From Lachnospiraceae bacterium (GTDB lineage: Bacteria; Bacillota_A; Clostridia; Lachnospirales; Lachnospiraceae), in NCBI GenBank assembly GCA_017482005.1, contig JAFUOI010000003.1, positions 247,633 to 311,632 on the forward strand: a stretch of 64,000 bases of DNA. The letters are read 5' to 3'. The notes beneath the pieces are model-generated. The model saw nothing but the letters and a program-made list of their open reading frames with translations. It did no database searches and was not told the DNA's origin. A program made the position numbers and the translations under genes. Positions 1 through 64,000 of the stretch are shown piece by piece. Every line of letters starts with the position of its first letter. The first letter of the stretch is position 1.

Positions 1-128
1 CGCCGCTTTATAATTATCTGATTTCAAAAGGCGGAGATGTGCGCATTTCCATCGTTGATTATGATAAGGTACATGTACTTGGAACGCCGGAAGAACTTAC
101 GTATTTTTTGGAAAACTATAAAGCATAA
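1..128 (+). CDS. C-terminal fragment of a probable sugar nucleotidyltransferase
   Basis: Only the last 41 codons are in the window; the frame is open from the left edge and stops at 126-128. The tail reads VDYDKVHVLGTPEELTYFL, and the GTPEEL element followed by a short helix resembles the end of NTP-transferase-fold sugar nucleotidyltransferases, where the aromatic/GTPEDL motif closes the nucleotide-sugar site. It lies 20 bases upstream of the membrane protein of the surface polysaccharide cluster and is probably its operon partner. With so little sequence the family is a guess; a hydrolase or kinase of the same cluster is possible. Confidence 0.45.
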   Translation, partial: PLYNYLISKGGDVRISIVDYDKVHVLGTPEELTYFLENYKA

Positions 129-148
129 TAGCGGCAGGGGTTGACCGG

Positions 149-1786
149 ATGAAATCTGTAACAAACACAGTCAAAAAACTGAATAAAACAGCAGTGATTG
201 TGGCGGTTGTACACTTTTTTGTGAGTTTTCTGACAGACCGTCTGATCTTCGACTATGTACTGCTTGATTTTTCAACAACCAAACAGATGCTCAGAACAAT
301 AGAAACCGCAGGCGTAAAGCTTGCGTTTCTGTTATTTGTTATTCTTTTGTGGCAGGGTGTTTTTTGGGCGGCAAAACATGCGGATCGTACATTTTTAAAA
401 GTAGCAGGAGGCTATATGCTTCTGATGACCGTGCTTTTACTTCTGACATGGCCGGGGATATGGCGAATGGATGAGTTTGGTATTTTGTCAAGTTCCGTTC
501 AACTGTACCCTCATTTCTGGCAGAATTATATAACGACTGTTTTTTATGTTCTTGCACTGATGCTTCTGCCGTTTCCTGCGGGAGTGATTATCGTGCAGTG
601 CGTATGTGTATCCCTTGTTGTGGCGCGGCTTGTGACGCTGGGGCTTAATGATAGCCTTAAGACAGAAAGGAAATTGCAGTCGGCGGTGAAAAGGGCTGTT
701 TTAATTCTTCCCTTTCTGATGCTTCCGGTTTTGGATTCGAACCTGTACCCAATCCGTATGAGTCTGTATGCTTTTTTGGAAGTACTTTTGATTGCAGAGC
801 TGTTTTTCCTTGCAAAGAAGCAGGGAAACAGTGAAGTTGCAGAAAAAGATTGCAGATATTATTGGTGCTATATCACACTTCTTGCAGCGGTTGTAACACT
901 TTGGAGAACGGAAGCAGTTTATTACTTTGTTGCATACCCGGTATTGTTGCTTTTGGTTGGCAGGGGCAGAAAATATGTGAAGTATATGATTTTGTATTTT
1001 ATAATCGCTGTTATTTTATTTGTTCCTCAAAAGATTGGTGAGCGGCTGACAAGCGGACAACAGTATGAACTGACAAGTATTGTTCTTCCTCTTGTTCCTT
1101 TGGTGGAAGCGGCGGATGAAAATGCAGACCCGCAGGATCAGAAGCTTCTTGCTGTGATGGATCAGGTTGTCAATGTTGAGGTGACATTGGAGGGGGCGGC
1201 AGAAGGTAAATCAGGAATTAATTTATTCTGGGGAGAGCCCGGGTTCCAAAGAGAATATACACCGGAACAGTTTGCGGAGTTTAAATCTGCTTTTTATCAA
1301 TTGGCACTGAAATATCCGGGAGTTTTTTTGAAAGAGCGTTGGGAAACGTTTACAGAATCCTCGGATTTGCTGGAGAACACCACGGATTTGTTTACCCGCG
1401 ACGGTGTTCCGAACTATGAGACATTTAAGAACTATCCGATTTCCAACCCGATCAACAATGAAATAAGAACAGATGTTATCAAAAGATTGGAACTGAGGGA
1501 TGTTCACGATTATAATGTAAAGCTGGCAATGACCGATTATGTGTATTCGGCAATTCCGGCTATTATAGTTTTGGCGGTGACGGCGGTCTGCCTTCTGCTT
1601 AGACGGAGATGGATAACTCTTGTACTTGTGCTTACGGTGCTTGTGAAAGTTCCGCTTATTTTTCTGACAGCGCCGTCCAGATTATTTATGTATTACTATT
1701 CGGTGTACCTTTTTGGATATTGTGTATTGTTTTATATAATATATCAGCTGTGTATCAGATTCCGGGGAGAGGAACCGGTCGTCTGA
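149..1786 (+). CDS. Polytopic membrane protein of the surface polysaccharide cluster (GT-C-like)
   Basis: A 545-residue protein with about ten hydrophobic segments (near residues 15-35, 55-70, 85-105, 130-165, 185-215, 245-300 and 475-540) and one large soluble loop at about 320-470. The acidic motif RMDEFG after a WPG turn, in the first external loop, is reminiscent of polyprenyl-phosphate-sugar-dependent GT-C transferases, in which an early loop carries the catalytic acid. I see no named family signature. Position between a nucleotidyltransferase end and three GT2 genes suggests sugar transfer or polymerisation at the outer membrane face. The upstream ribosome site is weak (GGCAGGGG), as expected for translation following the previous gene. 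Confidence 0.6.
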   Translation: MKSVTNTVKKLNKTAVIVAVVHFFVSFLTDRLIFDYVLLDFSTTKQMLRTIETAGVKLAFLLFVILLWQGVFWAAKHADRTFLKVAGGYMLLMTVLLLLTWPGIWRMDEFGILSSSVQLYPHFWQNYITTVFYVLALMLLPFPAGVIIVQCVCVSLVVARLVTLGLNDSLKTERKLQSAVKRAVLILPFLMLPVLDSNLYPIRMSLYAFLEVLLIAELFFLAKKQGNSEVAEKDCRYYWCYITLLAAVVTLWRTEAVYYFVAYPVLLLLVGRGRKYVKYMILYFIIAVILFVPQKIGERLTSGQQYELTSIVLPLVPLVEAADENADPQDQKLLAVMDQVVNVEVTLEGAAEGKSGINLFWGEPGFQREYTPEQFAEFKSAFYQLALKYPGVFLKERWETFTESSDLLENTTDLFTRDGVPNYETFKNYPISNPINNEIRTDVIKRLELRDVHDYNVKLAMTDYVYSAIPAIIVLAVTAVCLLLRRRWITLVLVLTVLVKVPLIFLTAPSRLFMYYYSVYLFGYCVLFYIIYQLCIRFRGEEPVV

Positions 1787-1802
1787 GCAGGCAGGAGGAA
1801 AT

Positions 1803-3116
1803 ATGAGTCAAATCAGCAGAACAATCTCGTTTCTTAAGAGAAACGGATTGATTCCGACGATTTACGCTGCGTCCGAGCGTCTTGGGTGGTTCGGTGCGGA
1901 TCCGGATCAGCTTCGGGCCAATGCTTATAGCGGATCTGTACAGAAGGATGTGCTTCGTACGGAAGATCAGATCGCGGAAGATTTACAAAAAATTACAACA
2001 AAATACCGTTTCAGTATCGTCGTGCCGGCATATGAGACGGATCCGGTGTTTTTCAGAGAGATGGTTAATTCCGTCCGGAATCAGTCTTATCCTTATTGGC
2101 AGCTTGTAATTGCGGATGCATCAAAGACCGGTGTAGTTGAGAACGCAATGGATGAGATGAAAGATGACAGAATTTGTTTTGTCCGTCTGGAAGAGAATAA
2201 GGGGATTTCCGAGAATACCAATGCGGCGGTTAACTATGCCGACGGAGATTATATAGGCTTACTTGATCATGATGATCTGCTTCATCCGGAAGCTCTTATG
2301 GAAATTGCTCTTTTTATGCAGGGCGGGGAATATGATATGGTTTATACGGATGAGGATAAAATCAGCGGAGACAGCAAAGAGCGTTTCGAGCCGAATTTTA
2401 AACCGGATTTCAATTTTGATTTTTTGCTTTCGAACAACTATATCTGCCATTTTACCGTGCTGAGCAAAAAACTTATGGACAGAATAGCTTTCCGGCCGGC
2501 GTTTAACGGCGCGCAGGATTACGATTTGTTTTTGCAGGCGATTTATGAAATGGAGAAACAGCGCCGCGAAGAATATTGGGAAAGTAAAACGGATTTGGAA
2601 AAGACAGGTCAAACCGGTGCATATATTCCTTATGAGAAAGATGCAATGAGACGCCGAATCGGTCATGTGGCGAAGGTGTTGTATCATTGGAGGGCCCATA
2701 TGGGATCGACTTCCGACAATCCGGAAAGCAAACGTTATGCATATGAGGCCGGGAAACGTGCTCTGGAACGTTTTGCGGAGGATAATAAATGGGATGTTTC
2801 CGTGGAGCATACGAGACATTTGGGATTTTATGAAATGGTCTATCATCCGGATATCTTTGCGGTGCGCAAAGACGTTACGGCAGTTTGCGGAAAAGCGGTC
2901 CGTGGCGGCAGGGTGGTTTCCGGTCCGGTTTTGGACGGAAAAATGCTCTGGCACGGAATGAATGCAAGATACAGTGGTTATCTTCACAGGGCTGTTGTGC
3001 GTATGAGTGTGGAAAGTGCTGATGAATTGTGCATCCGTTGCAGGGACGGACTGACAGCAGCAGAAGTGTCGGAAGGCCGGATGGTTTATTTGCCGGATTA
3101 TATTGTGAGGAAATAA
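1803..3116 (+). CDS. Family 2 glycosyltransferase
   Basis: A 437-residue protein. A GT-A domain begins at about residue 70 (FSIVVPAYETD) and contains the nucleotide-sugar/metal motif LLDHDDLLHPEA around 155-165 and a VYTDEDK strand. The N-terminal 60 residues (ISFLKRNGLIPTIYAA) resemble the leader helix found in large rhamnan or capsule glycosyltransferases. It probably transfers a sugar from a nucleotide donor to a growing cell-wall polysaccharide on the cytosolic side. It starts 16 bases after the previous gene behind AGGAGG and ends 3 bases before another GT2 gene; in related organisms both GT domains can occur in one chain, so the two products may work as a pair. Donor and acceptor are not predictable. 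Confidence 0.85.
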   Translation: MSQISRTISFLKRNGLIPTIYAASERLGWFGADPDQLRANAYSGSVQKDVLRTEDQIAEDLQKITTKYRFSIVVPAYETDPVFFREMVNSVRNQSYPYWQLVIADASKTGVVENAMDEMKDDRICFVRLEENKGISENTNAAVNYADGDYIGLLDHDDLLHPEALMEIALFMQGGEYDMVYTDEDKISGDSKERFEPNFKPDFNFDFLLSNNYICHFTVLSKKLMDRIAFRPAFNGAQDYDLFLQAIYEMEKQRREEYWESKTDLEKTGQTGAYIPYEKDAMRRRIGHVAKVLYHWRAHMGSTSDNPESKRYAYEAGKRALERFAEDNKWDVSVEHTRHLGFYEMVYHPDIFAVRKDVTAVCGKAVRGGRVVSGPVLDGKMLWHGMNARYSGYLHRAVVRMSVESADELCIRCRDGLTAAEVSEGRMVYLPDYIVRK

Positions 3117-3119
3117 AGA

Positions 3120-4091
3120 ATGATGAAAACAACGGTCGTGATACCGAATTATAACGGAATTGCATATTTGGAAGACTGCCTGACGTTTTTGAAACGCTCA
3201 AGGGAGACAGAGTTTGAGACGATTGTTGTGGATAACGGTTCGATCGATGAGAGTGTCAGGCTTATAAAAGAACGTTTTCCGTGGGTCCATGTTGTGGAAC
3301 TTCATGAAAATACAGGATTCAGTCATGCGGTAAATGTTGGTATCAAGGCGGCGGAAACGGAGTATGTACTTCTTTTGAACAATGACACGGTTGTGGAGCA
3401 TGATTTTGTTGCCCGTCTGGAGGAGACGATGGATAAGCATCCGGAGTATTTTAGTTGCAGCTCTAAGATGCTTTCAATGAAACAGCCGGAGATTATAGAC
3501 GATGCAGGGGATTACTATTGTGCGCTGGGATGGGCCTTTGCAAGAGGAAAAGGCAAATCGTCTGAGCGTTTTACAGTGGCCGGTGAGGTTTTTGCTGCAT
3601 GCGCCGGGGCTGCAATCTATCGCAGGGAGGTATTCCGGCAGATTGGATATTTTGATGAGCTGCATTTTGCATATCTTGAAGATATTGATGTGGGATATCG
3701 TGCAAGACTGCGGGGATACAAAAACGGATACTGTCCGGCTGCGGTTGTTTACCATGCGGGAAGCGGATCCAGCGGATCGCGCTACAACGAATTTAAGGTG
3801 AATCTTTCCTCGCAGAACAGTATTTATCTGATCGGGAAAAACATGCCTCTTTTGCAGGTGCTGATCAATCTACCTTTTTTACTGGCCGGTTTTGCTGTGA
3901 AAATTCTCTTTTTTATAAAAAAGGGATTTGGAAGAGTGTATGTCAGAGGATTGTGGAGGGGTTTTTGTCTGTCGCTGTCAAGAGAGGGCAGAAAGCACAA
4001 ACTGCCGTTTAAGATGAAGTATTTTCCGCAGTATGCCAAGGTGCAGCTGGAACTTTGGTATAATATATTCCGCAGATTTTGCGAAGGTTGA
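3120..4091 (+). CDS. Family 2 glycosyltransferase (rhamnosyltransferase-like)
   Basis: A 323-residue protein starting TTVVIPNYNGIAYLEDCL, the N-terminal strand of the WcaE/RfbF-type GT2 group. The DxD-like site is NNDTVVEHDF at about residues 82-92, and AYLEDIDVGYRAR near 190 supplies the catalytic-base ED motif. A hydrophobic stretch at about 245-265 and a basic tail suggest membrane association. It starts 3 bases after the preceding glycosyltransferase, so the two are very probably co-translated. Rhamnose as donor is only a family-based guess. Its stop codon lies within the promoter of the next gene. Confidence 0.85.
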   Translation: MMKTTVVIPNYNGIAYLEDCLTFLKRSRETEFETIVVDNGSIDESVRLIKERFPWVHVVELHENTGFSHAVNVGIKAAETEYVLLLNNDTVVEHDFVARLEETMDKHPEYFSCSSKMLSMKQPEIIDDAGDYYCALGWAFARGKGKSSERFTVAGEVFAACAGAAIYRREVFRQIGYFDELHFAYLEDIDVGYRARLRGYKNGYCPAAVVYHAGSGSSGSRYNEFKVNLSSQNSIYLIGKNMPLLQVLINLPFLLAGFAVKILFFIKKGFGRVYVRGLWRGFCLSLSREGRKHKLPFKMKYFPQYAKVQLELWYNIFRRFCEG

Positions 4092-4116
4092 CCTTTTGTC
4101 GGAAATAGGGTAAAAT
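4088..4116 (+). promoter_or_regulatory. Sigma-A promoter for the undecaprenyl-phosphate sugar transferase
   Basis: TTGACC at 4088-4093 and TAAAAT at 4111-4116 are separated by 17 bases. The -35 overlaps the stop codon of the upstream glycosyltransferase, so the next gene can be transcribed separately from the cluster. Confidence 0.6.
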
Positions 4117-4149
4117 GTTCGTGGTATACGGGATAATAGGTGACGGACC

Positions 4150-5565
4150 ATGATAAAAGACAATCAGAAAATTTTTAATAGACTGCATGTTTTATTGGAT
4201 GCATTCGTTATCATACTCACATATACGTTTGCCTGGTTTTTGAAGTTCCGGAGCGGAATTGCGCCGTTTTATACGGGCGCGGATGTCGGAGCGTTAAGTG
4301 GGCAGACTTATTTTAGTGCCCTGTATCTGATTGTTCCGGGGTACTTATTTTTGTATTACCTTTTCAACATGTACGCGGCCAAACGTGCCGGCAGTATAAA
4401 AAGGGAAATCTATAATGTTATCCGTGCCAATACGGTGGGATTTGTGTTGTTTATCGGTGCATTGTTCGTTATCCATTTGGACGACTTTTCCCGAACAATG
4501 ATCTTTTATTTTTATGTGCTCAATATTGCGTGCGATACTGCATTACGTCTGGCCATTAACAAGTGGCTCAGGATGCTTCGCAAAAAGGGCTACAATGTTA
4601 AGTACATCCTCCTTGTGGGATATTCCAGGGCTGCGGAACTCTATATTGACAGAATCCGGCAGAATCCACAGTGGGGATATGTTGTGAGAGGAATTCTTGA
4701 TGACAAGATTCCCCGCGGAACCGAGTACAGAGGTATTAAGGTAATCGGGCAGATTGACAATCTGTTTTATATTCTTCCGCAGAATAAGCTGGATGAAATA
4801 GCAGTTACCCTTGCCCTTGAAGATTACGGCCGGTTGGAAGATATTGTCAGTCTCTGCGAGAAGTCGGGTGTGCATACAAAGTTTATTCCGGATTACAACA
4901 GTGTTATTCCGAGTAAGCCGTACACGGAGGATTTGAACGGGCTTCCTGTCATTAATATCCGGCATGTACCGCTTACCAACACTCTGAATATGATTCTTAA
5001 GCGGATTGTGGATATATTCGGCGGATTGTTTGCAATTGTGCTGTTTTCGCCGCTTCTTATTCTTGCGGCTGTTTTGATTAAGATGACAAGTGAAGGACCG
5101 ATTATCTTTAAGCAGGAGAGGGTAGGACTTCATAATAAGCCGTTCCAGATGTACAAGTTCCGTACCATGGAAGTGCAGAAACCGCACGAGGAGAAGAAGG
5201 AATGGACCACAAGGGATGATCCCCGCGTCACCAGGATCGGCAAGATTTTGCGCAGAACAAGTATTGATGAAATGCCGCAGTTTTTCAATGTGCTTCTCGG
5301 TGATATGAGTCTTGTGGGACCGAGACCGGAACGACCGTTTTTTGTAGAAAAGTTTAAAGAAGAAATACCGCGTTATATGATCAAACACCAGGTTCGTCCG
5401 GGAATGACAGGTTGGGCGCAGGTCAATGGGTATCGCGGTGATACATCTATCCGGAAGCGTATTGACTGCGACTTGTACTATATTGAGAACTGGACGATGG
5501 GTCTGGATATAAAAATATTGTTTTTGACTATTTTTAAAGGATTTATCAATAAAAATGCATATTGA
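4150..5565 (+). CDS. Undecaprenyl-phosphate sugar phosphotransferase (WbaP/WcaJ type)
   Basis: A 471-residue polyprenyl glycosylphosphotransferase that starts a surface polysaccharide by moving a sugar-1-phosphate from a nucleotide sugar to undecaprenyl phosphate. Four membrane segments lie in about residues 12-130, a Rossmann-like CoA-binding-type domain spans about 145-265, a re-entrant or membrane helix lies near 280-300, and the bacterial sugar transferase domain fills 275-471. Family motifs are intact: FKQERVG, YKFRTM, TSIDEMPQFFNVLLGDMSLV with GPRPE directly after, and RPGMTGWAQVNGYRG. Length is usual for the family. It has its own promoter and is followed by an LCP ligase gene, the expected first and last steps of one pathway. 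Glucose or galactose specificity cannot be read. Confidence 0.92.
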   Translation: MIKDNQKIFNRLHVLLDAFVIILTYTFAWFLKFRSGIAPFYTGADVGALSGQTYFSALYLIVPGYLFLYYLFNMYAAKRAGSIKREIYNVIRANTVGFVLFIGALFVIHLDDFSRTMIFYFYVLNIACDTALRLAINKWLRMLRKKGYNVKYILLVGYSRAAELYIDRIRQNPQWGYVVRGILDDKIPRGTEYRGIKVIGQIDNLFYILPQNKLDEIAVTLALEDYGRLEDIVSLCEKSGVHTKFIPDYNSVIPSKPYTEDLNGLPVINIRHVPLTNTLNMILKRIVDIFGGLFAIVLFSPLLILAAVLIKMTSEGPIIFKQERVGLHNKPFQMYKFRTMEVQKPHEEKKEWTTRDDPRVTRIGKILRRTSIDEMPQFFNVLLGDMSLVGPRPERPFFVEKFKEEIPRYMIKHQVRPGMTGWAQVNGYRGDTSIRKRIDCDLYYIENWTMGLDIKILFLTIFKGFINKNAY

Positions 5566-5608
5566 TGTACGTATATAACCGGAGTATGAATAAATAAGGA
5601 GAAATCGG

Positions 5609-6751
5609 ATGGGAAATACAAATACGAAAAATACCAATGCGAAAAAGACAACAAATAAAAGAATGACCAAAGAGGAACGTGAACGTAAGAAACGGAATCG
5701 GATTATATTGATTGCGGTAGAGGTTTTTGTACTCTTTCTTATGCTGATTGCGTTATATGTGGTTTCACTTTACAGCAAAATTGAAAAGACAGATATTTCG
5801 GATGAGGATATTGTAATTAACCAGGGTATTTCCCAAAAAGATACTGTCAATAAAGATGATATCGAAACAAATGAGATTTCCAGCGGCCACATGGATGGCT
5901 ATCGTAATGTCGCATTGTTCGGTGTGGATTCCCGCGATAATTCCCTTGGAAAAGGAACGAGAAGTGATACAATCATTATTGCATCTATCAATGAGGAAAC
6001 AAAGGAAGTAAAACTTGTATCTGTTTATCGTGATACATATTTGAATTTGGGAAATGATTCCTATGGAAAGGCAAATGCAGCCTATGCACAGGGTGGTCCT
6101 CTTCAGGCAATCAACATGCTTAATATGAATCTGGATATGAACATTACGGATTATGTGACAGTGGGATGGGCAGGTGTTGCGGACACAATTGATGCCCTCG
6201 GCGGAATTGAGATTGATGTGGATTCGGCTGAAATTTCACATTTAAATAATTATCAGGTAGAGACATCCAAGTCTCTCGGAAAGAGCTCCTTTGAGAGAGT
6301 GACAAATACGGGTATGCAGACCCTTAACGGCATTCAGGCTGTATCTTACTGTCGTATCCGATATACTGCGGGAGATGATTTTAAACGTGCAGAGAGACAG
6401 CAAGAAGTTATTCAGGCGATTTTGGATAAGGCTAAGAACGGTAATATTGCGTCTCTGAATAAAGCAGCAAACACTATTTTTGAAGAAATTTCCACGTCCC
6501 TGTCATTCAAGGAAGTAATGGAACTGCTTTCAGATGTGGCAAGTTACTCCATCGGTGCGACCGGAGGATTCCCGAATGAGCAGTATCGTACGACGGGAAG
6601 TGTCGGTCCTGCAAGTTGTGTTATCAGTACCAACATAAAGGAAGATGTAGTGCAGTTACATCAGTTTATGTTTGGAAGTACGGAAGGATATACACCTTCA
6701 TCACAGGTTGAAACGATTTCCAATCAGGTACACAGCAGAACAGGAAGATAA
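5609..6751 (+). CDS. LytR-CpsA-Psr (LCP) family cell wall polymer ligase
   Basis: A 380-residue protein with a very basic N terminus (residues 1-30), a membrane anchor at about 31-52 and an extracellular LCP domain from about 95 to 320. Typical elements are NVALFGVDSRD, the arginine-containing RSDTIIIASI and VYRDTY, and the later YCRIRYTAGDDFKRAERQQ motif that contacts the polyprenyl pyrophosphate. LCP enzymes join lipid-linked polysaccharide to peptidoglycan, so this is probably the final step of the pathway begun by the upstream sugar phosphotransferase. It starts 43 bases after that gene behind AAGGAG and ends at an intrinsic terminator, marking the end of the transcription unit. Confidence 0.9.
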   Translation: MGNTNTKNTNAKKTTNKRMTKEERERKKRNRIILIAVEVFVLFLMLIALYVVSLYSKIEKTDISDEDIVINQGISQKDTVNKDDIETNEISSGHMDGYRNVALFGVDSRDNSLGKGTRSDTIIIASINEETKEVKLVSVYRDTYLNLGNDSYGKANAAYAQGGPLQAINMLNMNLDMNITDYVTVGWAGVADTIDALGGIEIDVDSAEISHLNNYQVETSKSLGKSSFERVTNTGMQTLNGIQAVSYCRIRYTAGDDFKRAERQQEVIQAILDKAKNGNIASLNKAANTIFEEISTSLSFKEVMELLSDVASYSIGATGGFPNEQYRTTGSVGPASCVISTNIKEDVVQLHQFMFGSTEGYTPSSQVETISNQVHSRTGR

Positions 6752-6764
6752 TAATTGAAAAAAC

Positions 6765-6808
6765 AAAAGGCCTTTCTTATATTTTTAAATATGAGCAGGG
6801 CCTTTTTT
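6765..6808 (+). terminator. Intrinsic terminator after the LCP gene
   Basis: AAAAGGCC (6765-6772) pairs with GGCCTTTT (6799-6806), the stem continues inward through CTTATATTT/AAATATGAG with one wobble, and the 3' side runs into six T. The next ribosome site lies just beyond it. Confidence 0.8.
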
Positions 6809-6825
6809 GAAAAGAGGAAGACAAC

Positions 6826-7752
6826 ATGACAGTAGATGTGATTATACCGGCATACAAGCCTGATCAGGAGTTTTTTAAATTGCTTGACCGTCTTGAGGAG
6901 CAGACGGTTCCGGTTGGGCAGATTATTGTAGTCAACACAGAGGAAAAATATTTTAACCGGCTGGTTTACGGGAAAAAGTTTAAAGAGGATTACCGGAATT
7001 TGCGCATCAAACATATTTCAGCCCATGAATTTGATCATGGCGGAACGCGCAGGCGCGCAGTAAAGGACTCTGAGGCAGATGTATTTGTCATGATGACGCA
7101 GGATGCCATTCCGGCAGACAACAAACTCATTGAAAATCTGCTTCGCCCGCTGAATGAAAAGGATGTGGCGGTAAGTTATGCCAGACAGCTGGCACGGGAA
7201 GATGCAGGCGAGATTGAGAAATTTACGCGAGTCTTCAACTATCCTGAGGAGCCGGTTGTAAAAGGGAAAGATGATCTTCCTTCCATGGGAATCAAAACGT
7301 ATTTTTGCTCGGATGTTTGTGCAGCCTATAAAAGAGATGTATATGACCAGCTGGGTGGTTTTGTAAAGCGTGCCATATTTAACGAGGATATGTTGTTTGC
7401 GGCAAAGGCAGTAAAGGAAAATTATAAAGTTGCATATGCGGCGGATGCCCGGGTGTATCATTCTCACAACTATACGGGAATGCAGCAGTTTCATCGGAAT
7501 TTTGACCTTGGGGTTTCGCAGGCTCAGCATCCGGAAGTGTTTGAAGGGATATCTTCTGAATCGGAAGGAATCTCAATGGTGAAAAAAACAGTGAAACACT
7601 TGTGGGATTCCGGGCATAAAACGGAGATTATCCGCCTATTCTATACAAGCGGTTGCAAATTTATCGGTTACCGTCTCGGCAAAAATTATAAGAAATTGCC
7701 GAAAAAAGCAGTACTTTGGTGCACTTCGAACCGTAATTATTGGAGAAAATAA
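6826..7752 (+). CDS. Family 2 glycosyltransferase (rhamnosyltransferase-like)
   Basis: A 308-residue GT2 enzyme opening with VDVIIPAYKPDQEFFKLLD. The donor site motif is FVMMTQDAIPAD at about residues 85-96, and FNEDMLFAAKAV near 185 provides the ED motif. The HEFDHGGTRR element near 66 and the YHSHNYT strand are typical of RfbF/RfbN-type rhamnosyltransferases. It lies just downstream of the terminator of the LCP gene, so it either depends on read-through or has a promoter I could not find. It completes the polysaccharide block before the switch to glmS. Acceptor unknown. Confidence 0.85.
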   Translation: MTVDVIIPAYKPDQEFFKLLDRLEEQTVPVGQIIVVNTEEKYFNRLVYGKKFKEDYRNLRIKHISAHEFDHGGTRRRAVKDSEADVFVMMTQDAIPADNKLIENLLRPLNEKDVAVSYARQLAREDAGEIEKFTRVFNYPEEPVVKGKDDLPSMGIKTYFCSDVCAAYKRDVYDQLGGFVKRAIFNEDMLFAAKAVKENYKVAYAADARVYHSHNYTGMQQFHRNFDLGVSQAQHPEVFEGISSESEGISMVKKTVKHLWDSGHKTEIIRLFYTSGCKFIGYRLGKNYKKLPKKAVLWCTSNRNYWRK

Positions 7753-7770
7753 ACTTAAGAATGAGGAACC

Positions 7771-7934
7771 GGGAGAACTAGCCGCTAAAAAAACTTTCCG
7801 GCAAGGCGCGTTCTCACTTGGAGAAAAACGTAGCGGTACTAAGGATTTTTCTTCGCGGACCGCTCGAAAAATCCAAGTGCCGACGTTTTTCTACAGCCTT
7901 GCCGTAAAAGCTTTTTTCATCGGCTAGTTCTCCC
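7771..7934. repeat. Long imperfect palindrome (structured intergenic element, copy 1)
   Basis: Nested complementary arms cover 164 bases between the GT2 gene and glmS. Outer arms are GGGAGAACTAGCCG (7771-7784) and its complement at 7921-7934; CGGCAAGGC (7799-7807) pairs with 7896-7904; AGAAAAACGT (7822-7831) with 7883-7892; GGATTTTTC (7843-7851) with 7866-7874, around a GCGG/CCGC tip. There is no T-run after it, so it is not a classical terminator, and it does not match a glmS ribozyme. The inner stem resembles one in the element at 24957-25084. Confidence 0.7.
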
Positions 7935-7983
7935 GACCCCTCAAACTGGAACTTACTTTAGATATGAATCAGGAGGAAATAAT

Positions 7984-9810
7984 ATGTGCGGAATAGTAGG
8001 CTACATCGGTACAAAGGAGGCGGCGCCCATCATTCTTGACGGGTTGTCAAAACTGGAATACAGAGGATATGATTCGGCGGGAATGGCCGTCTATGACGGA
8101 CAAAAGATTAATATTTCCAAATCTGTCGGACGGCTGAAAGTTCTGGAAGAGATGACCCGCGGCGGAGAAACCATGAAAGGATTTGTCGGTATCGGTCATA
8201 CGAGATGGGCAACTCACGGAGTACCGAGTACTACCAATGCACATCCGCATTTTAACAGACAGGAAACCATCTGTGTGGTTCACAATGGTATTATTGAAAA
8301 CTATATTGCTCTTCGTCAAAAACTGATGCGGCATGGTTATGAATTTGTTTCCGAGACGGACACGGAGGTTGTGGCGCATCTTTTGGATTACTATTACAAA
8401 GGCAATCCCCTTGAGGCGATTACGAAAGTTCTTCACCGGGTGGAAGGGTCTTATGCGCTTGGGGTTGTGTTTGCGGAGCATCCGGACCAGTTGTTTGCAG
8501 TGCGTAAGGACAGTCCTTTGATTGTCGGACAAAATGACGATGGCTGTTATATCGCATCCGATGTTCCGGCGGTGCTTAAATATACACGCAAAGTTTATTA
8601 TGTGGATAACCAGGAAATTGTCCGTTTGCGCAAAGATCATATGCATTTTTATACTGTGGATGAGGAAGAACTGACGAAAGAAGCAGTATATATTGATTGG
8701 GATGCCAATGCGGCGGAAAAAGCAGGTTATGAGCATTTTATGCTAAAGGAAATGTATGAGCAGCCGAAAACAGTGATTGACACGCTCAGTCCGCGTATCA
8801 AGGATGATGATATTCTGATTGAAGAGCTGAATATGTCGGAAGAAGAACTTGTAAGGGTAAAGAAGATTCATATTGTTGCCTGTGGTTCTGCTTATCATGC
8901 AGGTATGACAGGGAAATATGTAATCGAAGGTTTGGCAAGAATTCCGGTAGAAGTAGATTTGGCATCGGAATTCCGTTATCGGGATCCGATTTTAGAAGAA
9001 GGAGCCATGGTTGTAGTCATCAGCCAGTCGGGGGAGACGGCGGATACATTGGCGGCTCTTCGGGAGGCAAAAAAACGCGGATTCCGTGTACTTGGAATTG
9101 TAAATGTGGTGGGAAGTTCCATAGCCCGTGAGGCGGACAGTGTCATGTATACGTGGGCAGGGCCGGAAATTGCGGTTGCAACGACGAAGGCCTACAGTGC
9201 ACAGCTTATTGCCCTTTATCTGCTTGCTATGAAATTTGCAAAAGTGCGAAACACGATTGACAGTGAGCAGTTTGAAGCGATGCTTGAAGATTTAAAGAAA
9301 CTTCCGGATCAGATTGAACTATTGCTTGGCAATAAAAAACGAATCCAGCGCTTTGCAAACCGCTACATCGGCGCAAAGGACATTTTCTTTGTGGGAAGAG
9401 GAATTGACTATGCGATTTCGCTGGAAGGCTCTTTGAAACTGAAAGAAATATCTTATATCCATTCCGAGGCTTATGCAGCGGGAGAACTTAAGCACGGAAC
9501 AATCTCGCTCATTGAGGAGGGAACCCTTGTTGCGGCGGTGGCAACACAACAGCATTTATATGCCAAAACGGTCAGCAATATGGTTGAAGTGAAGGCGAGA
9601 GGTGCTTTCGTGTTGGCGGTTACTACGGAAGGAAACCATGATATTGAAAAGGTGGCGGATTATGTGATTTACATTCCGGAAACCCATCCTTTATTTGCCA
9701 ATTCTCTGGCGATTATTCCGCTTCAATTGTTCGGTTATTATGTAGCGGTCGGAAAAGGATGTGACGTAGATAAGCCGAGAAACCTTGCAAAATCAGTGAC
9801 AGTAGAATAA
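7984..9810 (+). CDS. glmS: Glutamine--fructose-6-phosphate aminotransferase (isomerizing)
   Basis: A 608-residue cytosolic enzyme, the usual length, making glucosamine-6-phosphate from fructose-6-phosphate and glutamine, the first step towards UDP-GlcNAc and peptidoglycan. The N-terminal class II amidotransferase domain starts MCGIVGYIG, with Cys2 as nucleophile after Met removal, and carries GHTRWATHG and HNGIIEN. Two SIS sugar-isomerase domains follow at about 285-425 and 460-600 (ACGSAYHAG, ISQSGETADT), and the C terminus DKPRNLAKSVTVE is the conserved tail. Start chosen by AGGAGG at 7971-7976, seven bases upstream. Many Gram-positives place a glmS ribozyme here; the leader instead holds an unrelated long palindrome. 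Confidence 0.97.
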   Translation: MCGIVGYIGTKEAAPIILDGLSKLEYRGYDSAGMAVYDGQKINISKSVGRLKVLEEMTRGGETMKGFVGIGHTRWATHGVPSTTNAHPHFNRQETICVVHNGIIENYIALRQKLMRHGYEFVSETDTEVVAHLLDYYYKGNPLEAITKVLHRVEGSYALGVVFAEHPDQLFAVRKDSPLIVGQNDDGCYIASDVPAVLKYTRKVYYVDNQEIVRLRKDHMHFYTVDEEELTKEAVYIDWDANAAEKAGYEHFMLKEMYEQPKTVIDTLSPRIKDDDILIEELNMSEEELVRVKKIHIVACGSAYHAGMTGKYVIEGLARIPVEVDLASEFRYRDPILEEGAMVVVISQSGETADTLAALREAKKRGFRVLGIVNVVGSSIAREADSVMYTWAGPEIAVATTKAYSAQLIALYLLAMKFAKVRNTIDSEQFEAMLEDLKKLPDQIELLLGNKKRIQRFANRYIGAKDIFFVGRGIDYAISLEGSLKLKEISYIHSEAYAAGELKHGTISLIEEGTLVAAVATQQHLYAKTVSNMVEVKARGAFVLAVTTEGNHDIEKVADYVIYIPETHPLFANSLAIIPLQLFGYYVAVGKGCDVDKPRNLAKSVTVE

Positions 9811-9853
9811 GATACAGATAAGAGACTTTTTACACAGAAAGAACACAATTTGC

Positions 9854-9862
9854 TGTTATGAT
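9854..9862 (+). promoter_or_regulatory. Possible extended -10 promoter for the htrA gene
   Basis: TG at 9854-9855, one base, then TATGAT at 9857-9862 forms an extended -10. The region 17 bases upstream has only a poor -35. An alternative is TTGCTG (9850-9855) with TAATAC (9872-9877) at 16-base spacing. Confidence 0.35.
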
Positions 9863-9927
9863 AGCAGGAGATAATACGGATTCTTTTTTTGGTCTGAATA
9901 TATGTCTGTGTAAGAGAGGTAAATAAT

Positions 9928-11220
9928 ATGGCAAAAAAGATAAATAAAGCTTTGGGAATGGTCTTTTCAGGGATACTCTTCGGAAGTTTTGCCGGGCTGA
10001 TGATTGTTGTGATTCTATATCTGTTTCCGGCCGGAGAGGCTGCTGTGGACAGGGGTGAAGAGGAACCGGTTGCTATTGAGCAGGTACAGGAAGTGCCGAA
10101 AGATAATGAGGCGGAAAATCAGACGAAGGACTCTTCGAAAAGGAACGATACGGAGGTCTACGCGCAGAGCGGAGAGATCGATGCCACAGAGACGGCCGAC
10201 AATAGTCAGGAAAGTTCGCAGATGGCTGTTGTTACGGATGTGACCAAGGTAGTTGACAGTGTGATGCCGTCGGTTGTTTCTATTTTCGGAACCTATATGA
10301 TTACGGAAGATTTTTGGGGATATAGGTTTCAACAGGAAGATGAAGGAAGTGGCTCAGGTATTATTGTCGGTGAGAATGAAGAAGAACTTCTGATTGTGAC
10401 CAATCATCATGTAGTGGCGGATTCTACATCCCTTTCGGTGCAGTTTGTCGATGAGCAGACATGTACAGCCCAGGTGAAAGGAACCGATCCGGATTCCGAT
10501 CTTGCGGTGATAGCAGTCGGTTTGTCGGATCTTAAGAAGGAAACAAAACAGGCTATCAGGATTGCAACCCTGGGAAATTCTGCCAATCTGAAAGTTGGAG
10601 AACCTGCCATTGCCATTGGTAATGCGCTCGGTTACGGACAGAGTGTGACGACAGGTGTGATCAGCGCCGTGAACCGTCAGGATTCTATGAATGAAAGCGG
10701 GGAAGCGTTGTTTCTCATACAGACAGATGCGGCGATCAATCCGGGAAATTCGGGCGGTGCGCTTTTGAATGTGTACGGTGAGGTTGTCGGAATTAATTCC
10801 AGTAAGATTGCCGGAAGTATGGTAGAGGGCATGGGCTATGCTATTCCGATTTCAACGGCAAAGCCAATCATAGAAGAATTGATGAGCAAGAAGACAAGAG
10901 TTCCGGTTGGCGAAAATGAAAAAGGTTACCTTGGTATTTCGGGAATTAATGTAACGGATGAAGTCCATGAGATGTACGGGCTTCCGTACGGCGTATATAT
11001 TGCCCAGGTATACGAGGGAACTCCTGCGGAGCGGGCAGGGCTCAAAAAAGGTGATATCATTACTTATTTTGACGGAGAGAGTGTGGAGACGATGGAGGAA
11101 TTGTCTGTGCTTCTCGATTGTTCACAGGCAGGAAGTAAGATACAGATCGGTGTCATGGTTACGACACAAAACGGTTATGAGGAACGAATGATAGAAGTGA
11201 TATTAGGAGGTAGGAACTAA
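9928..11220 (+). CDS. htrA: HtrA/DegP-like membrane-anchored serine protease with PDZ domain
   Basis: A 430-residue protein for extracytoplasmic protein quality control. Residues 13-34 form a membrane anchor, 35-95 a polar acidic linker, about 100-310 the trypsin-like domain and about 325-425 one PDZ domain (GYLGISG to the C terminus). The catalytic triad is intact: His161 in TNHHVV, Asp191 in SDLAVI and Ser275 in GNSGGAL. A single PDZ and an N-terminal anchor are typical of Gram-positive HtrA. The gene starts a two-gene unit with a ClpX-family ATPase 4 bases downstream, whose ribosome site AGGAGG lies inside the last htrA codons, suggesting coupled expression. Confidence 0.93.
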   Translation: MAKKINKALGMVFSGILFGSFAGLMIVVILYLFPAGEAAVDRGEEEPVAIEQVQEVPKDNEAENQTKDSSKRNDTEVYAQSGEIDATETADNSQESSQMAVVTDVTKVVDSVMPSVVSIFGTYMITEDFWGYRFQQEDEGSGSGIIVGENEEELLIVTNHHVVADSTSLSVQFVDEQTCTAQVKGTDPDSDLAVIAVGLSDLKKETKQAIRIATLGNSANLKVGEPAIAIGNALGYGQSVTTGVISAVNRQDSMNESGEALFLIQTDAAINPGNSGGALLNVYGEVVGINSSKIAGSMVEGMGYAIPISTAKPIIEELMSKKTRVPVGENEKGYLGISGINVTDEVHEMYGLPYGVYIAQVYEGTPAERAGLKKGDIITYFDGESVETMEELSVLLDCSQAGSKIQIGVMVTTQNGYEERMIEVILGGRN

Positions 11221-11224
11221 GATT

Positions 11225-12970
11225 ATGTCCGGTTTTGATGAAGATATTTTCTTCGATGAGGAAGAGAAGGAAGAGGGAAGAAAACTGATCTCGGAGGATG
11301 ATTTTGATGAGACAGCTCCGGAGACGGAGAAGCAGAAAAGCCACAATTATAAGAGTATTCAGGATACGGAAGATGATGAATTCCGTGATGATTTTGATAT
11401 TGTGGATACGGAAGATGACGATTATGAAGAAATCGCGGTTGTAGTCGGTGAAGAGGAAGTTGCCCTAGAGGATGCAGATGGCGGGTCCGACGAGGATGCA
11501 GCGGATGCAGACGAGGCGGATGATGAAGATACAGACGATGATGAAAAAGAATATGAGGATGTCTGTTTTGTCTGCCGCCGTCCGGAAAGTGTGACCGGAA
11601 AGCAGTTTAAACTTCCAAACAACATTTGTGTCTGCAATGACTGTATGCACAAGACAATGGATGCAGTCAGCCAGTTTGATTATCAGGGAATGCTGGATCC
11701 GAATATGATGGATCAGGCAATCTACGGAATGGATTTAAATGAACTGTCGTCCAAATTCCCGAATATCAGTTTTGTGAATCTTGCAGATCTGCAGGGAGAC
11801 GGCGGTATTCCGAACAAACAGAAACTGAAAAAGAAAAAGAAAAAAGATAAAAAGAAAAAAGATAAGCCGGTACTGGATATCAAAAATATTCCGCCGCCTC
11901 ATAAGATCAAAGCACAGCTTGACGAGTATGTGGTAGGGCAGGATCAGGCCAAGAAAGTGATTTCTGTTGCGGTTTACAATCATTATAAGCGTGTGGCAAC
12001 GCAGACCATGGACGAGATTGAGATTGAAAAATCCAATATGCTCATGATCGGACCGACCGGTTGCGGAAAGACATATCTTGTCAAGACACTGGCAAAGCTT
12101 CTTGATGTTCCTCTTGCCATTACGGATGCAACATCTCTGACAGAGGCCGGTTATATCGGAGATGACATTGAGAGCGTGGTATCCAAGCTTCTTGCTGCTG
12201 CAGACAATGATGTCGAGCGTGCGGAGATGGGTATTATCTTTATTGATGAGATTGATAAGATTGCCAAAAAGAAAGAAACAACATCCCGCGATGTATCAGG
12301 AGAATCCGTACAGCAGGGAATGCTCAAGCTTTTGGAAGGTGCTGAGGTGGAAGTTCCGGTCGGAGCCAACAGTAAAAATGCTATGGTACCGCTGACAACA
12401 ATCAATACAAGAAATATTTTATTTATCTGCGGCGGTGCGTTTCCGGATTTGGATGATATCATTAAGCAGAGATTGCGTAAAAAGACATCCATCGGATATG
12501 AGGCGGAGCTCAAGGACCAGTTTGATAAAGATAAAGATATTGTGAAGCAGGTAACGATTGAAGATCTGAAGAAATTCGGCATGATTCCGGAATTCCTCGG
12601 AAGACTTCCGATTATCTATACACTGGATCCGCTTGACCGTGACATGTATATCAAGATTTTAAAAGAACCGAAAAATGCGATTCTCAAGCAGTATCAGAAG
12701 CTGCTGGCACTGGATGAGGTGGATCTGCAGTTTGACGACGGTGCCCTTGAAGCAATCGCAGACAAAGCGATGAAAAAAGATACGGGAGCACGTGCACTTC
12801 GTGCCATTATTGAGGAATTTATGCTGGATATCATGTATGAGATTCCGAAAGATGACAATATCGGAAAGGTGACAATTACCAAAGAGTATCTGGAAGGATG
12901 CGGAGGACCGCGTATTGAAATTCGCGGCGGTTCGATCCCGCTTTTAAGTGATTCCGGCAGACAGGAATAG
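11225..12970 (+). CDS. clpX: ClpX-family AAA+ unfoldase with long acidic N-terminal extension
   Basis: At 581 residues it is about 160 longer than usual ClpX. Residues 1-110 are strongly acidic (long Asp/Glu runs). A four-cysteine zinc domain follows (Cys114, Cys117, Cys137, Cys140), then a Lys-rich linker around 200-217 and the AAA+ core: Walker A GPTGCGKT at 276-283, pore loop GYIGDD, Walker B IIFIDEID, sensor-2 TGARALR. The ClpP-docking tripeptide, IGF in typical ClpX, reads IGY at 423-425. ClpX unfolds substrates for ClpP; here the extension and altered loop suggest a paralogue with its own substrates or a weaker ClpP contact. It is coupled to htrA and followed by a terminator. No clpP is adjacent. 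Confidence 0.88.
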   Translation: MSGFDEDIFFDEEEKEEGRKLISEDDFDETAPETEKQKSHNYKSIQDTEDDEFRDDFDIVDTEDDDYEEIAVVVGEEEVALEDADGGSDEDAADADEADDEDTDDDEKEYEDVCFVCRRPESVTGKQFKLPNNICVCNDCMHKTMDAVSQFDYQGMLDPNMMDQAIYGMDLNELSSKFPNISFVNLADLQGDGGIPNKQKLKKKKKKDKKKKDKPVLDIKNIPPPHKIKAQLDEYVVGQDQAKKVISVAVYNHYKRVATQTMDEIEIEKSNMLMIGPTGCGKTYLVKTLAKLLDVPLAITDATSLTEAGYIGDDIESVVSKLLAAADNDVERAEMGIIFIDEIDKIAKKKETTSRDVSGESVQQGMLKLLEGAEVEVPVGANSKNAMVPLTTINTRNILFICGGAFPDLDDIIKQRLRKKTSIGYEAELKDQFDKDKDIVKQVTIEDLKKFGMIPEFLGRLPIIYTLDPLDRDMYIKILKEPKNAILKQYQKLLALDEVDLQFDDGALEAIADKAMKKDTGARALRAIIEEFMLDIMYEIPKDDNIGKVTITKEYLEGCGGPRIEIRGGSIPLLSDSGRQE

Positions 12971-13014
12971 GAACGGAAGCGCAGGCATATAGTTTATAAA
13001 GGCGATAAGAAAGG

Positions 13015-13068
13015 GAGTGTTGCAAAGTAAGTGGCTTAAAAGTCATTTATGGAGCAACGCTCTTTTTT
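13015..13068 (+). terminator. Intrinsic terminator after the clpX-like gene
   Basis: GAGTGTTGC (13015-13023) pairs with GCAACGCTC (13054-13062), followed by six T; an inner stem AAGTGGCTT/AAGTCATTT fills the loop. An in-frame ATG at 13049 sits in this hairpin, which argues against it as the start of the next gene. Confidence 0.75.
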
Positions 13069-13096
13069 GTTTGAGTATATTGCAGATGGAGGTTGT

Positions 13097-14827
13097 ATGG
13101 ACTGCAGAGAAATGATTTTATCCGATGATTTTTATGACATACTGGCTGATTATCCGGTGAGTCTGGCAGAGGAAGGGCTTTCGGAGATTCCCCATTGTTT
13201 TTTGGAACTTTCCGGTGGGTTCCGCATTTTGTACATAGACAGAAGAGAGGCCCGGCCTCTTTCTGTGGCACGATACAGATATGCATACATTCCGAAATGC
13301 TATGGATTGTTGCAACCGGGAGATTTGGCGAAAGAGCTCGGTGCAGCGCAGATTGCAGGTGTGCAGCTTGGCGGAGCCTATGAAGAGAGTGGGATCGCGG
13401 CAGTACAACGCCCGCCGCTTTCGCTGAGCGGCGGGAATATTTTGATCGGATTTATTGATACGGGTGTCCGATATTGGCTCGATGAGTTTGTCCGTGAAGA
13501 TGGCAGCAGTAAAATTTATTCAATATGGGATCAGACGCAGCAGAACGGATCATCACCGGAAGGGCTGCTGTATGGAACAGAATATACACAAAATCAAATC
13601 AATGCATCACTGGAAAGACGCCGAAGCGGTCAGGAGGATGGTCTGACCCACAGGGATGAGGAAGGACACGGAACGGGAATGGTGTCGGTGGCCCTTCGGG
13701 CCGCGCCCGGGGCGGAAGCTGTTATGGTAAAATGCAGGCAGGCAAAGCCTCATTTGAAAGAGTTTTACGGAATTGCCCCTGGGGCAGAGTGTTTTGCCGA
13801 GAGCGACATCATGGCAGCCATCCGTTATCTGCAACAGGTGGCGGAGAAAGCGGCCAGACCGATGGTACTCTGCTTTACCATGGGAACGAATATGGGAGAT
13901 CATAAAGGGAATTCTCTTTTGAACCGCTATCTGGAACAATTTGGAAACGAAAAAAGCCGTTGTGTGGTAATCGGCGGAGGAAATGAGGGCAATCAGGCAC
14001 ATCATTATAGAGGAGAACTGATGGCGGAAGGGCAGGAACAGCCTGACCTGTTGTATGAGGATGTGGAAGTCCGTGTCAGCGACAATGTCCGAAGTTTTTC
14101 CTTTGAATTGTGGGGAGAGGTTCCGGGAACATTTACAATTTCATTGCGTGCACCGGATGGGGAACTTGCGGAGCGTATTCCGATCCGTTACGGGACTGAA
14201 AGAAGAATTCCGTTTGTTTACAGCGGGACAGAGGTTTATGTCAGTTATGTTTTGGTGGAAAGAGGAGGCGGGTCAGAGCTTGTTTTTGTGAGGTTTCAGA
14301 GCCCTTCTCCGGGAATCTGGACACTCCGGGTATTTGCGGAGGGGATTTTTGGAAGCGCGCGCTACAATATCTGGCTTCCGATGGAGCGGTTTCTTGCACA
14401 ACCGGTTTATTTTTTGCGTCCGAATCCATATCTGACCATGACAGAGCCGTCCTATAGCCAAACGGCGGTGGGGCAGACGTATTTTGATTGGGAGAACGGA
14501 AGCTTTGCTGTGGACAGCGGTAGGGGAGAAGAAGGAACCGGACGGGATACGCCTGCACTTTCCACAGCCGGGGTAGACATCTCATCGGTATCGGGGCTGC
14601 TTACCGGTTCCGGTGTTTCGGCGGCTCTTATGGCAGGAGCCGCGGCGTTATTTATGGAGTGGGCAATAGTGCGTCAGGGCGATATACTTTTGTCGAGCGT
14701 CGAGATACGTAATTACTTTATCCGGGGAGCGGAGCGCGACGAGGATGAGGAGTATCCGAATCCTGTCTGGGGATATGGAAAAATGAATGTGGAAGGGGTA
14801 TTCCGTCAGTTAATCGAACAAATTTGA
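13097..14827 (+). CDS. Subtilase (S8) family protein with catalytic serine replaced: probable pseudoprotease
   Basis: A 576-residue protein from the ATG at 13097, chosen because GGAGG lies at 13088-13092 while the earlier ATG at 13049 falls inside a terminator. It matches the Csp-like S8 peptidases of Clostridia: N-terminal prodomain-like region (1-100), Asp121 in FIDTGV, His191 in GHGTGM, oxyanion Asn296 in GGGNEGN, a jelly-roll insertion, and the C-terminal WGYGKMNV. The serine motif, normally TGTSxxAA, reads TGSGVSAA, so the nucleophile position is Gly506. Asp, His and Asn remain. I infer no or greatly reduced proteolysis, comparable in principle to the CspC/CspA pseudoproteases of C. difficile. 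No signal peptide is visible. It is not in an obvious operon. Confidence 0.85.
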   Translation: MDCREMILSDDFYDILADYPVSLAEEGLSEIPHCFLELSGGFRILYIDRREARPLSVARYRYAYIPKCYGLLQPGDLAKELGAAQIAGVQLGGAYEESGIAAVQRPPLSLSGGNILIGFIDTGVRYWLDEFVREDGSSKIYSIWDQTQQNGSSPEGLLYGTEYTQNQINASLERRRSGQEDGLTHRDEEGHGTGMVSVALRAAPGAEAVMVKCRQAKPHLKEFYGIAPGAECFAESDIMAAIRYLQQVAEKAARPMVLCFTMGTNMGDHKGNSLLNRYLEQFGNEKSRCVVIGGGNEGNQAHHYRGELMAEGQEQPDLLYEDVEVRVSDNVRSFSFELWGEVPGTFTISLRAPDGELAERIPIRYGTERRIPFVYSGTEVYVSYVLVERGGGSELVFVRFQSPSPGIWTLRVFAEGIFGSARYNIWLPMERFLAQPVYFLRPNPYLTMTEPSYSQTAVGQTYFDWENGSFAVDSGRGEEGTGRDTPALSTAGVDISSVSGLLTGSGVSAALMAGAAALFMEWAIVRQGDILLSSVEIRNYFIRGAERDEDEEYPNPVWGYGKMNVEGVFRQLIEQI

Positions 14828-14889
14828 TTTATGGTTGCCCGATGTTAGGAAAGATGATAAACTGAAAAAAACTTTCCAAGGAGGCGGCT

Positions 14890-15378
14890 ATGATTTTTAT
14901 TGCCATTGCTGCACTTATATTTATTGTAGAGTTTGTGATCAAATTTTTGGTGGAAAAACTTGCGAAGGAGCAAGAGAGAATTCCTGTCATGAACGGGAAA
15001 ATGTATCTGACCAGGTATCACAATGAAGGCGCGTTTCTTAATTTGGGAGAAAAGAAAAAAGTGGCAGTTAAATATGTTTCACTTGTACTGACTATTGGCT
15101 GTCTGCTTGTTTTTGTGTTTACTATGGGACGGCGTGGAAAGCATCTTCTCAAACTGGGTCTTTCCCTGATGCTCGGCGGAGCGTTCAGCAATACATATGA
15201 CCGCATGGTACGTGGTTACGTGGTGGATTATGTCGGCTTTTGCGTACCGAATAAGAAGTTTTCTAATACCATTTTTAATATTTCAGATTTCTTTATTATG
15301 ATCGGAGCAGCGCTTGCTGTGATTCAGATACCTCCGGAAAAGCCTAAGAAAAAGAAGGGTAAAAGGAAAAGTAAATAG
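14890..15378 (+). CDS. Signal peptidase II (LspA)-like membrane protein
   Basis: A 162-residue protein with about four membrane helices (1-20, 55-75, 82-98, 130-150). The two aspartyl motifs of prolipoprotein signal peptidase are present: GGAFSNTYDRMVRGYVVDYV near 97-116, with Asp in the NxxDR element, and FNISDFF near 130, with Asp as the second catalytic residue. LspA cleaves lipoprotein signal peptides after lipid modification. The N terminus is atypical and the usual Asn is shifted, so it may be a divergent paralogue rather than the main LspA. AAGGAGG precedes the start. It ends at a terminator facing a minus-strand gene. Confidence 0.75.
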   Translation: MIFIAIAALIFIVEFVIKFLVEKLAKEQERIPVMNGKMYLTRYHNEGAFLNLGEKKKVAVKYVSLVLTIGCLLVFVFTMGRRGKHLLKLGLSLMLGGAFSNTYDRMVRGYVVDYVGFCVPNKKFSNTIFNISDFFIMIGAALAVIQIPPEKPKKKKGKRKSK

Positions 15379-15391
15379 AAAAGCAAATAAG

Positions 15392-15421
15392 AAAAGCGGC
15401 AGCGGATAGCTGTCGCTTTTT
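15392..15421. terminator. Bidirectional terminator between convergent genes
   Basis: AAAAGCGGCAGC pairs with the AGCTGTCGCTTTT arm around a short loop; T-run on the plus side and A-run (T on minus) at the left arm. It can serve both the lspA-like gene and the converging flavoprotein gene. Confidence 0.8.
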
Positions 15422-15429
15422 CGTTCTTC

Positions 15430-17010
15430 TTATGATGTCTCGTGATATTCCTGTTCTGTATTTACATTCCAGATTACGGATTTATCGGTAGTTCCGGCTT
15501 TGATAGCATTTACAGCTTCGATTGCCGTGAGCATGGAATGATCCATGTTGTTATACCGGTGCTGACCGTTACGTCCGATGCAGAAAAGATTCTCAAATGA
15601 GGAGAGATAATCCTGGACTTTATCAAAGTCTTTGTATGTTCCGAAATATGCAGGATACGCTTTTTTGACACGGATGTGTGTCGCATCCAGCACGTCATCT
15701 TCGGAAATAACATCGATTTTTACCAATTCACTGATGGCAAATTTGATGAATTCTTCCTGCGTCATATTCCACATTTCGTCGCCTTCATTACAGAAGTATT
15801 CCAAACCAACCCAGACCGTATCTTCGTTTTTGGCAGGAAGATAAGGTGACCAGTTGTTGAATACCTGAAGCCGTCCGATTTTAACATCACGTTCCTGGAT
15901 GTAAATCCAGCAGTCAGGGACAATGTTATTTACGGTTTTCATATTTGTTTTATTTTTGAGCAGTAATTTTTTGACTAAGAGCCCTACCGTAATGAAATCA
16001 CGGTACGGAAGATCTTTCGCCACAGAGTGAACCTCTTTCGGCGCATCTTCTCCCATGGCAATCACAAGATCTTTGACCGGCATAGATGAAAAATAGTAAT
16101 CTCCGCGGTAGATGGTCTTCTCGTCAGTGAGTTTTTCCATGGCTGTTTCTTCTGCAGAAACTGTTTTGGTAAATTCCACGCCGGTAATGCATCCGTTTTC
16201 CTGCAGGATGCGGGTTGCCTTTGCGTTGAGAATAATCTCGCCGCCCATGTTGCGGATTTCATCCGCCATCTTCTCCCAAAGCTGTCCCGGACCTTTTTTC
16301 GGATATATAAATTGTTCGATCAGGGAAGTGGAGTTTGTTTTGTATTTCGGATTAAAAAGTTTCTTGAAGAACTCGGCAATTATTTTGCCGATGGATAATT
16401 CCTTGACCCGCTGAGCGCCCCAATCCGGTGCAATGTTTCGCGGATGAACGCCCCAGAGTTTTTCGGTGTAATCTTCAAAGAACATGCTGTACAGAGGTTT
16501 TCCGAAACGATTGATATAAAAATCTTCCAAAGACTTTTCTTCACGTTTGCAAACGCAGGAGAACAGATAACCGAATCCTGCTTTGATTGTTCGCCACAGA
16601 CCCATGTTTATGAAGGTCTCCGGTTTCATGGAGATTGGATAATCAAAAAACTTACGCAGGAAAAAAATACGGCTGACACGTGTACGGGTCAGAGAAACAA
16701 TGTCTGTTTTTTCAGGGTCAGGTCCGCCTTCGGAGAGAGAAACATTACGTCCGAGCAAAAAATCGTCGCTGGAAGGTGCTCCCTGCAGAGGCAGAATGGT
16801 TGTCCATATATCATTTACCTGAGGCACTTTGGAAAAGAAACGGTGGCCGCCGAGATCCATGCGGTTTCCCTTGTATTCTGCTGTACGTGAAATGCCGCCG
16901 ATATAGCAGGTTTCTTCAAGGATAATCGGCTTTATATCGGTTTCTTTCAGAAGCTGGTAGGCGGCAGTGAGACCTGCGGGACCGGCTCCTATGATAATAG
17001 CTTTTTTCAT
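15430..17010 (-). CDS. NAD(P)/FAD-dependent oxidoreductase (amine oxidase/UDP-galactopyranose mutase-like)
   Basis: A 526-residue flavoprotein. The N-terminal dinucleotide-binding fold [16 protein letters not shown] (residues 5-20) is followed by the acidic ribose-binding strand ILEE and the GGISRT and GGHRFFSK motifs of the protoporphyrinogen oxidase/UDP-galactopyranose mutase-like group. [18 protein letters not shown] near the C terminus closes the FAD site. Members are often found beside polysaccharide or exopolysaccharide genes, but this copy stands alone, divergent from a secreted peptidase gene. The substrate is unknown. Translation starts at the only suitable ATG; its ribosome site is a modest GGAAT. 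It has its own promoter at 17053-17081. Confidence 0.85.
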
Positions 17011-17052
17011 AATTAATTCCTTTTAATAGGGTTTAAATTTCCATACTTATTT

Positions 17053-17081
17053 ATAGTAACCGATTTGCAGGAATACGTCAA
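17053..17081 (-). promoter_or_regulatory. Sigma-A promoter for the flavoprotein gene
   Basis: On the minus strand TTGACG (17081-17076), 17 bases, TACTAT (17058-17053). Its -35 mirrors that of the divergent promoter at 17099-17127: TACGTCAA at 17074-17081 is the exact reverse complement of 17099-17106. Confidence 0.7.
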
Positions 17082-17098
17082 TGAGACAAATATGATGT

Positions 17099-17127
17099 TT
17101 GACGTATAGGCGGATGCAATGTAAAAT
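17099..17127 (+). promoter_or_regulatory. Sigma-A promoter for the VanY-type peptidase gene
   Basis: TTGACG (17099-17104), 17 bases, TAAAAT (17122-17127), placed 25 bases before the ATG at 17153. The reading frame is open through this promoter from a TTG, giving a false N-terminal extension. Confidence 0.75.
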
Positions 17128-17152
17128 AGAAACAATTACGGAGGAAGAAAAA

Positions 17153-18844
17153 ATGGGATACAAAAATAGAAATTTTATTACAATTGCGATTACAGTTTTG
17201 ATTATGGTTACATTGATTATCAATCCGATGGCTGTGTCAGCCCAAACGACAGTGTCACAGAATGCAGTGTCGGAGAACAGTGTGTCACAAAATTCCGGGA
17301 ACGGAAAAGAAATTTGTCAGGAATACATTGCGCCGGAAAGCTGCAATGTTGAGCAGGAGCAGGATGCGGCACCGGAGGATGTCTGTGAGGTAACAGTGGA
17401 GCCGTTAGCGCAGCAGGTATCTTCAAACGATACAGGAAGTTCGCAGGAGCCTGAGACGAAAAAACCGGACAAAGTGTCAGGTGTTGCCGTGAAATCGAAG
17501 ACATACAAATCGATGTACATCAGCTATAAGCCTGTTTATGGAGCTGCCGGATATGAGATTTACCGTGGAACCTCCAAGAAGAAAATGAGCAAGATTGCAG
17601 ATCTGAAAGCTGTCCGTACGAGCTACACGGATAAAGGAAAATCCGGCTTAAAAACAGGAACCAAGTATTATTATAAAGTGCGTGCATATGTTTATGATGC
17701 AAAAAAACAAAAAGTATACGGTAAGTTTTCCAAAACAGTTTCAGGAAAACCGACCCTTGTTACACCGGTGATTTCAAAGGTGCAGGCTGTGAATTACAAA
17801 ACGGTGAAGATAACCTATGGCAAAATCAGCGGTGCCGCCGGTTATGTTATTTACCGCTCGACGAAAAAGAATTCCGGATATAAAAAAATCGGAACAGTCA
17901 AAAAAGGAAAGACGGTGACATACACAGATAAAAAGTGTAAGACAGGAATTAAATATTACTATAAAGTCCGTGCATACCGTACTGTCAGCGGTAAAAAGAA
18001 ATACAGCGCGTATTCAAAGCCAATCAGCGCAAAGACAAAGCTGAGTGCGCCGAAAATCGTCAGTGCCCAGGTTGCAAATGCCACAACGGCACTGGTTACA
18101 TGGAAAAAAGTATCCGGCGCATCCGGATATCAGGTATACCGGTCAGAAACAAAAAAAGGGAAGTATACACGTGTTGCGTCTGTTGAAGGCGGAAATACCC
18201 TGCAGACTTATATTGCAGGACAGGAAAACGGTAAGACCTTTTATTACAAAGTCCGTGCTTATCGTACCGTAGATAAGAAGAAAAAGTATTCGGGCTATTC
18301 CGGAACAAAAAAGGCAACATTTAATCTTCTTGCTTCGGCAAATGAGACATACACACAAAGAGCACAGCGTATTTTCGGCTTGGATTATTACAGAAAGTAT
18401 TCTTCCAAGGCGGAGGCAGAACTGCACATGGTAACCATTACGGTTCCTGTCTGGGATTTTGCCACGGACGGTGTGACAAAAGTACCAAAACAGCGTTCGT
18501 TGACGGTACATAAGAATATCGCCGAGACTGCAAAACAGATTTTTCAGGAGATATATGAGGGGGAAGAGCGGTTCCCGATTAAAAATGTGGGCGGATACAG
18601 CTGGCGCGGAGAGGCTTCCACATCGGAACATTGCTGCGGACTTGCCATTGACATTAACTGGGAAGAAAATTATCTGATTGACAATGGTGTTATTATCAGT
18701 GGTAAATTATACCAGCCGGGAGTCAACCCATATTCAATCCCAACGGATGGGGAAGTTGCAAGAATTATGAATAAGTACGGTTTCACGCAGGGGATCTGGG
18801 GAAATCGATGCGATTATATGCATTTTTCGTATTTTGGGACGTAA
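17153..18844 (+). CDS. Secreted D-alanyl-D-alanine carboxypeptidase (M15, VanY type) with Fn3-like repeats
   Basis: A 563-residue exported protein. Start 17153 is set by GGAGG at 17140-17144 and the promoter just upstream. A signal peptide covers residues 1-30 (hydrophobic run, then AVSA). A Ser/Asn/Gln-rich region follows, then three fibronectin-III-like repeats at about 100-200, 203-295 and 298-395, each with GAxGYxIYR and KYYYKVRAY. The C-terminal M15 domain has the zinc ligands His493 and Asp500 ([12 protein letters not shown]) and His557 (DYMHF). It probably trims peptidoglycan stem peptides outside the membrane, with the repeats as spacer or wall-binding arm. It is a single-gene unit ending at the hairpin at 18867-18902. 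Confidence 0.88.
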
Positions 18845-18866
18845 ATTCGGTTGAACAAATAAATTA

Positions 18867-18902
18867 GGACGCCGGTTGCAGTTAATCTGCAATCTGGCGT
18901 CC
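18867..18902. terminator. Bidirectional terminator hairpin between convergent genes
   Basis: GGACGCC and GTTGCAG on the left pair with CTGCAA and GGCGTCC on the right around TTAAT. The last codons of the minus-strand deacetylase gene lie in the right arm; on the minus strand the hairpin is followed by TAATTTATTT. Confidence 0.65.
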
Positions 18903-19655
18903 TTCTGCGTTCATATGATAATTGTCGCGGAGAATCAGTTCCGATACGGGAACGATTTCATATCCCTGTTCTTTCAGGCCGGTAATCATTGCATCCAGTG
19001 CATCGGCGGTGTAAGTTGCTCCGTTGTGGCATAGAATAATTGAGCCGTTGCCAAGATGCTTGTGCCCGCAGACGGTTTTGACGATGGAGTCGCAGCCGTA
19101 GTCTTTCCAGTCGAGAGAGTCCACGTCCCACTGAATCGGATAATACCCGCATGCTTCGGTGGTTGTTATAACATCGTTGTCATAGTCTCCGTACGGAGGT
19201 CGGAATAAAAACATTTCGTATCCGGTCAGTTCCAGTACCCGCTCGTGTACCGTCATGATTTCTTCCCGGCATTGTGCGGAGGAAAGCTGACTCATGTTTT
19301 TGTGATTTTCGCTGTGGTTTCCCAGATCGTGCCCTGCGGCAAGGATTGTTTTGACGTCTTCGGGATAATTTTTTACCCAGCCGCCGGTCATAAAAAAGGT
19401 GACATGTACATCGTGTTTTTTCAGGATGGCTAAAATTTCAGCCGTATCTTCGTTTCCCCAGGCGGCATCAAAGGAGAGAGCGACTTTCGGTTCGGATGTT
19501 TCCACGCAGTAGATGGGGAGATTCCGTCCGGACACATTGCTGTTGGTGGAAATGGTCTGCGGCGCTATGAAGAAAAAAGCTGCAATGCCAAGTAGCAGAA
19601 GCCCCATGGAAATCAGCACATTTTTTTGTTGTATGTAAATTTCTTTCAGATTCAT
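18882..19655 (-). CDS. Polysaccharide deacetylase (PdaB-like)
   Basis: A 257-residue protein with an N-terminal membrane anchor or uncleaved signal (about 13-33) and a NodB-fold deacetylase domain. Start 19655 is used because GAGG lies seven bases upstream; a further upstream ATG lacks one. Motif 1 reads SFDAAWGNED: the catalytic-base Asp is kept but the usual second Asp is Ala, as is common in the PdaB subgroup. Motif 2 is HSENH (zinc ligands) and motif 3 RPPYGDYD. PdaB-type enzymes are sporulation-linked in spore formers and act on peptidoglycan; the role here is inferred. It has no operon partner. Confidence 0.85.
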   Translation of the reverse strand: MNLKEIYIQQKNVLISMGLLLLGIAAFFFIAPQTISTNSNVSGRNLPIYCVETSEPKVALSFDAAWGNEDTAEILAILKKHDVHVTFFMTGGWVKNYPEDVKTILAAGHDLGNHSENHKNMSQLSSAQCREEIMTVHERVLELTGYEMFLFRPPYGDYDNDVITTTEACGYYPIQWDVDSLDWKDYGCDSIVKTVCGHKHLGNGSIILCHNGATYTADALDAMITGLKEQGYEIVPVSELILRDNYHMNAEGRQIAD

Positions 19656-19730
19656 AAAATGACCTCGCAATATGTTTTTTAAATGTATGTGGCGGGATAT
19701 AAATTTATGCTATGTCTGAAAACGGATTTC

Positions 19731-19739
19731 TGATATAAT
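19731..19739 (+). promoter_or_regulatory. Extended -10 promoter
   Basis: TG, one base, then perfect TATAAT at 19734-19739, about 30 bases before the start of the next gene. The -35 region (19711-19716) is poor, as allowed for extended -10 promoters. Confidence 0.6.
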
Positions 19740-19769
19740 ACCGATAGTGTGAAAAGGGAGAGAGTACCA

Positions 19770-20612
19770 ATGAAAAAAGAGTTGAAAAATTTATTTGATG
19801 CCAATACGGAGGTCATGCAGATAGAAGGACATGAATTTAAGGCCGGTCAGATTTCAGAGGATTTGTCTGCCCGTTATGAAAAATTTCGGACGCAATTACA
19901 AAGTGTAGAAGATAAAGCTTCTGTGCCTTGTTTTGTCACGATCATCAAATTTGCATTAAATTTGGTTTGGATCTGTATTTTGGGCGGATTGCTTCAGGCT
20001 TGTGCAGAGGGAACTACTTGGAAGCGTATGTATCAAAATGCATCGGGACTGTTTTATGTCGGTGGTGGTGCCTTTGCTTTATGGCTGCTTTTGTTTATTT
20101 ATGAAATAGCTAAGAAGAATAATGCATATGGAAAAGCAGACCTTGAAGCTATGAAACATCAGGCAAAAATGATGGAAGAACAACTCCATATGGAGCTATG
20201 CATTCCTGCGGAGGCACAGCTTGTAGATGTGATTCATCAATGTTATGAGATAAAAAACGGGAAGAAAAAAGTGGTACATGCGATGCTTTACGCATTTATC
20301 AATCAGGAGATGTACGTTTGGCGAAAAGAGGACAGGATATGTTTTTGCGATCGGACGGAGTTGTATGAGATTCCGGTCGATCGGTTTGGAGAGGCAGAGC
20401 TATGGAAAAAGCCGCTGCAGGTATCCGGTTGGAATAAGGAAGAGCCGATCGACGATAAAAAATTCAAAGAATATAAGCCGTATCAGACAAATGCAGGAAT
20501 TTTTGTAAAGCAGCATTACCTGCTTCCGGTCATAGGCGAAGCGGAAAACTTTGTAATCCGCATTCCGAATTATGATTTTGCCACGGTGCAGAACCTGATT
20601 CATGAAAGATAG
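19770..20612 (+). CDS. Hypothetical membrane protein
   Basis: A 280-residue protein that I do not recognise. Start 19770 is preceded by GGGAG at nine-base spacing; a GTG at 19749 is less likely. Residues 1-50 are polar, two membrane segments lie at about 52-72 and 92-112, and the C-terminal 165 residues form a cytosolic domain, predicted from positive-inside charges. This domain has strands such as VVHAMLYAFINQEMYVWRKEDRI broken by charged turns, perhaps a PH-like or cystatin-like fold. It has its own promoter and precedes azlCD by 15 bases, so it may share their transcript. No function is proposed. Confidence 0.7.
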   Translation: MKKELKNLFDANTEVMQIEGHEFKAGQISEDLSARYEKFRTQLQSVEDKASVPCFVTIIKFALNLVWICILGGLLQACAEGTTWKRMYQNASGLFYVGGGAFALWLLLFIYEIAKKNNAYGKADLEAMKHQAKMMEEQLHMELCIPAEAQLVDVIHQCYEIKNGKKKVVHAMLYAFINQEMYVWRKEDRICFCDRTELYEIPVDRFGEAELWKKPLQVSGWNKEEPIDDKKFKEYKPYQTNAGIFVKQHYLLPVIGEAENFVIRIPNYDFATVQNLIHER

Positions 20613-20627
20613 TGAGGAAGAAGTTTG

Positions 20628-21332
20628 ATGAAAAAACAATCACTGAAAGCAGCATTTCCATATACAATTCCGATTCTGACAGGATTTTTGTTCCTTGGGA
20701 TTTCTTACGGAATCTATATGCGTGCTCTCGGATTTTCGGCTGCATATCCGATTTTTATGAGCATGCTTATTTTTGCCGGATCCATGGAGTTTGTAACGGC
20801 GAGTATGCTTCTTAGCGGGTTCAATCCCCTCGGCGCTGCACTCCTTACGCTGATGGTAAATGCGCGTCATATTTTTTACGGAATTACCATGGTTTCCAAA
20901 TACAAAAATGTCGGAAAAAAGAAATGGTACTTAATCTTTGGTATGTGTGACGAGTCCTTTTCCATCAATTGTTCGGTGGACGTACCAAAAGGCGTTGACA
21001 AAGGCTGGTTCTATTTTTGGGTAACGATCCTAAATCAGTCTTATTGGGTGCTCGGAGCCACATGCGGTGCACTTCTCGGCTCCTTGCTTACCTTTGATAC
21101 AAAGGGTTTGGAATTTGTCATGACTGCGCTGTTTGTTGTGATATTCCTCGATAACTGGTTAAAGGAAAAGAACCATGTTTCTTCGTTGCTTGGCCTTGGA
21201 GTTTCTGTTTTATGCCTTGCGGCATTCGGAGCGGAAAAATTTCTTGTTCCGACTATGTGTATAATATTTCTGATACTTTCATTTGCACGGCCTGTTTTGG
21301 AGAAGGAAAAACCGGAAAAGGAGGTGGCGTAG
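20628..21332 (+). CDS. azlC: AzlC family branched-chain amino acid exporter, large subunit
   Basis: A 234-residue protein with about seven membrane helices. AzlC and the small AzlD subunit export branched-chain amino acids or their analogues. Family features are the N-terminal IPILTGFLFLGISYG, the MSMLIFAGSMEFV motif near 45-58, and MVNARHIFYGITM near 80. The ATG at 20628 is used, behind GAGGAAG; a TTG one codon upstream also exists. The azlD start codon directly abuts the azlC stop, so the two are co-translated. Confidence 0.92.
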   Translation: MKKQSLKAAFPYTIPILTGFLFLGISYGIYMRALGFSAAYPIFMSMLIFAGSMEFVTASMLLSGFNPLGAALLTLMVNARHIFYGITMVSKYKNVGKKKWYLIFGMCDESFSINCSVDVPKGVDKGWFYFWVTILNQSYWVLGATCGALLGSLLTFDTKGLEFVMTALFVVIFLDNWLKEKNHVSSLLGLGVSVLCLAAFGAEKFLVPTMCIIFLILSFARPVLEKEKPEKEVA

Positions 21333-21674
21333 ATGGAAGTCCTGCAAATGTCACTTTCACAGCAGTTTGTCACTATCGGCATTGTGATTGCCGTGACGAT
21401 TTTTACAAGAGCCATTGCATTCTGGTTGTTTCCGGAGGGAAAAAAAACGCCGCCGTTTATTCAGTATCTGGGTAAAGCACTTCCGCCTGCAGTATTTGCG
21501 ATGCTGGTCATTTATTGCCTCAAGGACTGTAGTCTGCCGTCATGGCCCCATGCATTACCGGAACTATTGTCTATTGCGCTTATTACATTCATACATGTGT
21601 GGAAACGCAATATGTTCCTGTCCATTGCATCGGGAACAATTTGCTATATGTTGCTTACGCAGTTTGTCTTTTAG
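21333..21674 (+). CDS. azlD: AzlD family branched-chain amino acid exporter, small subunit
   Basis: A 113-residue protein with four membrane segments, the usual size for AzlD, the partner of AzlC. TRAIAFWLFP near residue 24 and LPPAVFAMLVIYCL near 48 are typical of the family. It begins at the base after the azlC stop, and AAAAGGAGG within the last azlC codons provides the ribosome site. It is followed 8 bases later by thiamine pyrophosphokinase, probably in the same transcript but functionally unrelated. Confidence 0.9.
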   Translation: MEVLQMSLSQQFVTIGIVIAVTIFTRAIAFWLFPEGKKTPPFIQYLGKALPPAVFAMLVIYCLKDCSLPSWPHALPELLSIALITFIHVWKRNMFLSIASGTICYMLLTQFVF

Positions 21675-21682
21675 GAGGATTT

Positions 21683-22306
21683 ATGGGAATCTGCTACATT
21701 ATCGCATCCATGAAAACAGAATATCGGATTAAACGCCGGCCGGGCGACTTTGTGATTGCGGCGGATGGTGGTTATGGGCAGAAACTTGGCTGCGATCCGG
21801 ATGTTGTTATAGGTGATTTTGATTCCCTCGGATATGTTCCGGAGGCTGAAAACGTGCAGGTCTATCCGAAGCAAAAGGATGACACGGATATGATGCTGGC
21901 AGTGAAACTGGGACTTGAGAAAGGATATCGGGAGTTTGTACTTCTTGGAGGAATCGGCGGTCGGTTTGACCATATGATGGCCAATGTACAGACCCTTGCA
22001 TATCTTCATGCACATGGGGCAAAGGGGGTGCTCAGAAGCGAGATCCGGGATCTGTATCTGATCGGAGCAGGTGCACAGGGGGGCAGAATTACTTTTTCAC
22101 CGCAGGTAAAAGGAATTTTGTCCGTGTTTTCCTATGGAGAAAAGGCGGAGCAGGTGACGATCTGCGGAGCGGAATACGAGATTGAAAATTCAACCCTGAC
22201 GGATACCTTTCCGCTCGGCGTAAGTAATTCCTTTATCGGAAGAGAAGTGACTGTGTCTGTCGGAAGAGGCAGACTTCTTATTGTGCATGAAAAATCAAGT
22301 GTATGA
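21683..22306 (+). CDS. Thiamine pyrophosphokinase
   Basis: A 207-residue cytosolic enzyme that turns thiamine and ATP into thiamine diphosphate. The start at 21683 is fixed by AGGAGG at 21673-21678; the longer open frame overlaps azlD out of frame. Catalytic-domain motifs are AADGGY near 30, VIGDFDSLG near 43, the KDDTDMMLAVKLGL segment near 65 and GGIGGRFDHMMANV near 90, and the C-terminal thiamine-binding beta domain contains SNSFIG. Length is typical. No TPP riboswitch is visible upstream, so it probably depends on the azlCD transcript. Confidence 0.93.
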   Translation: MGICYIIASMKTEYRIKRRPGDFVIAADGGYGQKLGCDPDVVIGDFDSLGYVPEAENVQVYPKQKDDTDMMLAVKLGLEKGYREFVLLGGIGGRFDHMMANVQTLAYLHAHGAKGVLRSEIRDLYLIGAGAQGGRITFSPQVKGILSVFSYGEKAEQVTICGAEYEIENSTLTDTFPLGVSNSFIGREVTVSVGRGRLLIVHEKSSV

Positions 22307-22334
22307 AAAAGGTAATAAATGTACCAAAATACGG

Positions 22335-22363
22335 GTGACAAGAAAAAGAACCTGTGATAAAAT
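22335..22363 (+). promoter_or_regulatory. Sigma-A promoter for the proline-rich surface protein gene
   Basis: GTGACA (22335-22340), 17 bases, TAAAAT (22358-22363). A leader of about 90 bases follows and contains a small CCGGC/GCCGG hairpin near 22388. Confidence 0.6.
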
Positions 22364-22461
22364 TCAATTCATCTAAATTAATTTCTTCCGGCGTATGCCG
22401 GGTCGTGCGACGTTCGTTCGCAAATTTTCAAATGTAATCTTAAATAAAGGAAAGGAGTTTT

Positions 22462-23049
22462 ATGAAAAAACAAAAAACTGAAAAAGCGGTGGTATTGTTC
22501 TGTTTGATAACCGTGTGCTTCTTGTCGCCCTTTTTGCGGGAAATAAAGGCAGAGGATGCTTTTATCGTGGAAGAAGAAGCGATCATCGGAGGGGAAAGTA
22601 CGGGCGAGTCTGCGCCCGCACCTGCACCTGATTCTGTGTTTCCAATACCTGTGCCTGTGCTTCCGACGCCTGCGCCTTTGGTTTCGACGCCGCCACAGAA
22701 AGATATATCACAGGAAGTAATGCCACAGGAAGTGTTGCCGCAGAAAGGAGACTCCCGGAGCAAAGGATCGGAAAAACAAGATAATGATGGAACGATCAGT
22801 CAAAACAGCACTGTCCCGGTTTTCCGGATTCCGGTAAAGAGACCGGATGCAGAAAAAGATGTGGCACAGGATGTCCGTGAGATAAAGACAGAACAAAGAC
22901 CGGAACGGGAAACAGCGGCAAAAACAGAAGAAAAGCCTCAAGAAGATAATCCGTGGTGGCTTCTTGCGGCGGGAGGAATCTTTTTCCTGGGAGGATGTAT
23001 AAGGATATTGTGGAGGGCAGGGGGAAGGGCTTCCCACAGAGGAAATTGA
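22462..23049 (+). CDS. Proline-rich cell-surface protein of unknown function
   Basis: A 195-residue protein with a signal peptide (1-30), a low-complexity Pro/Ala/Val region at about 50-80 (repeated PAP and PVP), a polar Lys/Glu/Gln spacer, and a C-terminal membrane helix (about 158-180) ending in a basic tail RASHRGN. The layout of signal peptide, spacer, helix and basic tail imitates a sortase substrate, but there is no LPxTG-like motif before the helix (EDNPWW instead), so it is more likely simply membrane-anchored with an extracellular stalk. AAGGAG precedes the ATG. It is a single-gene unit with its own promoter and terminator. Confidence 0.65.
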   Translation: MKKQKTEKAVVLFCLITVCFLSPFLREIKAEDAFIVEEEAIIGGESTGESAPAPAPDSVFPIPVPVLPTPAPLVSTPPQKDISQEVMPQEVLPQKGDSRSKGSEKQDNDGTISQNSTVPVFRIPVKRPDAEKDVAQDVREIKTEQRPERETAAKTEEKPQEDNPWWLLAAGGIFFLGGCIRILWRAGGRASHRGN

Positions 23050-23065
23050 ATTGAATAACTAATAA

Positions 23066-23091
23066 ACGGCGGTCGTATGACCGCTGTTTTT
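23066..23091 (+). terminator. Intrinsic terminator
   Basis: ACGGCGGTC pairs with GACCGCTGT around GTAT (one G-T pair), followed by five T. Confidence 0.75.
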
Positions 23092-23111
23092 ATATCCGGG
23101 CTCATTCGATA

Positions 23112-23140
23112 TGGAAAACTCCAACGCTATATGCTATAAT
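23112..23140 (+). promoter_or_regulatory. Sigma-A promoter for the GT39-like gene
   Basis: TGGAAA (23112-23117), 17 bases, perfect TATAAT (23135-23140); the ATG at 23183 follows about 36 bases after the expected transcript start. Confidence 0.6.
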
Positions 23141-23182
23141 GCAAGGTAGTTTGTGCTTTTAGGAAAAGAAAGGAATTACGCG

Positions 23183-24910
23183 ATGTCATCGGAAACGAAA
23201 AAGACATACAACTTTATATGGATTACGCTTCTGGTGCTTTCCGTGGCAGCTGCCGTGATTAAAATTTTCGTTGGTTTTGACATCGATGAAGGTTATGCGG
23301 TGTCAATGCCGTATCGCCTGTTACAGGGAGATAAATTGTTTCTGGACATGTGGGAGGTGCATCAGACTTCGGTATTTCTGCCAGCAATGTTCCTTGCTTT
23401 GTTTGATAAAATAACACGCGATACTATTGGTGCAGTGGTATTTCTGCGTATTGCGGCAACACTGATTCATGCAGGAGTGGCAACGGCGGTGTTCCTGGTG
23501 CTGAAAAAAAGAAGCAGCAATGCATGGGCAGCCCTGCTTGCTCTTTTGTATTTTAATCTTTTGCCGAAGTGGCTGATCAGTTTGGATTTTTCTATGCAGC
23601 AGGTATGGGGGATTACCCTTATTCTGATTATGCTTGCAAAAGAGGCAGAGACCGGAAAGAAAATATATTCCTTTTTGATTGGTGTTGTGCTCGCCATGAC
23701 GGTGTTGGCGTATCCGGGCATGGTGCTGGCTTATCCGGCATTGATGCTCAGTTTGTGCGCAGTTCACAAAGGTGACAATATTAAAACTAAATTTAATAAA
23801 TGCGCCATATTGACTGCGGGATGCGCAGTGATGGCGGTTGCATTTCTTGCTTATGTACTGTCGGCGATGAGCCTTTCGGAGTTTGTGGAAAGTATTCCGA
23901 TGGTGTTTATGGACGGAACGCATCAGTTTACCATGCAGACCAAACTTATGGCTTATGCAGGACAGTGGTTGAACGTAGGTAAACAGCTTTTGATTCTGTC
24001 GTTGCCGGGTATTATAATAACGGCTGTTTTTTATACAAAAAGTAAAGGCGAAGCAGAAAAGTCACAGCTTCTCCTTGTGTTTCTGCTGGCGTTTATTACA
24101 GTGACATCTCTTCTTGTTATGTTTGCCAATGTAGTAGGCATAAAGATAGGTCCGTTCCATTTCCAGGTAAGATATCTGCTTTTCTTCCTGATTATGTTTG
24201 GGTGGAGCATTGCATACATGTGTGAAAAAAAAGATAAAGAAAGCAGCTTTTTATTCTGGGGACCGATGTTCCAGATGTTTGTAGCTTTTGTGGCAATTCT
24301 TATTTTTTCCAATGTGGGACCGGATTCAAGCAGCTCATATTTGAGTGTCGGACTGATTGCGGGCGCGTTTTTGCTTGACAGGATTACACAGGACATGGGT
24401 GTAATATGGAACCGCGCAGCGTACGCTGTGCTGAGTCTTTTTGTGCTGAGTTTGATTTTCTGTAAAGGATATTATGTCCGTATCACGGAATACGGACCGT
24501 CCAATATATTAGAACCGCGAAAACAGATCGAGGTCGGAGCCGTGGCCGGTATCTATGTATCAGAGGAAGATCATACGCGTATCACAAACGATTATGAGAC
24601 GATCCGGGAAGCGACCGAAGGAGAGGAAAAGCTTTTGTACCTCGGTACGGAAGGAATTTCCAATCTTTACGCGCAGTGTGATTTTGTTTCGCCGTCCACC
24701 ATAAGTACGCCTGCATTTAATGAGCAGTGGGTTCATTATTTTGAAATGTACCCGGATCACGAGCCGGATGTGATTGCTTTAGCAAAAAATACAATCGACA
24801 ACCGGGAGAAATTCTTTGCCGAAAATCCCCTTGGCATATGGATTGCAAAGAGGTATGATGTGGAGGGAATGCAGGAGACAGATTCCCTGTGTATCATAAA
24901 GAAAAAATAA
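23183..24910 (+). CDS. GT39/GT-C-like polytopic membrane protein
   Basis: A 575-residue protein from the ATG at 23183 (AAAGGA upstream; the longer TTG form lacks a ribosome site). The first helix (12-32) is followed by an external acidic motif FDIDEGYAVSMPYRLLQGD, placed like the catalytic Asp/Glu pair of dolichyl- or undecaprenyl-phosphate-sugar transferases of the GT39/GT83 class. About eleven more helices follow up to residue 440, then a C-terminal extracytoplasmic domain of about 130 residues. It probably glycosylates a wall polymer or secreted protein; the acceptor is unknown. It is a single-gene unit. Confidence 0.7.
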   Translation: MSSETKKTYNFIWITLLVLSVAAAVIKIFVGFDIDEGYAVSMPYRLLQGDKLFLDMWEVHQTSVFLPAMFLALFDKITRDTIGAVVFLRIAATLIHAGVATAVFLVLKKRSSNAWAALLALLYFNLLPKWLISLDFSMQQVWGITLILIMLAKEAETGKKIYSFLIGVVLAMTVLAYPGMVLAYPALMLSLCAVHKGDNIKTKFNKCAILTAGCAVMAVAFLAYVLSAMSLSEFVESIPMVFMDGTHQFTMQTKLMAYAGQWLNVGKQLLILSLPGIIITAVFYTKSKGEAEKSQLLLVFLLAFITVTSLLVMFANVVGIKIGPFHFQVRYLLFFLIMFGWSIAYMCEKKDKESSFLFWGPMFQMFVAFVAILIFSNVGPDSSSSYLSVGLIAGAFLLDRITQDMGVIWNRAAYAVLSLFVLSLIFCKGYYVRITEYGPSNILEPRKQIEVGAVAGIYVSEEDHTRITNDYETIREATEGEEKLLYLGTEGISNLYAQCDFVSPSTISTPAFNEQWVHYFEMYPDHEPDVIALAKNTIDNREKFFAENPLGIWIAKRYDVEGMQETDSLCIIKKK

Positions 24911-24956
24911 CAAACAAAACGAATTCTGAATACAAAGTAAGACTATATTATGTCGC

Positions 24957-25084
24957 GCTGCCGGTACAATCCCTAAGCAGGTACTATGAGGCCGCCGGTA
25001 CTTAGGCGCTGTATTTTAGCGCCTTAGTATCCGCTGCGAGCCGAGTGTAGCGAGAGCGTGCCTGCGTCGGATTGTACCGGTAGC
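24957..25084. repeat. Long imperfect palindrome (structured intergenic element, copy 2)
   Basis: Between the GT39-like gene and hisC. Outer arms GCTGCCGGTACAATCC (24957-24972) and GGATTGTACCGGTAGC (25069-25084) pair over 16 positions with one G-T. GCAGG (24977-24981) can pair with CCTGC (25061-25065). An inner stem CGGTACTTAGGCGCT/AGCGCCTTAGTATCCG is nearly perfect around GTATTTT. No T-run follows. The inner stem matches the layout of the one in the element at 7771-7934. Confidence 0.7.
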
Positions 25085-25137
25085 GTAGCATAGAACCGGA
25101 TATGTAATAATGCAATAATAGAATGTGAGGAATATAT

Positions 25138-26202
25138 ATGAGCTGGGAAAATAATGTCAGACGTGTTGTCCCGTATGTACCGGGTGAACAACCAAACAAG
25201 CCGAATATGATTAAGCTGAATACGAACGAATGCCCGTATCCACCGGCAAAAGGAGTACAGGAAGCGATGAAAGATCTTCATCTTGCGGATTTCCGATTGT
25301 ACCCTGATCCGGAGGCGGGAAGTCTCGTGGAAACTTTGGCGGAGTATTACGGTCTGACCAGAGAGCAGGTATTTGTAGGTGTCGGATCCGATGATGTGCT
25401 TGCAATTGCATTCCAGACCTTCTTTAATTCAGAGAAACCGATTCTGTTTCCGCAGATTACGTACTCTTTCTATGATGTGTGGGCAGATCTTTACAGAATT
25501 CCGTATGAAGCAATTCCGCTGAAGGATGATTTTCATATCAATCCGGTGGATTATAAAAAAGAAAACGGAGGAATCATTTTTCCGAATCCTAACGCCCCAA
25601 CGGGTCTTTTAGAGAGTCTTGACACGGTGGAGGAAATTGTCAAAGCCAATCCGGATGTTGTGGTGATTGTGGACGAAGCTTACATCGATTTCGGCGGAAA
25701 AAGTGCCCTTGCCCTGATCGATACATACGAAAATCTTCTCGTTGTACAGACATTTTCCAAGTCAAGAGCAATGGCGGGAATGCGTATCGGTTTTGCCATG
25801 GGTAATCCGAAATTAATTAAATATTTAAATGATGTAAAATTTTCGACCAATTCCTATACGATGAACAGACCTTCCCTTGTGCTTGGTATGGAATCGGTCA
25901 AGGATGATGATTATTTTAAGGAGACGACAGCCAAAATTATTGCCACCCGTGAACGTGTAAAGAATGAACTTGCGGCCCTCGGTTTTGAGTTTCCGGATTC
26001 TATGAGCAATTTTATTTTTGCCAAACATCCGGATATTCCGGGTACAGAGCTTTATGAAGCTCTCAGGGGGAAGAATATTTTTGTGCGCCATTTTAATAAT
26101 CCGCTCATCACAGAATATAATAGAATTACAATCGGAACGGATGAGGAGATGGATGTTTTTCTTGCCTGTGTGAAAGAATATATGAAAGAAAAAGGAGTTT
26201 AA
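25138..26202 (+). CDS. hisC: Histidinol-phosphate aminotransferase
   Basis: A 354-residue PLP enzyme of the class I/II aminotransferase fold, converting imidazole-acetol phosphate and glutamate to histidinol phosphate. Features are IKLNTNECPYPP near 22, LYPDPEAGSLVETLAEYYG near 50, VGVGSDDVLA near 81, FPNPNAPTG near 149, VDEAYIDFGG near 178 and the PLP lysine Lys208 in TFSKSRAMAGMRIGFAMG. The conserved R near the C terminus (NRITIGT) binds substrate. It is separated from other his genes, which is common in this family. The exporter gene starts 3 bases after its stop. Confidence 0.94.
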   Translation: MSWENNVRRVVPYVPGEQPNKPNMIKLNTNECPYPPAKGVQEAMKDLHLADFRLYPDPEAGSLVETLAEYYGLTREQVFVGVGSDDVLAIAFQTFFNSEKPILFPQITYSFYDVWADLYRIPYEAIPLKDDFHINPVDYKKENGGIIFPNPNAPTGLLESLDTVEEIVKANPDVVVIVDEAYIDFGGKSALALIDTYENLLVVQTFSKSRAMAGMRIGFAMGNPKLIKYLNDVKFSTNSYTMNRPSLVLGMESVKDDDYFKETTAKIIATRERVKNELAALGFEFPDSMSNFIFAKHPDIPGTELYEALRGKNIFVRHFNNPLITEYNRITIGTDEEMDVFLACVKEYMKEKGV

Positions 26203-26205
26203 GTT

Positions 26206-26694
26206 ATGTCTGTTTTTACAAAATATCTCTATGTTTTTTTTGTTTCAATGGTACCGCTGATTGAATTGCGTGGTGCAATTCCGATTTCACAGTTGCCGGG
26301 AATAGAACTCCCGCTTTTACAGTCATATATTGTGGCAGTTATCGGAAATATGCTTCCGGTGCCGATTATTTACCTGTTTGCGCGCAAAGTACTTGAGTGG
26401 GGCGCTGACAAACCGGTCATCGGTAAGTTTTTTACCTTCTGTCTTGAAAAGGGTAAGAAGGGTGGCGAAAAACTACAGGAAAAGGCCGGAAAAGGATTGT
26501 TTTGGGCATTGATGCTTTTTGTCGGAATTCCATTGCCGGGAACCGGAGCATGGACGGGAACTTTAGCGGCCAGCATTCTCGATATGGATTTTAAATCAAG
26601 TATTACTGCGGTTATGCTCGGAGTGTTGCTTGCAGGTGTGATTATGGGAGTGGCAAGTGCCGGTGTTTTTGGCGCAATCGGTGCGATTTTCTAG
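26206..26694 (+). CDS. Small multidrug export family protein
   Basis: A 162-residue protein with about four membrane segments, matching the small multidrug export family (COG2426-type). Diagnostic motifs are FVSMVPLIELRGAIPI near residue 12-27, GNMLPVPIIYLFARKVLEW and the late LFVGIPLPGTGAWTGTLAA near 105-123. Members resemble half of a DedA-like transporter with re-entrant loops; despite the name the substrate is not established. It is translationally linked to hisC (3-base gap, AAAGGAG in the hisC end). Confidence 0.88.
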   Translation: MSVFTKYLYVFFVSMVPLIELRGAIPISQLPGIELPLLQSYIVAVIGNMLPVPIIYLFARKVLEWGADKPVIGKFFTFCLEKGKKGGEKLQEKAGKGLFWALMLFVGIPLPGTGAWTGTLAASILDMDFKSSITAVMLGVLLAGVIMGVASAGVFGAIGAIF

Positions 26695-26738
26695 GTGGAA
26701 ATAAGGAGTAAACGCCGTGAAAACGGTATTTTAAAGGT

Positions 26739-27509
26739 ATGACAAAAGAGTATGAAAGCTACGAGAGCTTTGCCCGCGTATATGATGAACTGATGGATAA
26801 TGTTCCGTATGAAGAGTGGGCGGAGTTTTATGTGGATTTATTAAAAAAGAACGGAATTGCCGACGGTCTTGTATGTGATCTTGGCTGCGGAACCGGTAAT
26901 ATGACAGAATTGCTTGCGAAGGCAGGCTACGATATGATCGGTATCGACAATTCCGAGGAGATGCTTCTGCTTGCAAGAGAAAAGGCAGCAAGTGCAGCGG
27001 CCGAAAATGAAATTTTGTATCTGCTGCAGGATATGCGGGAGTTTGAACTGTATGGGACCGTGCGTGCCTGTGTCAGTGTATGTGACTGTGTCAACTATGT
27101 GCTTGATGAGGAGGAACTGACGGAAGTATTCCGCCTTGTCAATAATTATCTGGACCCGAAAGGGATTTTTGTTTTTGATTTTAACACGACGTACAAATAC
27201 AAAGAAGTGATTGGCGACACGGTCATCGCGGAAAACCGTGAAGAGTGTAGCTTTATATGGGAAAACTACTATGACGGGGAGGAACAGATCAATGAGTACG
27301 ATCTGACCATCTTTGTGCGCAGGGACGATGAAGCATATGAAAAGTTCACGGAGACACATCTGCAACGCGGATATACTCTTGAACAGATGAAGGACATGCT
27401 TGCGCAGGCAGGACTTGTATTTGCGCAGGCAATTGATATGGACACCATGGAGGCGCCGACCGGTACAAGTGAGCGCATTTGTATTGTGGCGCGGGAAAAC
27501 GGGAAATAA
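26739..27509 (+). CDS. Class I SAM-dependent methyltransferase
   Basis: A 256-residue protein. ESFARVYDELMDNVPYEEW is the helix typical of this methyltransferase group. SAM-binding motif I is VCDLGCGTGNMTELLA near 44, the acidic ribose contact is GIDNSEEML near 68, and motif III follows near 95 (LLQDMREFEL). The C-terminal beta-rich region (about 160-235) is the usual extension of this group. The ribosome site is poor: AAAGG sits one base before the ATG, and a tiny GTG-initiated frame at 26717-26734 ends just upstream, so initiation may depend on re-entry. Substrate unknown. It is followed by hslO after 20 bases. Confidence 0.85.
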   Translation: MTKEYESYESFARVYDELMDNVPYEEWAEFYVDLLKKNGIADGLVCDLGCGTGNMTELLAKAGYDMIGIDNSEEMLLLAREKAASAAAENEILYLLQDMREFELYGTVRACVSVCDCVNYVLDEEELTEVFRLVNNYLDPKGIFVFDFNTTYKYKEVIGDTVIAENREECSFIWENYYDGEEQINEYDLTIFVRRDDEAYEKFTETHLQRGYTLEQMKDMLAQAGLVFAQAIDMDTMEAPTGTSERICIVARENGK

Positions 27510-27529
27510 TAAAGAAAGAGGAAATGATT

Positions 27530-28411
27530 ATGTCAGACTATATTGTGAGGGCAACGGCTGCAAATGCGCAGATTCGTGCTTTTGCCATCACTTCCAAACA
27601 AATTGTGGAGACAGCAAGAACGGCTCATCAGACATCGCCGGTTGTGACAGCTGCCCTCGGAAGACTTCTCACTGCGGGGGCAATGATGGGAAGTATGTTG
27701 AAATCGGAAAAGGATCTTTTGACGCTACAGATCAATGCCAGCGGTCCGATTCAGGGGCTTACCGTGACGGCGGATGCAAAGGCTTGTGTGAAAGGATACG
27801 CCATTGTGCCGGATGTTATGCTTCCGCCTAATGCACAGGGAAAACTTGATGTAGGCGGTGCGCTTGGTCTCGGTATTTTGAATGTGATTAAGGATCTCGG
27901 TCTCAAGGAGCCGTATTGTGGGCAGACTGTACTTCAGACGGGCGAGATTGCGGAAGATCTGACTTACTATTTTGCAACATCGGAGCAGACGCCTTCCAGT
28001 GTCGGACTCGGTGTTTTGATGGAAAAAGACAATACGGTCAAACAGGCAGGAGGATTCATTGTGCAGCTCATGCCTTTTGCCGAGGAGAAAGTAATCGCCA
28101 AATTGGAAGAAAATCTTGCGGGTATCAGCAGTGTGACATCCATGCTTGATGCGGGAAAGTCTCCGGAACAGATACTGGAACTGCTTCTTGACGGCCTTGA
28201 TATGCAGATTGTGGATACAATGCCGACGCAGTTTGCGTGCAATTGTGATAAGAACAGAATCGAAAAAGCCATTATTTCCATTGGGGCAAAAGATATTCAG
28301 GAGATGATTGATGAAGGAAAAGAGATTGAAGTCAATTGTCATTTCTGTAACACCAACTATACATTTTCCGTAGAGGAACTTAAGGCGTTGTTGAAACAGT
28401 GTAAAAGATAG
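27530..28411 (+). CDS. hslO: Hsp33 redox-regulated chaperone
   Basis: A 293-residue cytosolic holdase activated by oxidative unfolding. AGAGG at 27517-27521 sits eight bases before the ATG at 27530; an ATG at 27524 is too close and the longer GTG-type extension lacks a site. The N-terminal domain contains DYIVRATAANAQIRAFA and TAALGRLLTAGAMMG. The C-terminal zinc switch has FACNCDKNR and VNCHFCNTNY, giving the expected CxC and CxxC pairs. Length is typical. It is probably in a transcript with the methyltransferase and nadE. Confidence 0.96.
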   Translation: MSDYIVRATAANAQIRAFAITSKQIVETARTAHQTSPVVTAALGRLLTAGAMMGSMLKSEKDLLTLQINASGPIQGLTVTADAKACVKGYAIVPDVMLPPNAQGKLDVGGALGLGILNVIKDLGLKEPYCGQTVLQTGEIAEDLTYYFATSEQTPSSVGLGVLMEKDNTVKQAGGFIVQLMPFAEEKVIAKLEENLAGISSVTSMLDAGKSPEQILELLLDGLDMQIVDTMPTQFACNCDKNRIEKAIISIGAKDIQEMIDEGKEIEVNCHFCNTNYTFSVEELKALLKQCKR

Positions 28412-28422
28412 GAGGATGAGCC

Positions 28423-30333
28423 ATGCAGCATGGTTTCATAAAAGTGGCAGCAGTCACGCCGGAAATTAAAGTGGGAGATCCGTTTTATAATGCGGAGCAG
28501 ATATGCAAAGGGATTGACGAGGCAGAGCAAAAAGGTGCGAAGATTATCGTGTTTCCGGAGCTTTGTCTGACCGGTTACACATGTCAGGATTTGTTCATGC
28601 AGGAATCGCTTCTTACGGCGGCAAAGGCAGGACTTAAGTATATTGTCGATTACAGTGACGGAATCGATGCGCTGATTTTTGTGGGGCTTCCGTTTGCAAA
28701 GGGTAACAACCTTTACAATACGGCGGCGGTTATCAACTGCGGAGAGCTTGTCGGTCTTGTGCCAAAGTGTAATATTCCTTCTCACGGTGAATTCGGAGAA
28801 GGACGATGGTTTGCAAAAGGAAATGCAGAGCCGGAAATCGTTGATTTTGATGAGGTGCAGATACCGTTCGGAGCAAATCTTTTGTTTGAATCCGATGCGA
28901 TTCCGGGGCTTAAAATCGCTGCTGAGATCTGTGAAGATCTCTGGGTTGCGGATTCACCGTCTGTTTCCCATGCGGCAAATGGCGCAAGTGTCATTGTAAA
29001 CCTGGCTGCATCCACAGAAGCAGTAGGAAAAGCGGAGCACCGCAGACTGTTGGTAAAAGGAGCCAGTGCGAAACAGATTTGCGGTTATGTATTTGCAAAT
29101 GCAGGTGAGGGAGAGTCAACACAGGATCTGGTGTTTGGCGGACATAACCTGATTGCGGAAATCGGAAAAATAACTGCGGAGTCAAACCGGTTTGAAAACG
29201 GTATACTTTATGCAGATCTCGATATTCATAAAATTTGCAGCGAAAGACGCAGAAATACAACATTACCGCAGGGGACGGGAGATGAATATATGACCATTCC
29301 CGTGGCACTTGTGCATCAGGAGACGGAACTTGAAAAAGCAGTTCCGAAATCGCCGTTTGTGCCTTCCGATGAAATGACAAGAGCACAGCGCTGCGAAGAG
29401 ATTCTTACAATGCAGGCCCTTGGACTGAAAAAACGTCTGAAACATATCGGCGGTCAAAAGGCTGTTATCGGTATTTCCGGAGGTTTGGATTCTACGCTGG
29501 CGCTCCTTGTTGTGGTAAAGGCTTTTGATATGCTCGGTCTTGAAAGAAAGGATATTGTAGCAGTTACCATGCCTTGTTTCGGTACTACGGACAGAACCTA
29601 TGACAATGCGTGTACGCTTTCGAAGACGCTGGGAGCCACGCTTCTTGAAGTGGATATCAAAAAGGCTGTCAGACAGCATTTTGAAGATATAGGACAGGAT
29701 GAAAATAAGCATGATGTGACATATGAAAATGCGCAGGCGCGCGAGAGGACACAGGTGCTTATGGATATTGCAAACCGTCAGGGAGCTATCGTCATCGGAA
29801 CGGGTGACCTTTCGGAGCTGGTTCTCGGTTGGGCGACCTACAACGGCGATCATATGTCCATGTACGGAGTCAACGGGGATGTTCCTAAGACGCTTGTCCG
29901 CCATCTTGTCCGCTATTTTGCGGATACATGCGGTGATAAAGGGCTTGCAGATGTTCTTTATGACGTGCTTGATACGCCGGTCAGTCCTGAGCTTCTTCCG
30001 CCAAAGGAAGGTCAGATTGCGCAGAAGACGGAAGACCTGGTTGGACCTTACGAGTTGCATGACTTTTTCTTATACTACATGCTCCGCTATGGATTTGCAC
30101 CGGATAAAATTTACCGTATTGCAGTGAACGCTTTTGCGGGAGAATATGATGAAGAAGTGATTCTTAAGTGGCTTAAGACGTTTTATAAAAGATTTTTCTC
30201 GCAACAGTTCAAACGCTCCTGCCTTCCGGATGGACCGAAAGTCGGAAGCGTCGGAGTGTCGCCAAGAGGAGATCTGCGAATGCCTTCGGATGCATCCGCA
30301 AGGATCTGGCTTGAGCTATTAGAAGATATGTAA
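28423..30333 (+). CDS. nadE: Glutamine-dependent NAD+ synthetase
   Basis: A 636-residue two-domain enzyme that amidates nicotinic acid adenine dinucleotide. The N-terminal nitrilase-fold glutaminase has its triad in Glu46 (FPELCLTGY), the Lys of LVPKCNIP and Cys170 (EICEDLW). The C-terminal ATP-pyrophosphatase synthetase domain has the P-loop ISGGLDST, the TGDLSELVLGWATYNGDHMS segment and the C-terminal KVGSVGVSPRGDLRMPSDA. The length fits the glutamine-dependent class, so no partner amidase is needed. GGAGG precedes the ATG 11 bases after hslO. It converges with a minus-strand gene only 11 bases away, with no clear terminator between. Confidence 0.96.
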   Translation: MQHGFIKVAAVTPEIKVGDPFYNAEQICKGIDEAEQKGAKIIVFPELCLTGYTCQDLFMQESLLTAAKAGLKYIVDYSDGIDALIFVGLPFAKGNNLYNTAAVINCGELVGLVPKCNIPSHGEFGEGRWFAKGNAEPEIVDFDEVQIPFGANLLFESDAIPGLKIAAEICEDLWVADSPSVSHAANGASVIVNLAASTEAVGKAEHRRLLVKGASAKQICGYVFANAGEGESTQDLVFGGHNLIAEIGKITAESNRFENGILYADLDIHKICSERRRNTTLPQGTGDEYMTIPVALVHQETELEKAVPKSPFVPSDEMTRAQRCEEILTMQALGLKKRLKHIGGQKAVIGISGGLDSTLALLVVVKAFDMLGLERKDIVAVTMPCFGTTDRTYDNACTLSKTLGATLLEVDIKKAVRQHFEDIGQDENKHDVTYENAQARERTQVLMDIANRQGAIVIGTGDLSELVLGWATYNGDHMSMYGVNGDVPKTLVRHLVRYFADTCGDKGLADVLYDVLDTPVSPELLPPKEGQIAQKTEDLVGPYELHDFFLYYMLRYGFAPDKIYRIAVNAFAGEYDEEVILKWLKTFYKRFFSQQFKRSCLPDGPKVGSVGVSPRGDLRMPSDASARIWLELLEDM

Positions 30334-30344
30334 ATATCATTTTA

Positions 30345-30830
30345 TTAATAGAGAGTGTTGTTTTCAACGGCCGTTTCGGATGTTTCCTGCACCGGAACGG
30401 CTTTTTCTATTGTTGTGCGGATTGCTTCAAGAAGCACACTGCTTGTGTAGCGGTTATCATCGGAGAACGTAATGTTTTCCAAGGATTGTGACTCGTAAAT
30501 TTGTGCCGCAATGGATTCCAGTGACGGTTCAATCAGCGGGTACATCGTGGTCACGGCTTCGTCAAGCTGCACGATTTTAATAGAGTTAATATTATTTTCG
30601 TCCAGGACGATTTCAAGATCTACACTGTTTTGCCCCAGCAGGAGCGTTGTTGTATAGACTCCCGGTACATAAGCGGTCATATCGGCGCTGTTCTCCGAAG
30701 GAGCTTTTTTATTATCAGAAGAAAACATGAGAACGATCAGAACCAGGAATAAAATTCCGAGAAACAGAAAGATCCCTGTGTAGACCAGTTCTTTCATATG
30801 AAGTACAATGATCTTGGTTTTGGAGTGCAT
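30345..30830 (-). CDS. Membrane-anchored protein with FMN-bind-like domain
   Basis: A 161-residue protein from the ATG at 30830 (AAGGAG six bases upstream). One membrane helix lies at about 15-37, followed by a polar linker and an extracytoplasmic domain with the strand pattern of the FMN-bind fold: GVYTTTLLLGQNSVDLEIVLDENNI, then helix-rich ESIAAQIYESQSL and a final helix SVLLEAIRTTIEKAV. The covalent flavin-attachment SGAT motif of NqrC/RnfG-type domains is absent (DDNRYTSSV instead), so flavin binding is doubtful. It is separated from the next minus-strand gene by 69 bases. Function unknown. Confidence 0.65.
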   Translation of the reverse strand: MHSKTKIIVLHMKELVYTGIFLFLGILFLVLIVLMFSSDNKKAPSENSADMTAYVPGVYTTTLLLGQNSVDLEIVLDENNINSIKIVQLDEAVTTMYPLIEPSLESIAAQIYESQSLENITFSDDNRYTSSVLLEAIRTTIEKAVPVQETSETAVENNTLY

Positions 30831-30899
30831 AACATGCTCCTTGTAAAGATGTTTGTATAGCATATGAAAGCCGGAGAAGAATTATGTGTAAAAATTCTC

Positions 30900-31628
30900 C
30901 TATTTAAACTCATATGTATTCAGTATTTTAGTAATGTCATTTGGGTCGGAAGTCTGGATGATTATAGCATAAATATTGCCGGTATTGGAATTCGGAATGA
31001 TTAAGGCTACATATGTTCCCGGCTCATTTTTATTTGTTGCGACAATGGCGCGGACATTGTCACGCTCGTACATAGAGTGGACTGTGACACTGGCTTTTTT
31101 TTCTGCCTCAATTCTTGCAGTCAGGCAATGATAAAGATATAACGATTCGTTGGGATCCCAAAAGTTATAGTCATTTTTGTCTTTCGTGTAGATTTCTTTC
31201 ATTCCTTCGAAAATATCGTTTGGAAATTCGTGTGTCAACGAGATCGGAAACGGTAATTCCGCATCGTAAAAGTTATCCATCAAATCGTCATAGGTTTCAG
31301 AAAATCCCGGCATTATTTTATCTGCCACCTGATTGAATGGCTGATAAATAATGAGCAGTTGTTTGTTTTTTTCCCGTGAGTCACAGACATAAGCTGAGAA
31401 TTCTTTTATTTCCTGGCAACGGGTGTAGTAGGTAGGAACGCTGACTTCAAGGTTTGTTTTTTCCAGTTTGTATGTTTTTTCATCCTTCAGCGAATAATCG
31501 GTAATCAGTGGAACGGATTGGGTGTTTGGTAAATCAAGAAACCGGTTCCAAAGTACAAAACACGGAATGAGATAAACAGCAGCGCATGCAAGTATTGCAA
31601 AGATAATTCCTTTAATCCAATTTTTCAT
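30900..31628 (-). CDS. Hypothetical membrane-anchored or secreted protein
   Basis: A 242-residue protein that I do not recognise. The start at 31628 has GGAGG at eight-base spacing; the much longer open frame reaches into dapF on the other strand and is an artefact. Residues 6-27 form a signal anchor, followed by an extracytoplasmic alpha/beta domain of about 210 residues with VSVPTYYTRCQEI, a cysteine pair near 75 and 85 that could form a disulphide, and a C-terminal IYAIIIQTSDPNDI strand. The last part resembles lipoprotein-type domains that evaluate or bind small ligands, but this is not a family assignment. It is transcribed divergently from dapF. Confidence 0.65.
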   Translation of the reverse strand: MKNWIKGIIFAILACAAVYLIPCFVLWNRFLDLPNTQSVPLITDYSLKDEKTYKLEKTNLEVSVPTYYTRCQEIKEFSAYVCDSREKNKQLLIIYQPFNQVADKIMPGFSETYDDLMDNFYDAELPFPISLTHEFPNDIFEGMKEIYTKDKNDYNFWDPNESLYLYHCLTARIEAEKKASVTVHSMYERDNVRAIVATNKNEPGTYVALIIPNSNTGNIYAIIIQTSDPNDITKILNTYEFK

Positions 31629-31678
31629 TTTTAAATCCTCCCTCAAAATGTATATCATAATACATGTGTTTCTTATGC

Positions 31679-31707
31679 AGTATAGCACGATAAAGAGTAT
31701 TACACAA
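31679..31707 (-). promoter_or_regulatory. Sigma-A promoter for the minus-strand hypothetical gene
   Basis: On the minus strand TTGTGT (31707-31702), 17 bases, TATACT (31684-31679), divergent from the dapF promoter only 7 bases away. Confidence 0.55.
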
Positions 31708-31713
31708 ATTGAT

Positions 31714-31742
31714 TCGACAACATTTCGCTTTTGATATATAAT
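31714..31742 (+). promoter_or_regulatory. Sigma-A promoter for dapF
   Basis: TCGACA (31714-31719), 17 bases, TATAAT (31737-31742); the ATG at 31770 follows GGAGG at 31757-31761. Confidence 0.65.
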
Positions 31743-31769
31743 AGGTCTGTTAAAAAGGAGGAAACAACG

Positions 31770-32609
31770 ATGAAATTTACAAAAATGCACGGATGCGGCA
31801 ATGATTATGTATATGTGGACGGTGCGAAAGAGCACATTAAAAATAAAAAGGAGCTTGTTATTGCGGCAAGCGACCGCCATTTCGGAATCGGATCGGACGG
31901 AGTGATTTTTATTAATCCGTCTAAAATCGCGGATTTTGAGATGGAGATGTACAATGCGGACGGAAGCAGATCGGAGATGTGCGGAAACGGAATCCGTTGT
32001 GTCGGTAAATTTGTTTATGATCACGGATTGACTCAAAAAACAAAGATTACCGTGGAAAGTTTCGGAATGATTAAGTTTTTGGATATGACAGTGGAGGATG
32101 GAAAGGTTTCCAGAGTCCGTGTCAACATGGGTGAGCCTGTGCTTACCGCGGCGGATGTACCGGTAATATCTTCCTGCAAACAGGCGGTTGATGATGAGAT
32201 TGAAGTCAATGGAAAGATATACCATATGACATGTGTATCCATGGGAAATCCCCATGCAGTCGTATTTATGGACAATGTGGCAGATATGAAAATAGAAGAA
32301 ATCGGACCTTTTTTTGAAAATCATGAGAGATTTCCAAACAGAACCAACACGGAATTTGTCAAAGTGATTGATGATTCCCACGTGGAAATGCGTGTGTGGG
32401 AGAGGGGAAGCGGTGAGACACTTGCCTGCGGAACCGGTTGCTGTGCAACTGCGGTATCATGTGTGCTTAACGGTTTTACGGGAAATCATGTTTTTGTCAA
32501 AGTGCTCGGCGGAGAGATTGAGATTGAATGGGACCGTGTGAGTAACCTGATATATATGACAGGACCTGCTTCGACGGTTTATGAAGGCGATTATCCTTGG
32601 GAAGAATAA
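31770..32609 (+). CDS. dapF: Diaminopimelate epimerase
   Basis: A 279-residue cytosolic enzyme converting LL- to meso-diaminopimelate for lysine and peptidoglycan synthesis. The start at 31770 gives the normal N terminus MKFTKMHGCGNDYVYVDG; the promoter lies where a longer frame would begin. The two catalytic cysteines are Cys71 (EMCGNGIRCVG) and Cys220 (LACGTGCCATA). MGNPHAV and RNTEF-type (NRTNTEFV) substrate contacts are present. It is not linked to other lysine genes; an ECF sigma factor gene follows after 72 bases. Confidence 0.96.
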   Translation: MKFTKMHGCGNDYVYVDGAKEHIKNKKELVIAASDRHFGIGSDGVIFINPSKIADFEMEMYNADGSRSEMCGNGIRCVGKFVYDHGLTQKTKITVESFGMIKFLDMTVEDGKVSRVRVNMGEPVLTAADVPVISSCKQAVDDEIEVNGKIYHMTCVSMGNPHAVVFMDNVADMKIEEIGPFFENHERFPNRTNTEFVKVIDDSHVEMRVWERGSGETLACGTGCCATAVSCVLNGFTGNHVFVKVLGGEIEIEWDRVSNLIYMTGPASTVYEGDYPWEE

Positions 32610-32681
32610 AAATTATTTTTTAAAAGACCACAAAATTGCGAAAGAGAATCGTATGTTTAGTGTCAGAAAGGAGTAAGACCG

Positions 32682-33251
32682 GTGACTGACGTACAATTTG
32701 AGGAATGTATCAGCCGGATGGCGCAGGGGGATAAAGACGGCCTCCGGGTGATTTATGAAGAATACATCGGCTACATTTATGCAGTTGTGTTTGATGTGCT
32801 GAAAAATAAAGAAAATGCGGAAGATATCAGTGCGGACTTTTTTATCAAACTCTGGTCGGTGGCCGGAAGCTATAAGCCGGGGAACGGCCATCGTGCATGG
32901 ATGGTAAGGATTGCCCGTAATATGTCCATTGATTTTCTGCGTAAACACAGACGGGAAGATCTCAGTGATAAGATGGAAGATGCGGGGGAACAGGCGGAGA
33001 GCGACAGCTACGGAAGAAGCATTTACGGCGGAGATTTGGGCAGCCAGGTGGAGGAAGAAGTAATTTCCGATCTGTCTTTGCAGGAAGCGCTCGCATTGTT
33101 AAATGAAAAAGAGAGGGAAGTCATCAACCTGAAAGTTGTGGCGGACATGACTTTTAAGGAGATTGCACAACTTTTAAATACCCCGATGGGAACGATCACA
33201 TGGCGGTATCAAAATGCAATCAGGAAACTTAGGAGATGTGGATATGAGTAA
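32682..33251 (+). CDS. ECF-type RNA polymerase sigma factor
   Basis: A 189-residue sigma-70 family protein with region 2 (YEEYIGYIYAVVFDVLKNKE to about residue 90, including the core-binding AEDISADFFIKLW and WMVRIARNMSIDFLRKHRR) and region 4 (EALALLNEKEREVINLKVV through MTFKEIAQLLNTPMGTITW), the latter a helix-turn-helix for -35 recognition. It starts with GTG at 32682 behind AAAGGAG with eight-base spacing; no ATG fits. It overlaps the next gene by 8 bases, the classic sigma/anti-sigma coupling. The regulon and signal are unknown. Confidence 0.92.
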   Translation: MTDVQFEECISRMAQGDKDGLRVIYEEYIGYIYAVVFDVLKNKENAEDISADFFIKLWSVAGSYKPGNGHRAWMVRIARNMSIDFLRKHRREDLSDKMEDAGEQAESDSYGRSIYGGDLGSQVEEEVISDLSLQEALALLNEKEREVINLKVVADMTFKEIAQLLNTPMGTITWRYQNAIRKLRRCGYE

Positions 33252-34104
33252 GAATTTTGAGGAAGAATATAAAGAATATTTGAATGCACAGGCTCCTGAT
33301 CTTTGGAGCCGGATCGAAGAGGGAATCGATGCACAGATGGCGTTAGACGGCCGGGAATTATCAAAAGAAGATAACGTGATTCCTATGGATGCCAAAGCAG
33401 GAAGGAACAAACAGAAGAAAAAACAGATCCGCTATCAACATTATCGTACGATTGTTTCGGTGGCGGCATGTTTATTTGCCCTTATCATGGTAATTCCGGT
33501 ATATTTTCTTGTAAAACCTTCCGGCAGAAGTAATGAAGCGGCTGCGGACTCGGCTGCACCGATTGTGCTGACGGATGCGACGATTAAAAATATTGAAGCA
33601 GAAGCAGCGTCTGAAAGCGAGGTTGCAGCGGAAGAGGCTGCGACGGAGGACGCTGTTTATGAAGAGGCAGTGGTAACGCAGGAGGAGCAACCGGCAGAGC
33701 AGGATGAGGTGCAGGATGTCGGACAGCTTGCCCAGGAAGAAATACAGATGGAAGAGGTAGATGCAGAAGAGCTGGCAGCAGCTGGGACGGATAATGGTAT
33801 GAGTGCTTCGGAGGAATCTTTGGTTGCTTCTGAGACGGAGAAAGAAATTCTGCCGGAAGCAGAGAACGAATCGGTTGCAGCCGGGGAAGAGATGCTTGTC
33901 CGTATTCTTTCTGAGGGAACAGAGCAGGAAGATGGGACTTTGTATACCGCATCTGTTGCAGGTAACGCAGATTCTTCGACAATTACTCTTTTTATTACAA
34001 AGGATATGGATTTGATATTGGAAAAAGACAGAAATTATACGGTTACGGTGGAATATACAGAGGAAGGAAGTTACACTGTTATCCGTGCAGATTTAACAGA
34101 ATAA
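33244..34104 (+). CDS. Probable transmembrane anti-sigma factor
   Basis: A 286-residue protein starting at the ATG 33244, inside the end of the sigma gene, with AGGAG eight bases upstream. Residues 1-60 are cytosolic and contain APDLWSRIEEGIDAQM, suited to bind a sigma factor, but there is no HCC zinc motif. One membrane helix lies at about 73-94. Outside is a long, extremely Glu/Ala-rich stretch (about 110-215) followed by a compact beta-type domain (VRILSEGTEQEDGTLYTA to the end). Regulation of the adjacent sigma is inferred from the overlap and topology. A strong terminator follows, ending the operon. Confidence 0.75.
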   Translation: MSKNFEEEYKEYLNAQAPDLWSRIEEGIDAQMALDGRELSKEDNVIPMDAKAGRNKQKKKQIRYQHYRTIVSVAACLFALIMVIPVYFLVKPSGRSNEAAADSAAPIVLTDATIKNIEAEAASESEVAAEEAATEDAVYEEAVVTQEEQPAEQDEVQDVGQLAQEEIQMEEVDAEELAAAGTDNGMSASEESLVASETEKEILPEAENESVAAGEEMLVRILSEGTEQEDGTLYTASVAGNADSSTITLFITKDMDLILEKDRNYTVTVEYTEEGSYTVIRADLTE

Positions 34105-34113
34105 AGAAAACAG

Positions 34114-34147
34114 AGCGGTCCTGTCGGTCAGATGGGATCGCTTTTTT
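34114..34147 (+). terminator. Intrinsic terminator after the sigma/anti-sigma operon
   Basis: AGCGGTCC (34114-34121) pairs with GGATCGCT (34135-34142) with one G-T, followed by six T. Confidence 0.8.
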
Positions 34148-34168
34148 ACAAAATATTACTTGTCTGTT

Positions 34169-34198
34169 TTGCTTGAAAAAGAGTCGGAATTGTAATAT
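34169..34198 (+). promoter_or_regulatory. Sigma-A promoter for the next membrane protein gene
   Basis: TTGCTT (34169-34174), 18 bases, TAATAT (34193-34198), about 40 bases before the ATG at 34238. Confidence 0.5.
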
Positions 34199-34237
34199 CA
34201 TAAATGTGTATTTGTTTTTTACTAAGGAGTATATAAA

Positions 34238-34744
34238 ATGACAGACAACTACGTAGAACTTTTGGTAAAAAGAAAGACATCTCCGATGTTGAAAGCGTTG
34301 CGTTTTGCATGTATTTTAATGTGTGTTTTCCAGTTTATTCTTGCGGTTCTTTCCACAGCTGTATTTTTTGTTTTTACAGGTATCGTATTTTGGCTGATTG
34401 GAGCATTGGTCGGACATTTTGCCAATGTTGAATATGAATACCTCTATGTGGACAAGCAGCTTTCCATTGATAAGATTAACAATCAAAGAAAACGTAAAAA
34501 GGTTGCAGAATACGCATTAAATACAGATATGGAGGTTCTTGCTCCGTGCGGATCGCCGCATTTAGATTATTATACAGATAAAGTTTCTGCGGTCAGAGAC
34601 TATACATCCGGTTGGCAGGATGCGGAGGAGTATGCCATGATCGTTCATGTAGATAAGCAGCTTGAAATGCTCAGGCTTGAGATGAACGAGGAGTTATTAA
34701 AGCAGATTACGATGGTTTCGCCCCGCAAAGTATTTAAGGATTGA
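34238..34744 (+). CDS. Conserved hypothetical membrane protein (DUF6106-like)
   Basis: A 168-residue protein beginning MTDNYVELLVKRKTS, with two close membrane helices (about 24-44 and 48-66) and a cytosolic C-terminal domain (70-168) containing YLYVDKQLSIDKI and a Lys/Arg-rich NNQRKRKKVAEY segment. The pattern resembles the small DUF6106 family of Clostridia, recalled rather than checked. The positive patch after the helices suggests contact with nucleic acid or phospholipid. It has its own promoter; guaB follows after 82 bases. Function unknown. Confidence 0.65.
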   Translation: MTDNYVELLVKRKTSPMLKALRFACILMCVFQFILAVLSTAVFFVFTGIVFWLIGALVGHFANVEYEYLYVDKQLSIDKINNQRKRKKVAEYALNTDMEVLAPCGSPHLDYYTDKVSAVRDYTSGWQDAEEYAMIVHVDKQLEMLRLEMNEELLKQITMVSPRKVFKD

Positions 34745-34748
34745 CGGA

Positions 34749-34776
34749 ATCGGCGAAGTCTGATAAACTTGCCGAT
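34749..34776 (+). promoter_or_regulatory. Hairpin in the guaB leader
   Basis: ATCGGC and AAGT (34749-34759) pair with ACTT and GCCGAT (34767-34776), with one bulged G. There is no T-run, so it may be a leader structure or an mRNA 3' end rather than a terminator. No purine riboswitch is visible. Confidence 0.4.
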
Positions 34777-34796
34777 AAGTTAAGATAGAAATGTAG

Positions 34797-36281
<1,485 letters not shown>

Positions 36282-36307
36282 AACAAACGTAAGGCGGGTA
36301 AGCACCA

Positions 36308-38926
36308 TTGATTTTTGAGATGATGGATAAAGAAAGTATCCGTGAAATGCAGGATGGTTTTGCCGGTTTGGCAGATGTATTAATCTACTGCGTTGACGGA
36401 GAAAGCAAAGAACTGACAAGCATGTCGGGACATGCGCCGGATGCTGAAAAGATGATGCAGCTTATCGGCAAACAACAACTTATCAGATTGTATGACCGCA
36501 TTTGTGCATCTTCTATAGAGGATCAGATTGTAGAAGATACCGAGTATTCCAATGTGAAGATTGCAGCGGTTTCAGTGAAAGCAGAGAGCAAGCCAATTAT
36601 ATGTTGGCTTGCTTGTTGTGTTTTAGATATAGAAACTTTAAATAAAAACGGTAAATTTGCCACGGGATTTTCGAAGGTGACAACAGAAGAAAAATTCTAT
36701 CAGGCTTTGGATTTAATGCGTATGTGGATGTCCGGTCTGGTTGAATCGGCCGCAAAAAGACAGGAAGCGGAGGCCCGGAGCCGTCGGAGCCACTATTCCG
36801 AGACGGAAATGGGACAGGCTCTCAAACGCACGGAAACCATGACGAATATTGTCCAGTTGCTTGTTGGAAATGAGCCTTTTGAAGAACTTGCAAACAGAAC
36901 GCTGGAAGCGGCGTGTGAGTATCTTGGTGCGGAAGCTGCGCAGCTTATACGCATTTCCAAAGACGGACAGTATGTGGATGCAATTGCAGGCATCGGTCAG
37001 TGGGACGGTCTTATGGTCGGCGGGGAACCGGTGGAGCGTCCGCCGGTTGCGCAGAATGAAAAAAGTCTTATTGTATCCTCGGGGACGACAGTTCCGGCAG
37101 GATTGCGTGAATATATGTCGAAAAAAAGACTGTCGGCATTTATGTCCATACCGGTATTAATCCGCGGGAATGTCGCAATGTATTTATTTTTTGCCCAGAC
37201 GGCAGGTGACAGGGTATGGAAGACGGAAGAGGTAAAATTTGCAGCAGATGTAGCAAAAATTTTGCAAAGTATGCTGGAACGCCGTATTGCCCGCAATTCC
37301 ATGGCAAGTTCGTACCAATCGTTGACTGAGATTTTAAATATGGTCGGCAGCTGTGTATACGTCCGCGATATAGAAACGGAGGAGGTTCTTTTTGTAAATG
37401 ATCTTTTGAAATTTAATTTTGAGCAGGAACTGAAACAGGGAACCCTCAATGCTCTGCTTGACGAAGCGAGACCTCTCGGCGTCAGGGAAGGGTTTTATGA
37501 GTTGCATCATATGGCACGCAAGCGCTGGTACGATATGCATTATAAGTATATTGACTGGGTGGATGGCAGAAAGGTGGCTTTTTGCGCACTGTATGATATT
37601 ACGGACAAAAAATTATATCAGAGAAAGATAGAGCAGCAGGCTTATACAGATTTCCTGACAGGGCTTTATAACCGTATGTGTTGTGAACGCGATTTGGCTA
37701 TGCAGATTGAAAATGCGAAGCTGCAAAAACGGCCGGGCGGTTTGTTGTATCTGGATTTGGATGATTTCAAACATATTAATGACGGATTGGGACACCAATA
37801 CGGTGATGTTCTCTTAAAGTCGATTTCCAACAGTCTGCAGAGGATTGAAGGAATCCGCAACAGCTGTTACCGCATGGGCGGAGATGAGTTTGTCATTATT
37901 GTTCCGCCGGAGAGTTTTGAGCGTTTTGATGCCATTACGGAAGAGATTAAGGCAATCTTTGCAAAGCCTTGGTTTTTGAAAGATGCGGACTACTACTGTA
38001 CGATGAGTATGGGAATCTGCCACTTCCCTGAGAATGGTGAAGATGTACAGGACTTGATTAAAAAGGCGGATATCGCCATGTATGAGGCGAAAAAGACCGG
38101 TAAGAACCGCGTTGCGCGTTATTCGGACAGCATCAGTTCCACATCCGGTAAGCGTCTTGATATGGAAAAAAATATGCGCAATGCTTCATCGGACGGATAC
38201 AAAGAGTTTGAAGTGTACTACCAGCCGATCATAGATATCCAGAAACCGGGCACACCTTGTACCGGTGCGGAAGCGCTTGTGCGTTGGAATTCTGCCGCGT
38301 TCGGTTTTATTCCTCCGTCGGATTTTATTCCGCTGGCAGAATATCTGGGTCTGATCAATCCGATCGGAAACCATGTAATGTATCAGGCATGTAAGGCGTG
38401 CAAGTACTGGAATGATAACGGACATCCGGAATATAAAGTAAATGTAAACCTGTCTGTGGTACAGCTTTTGCAGACGGATATTGTTGATATAGTTAAAAGA
38501 ACATTGGATGAAACGGGAGTAAATCCGCGAAATCTGACCCTTGAGGTAACAGAAAGTCTTGCAATCAATGATATGGAGCGCATGAAAGAGATATTGAACA
38601 GTATCCGGGAGCTTGGGGCAAGAATAGCACTGGACGATTTCGGTACAGGGTATTCTTCACTGAATCATATCAGGGAAATACCGCTGGATGTCATTAAAGT
38701 TGACCAGAGCTTTGTGTCGGAACTTGCTGAGGATTCCTATTCCCAGTCGTTTATTAAGATGGTTGCAGAGCTTGCGGGGGCAATCGGTGTGAGTATTTGT
38801 ATCGAAGGCATTGAAACCCGGGAGCAGTATAAAGTTCTGGAAGGAATGCAGGTGCGTCTTGTGCAGGGATATTATTTTGACCGCCCGATGCCGAGAGATC
38901 GTTTTGAGGAAAAATATTTGAAGTAG
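36308..38926 (+). CDS. Multidomain c-di-GMP signalling protein (sensor-GAF-PAS-GGDEF-EAL)
   Basis: An 872-residue soluble protein. Residues 1-120 form an input domain resembling PocR-type ligand-binding folds, about 170-320 a GAF domain, and about 330-435 a PAS-like domain. The diguanylate cyclase domain has intact GGDEF at 524-528 (YRMGGDEFV); its inhibitory RxxD site is absent (GIRN at that position). The phosphodiesterase domain starts near 630 with Glu655 of EALVRW and keeps the other catalytic residues in NVNLS, EVTES, DDFGTGY, IKVDQ, EGIET and VQGYYF, so it should be active. It begins with TTG at 36308 behind AAGGCGGG; ATG codons four and five codons later lack a ribosome site. No membrane segment is present. 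Confidence 0.9.
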   Translation: MIFEMMDKESIREMQDGFAGLADVLIYCVDGESKELTSMSGHAPDAEKMMQLIGKQQLIRLYDRICASSIEDQIVEDTEYSNVKIAAVSVKAESKPIICWLACCVLDIETLNKNGKFATGFSKVTTEEKFYQALDLMRMWMSGLVESAAKRQEAEARSRRSHYSETEMGQALKRTETMTNIVQLLVGNEPFEELANRTLEAACEYLGAEAAQLIRISKDGQYVDAIAGIGQWDGLMVGGEPVERPPVAQNEKSLIVSSGTTVPAGLREYMSKKRLSAFMSIPVLIRGNVAMYLFFAQTAGDRVWKTEEVKFAADVAKILQSMLERRIARNSMASSYQSLTEILNMVGSCVYVRDIETEEVLFVNDLLKFNFEQELKQGTLNALLDEARPLGVREGFYELHHMARKRWYDMHYKYIDWVDGRKVAFCALYDITDKKLYQRKIEQQAYTDFLTGLYNRMCCERDLAMQIENAKLQKRPGGLLYLDLDDFKHINDGLGHQYGDVLLKSISNSLQRIEGIRNSCYRMGGDEFVIIVPPESFERFDAITEEIKAIFAKPWFLKDADYYCTMSMGICHFPENGEDVQDLIKKADIAMYEAKKTGKNRVARYSDSISSTSGKRLDMEKNMRNASSDGYKEFEVYYQPIIDIQKPGTPCTGAEALVRWNSAAFGFIPPSDFIPLAEYLGLINPIGNHVMYQACKACKYWNDNGHPEYKVNVNLSVVQLLQTDIVDIVKRTLDETGVNPRNLTLEVTESLAINDMERMKEILNSIRELGARIALDDFGTGYSSLNHIREIPLDVIKVDQSFVSELAEDSYSQSFIKMVAELAGAIGVSICIEGIETREQYKVLEGMQVRLVQGYYFDRPMPRDRFEEKYLK

Positions 38927-38961
38927 AATATGTACTTGTGAAGATGAAAGGGGAGACGGAA

Positions 38962-41247
38962 ATGGAAGACAGAGAATTGAGAGAAAGGCTCAGTCGGATA
39001 GAGAAACATCTGGGGATGGAACCTTATGAGACGGATGTTGCAAAAAAAGAGTCGGAAATAAGTCAAAATGCACCGGAAGGACCGGCTGTTGTACAGACAG
39101 TAAAAATAGACCGGATCGGTGAATTGCTTCTGTTTATTGAGGAAAAGAGAAGTGAAGTGAAGGAAGAAGCGTTTCTTGGCTATCTGCGTAAGATGGAGGA
39201 GGCACTTTGCCGTGAGCAGGTTAAAATCGATGACCTGGCGGCGAATCTGTATCATAACTATGATATATACATAAAACGCAATGAGAAGGTTTTGCATCCT
39301 GAAGTTGCTGTGCCACAGCCGGAAGTTGAAATTAAGCAGTCTGTAGAGAATGAGGCGTCAGAGATGATGGTTGCAGCTCCGCAGCCGGAAGTTAAAAAAG
39401 AGGAAGAGAATCTGTTCGTTCCGGAGCCGGAGTTTATGAGACCGGTTTCTCCGAAAGAAGAGCCTGCAGCGGCGGTGAAACAAAGCCCGAGACAGGAAGT
39501 TTACAACAGACCTGCAAAAAAGACCGACATGGAGTTTGGTATCGGCGCAGTTGTGCTGAGTATTGTAGGTGCTTTGTTTATTATTGCGGCCCTTATTATT
39601 TTCGGACTGAACTTTATGGATAATCTCCAGCAGGGTATTTTCTTCTATGTGCTTGCCGGTGTTGTGATTGCATTTTCAGAACTTGTACTTCGGAAACATT
39701 TGGAGCGTTTTGCACAGGCTGTAACCGGAATAGGCGTCTGCGTGCTGTATACGGCGACGATACTGAATTACCTGTATCTGCATACCATGAATTCCGTGGC
39801 GGCCCTGCTTGCAACGGTTGCGGTGTCGGTATTTGCACTTTTGCTCAGCCGCAAGAGAGAATCGGCGTCACTTCGTATGATTGGTATTCTCGGATGTTAC
39901 ATTTCCCTGATGCCTCTTGATAAATTCCAGTCACAGACAGAATTTATTATTCCGTGTGTGATCTTGTTAATTGTCAATGTGATTTATTTGATTCTTCCGG
40001 TCAGCCGGAATGACAGGGCGGTACGCAATGTGCATTCCATGGCCAATTTTGTAGCTTCTGCCTATCTGATGGGTATGGCATGGGCATCCGATCTTTCCGC
40101 TGCATGGATTTTTGTCTATCTTGCAGCGATACTTCTGATTCATTACATCATTTATTACGGTACGGAGCCGGTCGGAAGTCTGAAGGGCTTTTATATTGCA
40201 GGACAGATTTTGCTCCACGCGCTGCTTACGTTTGTCGTATGGGATGAAAAATTCTATATTGTTGCAACACTTATTATTGCCCTTGTCAACGGAGCAGGTA
40301 TCTTCCTTTACCGCGACAAGAGTATCCGCTGGGTAGGACTTCACTGTTTCGCAGGTTATTTTGTTCTTGTGTGCAGTTCCATGTCCATGGGCGAATGCCT
40401 GGTTGGTATGTCGGTGCTTTATGTTGTTTACCAGGTGCTTACCCGTATATGGAATGAAGATCTCAGAGTGGCAAACTTTATTGTATCAATTTATGCAGCC
40501 TCTCTGTTCCTTACAAACATGCAGTCGGACAGCAATATGCAGTATGTGCTCTTGGCAGTATTGGTGCTTTCTATTGTGGCAATTAAAAATGATAAAGCAT
40601 TCCATGAGATTCTTCTCATGTCGGTGCTTTGGGTGTTTGGTTTGTCCGGATTTGACGCCCTTGCGATTGCGCTCCCGCTTTCGGTTATTTTCCTTCTCGC
40701 ATGTGTGGTTCTCTTTACGCGGGTTGAGATGTACCGTAGTTCTAAGGTAAATGTTTTAGTTGTTTTTGCATGGGTTTATAATGGTATGAGCCTTTTGTCC
40801 AGTGTGATTGAAATGGCAGATCCGAACCGGATTTCCATGACGATTCTGCTTTTGGCAGAGTCGGCACTTCTTATGATGTTGTTCTCTGAGGCCAGCGGAA
40901 CGAAGCCGGAAAATATTGTGAAATGCAGAACTCATGCGCTGACCCTTTTCTTTACCTACATGGTATTGGCATATAATATAGGGCTTCCGATTGCAGTAAG
41001 TATTCTGCTTATGATGATCGCAGTTGCCTCGGTAGCGGTAGGTTTCTGGCTTAAGATTAAGAGTGTGCGTATTTACGGGCTTTGCATGTCGCTGTTTGTG
41101 TGCGGTAAGCTTTTGCTTGTGGACTTCGCGGATGCCCAGTCTGCCGACCGGGTTATCTCCTTCCTTGTGGTTGGTGTGATTGCTCTTGCGATTTCGTATT
41201 TGTACATGCGAATTGAAAGAAGTCTGGCTGAAAAAGAAAATCTTTAA
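38962..41247 (+). CDS. Large polytopic membrane protein (DUF2339-like)
   Basis: A 761-residue protein. The start 38962 is supported by GGGGAG at six-base spacing. Residues 1-90 include an amphipathic coiled-coil-like segment, 95-175 a Pro/Glu-rich spacer with a repeated QPEVE/QPEVK motif, and from about 195 onwards there are some eighteen closely packed hydrophobic helices to the end, with very short loops. This layout of soluble coiled coil followed by dense helices is typical of the DUF2339 group. No catalytic motif is apparent and no function is assigned. It lies 35 bases after the GGDEF-EAL gene, possibly on its transcript. Confidence 0.65.
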   Translation: MEDRELRERLSRIEKHLGMEPYETDVAKKESEISQNAPEGPAVVQTVKIDRIGELLLFIEEKRSEVKEEAFLGYLRKMEEALCREQVKIDDLAANLYHNYDIYIKRNEKVLHPEVAVPQPEVEIKQSVENEASEMMVAAPQPEVKKEEENLFVPEPEFMRPVSPKEEPAAAVKQSPRQEVYNRPAKKTDMEFGIGAVVLSIVGALFIIAALIIFGLNFMDNLQQGIFFYVLAGVVIAFSELVLRKHLERFAQAVTGIGVCVLYTATILNYLYLHTMNSVAALLATVAVSVFALLLSRKRESASLRMIGILGCYISLMPLDKFQSQTEFIIPCVILLIVNVIYLILPVSRNDRAVRNVHSMANFVASAYLMGMAWASDLSAAWIFVYLAAILLIHYIIYYGTEPVGSLKGFYIAGQILLHALLTFVVWDEKFYIVATLIIALVNGAGIFLYRDKSIRWVGLHCFAGYFVLVCSSMSMGECLVGMSVLYVVYQVLTRIWNEDLRVANFIVSIYAASLFLTNMQSDSNMQYVLLAVLVLSIVAIKNDKAFHEILLMSVLWVFGLSGFDALAIALPLSVIFLLACVVLFTRVEMYRSSKVNVLVVFAWVYNGMSLLSSVIEMADPNRISMTILLLAESALLMMLFSEASGTKPENIVKCRTHALTLFFTYMVLAYNIGLPIAVSILLMMIAVASVAVGFWLKIKSVRIYGLCMSLFVCGKLLLVDFADAQSADRVISFLVVGVIALAISYLYMRIERSLAEKENL

Positions 41248-41271
41248 TTCCCATGGAATCTGTGTTATGAT
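41243..41271 (+). promoter_or_regulatory. Promoter for glnS (extended -10)
   Basis: TTTAAT (41243-41248), 17 bases, TATGAT (41266-41271), with TG one base upstream of the -10, making an extended -10. The -35 overlaps the upstream stop codon. Confidence 0.55.
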
Positions 41272-41308
41272 AAAGAGTGGAAAATTAAAAGATATGAGGT
41301 TTTGAGAT

Positions 41309-43003
41309 ATGGAAAACAAAGACATGATGGAAAATACGGAAGAAAAGGAAGTTGTTTCCAGAAATTTTATTGAACAGGAAATTGACAAAGACCTTGCAGA
41401 AGGTGTTTATAATACGGTGCATACGAGATTTCCGCCGGAACCGAACGGATATCTTCACATCGGACATGCGAAGAGTATTCTTTTGAATTACGGACTTGCC
41501 AAACAGTACGGCGGTAAATTCAACATGCGATTTGATGATACAAACCCAACCAAAGAAAAGATTGAGTTTGTGGAATCTATCAAGGCAGATATTCAGTGGC
41601 TCGGTGCTGATTGGGAAGACAGACTGTTTTTTGCATCGGACTATTTCGATGAGATGTATGAGGGCGCTGTCAAGCTGATCAAAAAAGGAAAAGCTTATGT
41701 TTCCGATCTTTCGCCGGAAGAGATCCGCGAGTACAGAGGAACTCTCAAAGAGCCTGGAAAGAAAGATCCGTACAGCGACCGCAGCATTGAGGAGAATCTT
41801 GAACTTTTCGAAAATATGAAAAACGGTATGTATGAGGATGGAAGTAAGGTGCTTCGTGCAAAGATCGATATGACTTCGCCGAACATCAACATGCGCGATC
41901 CGATCATTTACCGTGTGGCGCATATGACACATCACAATACAGGTGATAAATGGTGCATCTATCCGATGTACGATTTCGCTCATCCGATTGAGGATGCGAT
42001 AGAAGGCATCACACATTCTATCTGTACATTGGAGTTTGAGGATCACAGACCTCTTTACGACTGGGTTGTAAGAGAGTTGGAGTATCCGAATCCGCCGAGA
42101 CAGATTGAGTTTGCAAAGATGTATCTGACCAATGTTGTAACAGGTAAGAGATATATTAAAAAGTTAGTGGAAGATAAGATTGTAGACGGATGGGATGACC
42201 CGCGTCTTGTATCTATCGCTGCACTTCGCAGACGTGGCTTTACACCGGAGTCCATCAAACGTTTCGTTGAACTTTGCGGTGTTTCAAAGGCCAATTCTTC
42301 CGCGGAGTATGCGATGCTTGAGTACTGTGTAAGAGAAGATCTTAAGTTGAAGAAATCACGTATGATGGCAGTTCTTGATCCAATCAAGTTAGTGATTGAT
42401 AACTATCCGGAAGGTCAGACAGAGATGCTCGAGGCAGCCAACAATATGGAGAATCCGAAACTGGGATCACATCAGGTTCCGTTTGAGAGAGAGTTATACA
42501 TTGAGCGTGAAGACTTTATGGAGGAGCCGCCGAAGAAATATTTCCGTCTCTTCCCGGGCAATGAAGTGCGCCTGATGCACGCATATTTTGTAAAATGTAC
42601 CGGATTTGAAAAGGATGAGAACGGAAATGTCACAGTAGTTCACTGCACATATGACCCGGCGACAAAAGCAGGATCCGGTTTCTCTGAGCGTAAGGTAAAA
42701 GGAACCATTCACTGGGTACCGGTTTCACAGGCAGTGAAAGCAACGGCTCGTCTGTATGAAAATCTGATTGATGAAGAAAAAGGTGTATACAACGAGGACG
42801 GAAGTCTGAACTTAAATCCGAATTCTTTGCAGGTGCTTGAGAATTGCTATATTGAGCCTGCCATCAAGGGAGCGAAGGCATTTGACAGCTTCCAGTTTGT
42901 AAGAAACGGATTTTTTGCAGTAGATTACAAAGATTCAAAAGACGATGCGCTTGTATTTAACCGCATTGTTTCACTGAAAAGTTCGTTTAAACTTCCGAAA
43001 TAA
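41309..43003 (+). CDS. glnS: Glutaminyl-tRNA synthetase
   Basis: A 564-residue class I aminoacyl-tRNA synthetase. The HIGH motif is intact in [16 protein letters not shown] near residue 45. MRFDDTNP, the [11 protein letters not shown] segment and the acceptor-binding [10 protein letters not shown] region follow. The usual MSKRK loop reads TGKRY in [15 protein letters not shown] near 285, keeping the central Lys-Arg. The anticodon-binding beta barrels (340-564) contain [13 protein letters not shown] and [11 protein letters not shown]. An own glnS means Gln-tRNA can be charged directly, although many Clostridia use GatCAB. It has its own promoter and precedes the DUF2225 gene by 69 bases. Confidence 0.95.
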
Positions 43004-43072
43004 ATGTAGCAAATAATGAAGTAACAATATAGTAATAAAGTAGTAAATGAAGTAGTAATAGGGGGAGCTGTT

Positions 43073-43915
43073 ATGGGCTTATTGTCAGGACTTGGTGCTT
43101 TGGGATTGGGAAACCTTGAAGGGGCGTCCTTATATGAAAGCGAACAGGAAAAAACAAAAGTAACGATAAAAGAAGTTCCGCAGGAAGTAAAGGAAGCGGA
43201 TATGTTGTTTGACAAAACATATACATGTCCGGTTTGTGATCAGGAGTTTAAGGCTAAGACGATTCGTGCGGGTAAGATCCGTATGCTCGGAACGGACATG
43301 GATTTGCGTCCGAAGTACGAGGGCATTGATATGATGAAGTATGAGACAATTGCATGTCCTCATTGCGGATATGCAGCACTCAGCCGCTATTTTAAATACA
43401 TGACAAGTATGCAGCTGAAACTAATCAAGACCAATATCTGTGCCAATTATCAACCGCATCCGATGGAGGGTGAGATTTATACACATGAGGAAGCTTTGGA
43501 ACGTTATAAACTGACCCTTGCCAATGCAATTGTAAAGAAGGCAAAATCAAGCGAGAAAGCCTACATCTGCTTAAAGATGGGATGGCTGATGCGCGGAATG
43601 GCGGAAGCTCTGGATACAACATCAGCGGAATACAGTGCAAAAAAAGAAGCCTATGCAAAGATGGAACGCGAATATTTGAGCAATGCGCTGGAAGGCTTTG
43701 TCAGCGCCCGTCAGACGGAAGGATTTCCGATGTGCGGCATGGACGAAAATACCGTAGACTATCTGATTGCCGTTCTTGCCATGGAATGCGAGCAGTATGA
43801 CCTTTCCCTGAAAGTACTCAGCAATGTAATCGGTTCCAAAAACGCTAATTCACGCGTGAAGGAACGCGCACTTGATGTAAAAAATATGATTCGCGAAAAG
43901 ATGAAGAAGGCGTAA
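43073..43915 (+). CDS. DUF2225 family protein with two CxxC motifs
   Basis: A 280-residue protein matching DUF2225. After a glycine-rich N terminus, a zinc-ribbon-like part has YTCPVCDQEFKAKTIRAGK (about 50-68) and ACPHCGYAA (about 100-108), the two CxxC pairs separated by some 46 residues, and the rest is helical with TPR-like spacing (for example ERYKLTLANAIVKK and MGWLMRGMAEAL). Function unknown; a structural zinc is likely. GGGGGAG precedes the ATG. The short leader contains imperfect AGTAGTAA repeats. Downstream lies a 770-base gene-free repeat array that would form its 3' untranslated region. Confidence 0.85.
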   Translation: MGLLSGLGALGLGNLEGASLYESEQEKTKVTIKEVPQEVKEADMLFDKTYTCPVCDQEFKAKTIRAGKIRMLGTDMDLRPKYEGIDMMKYETIACPHCGYAALSRYFKYMTSMQLKLIKTNICANYQPHPMEGEIYTHEEALERYKLTLANAIVKKAKSSEKAYICLKMGWLMRGMAEALDTTSAEYSAKKEAYAKMEREYLSNALEGFVSARQTEGFPMCGMDENTVDYLIAVLAMECEQYDLSLKVLSNVIGSKNANSRVKERALDVKNMIREKMKKA

Positions 43916-44178
43916 TCTACAGCGGCGATTTTGCTGAGATTGGGTACATGGCGAAAAAGTGATTTCCAAGACCCAATATCAGCGTTGTTTTGAGGGGGAA
44001 ATTTGTATTTTGGGCATCTGACGAAAAAATGATTTCCAAGACCCAATATCAACATTGGTTTGAGAGAAAAATCTGTATTTTGGGTACCTGTTGAAAAAGT
44101 GATTTCCAAGACCCAATATCGGCATTATTTTGAGAGAAAAATCTGTATTTTGGGTACCAGCATAAAAACTAGATTTTC

Positions 44179-44215
44179 AGATCCTGCAATTTGCTTAAGT
44201 TGCAGGATCTTTTTG
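44179..44215 (+). terminator. Intrinsic terminator inside repeat unit 4
   Basis: AGATCCTGCAA (44179-44189) pairs perfectly with TTGCAGGATCT (44200-44210), followed by T to 44215. It is also the first strong terminator after the DUF2225 gene. Confidence 0.85.
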
Positions 44216-44427
44216 TTGCCTTTTTTGCTATGTGCCCAAAATCACAAAAATCAAGGGGAATATTATGAAATATTGGGTCTCGGTGTGATATTTTTTCACC
44301 GGTACCCGGTTTTATTCGTTAATATAAATGAATTTACCAATGTTGGGTATATATCAAAAAAGCAATTCTTTAGATCTCGAATTTTTGTAAAACGGATGCA
44401 ATATTTTTATGTTTTGGGTACCATTGA

Positions 44428-44477
44428 AAAAAGTCCCTATACAGATCCATGAATTTTTGGATTCTGCGGGACTTTTT
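44428..44477 (+). terminator. Intrinsic terminator inside repeat unit 7
   Basis: AAAAAGTCCC (44428-44437) pairs with GGGACTTTTT (44468-44477), with an inner CAGATCCA/TGGATTCTG stem. No gene lies between this and the terminator at 44179, so a separate transcript may end here. The arms also allow termination on the minus strand. Confidence 0.75.
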
Positions 44478-44596
44478 GACTCTTTTTTCTGGTATATACC
44501 CAAATTGACATTTTTAATCAAAATTTATACAGTATTTTGGGTCTTGGTAGGATGTTTTTTTACATATACCCAAAATTAAGAGAAGCACGGGTTTAG

Positions 44597-44686
44597 CCAA
44601 GCTACATAATTCTGTCGAGCCGGACGATTCTGCCAAGCTACATAATTCTGCCAAGCTCCGTGATTCTATCAATTCACATGATCCTT
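44597..44686. repeat. 18-base tandem repeat, about five copies
   Basis: Consecutive 18-base units begin at 44597, 44615, 44633, 44651 and 44669. Units 1 and 3 are identical (CCAAGCTACATAATTCTG); the others share AGC near the start and GATTCT or ATTCTG near the end. The array ends exactly at the stop codon of the minus-strand DUF975 gene. On the minus strand one frame is open through it and reads repeating hexapeptides such as SLAELC. Confidence 0.75.
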
Positions 44687-45420
44687 TATTCTTCCGCAAC
44701 AATTTCATTCCGCATTCCCACAAGCTCCAGATAATATCCTGTCTTTGTTGCGGTAAAATACGGATAAATCCAAAGTGTGGCAATTCCGAAGGTCATGATT
44801 GATAAAAAGAAGATACCGATAAAGCTGACAAGCAGATAAAAGTAACTCCCGCGATGTCCTTTCATGAGCGATTTGCTTTCGGAAAGAAGTCTGCCTACGG
44901 AATATTCCGGGTAATCCAGAATCAGGTAAAGTGCCTGGGAGTAATCCAGACTGATCAGAGTTCCTTTGATCAGCATGAAAATCGCACTTGCTGCAATAAG
45001 CAGTGCAAAGTAGTAATTCCGTGTCATTGCTGTAAGTGCCACCGAGATAATCAGCGGTATTCCGCACAAAAATGTTTTGCCGAAGATGGCAAGGTAAACA
45101 AGAATGGCACGGTCCGCACAAGTGCGGAAACCGACCCAGATATTGCCGGCTTCGATTTTTTCTCCGCGGTATATATTTAGATATAGATGGTTCTGGCCTA
45201 CGATAAATACGGTCGAAAGTAAGACGATGATAAAGTAGGCGGCATAATAAATCAGCATTCCGCCGGTGGACTGAAGATTGATCTGAAGTTCAATCAGTGT
45301 CAGTACGCCTGAAACAATTACTTCCATCAGGACGTATGCAAGAACAGCGGTTTTATATTTGCCGAGAAGTATTTCCCTGGCGTCTGCCTTGAGGGCAGAG
45401 GAAGATTTCAACTGTTTCAT
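44686..45420 (-). CDS. DUF975 family integral membrane protein
   Basis: A 244-residue protein with about six membrane segments. The start 45420 is preceded by GGAG at six-base spacing; an upstream TTG four codons earlier is less likely. Family features are the N-terminal LKADAREILLGKYKTAVLAYV and the late LILDYPEYSVGRLLSESKSLMKGHRGSYFYLLVSFIGIFF region (cited in parts: DYPEYS, SESKSLMKGHRG, LVSFIG). DUF975 proteins are of unknown function. It is the third gene of a minus-strand group, 23 bases after the SprA-like gene. Its stop abuts the 18-base tandem repeat. Confidence 0.85.
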   Translation of the reverse strand: MKQLKSSSALKADAREILLGKYKTAVLAYVLMEVIVSGVLTLIELQINLQSTGGMLIYYAAYFIIVLLSTVFIVGQNHLYLNIYRGEKIEAGNIWVGFRTCADRAILVYLAIFGKTFLCGIPLIISVALTAMTRNYYFALLIAASAIFMLIKGTLISLDYSQALYLILDYPEYSVGRLLSESKSLMKGHRGSYFYLLVSFIGIFFLSIMTFGIATLWIYPYFTATKTGYYLELVGMRNEIVAEE

Positions 45421-45443
45421 GAGTGACTCCAATATAAGAAACC

Positions 45444-45950
45444 TTACACTGCCGCGTAAAAATTCATGCCGGAAAACATGGATTCCTGCGCTTTTTTGAG
45501 AGCTTTCTGGTAAGGATTCTCTTCGTTTGAGTATTTAATCTTTGTGGCGGTTTCTCCGCCTGCGACATAAGAACGGCCGCATTCCGGACAGACAGCAGTT
45601 TTCAGGCGGACACTTGCCTGGAGAACTTTTCCGTTGCCCTGCTCGGCTTTTTTGTATGCGTTGGCAACGTGTTCCTGTTCGTGGGCACGTACTGCAGATG
45701 AAGCTGCGTTCGGCGAAATATGAGCAGCAGCTTTAAACGATACCATCTCATCGGAACCGTCCTGATATTTTCGCTCTTTGCAAGTCTGGCAATCTGCCGG
45801 TGAAGATGTACGACCGACATTTTTGACGTCGGATGCTCCCGGGTTTTTGGCGATTCCGTCGCCTGTCTGCAACGGGCCTGTCATTCCCTGCATTCCGTAG
45901 GAACTGCCGTAGACGTATGGGCTTGCGTATCCGCTAATTCCCTGTATCAT
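45444..45950 (-). CDS. SprA-related putative metalloprotease
   Basis: A 168-residue protein. The ATG at 45950 lies eight bases after GGGAGG; a GTG three codons upstream is less likely. The C-terminal half has SSAVRAHEQEHVANAYKKAE, an HExxH zinc-protease motif near residue 92, and PECGRSYVAGGETATKIKY, matching the SprA-related family. Two CxxC pairs (CQTC near 59 and CPEC near 123) may bind metal or form disulphides. The N-terminal 50 residues are Gly/Tyr-rich and probably disordered, and no signal peptide is seen. The gene overlaps the upstream one by 17 bases. Substrate unknown. Confidence 0.75.
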   Translation of the reverse strand: MIQGISGYASPYVYGSSYGMQGMTGPLQTGDGIAKNPGASDVKNVGRTSSPADCQTCKERKYQDGSDEMVSFKAAAHISPNAASSAVRAHEQEHVANAYKKAEQGNGKVLQASVRLKTAVCPECGRSYVAGGETATKIKYSNEENPYQKALKKAQESMFSGMNFYAAV

Positions 45951-46374
45951 ATATGCCACCTCCCTGTGTGGATGAAGTAGCCTTTTCTAATGCTTCGTCA
46001 AAGGTTTCTCCATACATGGATTCATAGGTTGTGTTGAGTAGTTCTCTGTATTCCGGACTGTTAAAAACGAGATAAACAGCGGAAGATGTAATAATCACGG
46101 AAAGAATAAGGGCGATGGTGGATATTGTGATTCCGGACTTTGCCATAAAATGCATCTTTGGATGATTTCCCTTAGAGAGAATAGCAAATAAAATGCTGAG
46201 TCCCCCTGCGACCATTGCCGTAAAGATAAAGGTGCACGACGTAAATGCCAATATTCCCATTGTGAGCGAAAGCATCATAAAAATATTGGGTTTGATCGGG
46301 CGTTCGGTAATCTGTACGGCAGCAGATGCGTCCAAATATTTCTGAAAATCCTGTTGGTCCTTATTCTGCTCCAT
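45934..46374 (-). CDS. Small membrane protein (DUF4190-like)
   Basis: A 146-residue protein starting at ATG 46374 behind AAAGGAG. Residues 1-28 are polar, then two or three membrane helices occupy about 30-70 and 78-103 with FMMLSLTMGILAFTS and GITISTIALILSVII, followed by a polar tail rich in Glu/Thr/Gly. The pair of helices around a short basic loop (SKGNHPKMHFMAKSG) is typical of DUF4190-type proteins of unknown function. It is the first gene of a three-gene minus-strand operon and overlaps the second. It is divergent from the cellulase gene. Confidence 0.65.
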   Translation of the reverse strand: MEQNKDQQDFQKYLDASAAVQITERPIKPNIFMMLSLTMGILAFTSCTFIFTAMVAGGLSILFAILSKGNHPKMHFMAKSGITISTIALILSVIITSSAVYLVFNSPEYRELLNTTYESMYGETFDEALEKATSSTQGGGIYDTGN

Positions 46375-46402
46375 AAAATAACTCCTTTGTTTCTATAGTT
46401 TC

Positions 46403-46431
46403 ATAATAGCACGAAATAAAGATTGAAGAAA
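46403..46431 (-). promoter_or_regulatory. Possible promoter for the minus-strand three-gene operon
   Basis: On the minus strand TTTCTT (46431-46426), 17 bases, TATTAT (46408-46403). The -35 is weak. It overlaps the -35 region of the divergent cellulase promoter. Confidence 0.4.
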
Positions 46432-46451
46432 CCCTTTTTTTTGATTATACT
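46423..46451 (+). promoter_or_regulatory. Sigma-A promoter for the GH9 cellulase gene
   Basis: TTGAAG (46423-46428), 17 bases, TATACT (46446-46451), with a T-rich spacer. Confidence 0.6.
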
Positions 46452-46508
46452 TGAAGGGAGATGTCCTTTGGACATCTGCAAAATTATAAGAAAATATGGA
46501 GAGGTTAT

Positions 46509-48797
46509 ATGAGGAAGAAATTAGTATCGATGATGTTATGTCTGGTACTTGCGGTTTCTGTAACGGCGTGCGGCAACAGTCAATCAGCTCCGGCCACACT
46601 GGACGTAACAGAACAGACAGAACAGGCAGAAGTGACAGAAGAGGAAGAAGAACCGGTACAGGAAGCTGAGCCGGAGAAAGAGGAAGAAAAAGAAGCAGAA
46701 GAGGAAGCACCGGCCCTGGATCCGTTACCGGAGGGTAACATGATACAGAATCCGGATTTTGCACAGGGAAAAGGTGATTGGACAACATATTTGAACGGTG
46801 GTAATGCGCTTTTAGATGCGAACGATCAAGAGCAGCTTGTTATCGATATCCAGAAAACAGGAAGTCTGGATTACAGTGTGCAGGCATATTATGACGGTAT
46901 TTCTTTAGAGGACGGCGTAATTTACAAATTTGCGTTTGATATGGCAGTTACCACGCCGAGAACGGTCGTATGGCGTATCCAGCTTAACGGCGGTGATTAC
47001 TCACCTTATTTCCTTGAAGAGTTTAAGGTGGAATCGACAGAGATGCAGCACTATGAATATGAGCTTAAGATGGAAGGGGCTTCTGACCCGGCACCGCGTC
47101 TTTGCTTTAATGTGGGTGCATATGAAGGTGACGGCGAGCTTGCTCCTCACCAGATTATTTTAGATAACTTTGAGTTTTCCGTTCTTGACGGCTCAGGCAG
47201 AGTAGGTGCGCAGGCAGCCGTTGAAACACCGGACATCAATATCAGTCAGGTCGGATATCTTCCGGATCAGACAAAAGTGGCAACTTTCCGCGGAGACAGC
47301 ATCGGAACAGAGTTTGAGGTTGTTGATGCAGCCAGCGGCAAGAGCGTATTTACAGGTAAGATTACAGGTGAAGGCGAGAATGCATCTTCCGGCGAAAACT
47401 GTGCTGTCGGAGATTTCTCGGCACTTACGACAGAAGGTACATATAAGGTAGTAAACGAAGGTTGCGGCGAGTCGTACGAATTTACGATTGGTAAAGATAT
47501 CTACGGTGAGCTTTTGGATGATACGCTCCGCATGATGTATCTGCAGAGATGCGGTGTGGAAGTGACACAGGATCTCGCAGGTGATTTCGGACATGATGCA
47601 TGTCATACGGGATCTGCCATTGTTTACGGAACTGATACGGCAAAAGATGTATCCGGCGGATGGCATGACGCAGGCGACTACGGAAGATACGTGGTTTCAG
47701 GTGCTAAGACGGTAGCCGATCTGCTCATGGCTTACGAGGCATATCCGGATGCGTTTGATGATGACCTCAATATTCCGGAGAGCGGAAACGGTATTCCGGA
47801 TATTTTGGATGAAGTAAAATTTGAACTTGACTGGATGCTTAAAATGCAGGAGTCAAACGGTGGTGTTTACCATAAGGTAACATGTAAGAATTTCCCGGGT
47901 ACCGTACTTGCGGTTGAGGAGACAGAGCAGCTTTATCTTTCACCGATTTCCAACACGGCGACAGGTGATTTTGCGGCAGTTATGGCAATGGCAGCCAGAG
48001 TTTACAAAGATATGGATCCGGCGTTTGCAGATACCTGTCTGAATGCTGCAAAGAATGCCCTTGCGTATGTAGAAGCTAACCCGGATGCAAAAGGCTTCAA
48101 AAATCCGGAGGATGTTGTGACAGGTGAATATCCGGATGAGAACTTGGATGATGAGTATTTCTGGGCCCTTGCAGAGCTTTACAAGACAACAGGAGATTCT
48201 TCTTACAATGATAAGATCAAAGAAATCGATACCGCCGGTCTTGCAAAGGGACTTGGATGGGAAGCAGTAGGATACTACGGAATGTATACATATCTTTCTT
48301 GCGAAAATGCTGATACAAAGGTTGTAAATGATATTAACGGCATTTTTGATGAGGCAGTAAAAGCGATGGATGCAAACAAAGCATCAGATGCATACGGCTC
48401 TACGCTCGGCGATGTATATCCTTGGGGATCCAATATGAGTATCGCCAACAATGGTATGATATATTTGATGAAAGGGAATAAGGCGGGAGCAGAAAGCCAG
48501 CTGGCTTATCTTCTCGGTAACAACGCAAACAGCTACTGTTTCGTGACAGGTTACGGAAGTCTTTCGCCGGAAGGTACACATCACAGACCTTCACAGGTGC
48601 TCGGCACAACAATGAAGGGTATGCTTGTGGGAGGACCGAACAGCAATCTTGAGGATCCGTACGCACAGGCAACATTAAAAGACGCACCGAAGGCGAAATG
48701 TTATGCGGATAATGAGCAGAGCTTCTCATGTAATGAAGTTACAGTTTATTGGAACTCACCGCTTGTTTATCTCATTGCCGGTGTGGCAGGAAAATAA
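46509..48797 (+). CDS. Family 9 glycoside hydrolase (endoglucanase/cellulase) lipoprotein
   Basis: A 762-residue exported enzyme. The signal peptide ends in the lipobox VTAC (cysteine near residue 18-22), so it is anchored as a lipoprotein by an acidic Glu/Pro spacer (about 30-75). A carbohydrate-binding module of the CBM4/9 type spans about 78-225 (NPDFAQGKGDW ... LDNFEFSV), an N-terminal immunoglobulin-like CelD-N domain 235-330, and the GH9 barrel 335-762. Catalytic residues are Asp387/Asp390 in GGWHDAGDYGRY and Glu743 in NEVTVYW; FVTGYGSLSPEGTHHRPS is the conserved substrate loop. Expected activity is on beta-1,4-glucan. Start 46509 follows GGAGAGG. tex follows 11 bases later. Confidence 0.93.
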   Translation: MRKKLVSMMLCLVLAVSVTACGNSQSAPATLDVTEQTEQAEVTEEEEEPVQEAEPEKEEEKEAEEEAPALDPLPEGNMIQNPDFAQGKGDWTTYLNGGNALLDANDQEQLVIDIQKTGSLDYSVQAYYDGISLEDGVIYKFAFDMAVTTPRTVVWRIQLNGGDYSPYFLEEFKVESTEMQHYEYELKMEGASDPAPRLCFNVGAYEGDGELAPHQIILDNFEFSVLDGSGRVGAQAAVETPDINISQVGYLPDQTKVATFRGDSIGTEFEVVDAASGKSVFTGKITGEGENASSGENCAVGDFSALTTEGTYKVVNEGCGESYEFTIGKDIYGELLDDTLRMMYLQRCGVEVTQDLAGDFGHDACHTGSAIVYGTDTAKDVSGGWHDAGDYGRYVVSGAKTVADLLMAYEAYPDAFDDDLNIPESGNGIPDILDEVKFELDWMLKMQESNGGVYHKVTCKNFPGTVLAVEETEQLYLSPISNTATGDFAAVMAMAARVYKDMDPAFADTCLNAAKNALAYVEANPDAKGFKNPEDVVTGEYPDENLDDEYFWALAELYKTTGDSSYNDKIKEIDTAGLAKGLGWEAVGYYGMYTYLSCENADTKVVNDINGIFDEAVKAMDANKASDAYGSTLGDVYPWGSNMSIANNGMIYLMKGNKAGAESQLAYLLGNNANSYCFVTGYGSLSPEGTHHRPSQVLGTTMKGMLVGGPNSNLEDPYAQATLKDAPKAKCYADNEQSFSCNEVTVYWNSPLVYLIAGVAGK

Positions 48798-48808
48798 GGA
48801 GACAGCAG

Positions 48809-51214
48809 ATGGACATCAATGTAAAACTTGCACAGGAATTAAATATAAAAAAAGAGCAGGTGGAAGCAACCGTTAAGCTGATCGATGAAGGAAATACCAT
48901 TCCGTTTATCGCCCGTTACCGCAAAGAGGTAACGGGAGCTCTTAACGACGAGATTTTGCGTAATCTTTATGAAAGACTGAATTATCTTCGCAACCTGGAA
49001 GATAAAAAACAAAGTGTGCTTTCTTCCATTGAAGAACAGGGTAAACTTACGGACGAGTTGAAAGAGAAAATTCTGGCAGCCGAAACGCTGGTTGTTGTGG
49101 AAGATCTTTATCGACCGTACAAACAGAAGAGAAAAACGCGTGCATCGGTTGCGAAAGAAAAAGGACTGGAGCCTCTCGCTGAGCTCATTCTTGCTCAGGA
49201 GATTACTACATCTCTCATGGATGAAGCAGAGAAATATGTCGATGAGGAAAAAGGTGTGGCATCCGCGAAGGAAGCAATCGACGGAGCGAAGGATATTATT
49301 GCTGAGAAGATTTCCGATGAGGCAGACTACCGTATTTATATCCGTAAATTTACATTTGAAGAAGGTAAGATTGTAAGCTCTGCCAAAGACCCGAAAGAAC
49401 AGAGTGTTTATGAGATGTATTATGAATACGAGGAGCCGATCAAAAAGGTGGTGGGCCACAGAACACTTGCTCTTAACCGCGGTGAGAAAGAAAAGATGCT
49501 GGTTGTTAAGGTGGAAGCACCTGTTGACCGTATTCTCGGTTATCTGGAAAAGCAGACGATTACGAGTGAAAATCCTGAGACGACACCTGTCTTAAAAGAT
49601 ACTATCGCAGACAGCTACAGCAGACTGATTGCGCCGGCTATCGAGCGTGAAATCCGCAATGAGCTGACAGAGAAGGCAGAGGACGGAGCAATCACGGTAT
49701 TTGGTAAGAATCTTGAACAGCTTTTGCTTCAGCCGCCAATCGCAGGTCGCGTAGTTCTCGGCTGGGATCCGGCTTTCAGAACCGGATGTAAGTTAGCTGT
49801 GGTTGACCCGACGGGTAAGGTTCTTGATACAACGGTTATTTTCCCGACCGAGCCACAGAACAAGATCAAAGAATCCAAAGAGATACTTAAAAAGATTATT
49901 AAAAAATACAATGTTTCACTTATTTCCGTCGGAAACGGAACAGCCTCCCGTGAATCCGAGCAGGTGATTGTGGAACTGTTAAAAGAATTGGACACAAAGG
50001 TGGAATATGTCATTGTAAATGAAGCGGGTGCGTCCGTATATTCGGCATCCAAGCTTGCGACAGAAGAATTCCCGAATTTTGATGTGGGTCAGCGTAGTGC
50101 AACTTCCATTGCGCGTCGACTTCAGGATCCGCTGGCAGAGCTTGTGAAGATTGATCCGCAATCCATTGGTGTCGGGCAGTATCAGCATGATATGAACCAG
50201 AAGAAACTCGGCGAAGCACTGGAAGGTGTTGTGGAAGACTGTGTAAATAAGGTGGGTGTGGACTTAAACACTGCGTCCGCTTCCCTCCTTGAGCATATTT
50301 CAGGTATCTCTAAGGTGATTGCAAAGAATATCGTGGATTACAGAGAGACAAACGGAAGATTTACCAATCGTAAACAATTGCTGAAAGTTGCAAAACTGGG
50401 ACCGAAAGCATACGAGCAGTGTGCAGGTTTTATGCGCATTACGGATGGTGACAATCCGCTGGATGCGACAAGTGTACATCCGGAGTCTTATGAAGCGGTA
50501 CAGAAGCTCCTTGAAATCACGGGTCTTACAATGGATGATGTCCGCCAGGCACAGAAGAAGGCGGCGGAAGATCGTCTGAAGGCAAAGAAGACTCCGGCAG
50601 TTTCCGAAAAGAAGAAACCGGTCAAGAAAGAAAAACAGGTAGTGATCCGCAATACCAATACAGCCATGGGTAAAGCACTTGCTCAGGCTATGGGCGGTGT
50701 AAGTCTTGCTTCCGGAAAAGATGCAGAAACGTCTTCAAAGGCTTCCCTGAAGTCATCTGCGGAGAATCTGTCCGGTGATGCTTCTGTCGGCGGAACAGTT
50801 TCCGAAGGAATCGGAAGTCTTGAACGTAAGATTAAAGACAAGAAAAAGATGGCAGAGCAGCTGGGTATCGGTGAACTGACTTTGACAGATATCTTGAAAG
50901 AGTTGGAAAAACCGGCCCGCGATCCGCGAGATGATATGCCGACACCGATTCTTCGAAGTGATGTCATGGATCTGAAGGATTTAAAACCGGGCATGATTCT
51001 GAAAGGAACCGTCCGCAATGTTATTGATTTTGGAGCCTTCGTGGACATCGGCGTACATCAGGACGGACTGGTTCACATTTCACAGATGACGGACCGCTTT
51101 ATCAAGCATCCGCTTGAGGCAGTAAGTGTAGGTGATATTGTAGAAGTGCAGGTTATGACTGTCGATATTGCAAAGAAGCGTATTCAGCTGACAATGAAAC
51201 TTGGAAAAAAGTAA
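48809..51214 (+). CDS. tex: Tex family RNA-binding transcription accessory protein
   Basis: An 801-residue protein from the ATG at 48809 (AAGGAG upstream; the longer frame overlaps the cellulase end). Tex domains in order: N-terminal helical domain (VKLAQELNIKKEQVEATVKL), the GNTIPFIARYRKEVTG motif near 33, YqgF/RNase H-like domain from about 310 (GWDPAFRTGCKLAVVD), HhH motifs (LLEHISGISKVIAKNIV), and a C-terminal S1 RNA-binding domain at about 728-800 (LKGTVRNVIDFGAFVDIGVH). It is longer than most Tex because of a Lys/Ser-rich linker at about 590-690 before S1. Tex acts on RNA polymerase and RNA turnover; details are poorly known. Confidence 0.93.
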   Translation: MDINVKLAQELNIKKEQVEATVKLIDEGNTIPFIARYRKEVTGALNDEILRNLYERLNYLRNLEDKKQSVLSSIEEQGKLTDELKEKILAAETLVVVEDLYRPYKQKRKTRASVAKEKGLEPLAELILAQEITTSLMDEAEKYVDEEKGVASAKEAIDGAKDIIAEKISDEADYRIYIRKFTFEEGKIVSSAKDPKEQSVYEMYYEYEEPIKKVVGHRTLALNRGEKEKMLVVKVEAPVDRILGYLEKQTITSENPETTPVLKDTIADSYSRLIAPAIEREIRNELTEKAEDGAITVFGKNLEQLLLQPPIAGRVVLGWDPAFRTGCKLAVVDPTGKVLDTTVIFPTEPQNKIKESKEILKKIIKKYNVSLISVGNGTASRESEQVIVELLKELDTKVEYVIVNEAGASVYSASKLATEEFPNFDVGQRSATSIARRLQDPLAELVKIDPQSIGVGQYQHDMNQKKLGEALEGVVEDCVNKVGVDLNTASASLLEHISGISKVIAKNIVDYRETNGRFTNRKQLLKVAKLGPKAYEQCAGFMRITDGDNPLDATSVHPESYEAVQKLLEITGLTMDDVRQAQKKAAEDRLKAKKTPAVSEKKKPVKKEKQVVIRNTNTAMGKALAQAMGGVSLASGKDAETSSKASLKSSAENLSGDASVGGTVSEGIGSLERKIKDKKKMAEQLGIGELTLTDILKELEKPARDPRDDMPTPILRSDVMDLKDLKPGMILKGTVRNVIDFGAFVDIGVHQDGLVHISQMTDRFIKHPLEAVSVGDIVEVQVMTVDIAKKRIQLTMKLGKK

Positions 51215-51302
51215 AATTAGTTACATGAAATTTCTGATATGAATTAGGCGGGGTGTAGGACATACCCCCTGTCATTTGATTGGGGATTAAGAGTGTTGAG
51301 TT

Positions 51303-51330
51303 AAGGGATGAATCTTCGGATTTATCCCTT
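51303..51330 (+). terminator. Terminator-like hairpin after tex
   Basis: AAGGGATGAATC and GATTTATCCCTT pair around a stable TTCG loop, with one mismatch-type wobble. The T-run after it is short. It lies 88 bases after the tex stop and borders the 63-base array. Confidence 0.6.
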
Positions 51331-51581
51331 TCTTACCATAGTCCCTGAAATAATTGTTGTAGGAAGAAAATGAACATTTTCTCTTTTCCTAATTCTACCC
51401 ATAGATGTGTTTTTTTGCGTCTATGGGTAGAATTTTTTACGAGAAATCAGTTTTTTTCTAACCATATGGAGTCGTTGGGGCTTCATGGTTAGAATAAGGT
51501 TACGAATTATGCTGTTTTATCTACCCATACAACATGTAAAATATGTTCATGGTTAGAATTACAAGGACAAGCCTCTTAAAT
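51330..51581. repeat. Array of four stem-loop units with exact 63-base period
   Basis: Units begin at 51330, 51393, 51456 and 51519 with TTCTTACCATA, TTCTACCCATA, TTCTAACCATA and ATCTACCCATA. In units 2-4 the 3' arm (ATGGGTAGAA at 51423, ATGGTTAGAA at 51485 and 51549) sits 29-30 bases after the 5' arm, closing a stem, while loop sequences differ completely. Between units 2 and 3 a C-G pair becomes A-T in both arms, a compensatory change. Unit 1 has a degenerate 3' arm. No gene is supported in 51215-51816; 51582-51686 is AT-rich and I see nothing else in it. Confidence 0.75.
51391..51438 (+). terminator. Strong intrinsic terminator formed by unit 2 of the 63-base array
   Basis: AATTCTACCCATAGA (51391-51405) pairs perfectly over 15 bases with its complement ending at 51434, and the 3' arm runs into TTTTTT (51433-51438). 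Confidence 0.8.
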
Positions 51582-51686
51582 ATCAAATTTCTTAACTTAA
51601 AGACATTGAATATGCCCTGCTCTTCAAAACCAGATATGATACAATTTTCTATAAAAGTAAAAAAATTATCGAAAAACATTAAAAAA

Positions 51687-51739
51687 GTGTTGACAAATGA
51701 TAAAATCAACACTATGATGTGTTTAACGATAAACGATAA
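51687..51739 (+). promoter_or_regulatory. Promoter with probable operators for the DUF2975/HTH operon
   Basis: TTGACA (51690-51695), 17 bases, TATGAT (51713-51718). A perfect 7-base inverted repeat GTGTTGA (51687-51693)/TCAACAC (51706-51712) covers the -35 and spacer, and the 7-base direct repeat ACGATAA occurs twice in tandem at 51726-51739, just after the expected transcript start. Either could bind the small HTH protein encoded in the operon. Confidence 0.65.
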
Positions 51740-51816
51740 ATATTTAATTTTTTCGTTTGTCTTCTTGCAAGAAAGCAGCTAAAAACAACACATAGAAAAG
51801 AAATGGAGAATGAATT

Positions 51817-52545
51817 ATGAAAGAACAGGCAATTCAAAAAATTAATAAAATAGGCGAGATAAGCGGAAAGGTTACCATATTCTGTAAAATAATGGTGGGA
51901 ATGGGTATTGCGATTTTGCTTTTGGTGTCTATACTTTGCTTTTTCGTTCCGGAAGGCGGTCTGGTTTACGGGACAGAGGAGAGACAGAATGTTGAAGTGA
52001 ATATGAAGAAACTGCGCACCGGTGTGACGGATGAAGATATCGATTATGTGGTAAAGGAATTAAAAGATGGAAATAGCGTTGAATTAGAGAATGGTGCTGT
52101 TGATGTGAAAGTCGGCGGTGAGAATTATTATCCGGATACAGTGGAGAGAACGGAAAACGGGTTTCGGATAACTGCGGTTACACAGAAATACGAGAGGGGA
52201 TTCAGAGATGTGTCATGGGGACTTTTAGCACTTGCTGTAATACTTGGGTTGACACAGGTGACACTCTATTTTGTAGGTTTTCTTTGTAAAGCATTCAAAG
52301 ATTGCGAGTCGCCGTTTGAAGAAAATGTAATTAAAAAGATGCAAAATTTGGCATATGCATTAATTCCTTGGGCGTTTGCAACATCATTCAAAGATATTGC
52401 GGTAGATATCCTTTTAAAAGGTGGCGACGATTTTGCATGGTCGCTGGACCTCGGTGTTGTGCTGATGGTACTTGTTGTCTTTTTGCTTGTTTACATCTTT
52501 AAGTATGGTGCAATCTTACAGCAGGAATCGGACGAAACATTATAA
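51817..52545 (+). CDS. DUF2975 family membrane protein
   Basis: A 242-residue protein with four membrane helices (about 25-48, 130-155, 170-195, 205-232) and an extracytoplasmic loop of some 80 residues (49-128) between the first two. N-terminal INKIGEISGKVTIFCKIMVG and the spacing of helices match DUF2975, which is regularly paired with a YozG-type Cro/CI regulator as here. Function is unknown; a membrane sensor or immunity-like role linked to the regulator has been suggested by context only. TGGAG precedes the ATG. It is the first gene of a two-gene operon. Confidence 0.8.
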   Translation: MKEQAIQKINKIGEISGKVTIFCKIMVGMGIAILLLVSILCFFVPEGGLVYGTEERQNVEVNMKKLRTGVTDEDIDYVVKELKDGNSVELENGAVDVKVGGENYYPDTVERTENGFRITAVTQKYERGFRDVSWGLLALAVILGLTQVTLYFVGFLCKAFKDCESPFEENVIKKMQNLAYALIPWAFATSFKDIAVDILLKGGDDFAWSLDLGVVLMVLVVFLLVYIFKYGAILQQESDETL

Positions 52546-52559
52546 GCGGAGGTAAAAAT

Positions 52560-52781
52560 ATGGGAAAAATAATTTTGCGACTGGACCGCGTTATGGCGGA
52601 CCGGAAAATGAGTTTGAATGAACTTTCCGAAAAGGTTGGCGTCTCGAATGTCAATCTTTCTAAAATGAAAACAGGAAAAATCAGTGCCATCCGTTTTTCT
52701 ACATTGGAGGCGATCTGTGAAGTGCTCGATTGTCAGCCGGGAGACATTTTGGAGTACGATCCGAACGCGCCTGAGGAATAG
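52560..52781 (+). CDS. YozG-like small Cro/CI (XRE) family transcriptional regulator
   Basis: A 73-residue protein that is almost only a helix-turn-helix domain: LDRVMADRKMSLNELSEKV, GVSNVNLSKMKTGK as recognition helix, then STLEAICEVLDCQPGDILEYD, the classic end of YozG-type regulators. It is encoded 14 bases after the DUF2975 gene behind GGAGG. It probably binds repeats in the promoter at 51687-51739 and regulates its own operon. No ligand domain is present, so control may come from the membrane partner. Confidence 0.88.
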   Translation: MGKIILRLDRVMADRKMSLNELSEKVGVSNVNLSKMKTGKISAIRFSTLEAICEVLDCQPGDILEYDPNAPEE

Positions 52782-52854
52782 AATTGGGCAGCGGTCTATT
52801 GTGCTAAAAAATATAATCATATATAGGAACAATATGGGATTCTCTATATAAGTG

Positions 52855-52883
52855 TTGCAATATACGGTAAGTCGTAGTATAAT
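52855..52883 (+). promoter_or_regulatory. Sigma-A promoter for the FMN riboswitch/ribU transcript
   Basis: TTGCAA (52855-52860), 17 bases, TATAAT (52878-52883), about 25 bases before the riboswitch. Confidence 0.7.
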
Positions 52884-52907
52884 CCAAAACGTAAAAATAA
52901 TGTTACG

Positions 52908-53116
52908 TTCTTCGGGGTTGGGTGAAATTCCCTACCGGCGGTGATGCGCTGACAGGAGATGTTTATAGTGCGGAAGCGGTATGCATATTTAATTAGCAGA
53001 GGCGGTTTGCACATGGATTCCTGTATGACGACGAGTCCGCGACCCGGTTGCCTTTGGGTAATCGGCTGATCCGGTGAGATTCCGGAACCGACAGTAAAGT
53101 CTGGATGAGAGAAGAA
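52908..53116 (+). ncRNA. FMN riboswitch (RFN element)
   Basis: The conserved blocks occur in order: TTCGGGG, GGGTGAAATTCCC, ACCGGCGGTGATG, GAGTCCGCGACCCG, GGTGAGATTCCGGAACCGAC, AGTAAAGTCTGGATG and GAGAAGAA. P1 closes by TTCTTC (52908-52913) with GAAGAA (53111-53116). It binds FMN and controls the downstream riboflavin transporter. One variable arm (about 52960-53030) is longer than the minimal element. Confidence 0.95.
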
Positions 53117-53124
53117 AGAAAAGA

Positions 53125-53209
53125 CCGTTTGAGATGTCTCAGTATTGGGGAATCAAACGGAAACTATCTTGGTATGTGATGCCCCGAATCTTAGGATTCG
53201 GGGTTTTTT
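53125..53209 (+). terminator. Riboswitch expression platform: terminator with candidate antiterminator
   Basis: CCCCGAATC (53182-53190) pairs perfectly with GATTCGGGG (53195-53203), then six T. Upstream, GGGGAATC (53147-53154) can pair with GATGCCCC (53178-53185), which would block the terminator, and CCGTTTGA (53125-53132) can pair with TCAAACGG (53153-53160), which would occupy that antiterminator. This fits FMN-induced transcription termination. Confidence 0.8.
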
Positions 53210-53256
53210 GCATCTTTCCGCTAGAACAAGACAGTCAAGAAAAAGGAGAGAAAACC

Positions 53257-53871
53257 ATGAAAACATCAACAAGAAACAAAACTTACAAAATTGCAATGAT
53301 CGGAATGCTTTCTGCAATTGCTTTTGTTCTGGAGGCGCTGAATTTCCCGATTCCTGTTATGCCATCCTTTATTAAGGTGGATTTTTCGGAGTTGCCGGCG
53401 CTGATCGGATCTTTCGCTTTGGGACCGGTTTCGGGTATTGCGATTTGTTTTATCAAGAATTTGTTTAATTTATTAATGCATAGTGATACAGGCGGAGTCG
53501 GCGAATTAAGCAACTTCCTGCTGGGAATGATGTTTGTCGGAACAGCAGGTATCATTTATAAGATCAAAAGAGGAAAGAAGGCTGCGCTGATCGGATCGGT
53601 AATCGGTGCGGTTGTTATGGCGTTATTCAGTATTGTGTCAAACTACTTTTTGGTTTATCCGTTTTATATGAATGTGATGGGAATGCCAAAAGAAGTTATT
53701 CTCGGAATGTATCAGGCGATTAATCCTAATGTGGATACTTTGCTTGAGGCACTGATTAAGTTCAACGTTCCGTTCACGTTCTGTAAGGCGATGATGAGTG
53801 TCTTGATTACGTTCCTAATCTATAAACGTATTTCGCCAATCATCAAAGGTTCTTTTTTAAATAAATCTTAA
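53257..53871 (+). CDS. ribU: Riboflavin ECF transporter S component
   Basis: A 204-residue membrane protein with six helices, the substrate-binding subunit of an energy-coupling-factor transporter that takes up riboflavin. The start at 53257 follows AAGGAG; the longer open frame runs through the terminator and is not real. Family features: the N-terminal IAMIGMLSAIAFVLEALNFP, KVDFSELPALIGSFALGPVSG (in parts VDFSELP and GPVSGI) and IKNLFNLLMHSDTGGVGELSNF (parts IKNLFNL, GGVGELSNF). Control by the FMN riboswitch directly upstream confirms the substrate. The shared ATPase and T subunits are encoded elsewhere. Confidence 0.95.
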   Translation: MKTSTRNKTYKIAMIGMLSAIAFVLEALNFPIPVMPSFIKVDFSELPALIGSFALGPVSGIAICFIKNLFNLLMHSDTGGVGELSNFLLGMMFVGTAGIIYKIKRGKKAALIGSVIGAVVMALFSIVSNYFLVYPFYMNVMGMPKEVILGMYQAINPNVDTLLEALIKFNVPFTFCKAMMSVLITFLIYKRISPIIKGSFLNKS

Positions 53872-53892
53872 TAATATTTTTGTATATTACCG

Positions 53893-53946
53893 TTGACAAA
53901 TGACTTTCGTTGTACTATTGTATTATTGTATTACACCAATAGTACA
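53893..53946 (+). promoter_or_regulatory. Promoter with 10-base inverted repeat for the ABC efflux operon
   Basis: TTGACA (53893-53898), 17 bases, TATTGT (53916-53921). TGTACTATTG (53911-53920) and CAATAGTACA (53937-53946) form a perfect inverted repeat 16 bases apart that starts within the spacer and covers the -10 and transcript start; an ATTGTATT direct repeat lies inside. This is well placed for a repressor, whose gene is not in the neighbourhood. Confidence 0.65.
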
Positions 53947-53982
53947 GCGGAAGTTTTTTATTAATAATAGAAAGGGGACAAT

Positions 53983-54675
53983 ATGAGTGCTTTAGTGGAA
54001 ATCCGGGATATGAGCAAGATTTATAATCCCGGTGAAAACGAAGTGAGGGCTTTAGACCATGTGAGTCTGACGATTGAAAAAGGGGAATTTGTAGCAATCA
54101 TCGGACAGTCGGGTTCCGGAAAATCTACCCTTATGAATATGATAGGTTGTCTGGATGTTCCGACGGAGGGGACTTACATATTAAATGGTCAGGATGTTTC
54201 GCGGTTAAAGGATGATGAACTTTCCGATATTCGAAACCGAGAGATTGGGTTTATCTTTCAGGGATTTAATCTGATTCCCAATCTGACGGCGAGAGAAAAT
54301 GTAGAACTTCCTCTTATATACAGGGGAGTATCGCAAAAGGAACGCCATGATTTGTCAGAACGTGCACTGTCAATTGTAGGACTTGAGCATCGTATGAATC
54401 ACAGACCTTCTGAGATGTCGGGAGGACAGCAGCAGAGAGTTGCCATTGCAAGGGCTATCGCCCAGGCGCCGCCGGTGATTCTGGCAGACGAACCGACAGG
54501 TAACCTTGATTCGGCTTCCAGCAAAGAGATTATCAATGTTCTCAAAGAGTTGCATGAAGATGGAAGAACGGTGATTTTAATTACTCATGACAATGATATT
54601 GCTGCGCAGGCGAAACGCGTTGTGCGCATTATGGACGGAAAAGTGGAAAGGGATTATGAAAATGGAAGAGAATAA
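53983..54675 (+). CDS. ABC transporter ATP-binding protein (MacB/LolD type)
   Basis: A 230-residue ATPase of the MacB/LolD class. Walker A is GQSGSGKST near 41, Q-loop [16 protein letters not shown] near 90, signature [14 protein letters not shown] near 143, Walker [13 protein letters not shown] near 165 and the switch His in LITHDN near 198. The N-terminal [21 protein letters not shown] (seen in parts) is typical. It powers the export complex with the two genes downstream, a membrane-fusion protein and a MacB-like permease. It is the first gene of the operon, and its end overlaps the next start by 14 bases. Confidence 0.93.
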
Positions 54676-56185
54676 AAAATTAGAACAGCCGGCAGAGTTT
54701 CCGGAAATTGATTTAAAGATTGACGATAAGACAAAGAAAAAGAAGAAAATAAAACCTTGGATTATCTTTACGATTCTTGCATCAGTGGTGATTGTGGTTC
54801 TCGCAATTGTTATGGTTGCCAAAATGTCGGAGGCAATGATGGGAATGGGAACTCCGGTTGAAGTGACGGAAGCGTTGAAAGGAAGCATAGCGCAGACGGT
54901 TGAGACATCAGGTACGGTTTCTTCTGAGGAGACGAAGACATATTTTGCGGATGTGACGGCAAAGATTGATGCCTTGGAAGTATCCCAGGGACAATATGTA
55001 AAACGCGGAGATGTTTTACTTACTTATAACACGGAAGAGCTTGAAAAAATGATGGAGAAAGCTGAGCTTGAGACCAAGATCAGTACATATGGTGCGGATG
55101 CTGCAATCACAGGGATTAACCATGCCCAGCAGAAAGCGGCGGAAGCAGCAGTAAATTATGAAGATGCAAAAAAATACGTGGCACATTACAAAGAGTGTGT
55201 CGGAACAATAAAGGCGCAGCTTAAGGAAGCAAATGATTTAGCTACGAAGCAGGCGGAGTTTGCAGCACAGATGGAAAAACTCGGAAAGGCTCTTAAGAGC
55301 AATCCGGATGATAAGGCGTCGGCAAAGGCGTTGAAAAAGGCTGAAAAAGAATACAATGATGTGACCAAAAAATTAAAGAAATATGATATGGGGGCTCTGA
55401 AAGAAGCGCTGGAGATTTGCAGCGGAGACCTTGCGGCATACGAGGCTCTTGAGAAAGAATACGAACTTGCCAAGGAGAGTGATCCGGCCGCTTCTTTAAA
55501 TAAGGCCCAGCAGGTGGCAATGAAAGAGTCTGCCCAGCTTGTAAAAGGCGATGCAGAAGAGCAGCTTGCAATGGCGCGCGAAGGCGTAAAAGCAGATTTT
55601 AACGGTATTGTGAGTGAAGTTGCGGCAGTGGAAGGCCAGACGGTAGCGGAAGGTATCCAGTTGTTTACAATCCACAATGCCGAAAAGGTGAAAGTGACGT
55701 TGTCCGTGACAAAGTATGATATGAAAAAACTTGCAGAAGGTCAGACGGCTGTCGTGGAGATTAATGACAGAGAGTATGCGGGAAGTGTCAGCAATATCAG
55801 TCATATTGCAACGACAAATGCATCGGGTGCTTCGGTTGTAAGTGTTGATATCCATATTGAAAATCCGGATGAATACATTATTTTGGGAATGGAAGCAAAG
55901 GTTTCCGTTCAGACAGCTGAGGAGAATGATATTCTTGTGATTCCGAGTGCCAGCGTAAATTACTCCAGCGATGGTATTTTCTGCTATGTGCTTGCGGACG
56001 GAATTATTGAAAAAAGAGAGATTGAGACAGGTATCAGTGATGATGAATATATTCAGATCCTTTCCGGTTTATCAGAAGGGGACAAAGTTGTAACAAATGT
56101 AACCGGAATGATTGAGGAAGGAATGCCTGCGACGGAAATGCCTGCGGCGTCTGCAGAGAATGATGCAGACAAAACGGAAGAGTAA
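54662..56185 (+). CDS. HlyD/MacA-like periplasmic-adaptor-type efflux subunit
   Basis: A 507-residue protein starting at ATG 54662 with AAAGGG nine bases upstream; an ATG two codons earlier is also possible. A Lys-rich cytosolic head (1-38) and membrane anchor (39-62) precede a first half-barrel (VEVTEALKGSIAQTVETSGTV), a lipoyl-like part interrupted by a long coiled-coil hairpin (about 135-310, rich in Ala/Glu/Lys), then the second half (DFNGIVSEVAAVEGQTV) and a beta barrel with DILVIPSASV. Together with MacB-like partners it exports peptides, antibiotics or lipids across the single membrane. The substrate is unknown. Confidence 0.88.
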   Translation: MEENKKLEQPAEFPEIDLKIDDKTKKKKKIKPWIIFTILASVVIVVLAIVMVAKMSEAMMGMGTPVEVTEALKGSIAQTVETSGTVSSEETKTYFADVTAKIDALEVSQGQYVKRGDVLLTYNTEELEKMMEKAELETKISTYGADAAITGINHAQQKAAEAAVNYEDAKKYVAHYKECVGTIKAQLKEANDLATKQAEFAAQMEKLGKALKSNPDDKASAKALKKAEKEYNDVTKKLKKYDMGALKEALEICSGDLAAYEALEKEYELAKESDPAASLNKAQQVAMKESAQLVKGDAEEQLAMAREGVKADFNGIVSEVAAVEGQTVAEGIQLFTIHNAEKVKVTLSVTKYDMKKLAEGQTAVVEINDREYAGSVSNISHIATTNASGASVVSVDIHIENPDEYIILGMEAKVSVQTAEENDILVIPSASVNYSSDGIFCYVLADGIIEKREIETGISDDEYIQILSGLSEGDKVVTNVTGMIEEGMPATEMPAASAENDADKTEE

Positions 56186-56201
56186 TCTCAGGGGGAAGAA
56201 T

Positions 56202-57434
56202 ATGACACAGTTTTTAGAGTATGTAAAAATGGCTCTTATGAATATAAAGAGCAACAAAGGGCGTTCTCTTCTGACTATGCTTGGTATTATTATCGGTATT
56301 TCCTCTGTGATCATGGTAATCTCTATCGGTAACGGAGTGTCTTCACAGATCAACGAGGAACTCAACAAAATTGCCGGCGGACAATTATATTTCTATTCCG
56401 GCAGTATGATGGGTGAAGTGGTGGAGGAAACCGTCCGGTTTACGGTTGAAGATTTTGAGGATATTGAAGAGAAAATTGAACATGTAAAGGGTGTCAGTCC
56501 GAGTTATCAGACATATGGCAGTGCGAGAAGCCGGAAGGGTGAGTTTACTGCTTATGTTTACGGTGGAACGGTAGCCCAGCAATATATATATACGGAACCG
56601 ATTATAAAAGGAAGATATTTTAATAAAGCGGATTATGAATCGGCCAATCGGGTTTGTGTAATCCGTGAAAGCAGTGCAATTGCTTTGTTCGGAACAACCG
56701 ATGTAATCGGAGAGAGTTTTGAGACAATGGTAGATGGCCTGTCGGTAGAATGTACAATCATCGGTATCCGTGAAGATAACGCGTCAAGCGCTCTGGGCGG
56801 TCTGCTTATGTATTACGATGAGGTGGAAATGGAGATTCCGCTTACAACAATGGGATCCGCCTTTGGATATTATGTTGAGGATTTTAGCAGTTTCTATGTA
56901 TTTACAGACGGTCCGAAGTATGCTACGGATGTGGCGTCGGCCATTATGAGATTTCTTCGTTCAAAGTATCGTCTGTCGGTTGATTCCAATGCAATCCAGA
57001 TGCAGGACTTCAACGATTCGATGAAGAGTATTACACAGGTGATTGATTTGATTACGGTATTCGTTGTGTTTGTCGCTGCAATTTCGCTTCTGGTAGGCGG
57101 TATCGGTGTTATGAATATCATGCTTGTTTCCGTGACAGAGCGTACGCGTGAAATCGGTATACGAAAAGCTCTGGGGGCACGGACCAATTCGATTATGCTT
57201 CAGTTCCTGGCGGAGTCGGCGATCATTACGCTTCTCGGAGGAATTATCGGAATATTGCTTGGAGTTTTAGGAGCGAATCTGGTGTGCGGACTGATGGGAT
57301 TTGTTGCAAAGGTGACGGTTGGTACGGTTCTTGTTACAACACTGTTTTCGACCGGTGTCGGCCTGTTTTTCGGAATATATCCGGCAAGAAAGGCGGCAAA
57401 GATGAGTCCGATCGAAGCGCTCAGACACGATTAA
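56202..57434 (+). CDS. MacB-like ABC transporter permease
   Basis: A 410-residue permease with a first membrane helix near 20-45 after KMALMNIKSNKGRSLLTMLGI, a large extracytoplasmic MacB-type domain (about 50-275), and three further helices (about 285-315, 335-365, 375-400). SVTERTREIGIRKALGA near 320 is the coupling-helix FtsX motif, and the C terminus PARKAAKMSPIEALRHD is characteristic. The start at 56202 has GGGGGAAG upstream. It ends the operon, before a terminator at 57449-57478. Confidence 0.92.
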   Translation: MTQFLEYVKMALMNIKSNKGRSLLTMLGIIIGISSVIMVISIGNGVSSQINEELNKIAGGQLYFYSGSMMGEVVEETVRFTVEDFEDIEEKIEHVKGVSPSYQTYGSARSRKGEFTAYVYGGTVAQQYIYTEPIIKGRYFNKADYESANRVCVIRESSAIALFGTTDVIGESFETMVDGLSVECTIIGIREDNASSALGGLLMYYDEVEMEIPLTTMGSAFGYYVEDFSSFYVFTDGPKYATDVASAIMRFLRSKYRLSVDSNAIQMQDFNDSMKSITQVIDLITVFVVFVAAISLLVGGIGVMNIMLVSVTERTREIGIRKALGARTNSIMLQFLAESAIITLLGGIIGILLGVLGANLVCGLMGFVAKVTVGTVLVTTLFSTGVGLFFGIYPARKAAKMSPIEALRHD

Positions 57435-57448
57435 TAAAATTTTCATAT

Positions 57449-57478
57449 AAAGTGCAGGCGTTATCGCTTGCACTTTTT
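57449..57478 (+). terminator. Intrinsic terminator of the ABC efflux operon
   Basis: AAAGTGCAGGCG pairs with CGCTTGCACTTT around TTAT (one G-T), followed by a T-run. Confidence 0.8.
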
Positions 57479-57542
57479 CTTTGTGTATAATATGATAATT
57501 CATTATGAAGGAAAAATTGCAAAATGAAATGGAGGAATCCTG

Positions 57543-58106
57543 ATGGAGCAGGAAAATAGGATGGAGGAAATTACAACAGAAAGCACAGAAGAGTGCAAAC
57601 AGGAAGTTGTATTGAATCCGGAAGATGTTATATATGAAGTGGATGTACACATGACGGCTTCTGTCTTGTACGATTATATGCTGCGTCATACTTATATGAG
57701 TCTGACAGGACCCATTGCCACATTGCTGGGAGCAATGTGTATCTGGTTTTTTTCAAAAGGGGCAAGTGTGATATATCTTTTTGCAGGGATTGTGATTATT
57801 TTATATCTCCCGTGGAACCTTTTTTTAAATGCCAAACGGCAGGCGCTTACGAACGAAGCGTTCAAAAAGCCTCTTCATTATTCTTTTACTGCGGAAGGGA
57901 TTTATGTTTCGCAGGACGGAAGAACAGAGATGCAGCGATGGGAAAATATGCATAAGGCCGTATCGACGGGTAAGAGCGTAATTGTATATACATCCAAAGT
58001 AAATGCATCCATCTTCCCGAGAAAGGATCTCGGAAATGATGTTCCTGCGCTCTTGCAGATTCTTTGCAGATATATGGATCCGAAGAAAGTGAAGTTCAAA
58101 CAATAG
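57543..58106 (+). CDS. YcxB-like family membrane protein
   Basis: A 187-residue protein. An acidic polar N terminus (1-30) precedes IYEVDVHMTASVLYDYML, two adjacent membrane helices (about 60-80 and 82-100, with a NAKRQ turn) and a C-terminal beta domain with YSFTAEGIYVSQDGRTEMQRWENMHK (in parts SFTAEGIYV, QRWENM) and IFPRKDL near 160. This is the YcxB-like C-terminal pattern. Function unknown. The stop overlaps the promoter of tsaE. Confidence 0.75.
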   Translation: MEQENRMEEITTESTEECKQEVVLNPEDVIYEVDVHMTASVLYDYMLRHTYMSLTGPIATLLGAMCIWFFSKGASVIYLFAGIVIILYLPWNLFLNAKRQALTNEAFKKPLHYSFTAEGIYVSQDGRTEMQRWENMHKAVSTGKSVIVYTSKVNASIFPRKDLGNDVPALLQILCRYMDPKKVKFKQ

Positions 58107-58134
58107 TGACACTTTTTTCGGTTTGTGTTAAAAT
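58106..58134 (+). promoter_or_regulatory. Sigma-A promoter for the tsaE-tsaB-rimI operon
   Basis: GTGACA (58106-58111), 17 bases, TAAAAT (58129-58134). The -35 begins on the last base of the preceding stop codon. Confidence 0.6.
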
Positions 58135-58146
58135 AAGGTGATGTGC

Positions 58147-58575
58147 ATGAAATATGAAACAAGAAGTGAGCAGGAGACATTTGCTCTCGGAGAAAAAATA
58201 GGAAACGGGGCGGAGCCGGGTGATATATTTGCGTTGCTCGGTGATCTCGGTGTGGGTAAAACGGTATTTACCAAAGGACTGGCGAAGGGGCTCGGAATCG
58301 AAGAGCATATAAGCAGTCCTACCTTTACCATTTTGCAGGTTTATGATGAGGGGAGACTTCCGCTCTATCATTTTGATGTATACAGAATCGGTGATCCGGA
58401 AGAGATGGATGAAATCGGATACGAAGATTGCTTTTTCGGTCAGGGAGTTAGTCTTGTGGAATGGGCAAACCTGATAGAGGATCTGATGCCGCCGCAGACG
58501 AAGTGGATCAGAATCGAAAAGGATTTGGCAGAAGGGTTCGATTTCAGAAAGATCACAATAAAAGAAGGCAGATAA
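58147..58575 (+). CDS. tsaE: tRNA threonylcarbamoyladenosine biosynthesis ATPase TsaE
   Basis: A 142-residue P-loop protein required with TsaB and TsaD for N6-threonylcarbamoyladenosine on ANN-decoding tRNAs. Features are Walker A LLGDLGVGKT near 32-41, SSPTFTILQVY near 59, YHFDVYRI near 75 and VEWANLIEDLMP near 105. The ATG at 58147 has AAGGTG six bases upstream; two earlier starts (GTG 58138, ATG 58141) overlap this site. tsaB begins one base after its stop. Confidence 0.93.
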   Translation: MKYETRSEQETFALGEKIGNGAEPGDIFALLGDLGVGKTVFTKGLAKGLGIEEHISSPTFTILQVYDEGRLPLYHFDVYRIGDPEEMDEIGYEDCFFGQGVSLVEWANLIEDLMPPQTKWIRIEKDLAEGFDFRKITIKEGR

Positions 58576-58576
58576 T

Positions 58577-59302
58577 ATGAAAATTGCAGCAATAGACAGT
58601 TCGGGACTCGTGGCCAGCGTTGCGATTCTCGACGGTGAGACAATTCTTGCGACATACAGTGTAAATTATAAAAAGACACATTCGCAGACGCTTTTGCCGA
58701 TGCTTTCCGAAATTACGCAGATGACGGAGTTTGAAATGAGCTCTCTTGATGCGATTGCGGTTGCAAAAGGTCCGGGATCATTTACAGGACTTCGTATCGG
58801 TTCGGCGACTGCAAAAGGGCTTGGGCAGGCACTGAATAAACCAATCATTGAAGTTCCGACGCTGGATGCGATGGCATATCAGCTTTACGGAGTGGAGCGT
58901 GTTATATGTCCGATGATGGATGCAAGACGTGGCCAGGTGTACACAGGATTGTACCGGTTTGAGCGTCGCGCGGGCAAGACGGAGTTTTGCGTTTTGGAAC
59001 AGCAATGTGCGACGGCAGTAGAAAATATAATTCAGAAAATCAATAAAATCGGATGTCCGGTCATATATTTGGGAGACGGCGTTCCGGTTCATAGAACTGT
59101 GTTGACAGAACGGACAGAGGTGGATTTTGAGTTTGCGCCTGCGTGCTGTAACAGACAGGACGCGACAGCCCTTGCGTCACTTGCGCAAGTGTATTATGAA
59201 CGGGGAGAGGTAGTATCCGCAGCGGCGCATCGCCCGGATTATCTGAGATTGTCACAGGCAGAGCGGGAGCGTCTCGAAAAAGAAGGAAAGAATCATGATT
59301 GA
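58577..59302 (+). CDS. tsaB: tRNA threonylcarbamoyladenosine biosynthesis protein TsaB
   Basis: A 241-residue actin-like-fold protein, the non-catalytic partner that scaffolds TsaD and TsaE. AIDSSGLVASVAIL is the N-terminal strand, HSQTLLPML near 35, AVAKGPGSFTGLRIGSATAK near 60 (cited as GPGSFTGLRIG) and MMDARRGQVYTGLY near 115. Length is typical. It starts one base after tsaE and overlaps rimI by 8 bases, forming a tightly coupled operon. Confidence 0.94.
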   Translation: MKIAAIDSSGLVASVAILDGETILATYSVNYKKTHSQTLLPMLSEITQMTEFEMSSLDAIAVAKGPGSFTGLRIGSATAKGLGQALNKPIIEVPTLDAMAYQLYGVERVICPMMDARRGQVYTGLYRFERRAGKTEFCVLEQQCATAVENIIQKINKIGCPVIYLGDGVPVHRTVLTERTEVDFEFAPACCNRQDATALASLAQVYYERGEVVSAAAHRPDYLRLSQAERERLEKEGKNHD

Positions 59303-59729
59303 TATCCGCATGATGCGCAAAGAGGATGTTCCGAAGGTTGCGTTAATGGAAAGTGAATATTTTTCCGAACCTTGGAGTGAGGGGGCATTTTCGGATGCGT
59401 TGGATAAAAGCCGGTACTTATATATGGTAGCAGAGGAGTCGGGGGATATCGTCGGATATTGTGGTTTGTATCAGGTGTTGGATGAAGGGAACATTACCCA
59501 GGTTGCTGTCCGTAAAGATATGCGTGGCAGAGGAGTCGGCCGGAAACTTTTGCAGGATTTCATGCAAAAAGGCTGTGAGAAGGGAATTGTTGCATATACA
59601 TTGGAAGTGAGAGTTTCCAATCAGAATGCAATCCGATTGTATGAGGTCTGCGGGTTTGAAACGGAGTGTGTAAGGAAAGATTTTTATGCATGCCCGACAG
59701 AAGATGCATATATTATGTGGAAGCGTTAG
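59295..59729 (+). CDS. rimI: Ribosomal protein S18-alanine N-acetyltransferase
   Basis: A 144-residue GNAT-fold enzyme. IRMMRKEDVPKVALME is the N-terminal strand-helix, EPWSEGAFSDAL near 23 is typical of RimI, and the acetyl-CoA loop is VAVRKDMRGRGVGRKLLQDF near 70 (RGRGVG), followed by TLEVRVSNQNAIRLYE near 103 and the C-terminal YMWKR-type end. It acetylates S18 or related N termini. In many Firmicutes rimI sits between tsaB and tsaD, as nearly here. Confidence 0.92.
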   Translation: MIDIRMMRKEDVPKVALMESEYFSEPWSEGAFSDALDKSRYLYMVAEESGDIVGYCGLYQVLDEGNITQVAVRKDMRGRGVGRKLLQDFMQKGCEKGIVAYTLEVRVSNQNAIRLYEVCGFETECVRKDFYACPTEDAYIMWKR

Positions 59730-59741
59730 CCAAGGCTAACA
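59726..59741. other. Perfect palindrome at the end of rimI
   Basis: GTTAGCC and GGCTAAC flank AA, with the arm covering the rimI stop codon. No T-run follows, so termination is doubtful. The 108-base gap to the next gene contains nothing else that I can name. Confidence 0.5.
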
Positions 59742-59837
59742 TTAATTACCACTAGCCATAGAGACAGATGCTGATGTACGTTATATTTGAGTTGTTTTAT
59801 CGGGGGCTGAAAGCGCTTAAGTATAGGAGGAAAACAA

Positions 59838-60080
59838 ATGAAGATATATGATGAGCATCAGGTGTTGCAGCAGATGGTCTGCAATCGTTGTGAAAAGAAG
59901 TTGTTTGTGGATAACGGACTTTTAAAAGATTCGGCGTATGAAGGAAGTCAGACGTTCGGATATTTTTCAAAAAGAGACGGTGTAACCCACCGGTTTGATC
60001 TTTGCGAGGAATGTTACGAGGAGTGGATTCGGATGTTCCGGATTCCGGTTTCGGAGACAGAAAATGCGGAGATTATTTAA
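59838..60080 (+). CDS. Small zinc-ribbon-like hypothetical protein
   Basis: An 80-residue protein with two CxxC pairs, CNRC at 15-18 and CEEC near 63-66, in the arrangement of a zinc ribbon, around a central segment with DGVTHRFDLCEECYEEWI. It is probably a structural-zinc protein; the ligand and function are unknown. AGGAGG precedes the ATG. It is placed between rimI and rnz within the tRNA-modification block, but a role there is only context. Confidence 0.7.
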   Translation: MKIYDEHQVLQQMVCNRCEKKLFVDNGLLKDSAYEGSQTFGYFSKRDGVTHRFDLCEECYEEWIRMFRIPVSETENAEII

Positions 60081-60124
60081 AAAGCGGTCTGTCGGCCGCA
60101 AATAACAGAAACAGAGGAACTGAA

Positions 60125-61036
60125 ATGATAGATGTTTGTTTGCTCGGAACCGGCGGAATGATGCCTCTTCCGTATCGCTATCTGACATCCATGATGGCGA
60201 GATATAACGGCAAAAGCATATTGATCGACTGTGGAGAAGGAACACAGATTGCGATGAAGGAAAAGGGATGGAGCCCGAAGCCGATTGATGTAATCTGTTT
60301 TACACATTACCATGCGGACCATATCAGCGGACTTCCGGGAATGCTTCTTACCATGGGAAATGCAGAGAGAACGCAGCCGCTTTTGATGATTGGGCCTAAA
60401 GGTCTTGAAAGAGTCGTAGGTGCCCTTCGGGTCATTGCACCGGAGCTTCCTTTTGAGATTAAATTTCATGAATTGAGCGAGCCGTTTGAGCAGATAGATA
60501 TGGGTGATTACCGTTTGGAGGCATTTCGTGTCAATCACAATGTGATTTGTTACGGCTACAATATGATTGTTGACAGGGCAGGAAAATTTCAGGTCGACAA
60601 AGCGAAACAGCTGGGACTTCCGGTGCAGTGCTGGAATCCGCTGCAAAAGGGAAATGATGTTGAGTTCGAGGGGAAAATATATACACCGGACATGGTTATG
60701 GGATCGGCGCGAAAAGGATTAAAGCTGACTTACTGCACAGATACCAGACCGACCAAATCCATTGAGGAAAATGCGGCCGGAGCAGATTTGTTTATCTGCG
60801 AAGGTATGTATGGTGAAGAAGATAAACAGCAGAAGGCGCGCGAGCATAAGCATATGACGTTTTATGAGGCGGCTCAAATCGCCAAGGCGGCACAAGTAAA
60901 ACAGATGTGGCTGACGCATTACAGCCCTTCTCTTCCGTGGCCGGATCAATATCTGCCGCAGGTGAGGAAAATATTTGCCGCGTCATTGACGGCAAAGGAC
61001 GGACAGACAACAGAACTTGATTTTGAAGATGAATAA
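60125..61036 (+). CDS. rnz: Ribonuclease Z
   Basis: A 303-residue metallo-beta-lactamase-fold nuclease that removes tRNA 3' trailers. Zinc motif II is THYHADHISGLPG near 60, with the N-terminal LLGTGGMMPLPYR, the loop NHNVICYGY near 138 and YCTDTRPTKS near 205 (motif IV Asp), EHKHMTFYEAA near 240 and WLTHYSPS near 262 (motif V His). Length suits the short RNase Z form. The start at 60125 has AGAGG eight bases upstream; a longer frame overlaps the previous gene. Its substrates include the tRNAs encoded at the end of this window, which lack an encoded CCA. Confidence 0.92.
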   Translation: MIDVCLLGTGGMMPLPYRYLTSMMARYNGKSILIDCGEGTQIAMKEKGWSPKPIDVICFTHYHADHISGLPGMLLTMGNAERTQPLLMIGPKGLERVVGALRVIAPELPFEIKFHELSEPFEQIDMGDYRLEAFRVNHNVICYGYNMIVDRAGKFQVDKAKQLGLPVQCWNPLQKGNDVEFEGKIYTPDMVMGSARKGLKLTYCTDTRPTKSIEENAAGADLFICEGMYGEEDKQQKAREHKHMTFYEAAQIAKAAQVKQMWLTHYSPSLPWPDQYLPQVRKIFAASLTAKDGQTTELDFEDE

Positions 61037-61098
61037 CAGCCGGCGTTATCCGGTAAAGGTTATGGATGAGATGAAACAGAAAGGAGGCGGTATATCGT

Positions 61099-61680
61099 AT
61101 GAAGAGGTTTTCGGGCAGTAAAGGCGTGCTTTTGTTTTTTGTGCTGATGGCACTTGTTGTCGGTTATTTTTATTACCTTTCGAATCGAAATATGCCGCAA
61201 ACGGAAGAAGCTGTTTCGGAGATAGAAGTGATGACTGCGACGCAGCAGGTTCTTGCGCGTGATCTTTCTATCAATTATCCGCCGACGCCCCGAGAGGTTG
61301 TAAAGTATTTCAGTGAGATATCACAGTGTTTTTATAACGAAGAACTTACGGAAGACGATATATATGCGCTTGGTATGAAGGCAAGAGAACTGTATGACGC
61401 GGAACTTGTGGCAAACCAAACGGAAGCAGACTATATTGATTCCTTAAAATATGATATACAGGATTTTAAAAATAAAAAAAGAACGATTGCAACTTATGAT
61501 CCTTCTTCCAGTCTTGATGTGGAGACTTTTTCGGAAGATGGTTATGAATGGGCGAGGTTGTATTGCAGGTATGGCGTAAAACAGGGTGAAATTCTTTATA
61601 ATTCCAACATGGTGTTCATTTTACGTAAAGATGAGAACGGACATTACAAAATATACGGTTGGAAATTAGTGAGAGAGTAA
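61099..61680 (+). CDS. Hypothetical membrane-anchored protein
   Basis: A 193-residue protein with one N-terminal membrane helix (about 8-27) and an extracytoplasmic domain. The domain has helices at about 60-110 ([20 protein letters not shown]) and a C-terminal strand pattern ([21 protein letters not shown]) similar to nuclear-transport-factor-2-like folds. I do not recognise the family with certainty. It is encoded 62 bases after rnz and ends 56 bases before tsaD. AAAGGAGG precedes the start by nine bases. Confidence 0.65.
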
Positions 61681-61736
61681 CGGGAGTACAAAAGAATACA
61701 TCGAGACTTCCGGAAGAAGAGGAAACAAAGGGCGAT

Positions 61737-62765
61737 ATGACAGAGCAAAAAGATGTATTGATATTAGGTATAGAGAGTTCTTGTGATGAGACAGCTGCAT
61801 CGGTAGTAAAGAACGGAAGAGAGGTTTTATCCAACGTGATATCCTCGCAGATTGATCTTCATACGTTGTATGGAGGCGTGGTTCCGGAGATTGCTTCGAG
61901 AAAACATGTGGAGCGTATCAATCAGGTGATTCAGCAGGCGCTTGAAGAGGCGGAGGTTACTTTTGATGATATCACGGCGATTGCAGTAACTTATGGTCCG
62001 GGGCTTGTAGGAGCACTTTTGGTAGGGGTGGCACAGGCAAAGGCACTTGCATTTGCGCTGGGGAAGCCCCTTGTCGGTGTACATCATATAGAAGGTCATA
62101 TCAGTGCAAATTATATAGAACATAAACAGTTGGAACCGCCGTTTGCATGTCTTGTGGTTTCCGGCGGACATACACATCTTGTTGTGGTAAAAGATTACGG
62201 AGAGTATGAAATTGTCGGAAGGACATGCGATGATGCAGCAGGCGAGGCGTTTGATAAAGTGGCAAGAGCCATAGGACTGGGATATCCGGGAGGACCGAAG
62301 ATTGACCGTGTGGCAAAGGAAGGTAATCCGGAGGCGATTCGTTTCCCACGCGCCAAAGTCGGCGATAATGTATATGATTTCAGCTTCAGTGGTTTAAAGT
62401 CTGCAGTTCTCAATTATCTCAATTCATGTGAGATGAAGGGAGAGGTTGTTAATACTGCGGATGTAGCGGCTTCTTTCCAGAAGGCGGTTACGGATGTACT
62501 TGTGGATCATGCAATGCGGGCAGTAGAAGAGTATGGATTTAAAAAGTTCGCCATTGCCGGCGGAGTGGCATCGAATTCGGCGCTCAGACAGGCGTTTGAA
62601 ACAGCCTGTGCGGAAAAGGAAGTTGAGTTTTATCGTCCGTCCCCTGTGTATTGTACGGACAATGCGGCAATGATTGCGGTCGCCGGTTATTACGAATATA
62701 TAAAAGGAACGAGAAGTGATCTTACTTTGAATGCAGTCCCTAATCTGAAATTAGGAGAAAGATAA
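61737..62765 (+). CDS. tsaD: tRNA N6-adenosine threonylcarbamoyltransferase
   Basis: A 342-residue ASKHA-fold enzyme transferring the threonylcarbamoyl group to A37. The start at 61737 gives the standard [15 protein letters not shown]; the longer frame overlaps the previous gene. The iron-binding motif is [10 protein letters not shown] near 113, followed by [11 protein letters not shown] near 138, [22 protein letters not shown] near 162 (as [10 protein letters not shown] and GYPGGP), and [10 protein letters not shown] near 278 for nucleotide binding. TsaE and TsaB are 3 kb upstream, split from it by rimI, a zinc-ribbon gene, rnz and a hypothetical gene. Confidence 0.96.
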
Positions 62766-62771
62766 TTTGTT

Positions 62772-63503
62772 ATGAATAAAAAGAAAACAGCGGCGGTCGT
62801 TTTGGCCGCCGGTCAGGGAAAACGGATGGGTGCCGGTAAAGCAAAGCAGTTTTTGCTGCTGGATGGTAAACCCGTCTTATATTATGCTCTTCAAGCCTTT
62901 GAAGAAAGTGTGGTCGATAGTGTTGTTCTTGTGACAGGGTGTGAAGAAATAGAGTATTGCCAAAAAGAGATTGTGGATTTCTATGGATTTAAAAAGGTAC
63001 AGGCGATTGTGGCAGGAGGAAAAGAGAGATATCATTCCGTTGCCAATGGCTTGCAGGCCATCAAAGAATTGCCGGGTGAAACGGAAGTTGTTTTAATTCA
63101 TGACGGGGCAAGACCTTTTGTAACACCGGAGATGATTCGGGGACTGGTTGAGGAAACCCGTCTGAGAGAAGCGTGTGTTATAGGAACGCCGGTTAAGGAT
63201 ACCATCAAAATTGCAGATGATGATGGATTTTGTGCGCAGACGCCGCCGAGAAATAAAGTGTGGGCAGTGCAGACGCCTCAGTCCTTTTCGTTTGATTTGG
63301 TCAGCAATGCGTATGCGCTGTTGATTGATAAAGAACAGGAACTTCTGGAACAGGGGGTACAAATCACGGACGATGCCATGGTTGTGGAGTATATGACGGA
63401 AAAAAGAGTTCGTCTTGTCGAAGGGGATTATACAAATATCAAGCTGACAACCCCGGAAGATATGGTGATTGCAGAGGCATTTTTGCAAAAAAGAAAAAAA
63501 TAA
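62772..63503 (+). CDS. ispD: 2-C-methyl-D-erythritol 4-phosphate cytidylyltransferase
   Basis: A 243-residue enzyme of the non-mevalonate isoprenoid pathway, coupling CTP to methylerythritol phosphate. AVVLAAGQGKRMGAGKAKQF is the nucleotide loop, LLDGKPVLYYAL follows, VAGGKERYHSVANGL near 74 and IHDGARPFVTPEM near 103 form the active site, with ITDDAMVVEY near 196 and NIKLTTPEDM near 222 near the end. Length is typical. It follows tsaD by 6 bases; GGAG lies 14 bases upstream of the ATG, a long spacing. It may be on the tsaD transcript. Confidence 0.95.
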   Translation: MNKKKTAAVVLAAGQGKRMGAGKAKQFLLLDGKPVLYYALQAFEESVVDSVVLVTGCEEIEYCQKEIVDFYGFKKVQAIVAGGKERYHSVANGLQAIKELPGETEVVLIHDGARPFVTPEMIRGLVEETRLREACVIGTPVKDTIKIADDDGFCAQTPPRNKVWAVQTPQSFSFDLVSNAYALLIDKEQELLEQGVQITDDAMVVEYMTEKRVRLVEGDYTNIKLTTPEDMVIAEAFLQKRKK

Positions 63504-63523
63504 AAAAAGTTAGAAAAAAGTTG

Positions 63524-63552
63524 TTGACACAACGAAATTCATTTGTTAGAAT
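63524..63552 (+). promoter_or_regulatory. Strong sigma-A promoter of the tRNA/rRNA unit
   Basis: TTGACA (63524-63529), 17 bases, TAGAAT (63547-63552), 32 bases before the first tRNA. It could drive both tRNAs and the 16S gene. Confidence 0.8.
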
Positions 63553-63584
63553 AATCCTTGCGCTGACCGAGAGGAAAAGCGAAT

Positions 63585-63670
63585 GGAGAGGTATCGAAGT
63601 GGTCATAACGAGGCGGTCTTGAAAACCGTTTGTCCGCAAGGGCGCGTGGGTTCGAATCCCACCCTCTCCG
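63585..63670 (+). tRNA. tRNA-Ser (anticodon UGA)
   Basis: An 86-base class II tRNA. The acceptor GGAGAGG pairs with CCTCTCC (63663-63669), discriminator G; the anticodon loop CTTGAAAA carries TGA; a long variable arm (GTCCGCAAGGGC region) and the GGTTCGAATCC T-arm follow. CCA is not encoded. Confidence 0.95.
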
Positions 63671-63723
63671 CTCGGAAATTTGATTTCTGACAGGTAATAA
63701 TGTATAGACGTTCAGCTATATTT

Positions 63724-63812
63724 GGAGAAGTACCCAAGAGGCTGAAGGGGCTCCCCTGGAAAGGGAGTAGGTCGTTAATAGCGGCGCGAGGGTTCAAATC
63801 CCTCCTTCTCCG
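63724..63812 (+). tRNA. tRNA-Ser (anticodon GGA)
   Basis: An 89-base class II tRNA. The acceptor GGAGAAG pairs with CTTCTCC (63805-63811), discriminator G; the anticodon stem CTCCC/GGGAG encloses CTGGAAA with anticodon GGA; a long variable arm and GGTTCAAATCC T-arm follow. CCA is not encoded. Confidence 0.95.
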
Positions 63813-63962
63813 TCGGTATTTCTTACAGATTACCAACAGAACCTTGACAAATAAACAGCAATGCAACCCTGAAAATTCTAAAAAGAATTGTTCAGAGAAC
63901 AAAACCTAAAAAAGTAAAAACGGTTAAATTAGCCAAGCTAAATTTTGACCAAGGAAAAAATT

Positions 63963-64000
<38 letters not shown>

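Follow-up and report, generated by a model that had tools for sequence, protein, structure and literature searches.

The textbook case of palindromes that have their own enzyme is the REP/RAYT partnership. In the published accounts of REPtrons, the gene is flanked by its own palindromes, these are dispersed as monomers to multimers, and the repeats are enzyme-specific (PMC3733652, PMC8266576). One of these accounts describes REP palindromes as tagged by GTAG or its complement at one end (PMC3733652). The family to which the present locus belongs shares with REP/RAYT systems (TnpAREP, REPtrons) short, intergenic, dispersed palindromes in mono- to multimeric form that flank a presumed enzyme gene and fall into enzyme-specific families. 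It differs in that the gene encodes a predicted PD-(D/E)XK-like nuclease instead of a Y1/HUH transposase, the GTAG tag is lacking, and three- and four-unit composites are built at preferred spacing. BOX, ERIC, and similar modular intergenic repeats are also modular, palindromic, and dispersed; we know of no enzyme gene linked to them, whereas one is linked here.

The reading favored here, to which we assign a probability of roughly 0.6, is a modular dispersed palindromic element that inserted in one lineage and expanded locally; its trans-acting partner would be a predicted PD-(D/E)XK-like nuclease of ~252 amino acids, expected to be encoded elsewhere in the genome. The best explanation would be a partnership like that of REP and RAYT in which the enzyme is an unrelated one. 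If true, a system parallel to REP/RAYT employs an unrelated nuclease, and the strategy arose more than once. A function would also be at hand for a protein family annotated in databases, where it has a name at all, as 'ATPase', intergenic arrays of this class in Lachnospiraceae would be explained, and the pairs of paralog and repeat would be ready-made specificity swaps for the bench.

Organization of the array

The array lies between two convergent genes in the 64-kb stretch of DNA that was analyzed, referred to as the window (Table 1). The building block, S, is an inverted repeat of ~37 bp (TTGGGTA...TACCCAA) with the head TTGGGTA(C/T)..GAAAAA and the tail ..A(G)ACCCAA. Eight units (TTGGGT/C) open at the starts of the S and L rows in Table 1; the head opens units 1-4, 6, and 7, and units 5 and 8 are S reversed (S'). 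The L unit consists of S and S' face to face round an inner terminator-like stem, forming a hairpin of 87-90 bp (90 bp in the window, 87-89 in relatives), with further S units ~33 bp from it; the 123-bp unit is L plus a 33-bp spacer. The order of the array is S-S-[S-L-S']-[S-L-S'], each L being itself S-S', which amounts to two composites and two extra S units. Composite A (44080-44309, 230 bp) reads S-33-L-33-S', and composite B (44343-44573, 231 bp) begins with unit 6, whose right arm has decayed.

Table 1. Features of the array and its neighbors in window positions; R1 is the covariance model introduced in the next section
Feature	Position	Strand	Evidence and remarks
DUF2225 gene, left convergent neighbor	43073..43915	+	ORF, domain match
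S unit 1, TTGGGTA..GACCCAA, 37-bp inverted repeat	43940..43976	+	Extra unit upstream of composite A; sequence, repeats D1/D2
S unit 2	44010..44046	+	Extra unit upstream of composite A; sequence
S unit 3, left arm of composite A	44080..44116	+	R1 match 44080-44239, minus strand, 75.3 bits
L unit of composite A, TTGGGTACC ... GTGCCCAA round inner hairpin	44150..44239	+	R1 match 44150-44309, 102.1 bits (element among the 20 sequences that built R1); DNA fold z -5.2
Inner hairpin of L, composite A, terminator-like, T-run on + strand	44179..44210	+	Terminator scan
Reversed S unit closing composite A	44273..44309	-	Sequence, fold
S unit 6, decayed right arm, left arm of composite B	44343..44379	+	Sequence
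L unit of composite B	44414..44503	+	R1 match 44414-44573, 105.6 bits (element also among the sequences that built R1); DNA fold z -3.9
Inner hairpin of L, composite B, GTCCC..GGGAC then T-run	44433..44472	+	Sequence, fold; missed by simple terminator scan
Reversed S unit closing composite B	44537..44573	-	Sequence, R1
18-bp tandem repeat GCCAAGCTACATAATTCT adjoining the array	44596..44667		Tandem-repeat search
DUF975 gene, right convergent neighbor	44686..45432	-	ORF, domain match

The unit starts, spacings, and coordinates given in the preliminary description are borne out by the sequence, by TRF, which reports a 70-bp array at 43940-44158 (3.1 copies, score 312), and by a pattern count. The pattern TTTTGGGTACCNNNNNAAAAA, with up to three mismatches, matches 11 times in the window (eight times within the array), where 1.05 matches are expected, and 11 or more matches occurred in 0 of 100 shuffles. 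The 193-base block said to occur twice is indeed repeated and is better described as two copies of one composite element. A CRISPR array, which had already been discounted, is rejected because the spacers are not unique: with unit and spacer taken together, copies 1-3 share 82% identity. Several dispersed elements or nuclease genes elsewhere also adjoin short tandem repeats, the sequence differing each time (L122, L128, L140, L302; by eye).

A dispersed family in related genomes

Searching with the DUF2225 protein yielded 80 loci, of which the four closest (L001-L004) have 75-85% identity. At the syntenic site in all four, the same gene pair encloses a short gap with a simple hairpin (by eye), and the array is absent. 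A genus search centered on one congener returned exactly these four genomes (G001-G004), and synteny and identity suggest that the window belongs to the same genus. In the favored explanation, the array would have arisen when a member of a dispersed family inserted in this lineage and expanded locally. The preliminary description had considered a palindromic family that multiplies locally; the family is supported, but its distribution extends beyond the locus to related genomes.

The head pattern occurs at many places in G001-G004, several of them inverted pairs at a fixed distance, and a backward control pattern gave at most about half as many matches in G001, G002, and G004 and about equal numbers in G003. 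Twenty full-length elements (18 congener, two window) align almost gap-free with most positions variable, and from these the covariance model R1 was built. The further copies in related Lachnospiraceae that such a model was expected to reveal are present: with both strands counted and 150 candidates scored per genome, R1 has 49, 47, 40, and 25 matches at E≤1 in G001, G002, G003, and G004, respectively. Under stricter filters, with seven candidates scored per genome, 12 of 397 family genomes have matches at E≤1e-6, G001 and G004 among them.

The 67 places examined further (G001, 22; G002, 21; G003, 13; G004, 10; window, 1) lie between convergent genes in 30 cases, tandem genes in 26, and divergent genes in six, with five lacking a neighbor, as judged by crude ORF calls that some of the places overlap. 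Elements are retained at orthologous loci in different species, a pattern that a host function would also explain. Mean identity lends no support to concerted evolution within genomes (0.718-0.734 within versus 0.708-0.723 between congeners), and sequence searches did not find the array in phage or plasmid DNA. As far as could be found in the literature, this family of palindromic repeats, scattered in related gut Lachnospiraceae, has not been recognized before.

Association with predicted nuclease genes

Elements lie on both sides of a predicted nuclease gene in five genomes, namely all four congeners and G147, which is outside the genus. A second, shortened copy of the gene in G001 (L213) is likewise flanked. 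The 64-kb window itself contains no such gene, and the partner is expected elsewhere in the genome.

Relatives of the nuclease at E≤1e-15 are present in 49 of 150 family genomes, with 30 loci among the matches listed. When these 30 were searched jointly with the controls, R1 scored at least 24 bits in five (L246, L247, L249, L250, L256), of which L246 holds two elements used for building R1, and reached the noise level in L254 (18.8 bits, E 1). The DUF2225 control loci scored no higher than 17.5 bits, both in the 70 of the joint search and in all 80 (790.7 kb); a repeat of the control in two pieces of ~97.5 kb gave 0 and 1 match, the best at 17.1 bits. The filters of R1 depend on the amount searched, and the contrast between nuclease and control loci stands in the joint search and in the search by pieces. 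At the other 24 nuclease loci R1 finds nothing, and neither does it at E≤0.1 beside five further relatives in G001 (L298-L302).

Repeats at loci lacking an R1 match were judged by eye or by counts of words and inverted repeats, and some nuclease loci show none. Repeated 10-base words within 500 bp are commoner around the nuclease genes than around DUF2225 (30 loci versus 68 of the 80 controls, p 8e-10). They are also commoner there than 1000-1500 bp away in 17 of 18 loci with full flanks (p 2e-4), the fairer comparison because DNA flanking the DUF2225 controls may be richer in coding sequence. Loci whose two flanks have any word in common are not more frequent near than far (8/18 versus 7/18), and strong sharing of at least five words is seen in three near and no far cases. 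For inverted repeats with the span of S (33-41), the counts are 66 in the 47.1 kb close to nuclease genes, 16 in the 40.9 kb farther out, and 18 in 55.2 kb of control, and the loci containing them number 26/42, 13/42, and 15/46, respectively. More distant nuclease relatives are often neighbored by other palindromes of ~33-41 bp.

Different palindromes beside different paralogs

The repeats beside three other nuclease genes were searched in ten genomes at E≤0.01. Each is dispersed in and nearly restricted to its own genome, with 3, 6, and 26 matches there, of which 2, 3, and 21 are on contigs other than that of the query, and 0, 1, and 0 matches in the nine other genomes; one of the three distant G049 matches lacks a palindrome by eye (L284). 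Two dispersed copies in G041 share this layout but have another stem, TTTTGGTATA (L277, L278; by eye).

The spacer motif TTTACATAA divides the elements within a genome: it is carried by 0 of 11 long and 9 of 10 short elements in G001, and by 0 of 10 long and 6 of 9 short elements in G002. The long kind flanks the nuclease gene of L131, and a palindrome of the TTTACATAA type lies beside a second nuclease paralog (by eye in L298; R1 match in L205). Between one pair of convergent genes, G001 has a first-kind element, G002 has a different palindrome (TTCTCCCC..GGGGAGAA), G004 has a bare hairpin, and G003 has an unrelated open stretch; at this site R1 has no match in the latter three genomes. The G002 palindrome is similar by eye to one beside a third paralog (L300/L315).

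In one subfamily (L133, L138, L139, L142, L205, L298), TTATGTAAAC/GTTTACATAA adjoins L, which we take to resemble half of the Bacillus dif site, perhaps by chance. Large arrays of a palindromic repeat of ~52 bp occur at several places in G107 (L303, L304, L305, L257), one of them adjoining a nuclease gene.

Comparison with REP systems and MITEs

The REPtron feature of an enzyme gene flanked by repeat copies is seen here with a different enzyme in all four congeners and G147. None of 28 elements has GTAG or CTAC in the 12 bp beyond its ends, and the Y1 transposase (PF01797) has no match in G001 despite 49 element matches, in genomes that are MAGs and may be incomplete; G002, G003, and G004 have one, two, and two matches. 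The classical REP/RAYT reading was rejected on the missing tags and the lack of a Y1 transposase in G001. The arrangement is REP-like and the REP hallmarks are lacking, so the system behaves like a REP system yet is not classed as one. No nuclease-palindrome pair of this kind was found in the open-access literature, judged from titles and the openings of abstracts.

With MITEs, the elements have in common inverted ends, a size of ~150-230 bp, and no evident coding capacity. Unlike MITEs, they have internal units at fixed places and no target-site duplication above chance: the longest flanking direct repeat is 0 in 15, 2 in 7, 3 in 5, and 4 in one of the 28 elements, similar to random places. 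No insertion signature is therefore seen, and the MITE reading was rejected on this ground. It is unlikely, in our estimate, that these are non-autonomous MITE or REP sequences moved by an ordinary transposase, with the nuclease gene a bystander that tolerates nearby insertions. Such an origin would account for the inverted ends, the dispersal, and the mostly intergenic places, but not for the results above, nor for the nuclease genes of other genera, which are also associated with palindromes, of other sequences.

Spacing of the units

The lengths of the elements cluster near 151, 160, 169, 180, and 190 bp. Among 90 R1 matches, four are 151 bp, 45 are 158-162, 32 are 166-170, two are 179-180, and three are 189-191; the remaining four are 143, 144, 156, and 157 bp, and none fall at 163-165, 171-178, or 181-188. 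These 90 were picked by hand from 151, with most opposite-strand overlaps, partial matches, and duplicates dropped. At periods of 10, 9.5, and 10.5, the periodicity R is 0.70, 0.71, and 0.66, respectively, compared with 0.34-0.35 at 7 and 13; these values are limited by the picking, by some composites being counted from both sides, by kinship through descent, and by R1 having been built on lengths of 158-169. In three species (L125, L146, L229), the element at one orthologous locus measures 168, 159, and 151 bp, respectively.

Length classes ~10 bp apart suggest a constraint at the level of DNA. Each step is close to one turn of the helix, as if a protein read the units as DNA on a single face. 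A DNA-binding regulator or chromosome organizer, with phased palindromes as operators at fixed places for the benefit of the host, would also produce helical phasing, including that between orthologous elements, and would be in keeping with the retention of elements at orthologous loci and with a predicted N-terminal sheet and helices that could bind DNA. We consider this, too, unlikely, given the invariant nuclease-like residues of the protein (see below), the variation of the repeat sequence between paralogs and genomes, and local copy expansion as in the window.

The predicted nuclease and a possible mechanism

The linked gene encodes ~252 amino acids with no Pfam or NCBIfam match above the cut-off. 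The predicted structure of its C-terminal half resembles PD-(D/E)XK nucleases, with TnsA as the best match, and a Foldseek search with the predicted structure gave no PDB match at E≤0.001. The active site-like residues are E150, present in 46 of 47 loci, and D180, E195, and K148, each present in 47 of 47. In contrast with TnsA and other PD-(D/E)XK nucleases, the query lacks the canonical lysine (E195-H196-F197, with F197 at the lysine place) and has a different N-terminal part; K148 may stand in for the lysine.

The nuclease has 2937 relatives at E≤1e-10. No Pfam family is common to any two of 48 aligned relatives, and precomputed PF20586 is found on three among the 120 listed of the 2937. Phages contribute two records and plasmids five, all below 60% identity; one phage record covers more than 80% of the query, and the plasmid matches cover about half. 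These sparse and distant matches give no sign there of a system that rides phages or plasmids. The same nuclease-like domain also occurs inside open frames of 1112-1245 aa (G039, G083, G092), perhaps like PADLOC PDC-S68.

The C-terminal half (residues 118-249) matches the PADLOC proteins PDC-S68 (E 4e-30), as it would if the nuclease were a restriction-like weapon in defense or addiction, with the palindromes as decoys, self-marks, or regulators of the nuclease. This role seems quite unlikely to us: PDC-S68 is a candidate defense protein only, and defense does not require palindromes dispersed far from the nuclease gene.

In the favored enzyme-palindrome partnership, the nuclease would bind its own cognate palindromes as DNA, possibly extruded as a hairpin or cruciform, and would cut or nick them. 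Break repair or copying could then spread and multiply the palindromes. This would be the simplest mechanism, and it is likened to that of the RAYT transposases, which are thought to spread REPs. The association and the dispersal are observations, and nuclease activity and mobilization of the palindromes are inferences. Counted against this explanation are the lack of a nuclease gene in the window, of target-site duplication, and of a PDB match, the R1-negative nuclease loci, the lack of a near excess in any-word sharing between flanks, the persistence of elements at orthologous loci, and the S stems without covariation (see below). A broader proposal is more tentative, and we place it slightly short of even odds: bacteria would possess a second class of mobile palindromes tied to an enzyme, evolved independently, in which each paralog of a PD-(D/E)XK-like family with thousands of relatives would have its own helically phased palindromes, which it would cut and thereby spread by homing-like repair, continually reseeding intergenic DNA with terminators.

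Folding and covariation

Folded as single-stranded DNA, both long L hairpins (z -5.2 and -3.9) outperform 200 of 200 shuffles. Among three isolated S units, two did no better than shuffles (z -0.8 and -0.5) and one did better (z -2.6). The earlier statement that most units can fold into a stem holds for one of these three but not for the other two, and unit 6 has its decayed arm. Both 123-bp units contain long hairpins where terminators had been described, but a simple scan calls only the first (44179-44210), along with a small stem at 44298-44310. The inner hairpins are probably transcription terminators between convergent genes.

The covariation that had been sought in the stems is present in the inner hairpin of L, with both-sided changes in 8 of 12 pairs of the element alignment. 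For the whole L structure, 29 cells have a both-sided change versus 15.5 in shuffles, a value reached by 0 of 500, and the count of pairs with such a change (12) is not unusual, being reached by 149 of 500. Covariation in the S stems is not above shuffles (alignment A1), and the simple S-hairpin structure model was dropped for this reason. Pairing between the distant tails also exceeds shuffles on cells changed, and RNAalifold favors end-to-end pairing; pairings besides the L hairpin covary as well, which leaves the L structure as one of several candidate folds.

A structured RNA, that is, terminators or small RNAs at the 3' ends of convergent genes, is a very unlikely explanation. The paired changes of the inner hairpin, the strong fold, and the frequent location between convergent genes would suit it, but composites hold S in both orientations, length steps of ~10 bp are unexpected for RNA, no Rfam family matches, and the nuclease link would be left unexplained. 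An array of small RNAs and a long structured 3' UTR, both suggested in the preliminary description, gained no positive support. Rfam 15 at the gathering score finds nothing in the array, and in the window it gives only an FMN riboswitch (52904-53120, 108.8 bits) and two tRNA genes near the window end (63585-63670 and 63724-63812). The window also encodes a probable cellulase of glycoside hydrolase family 9 at 46461-48797, with CelD_N and CBM_4_9 domains.
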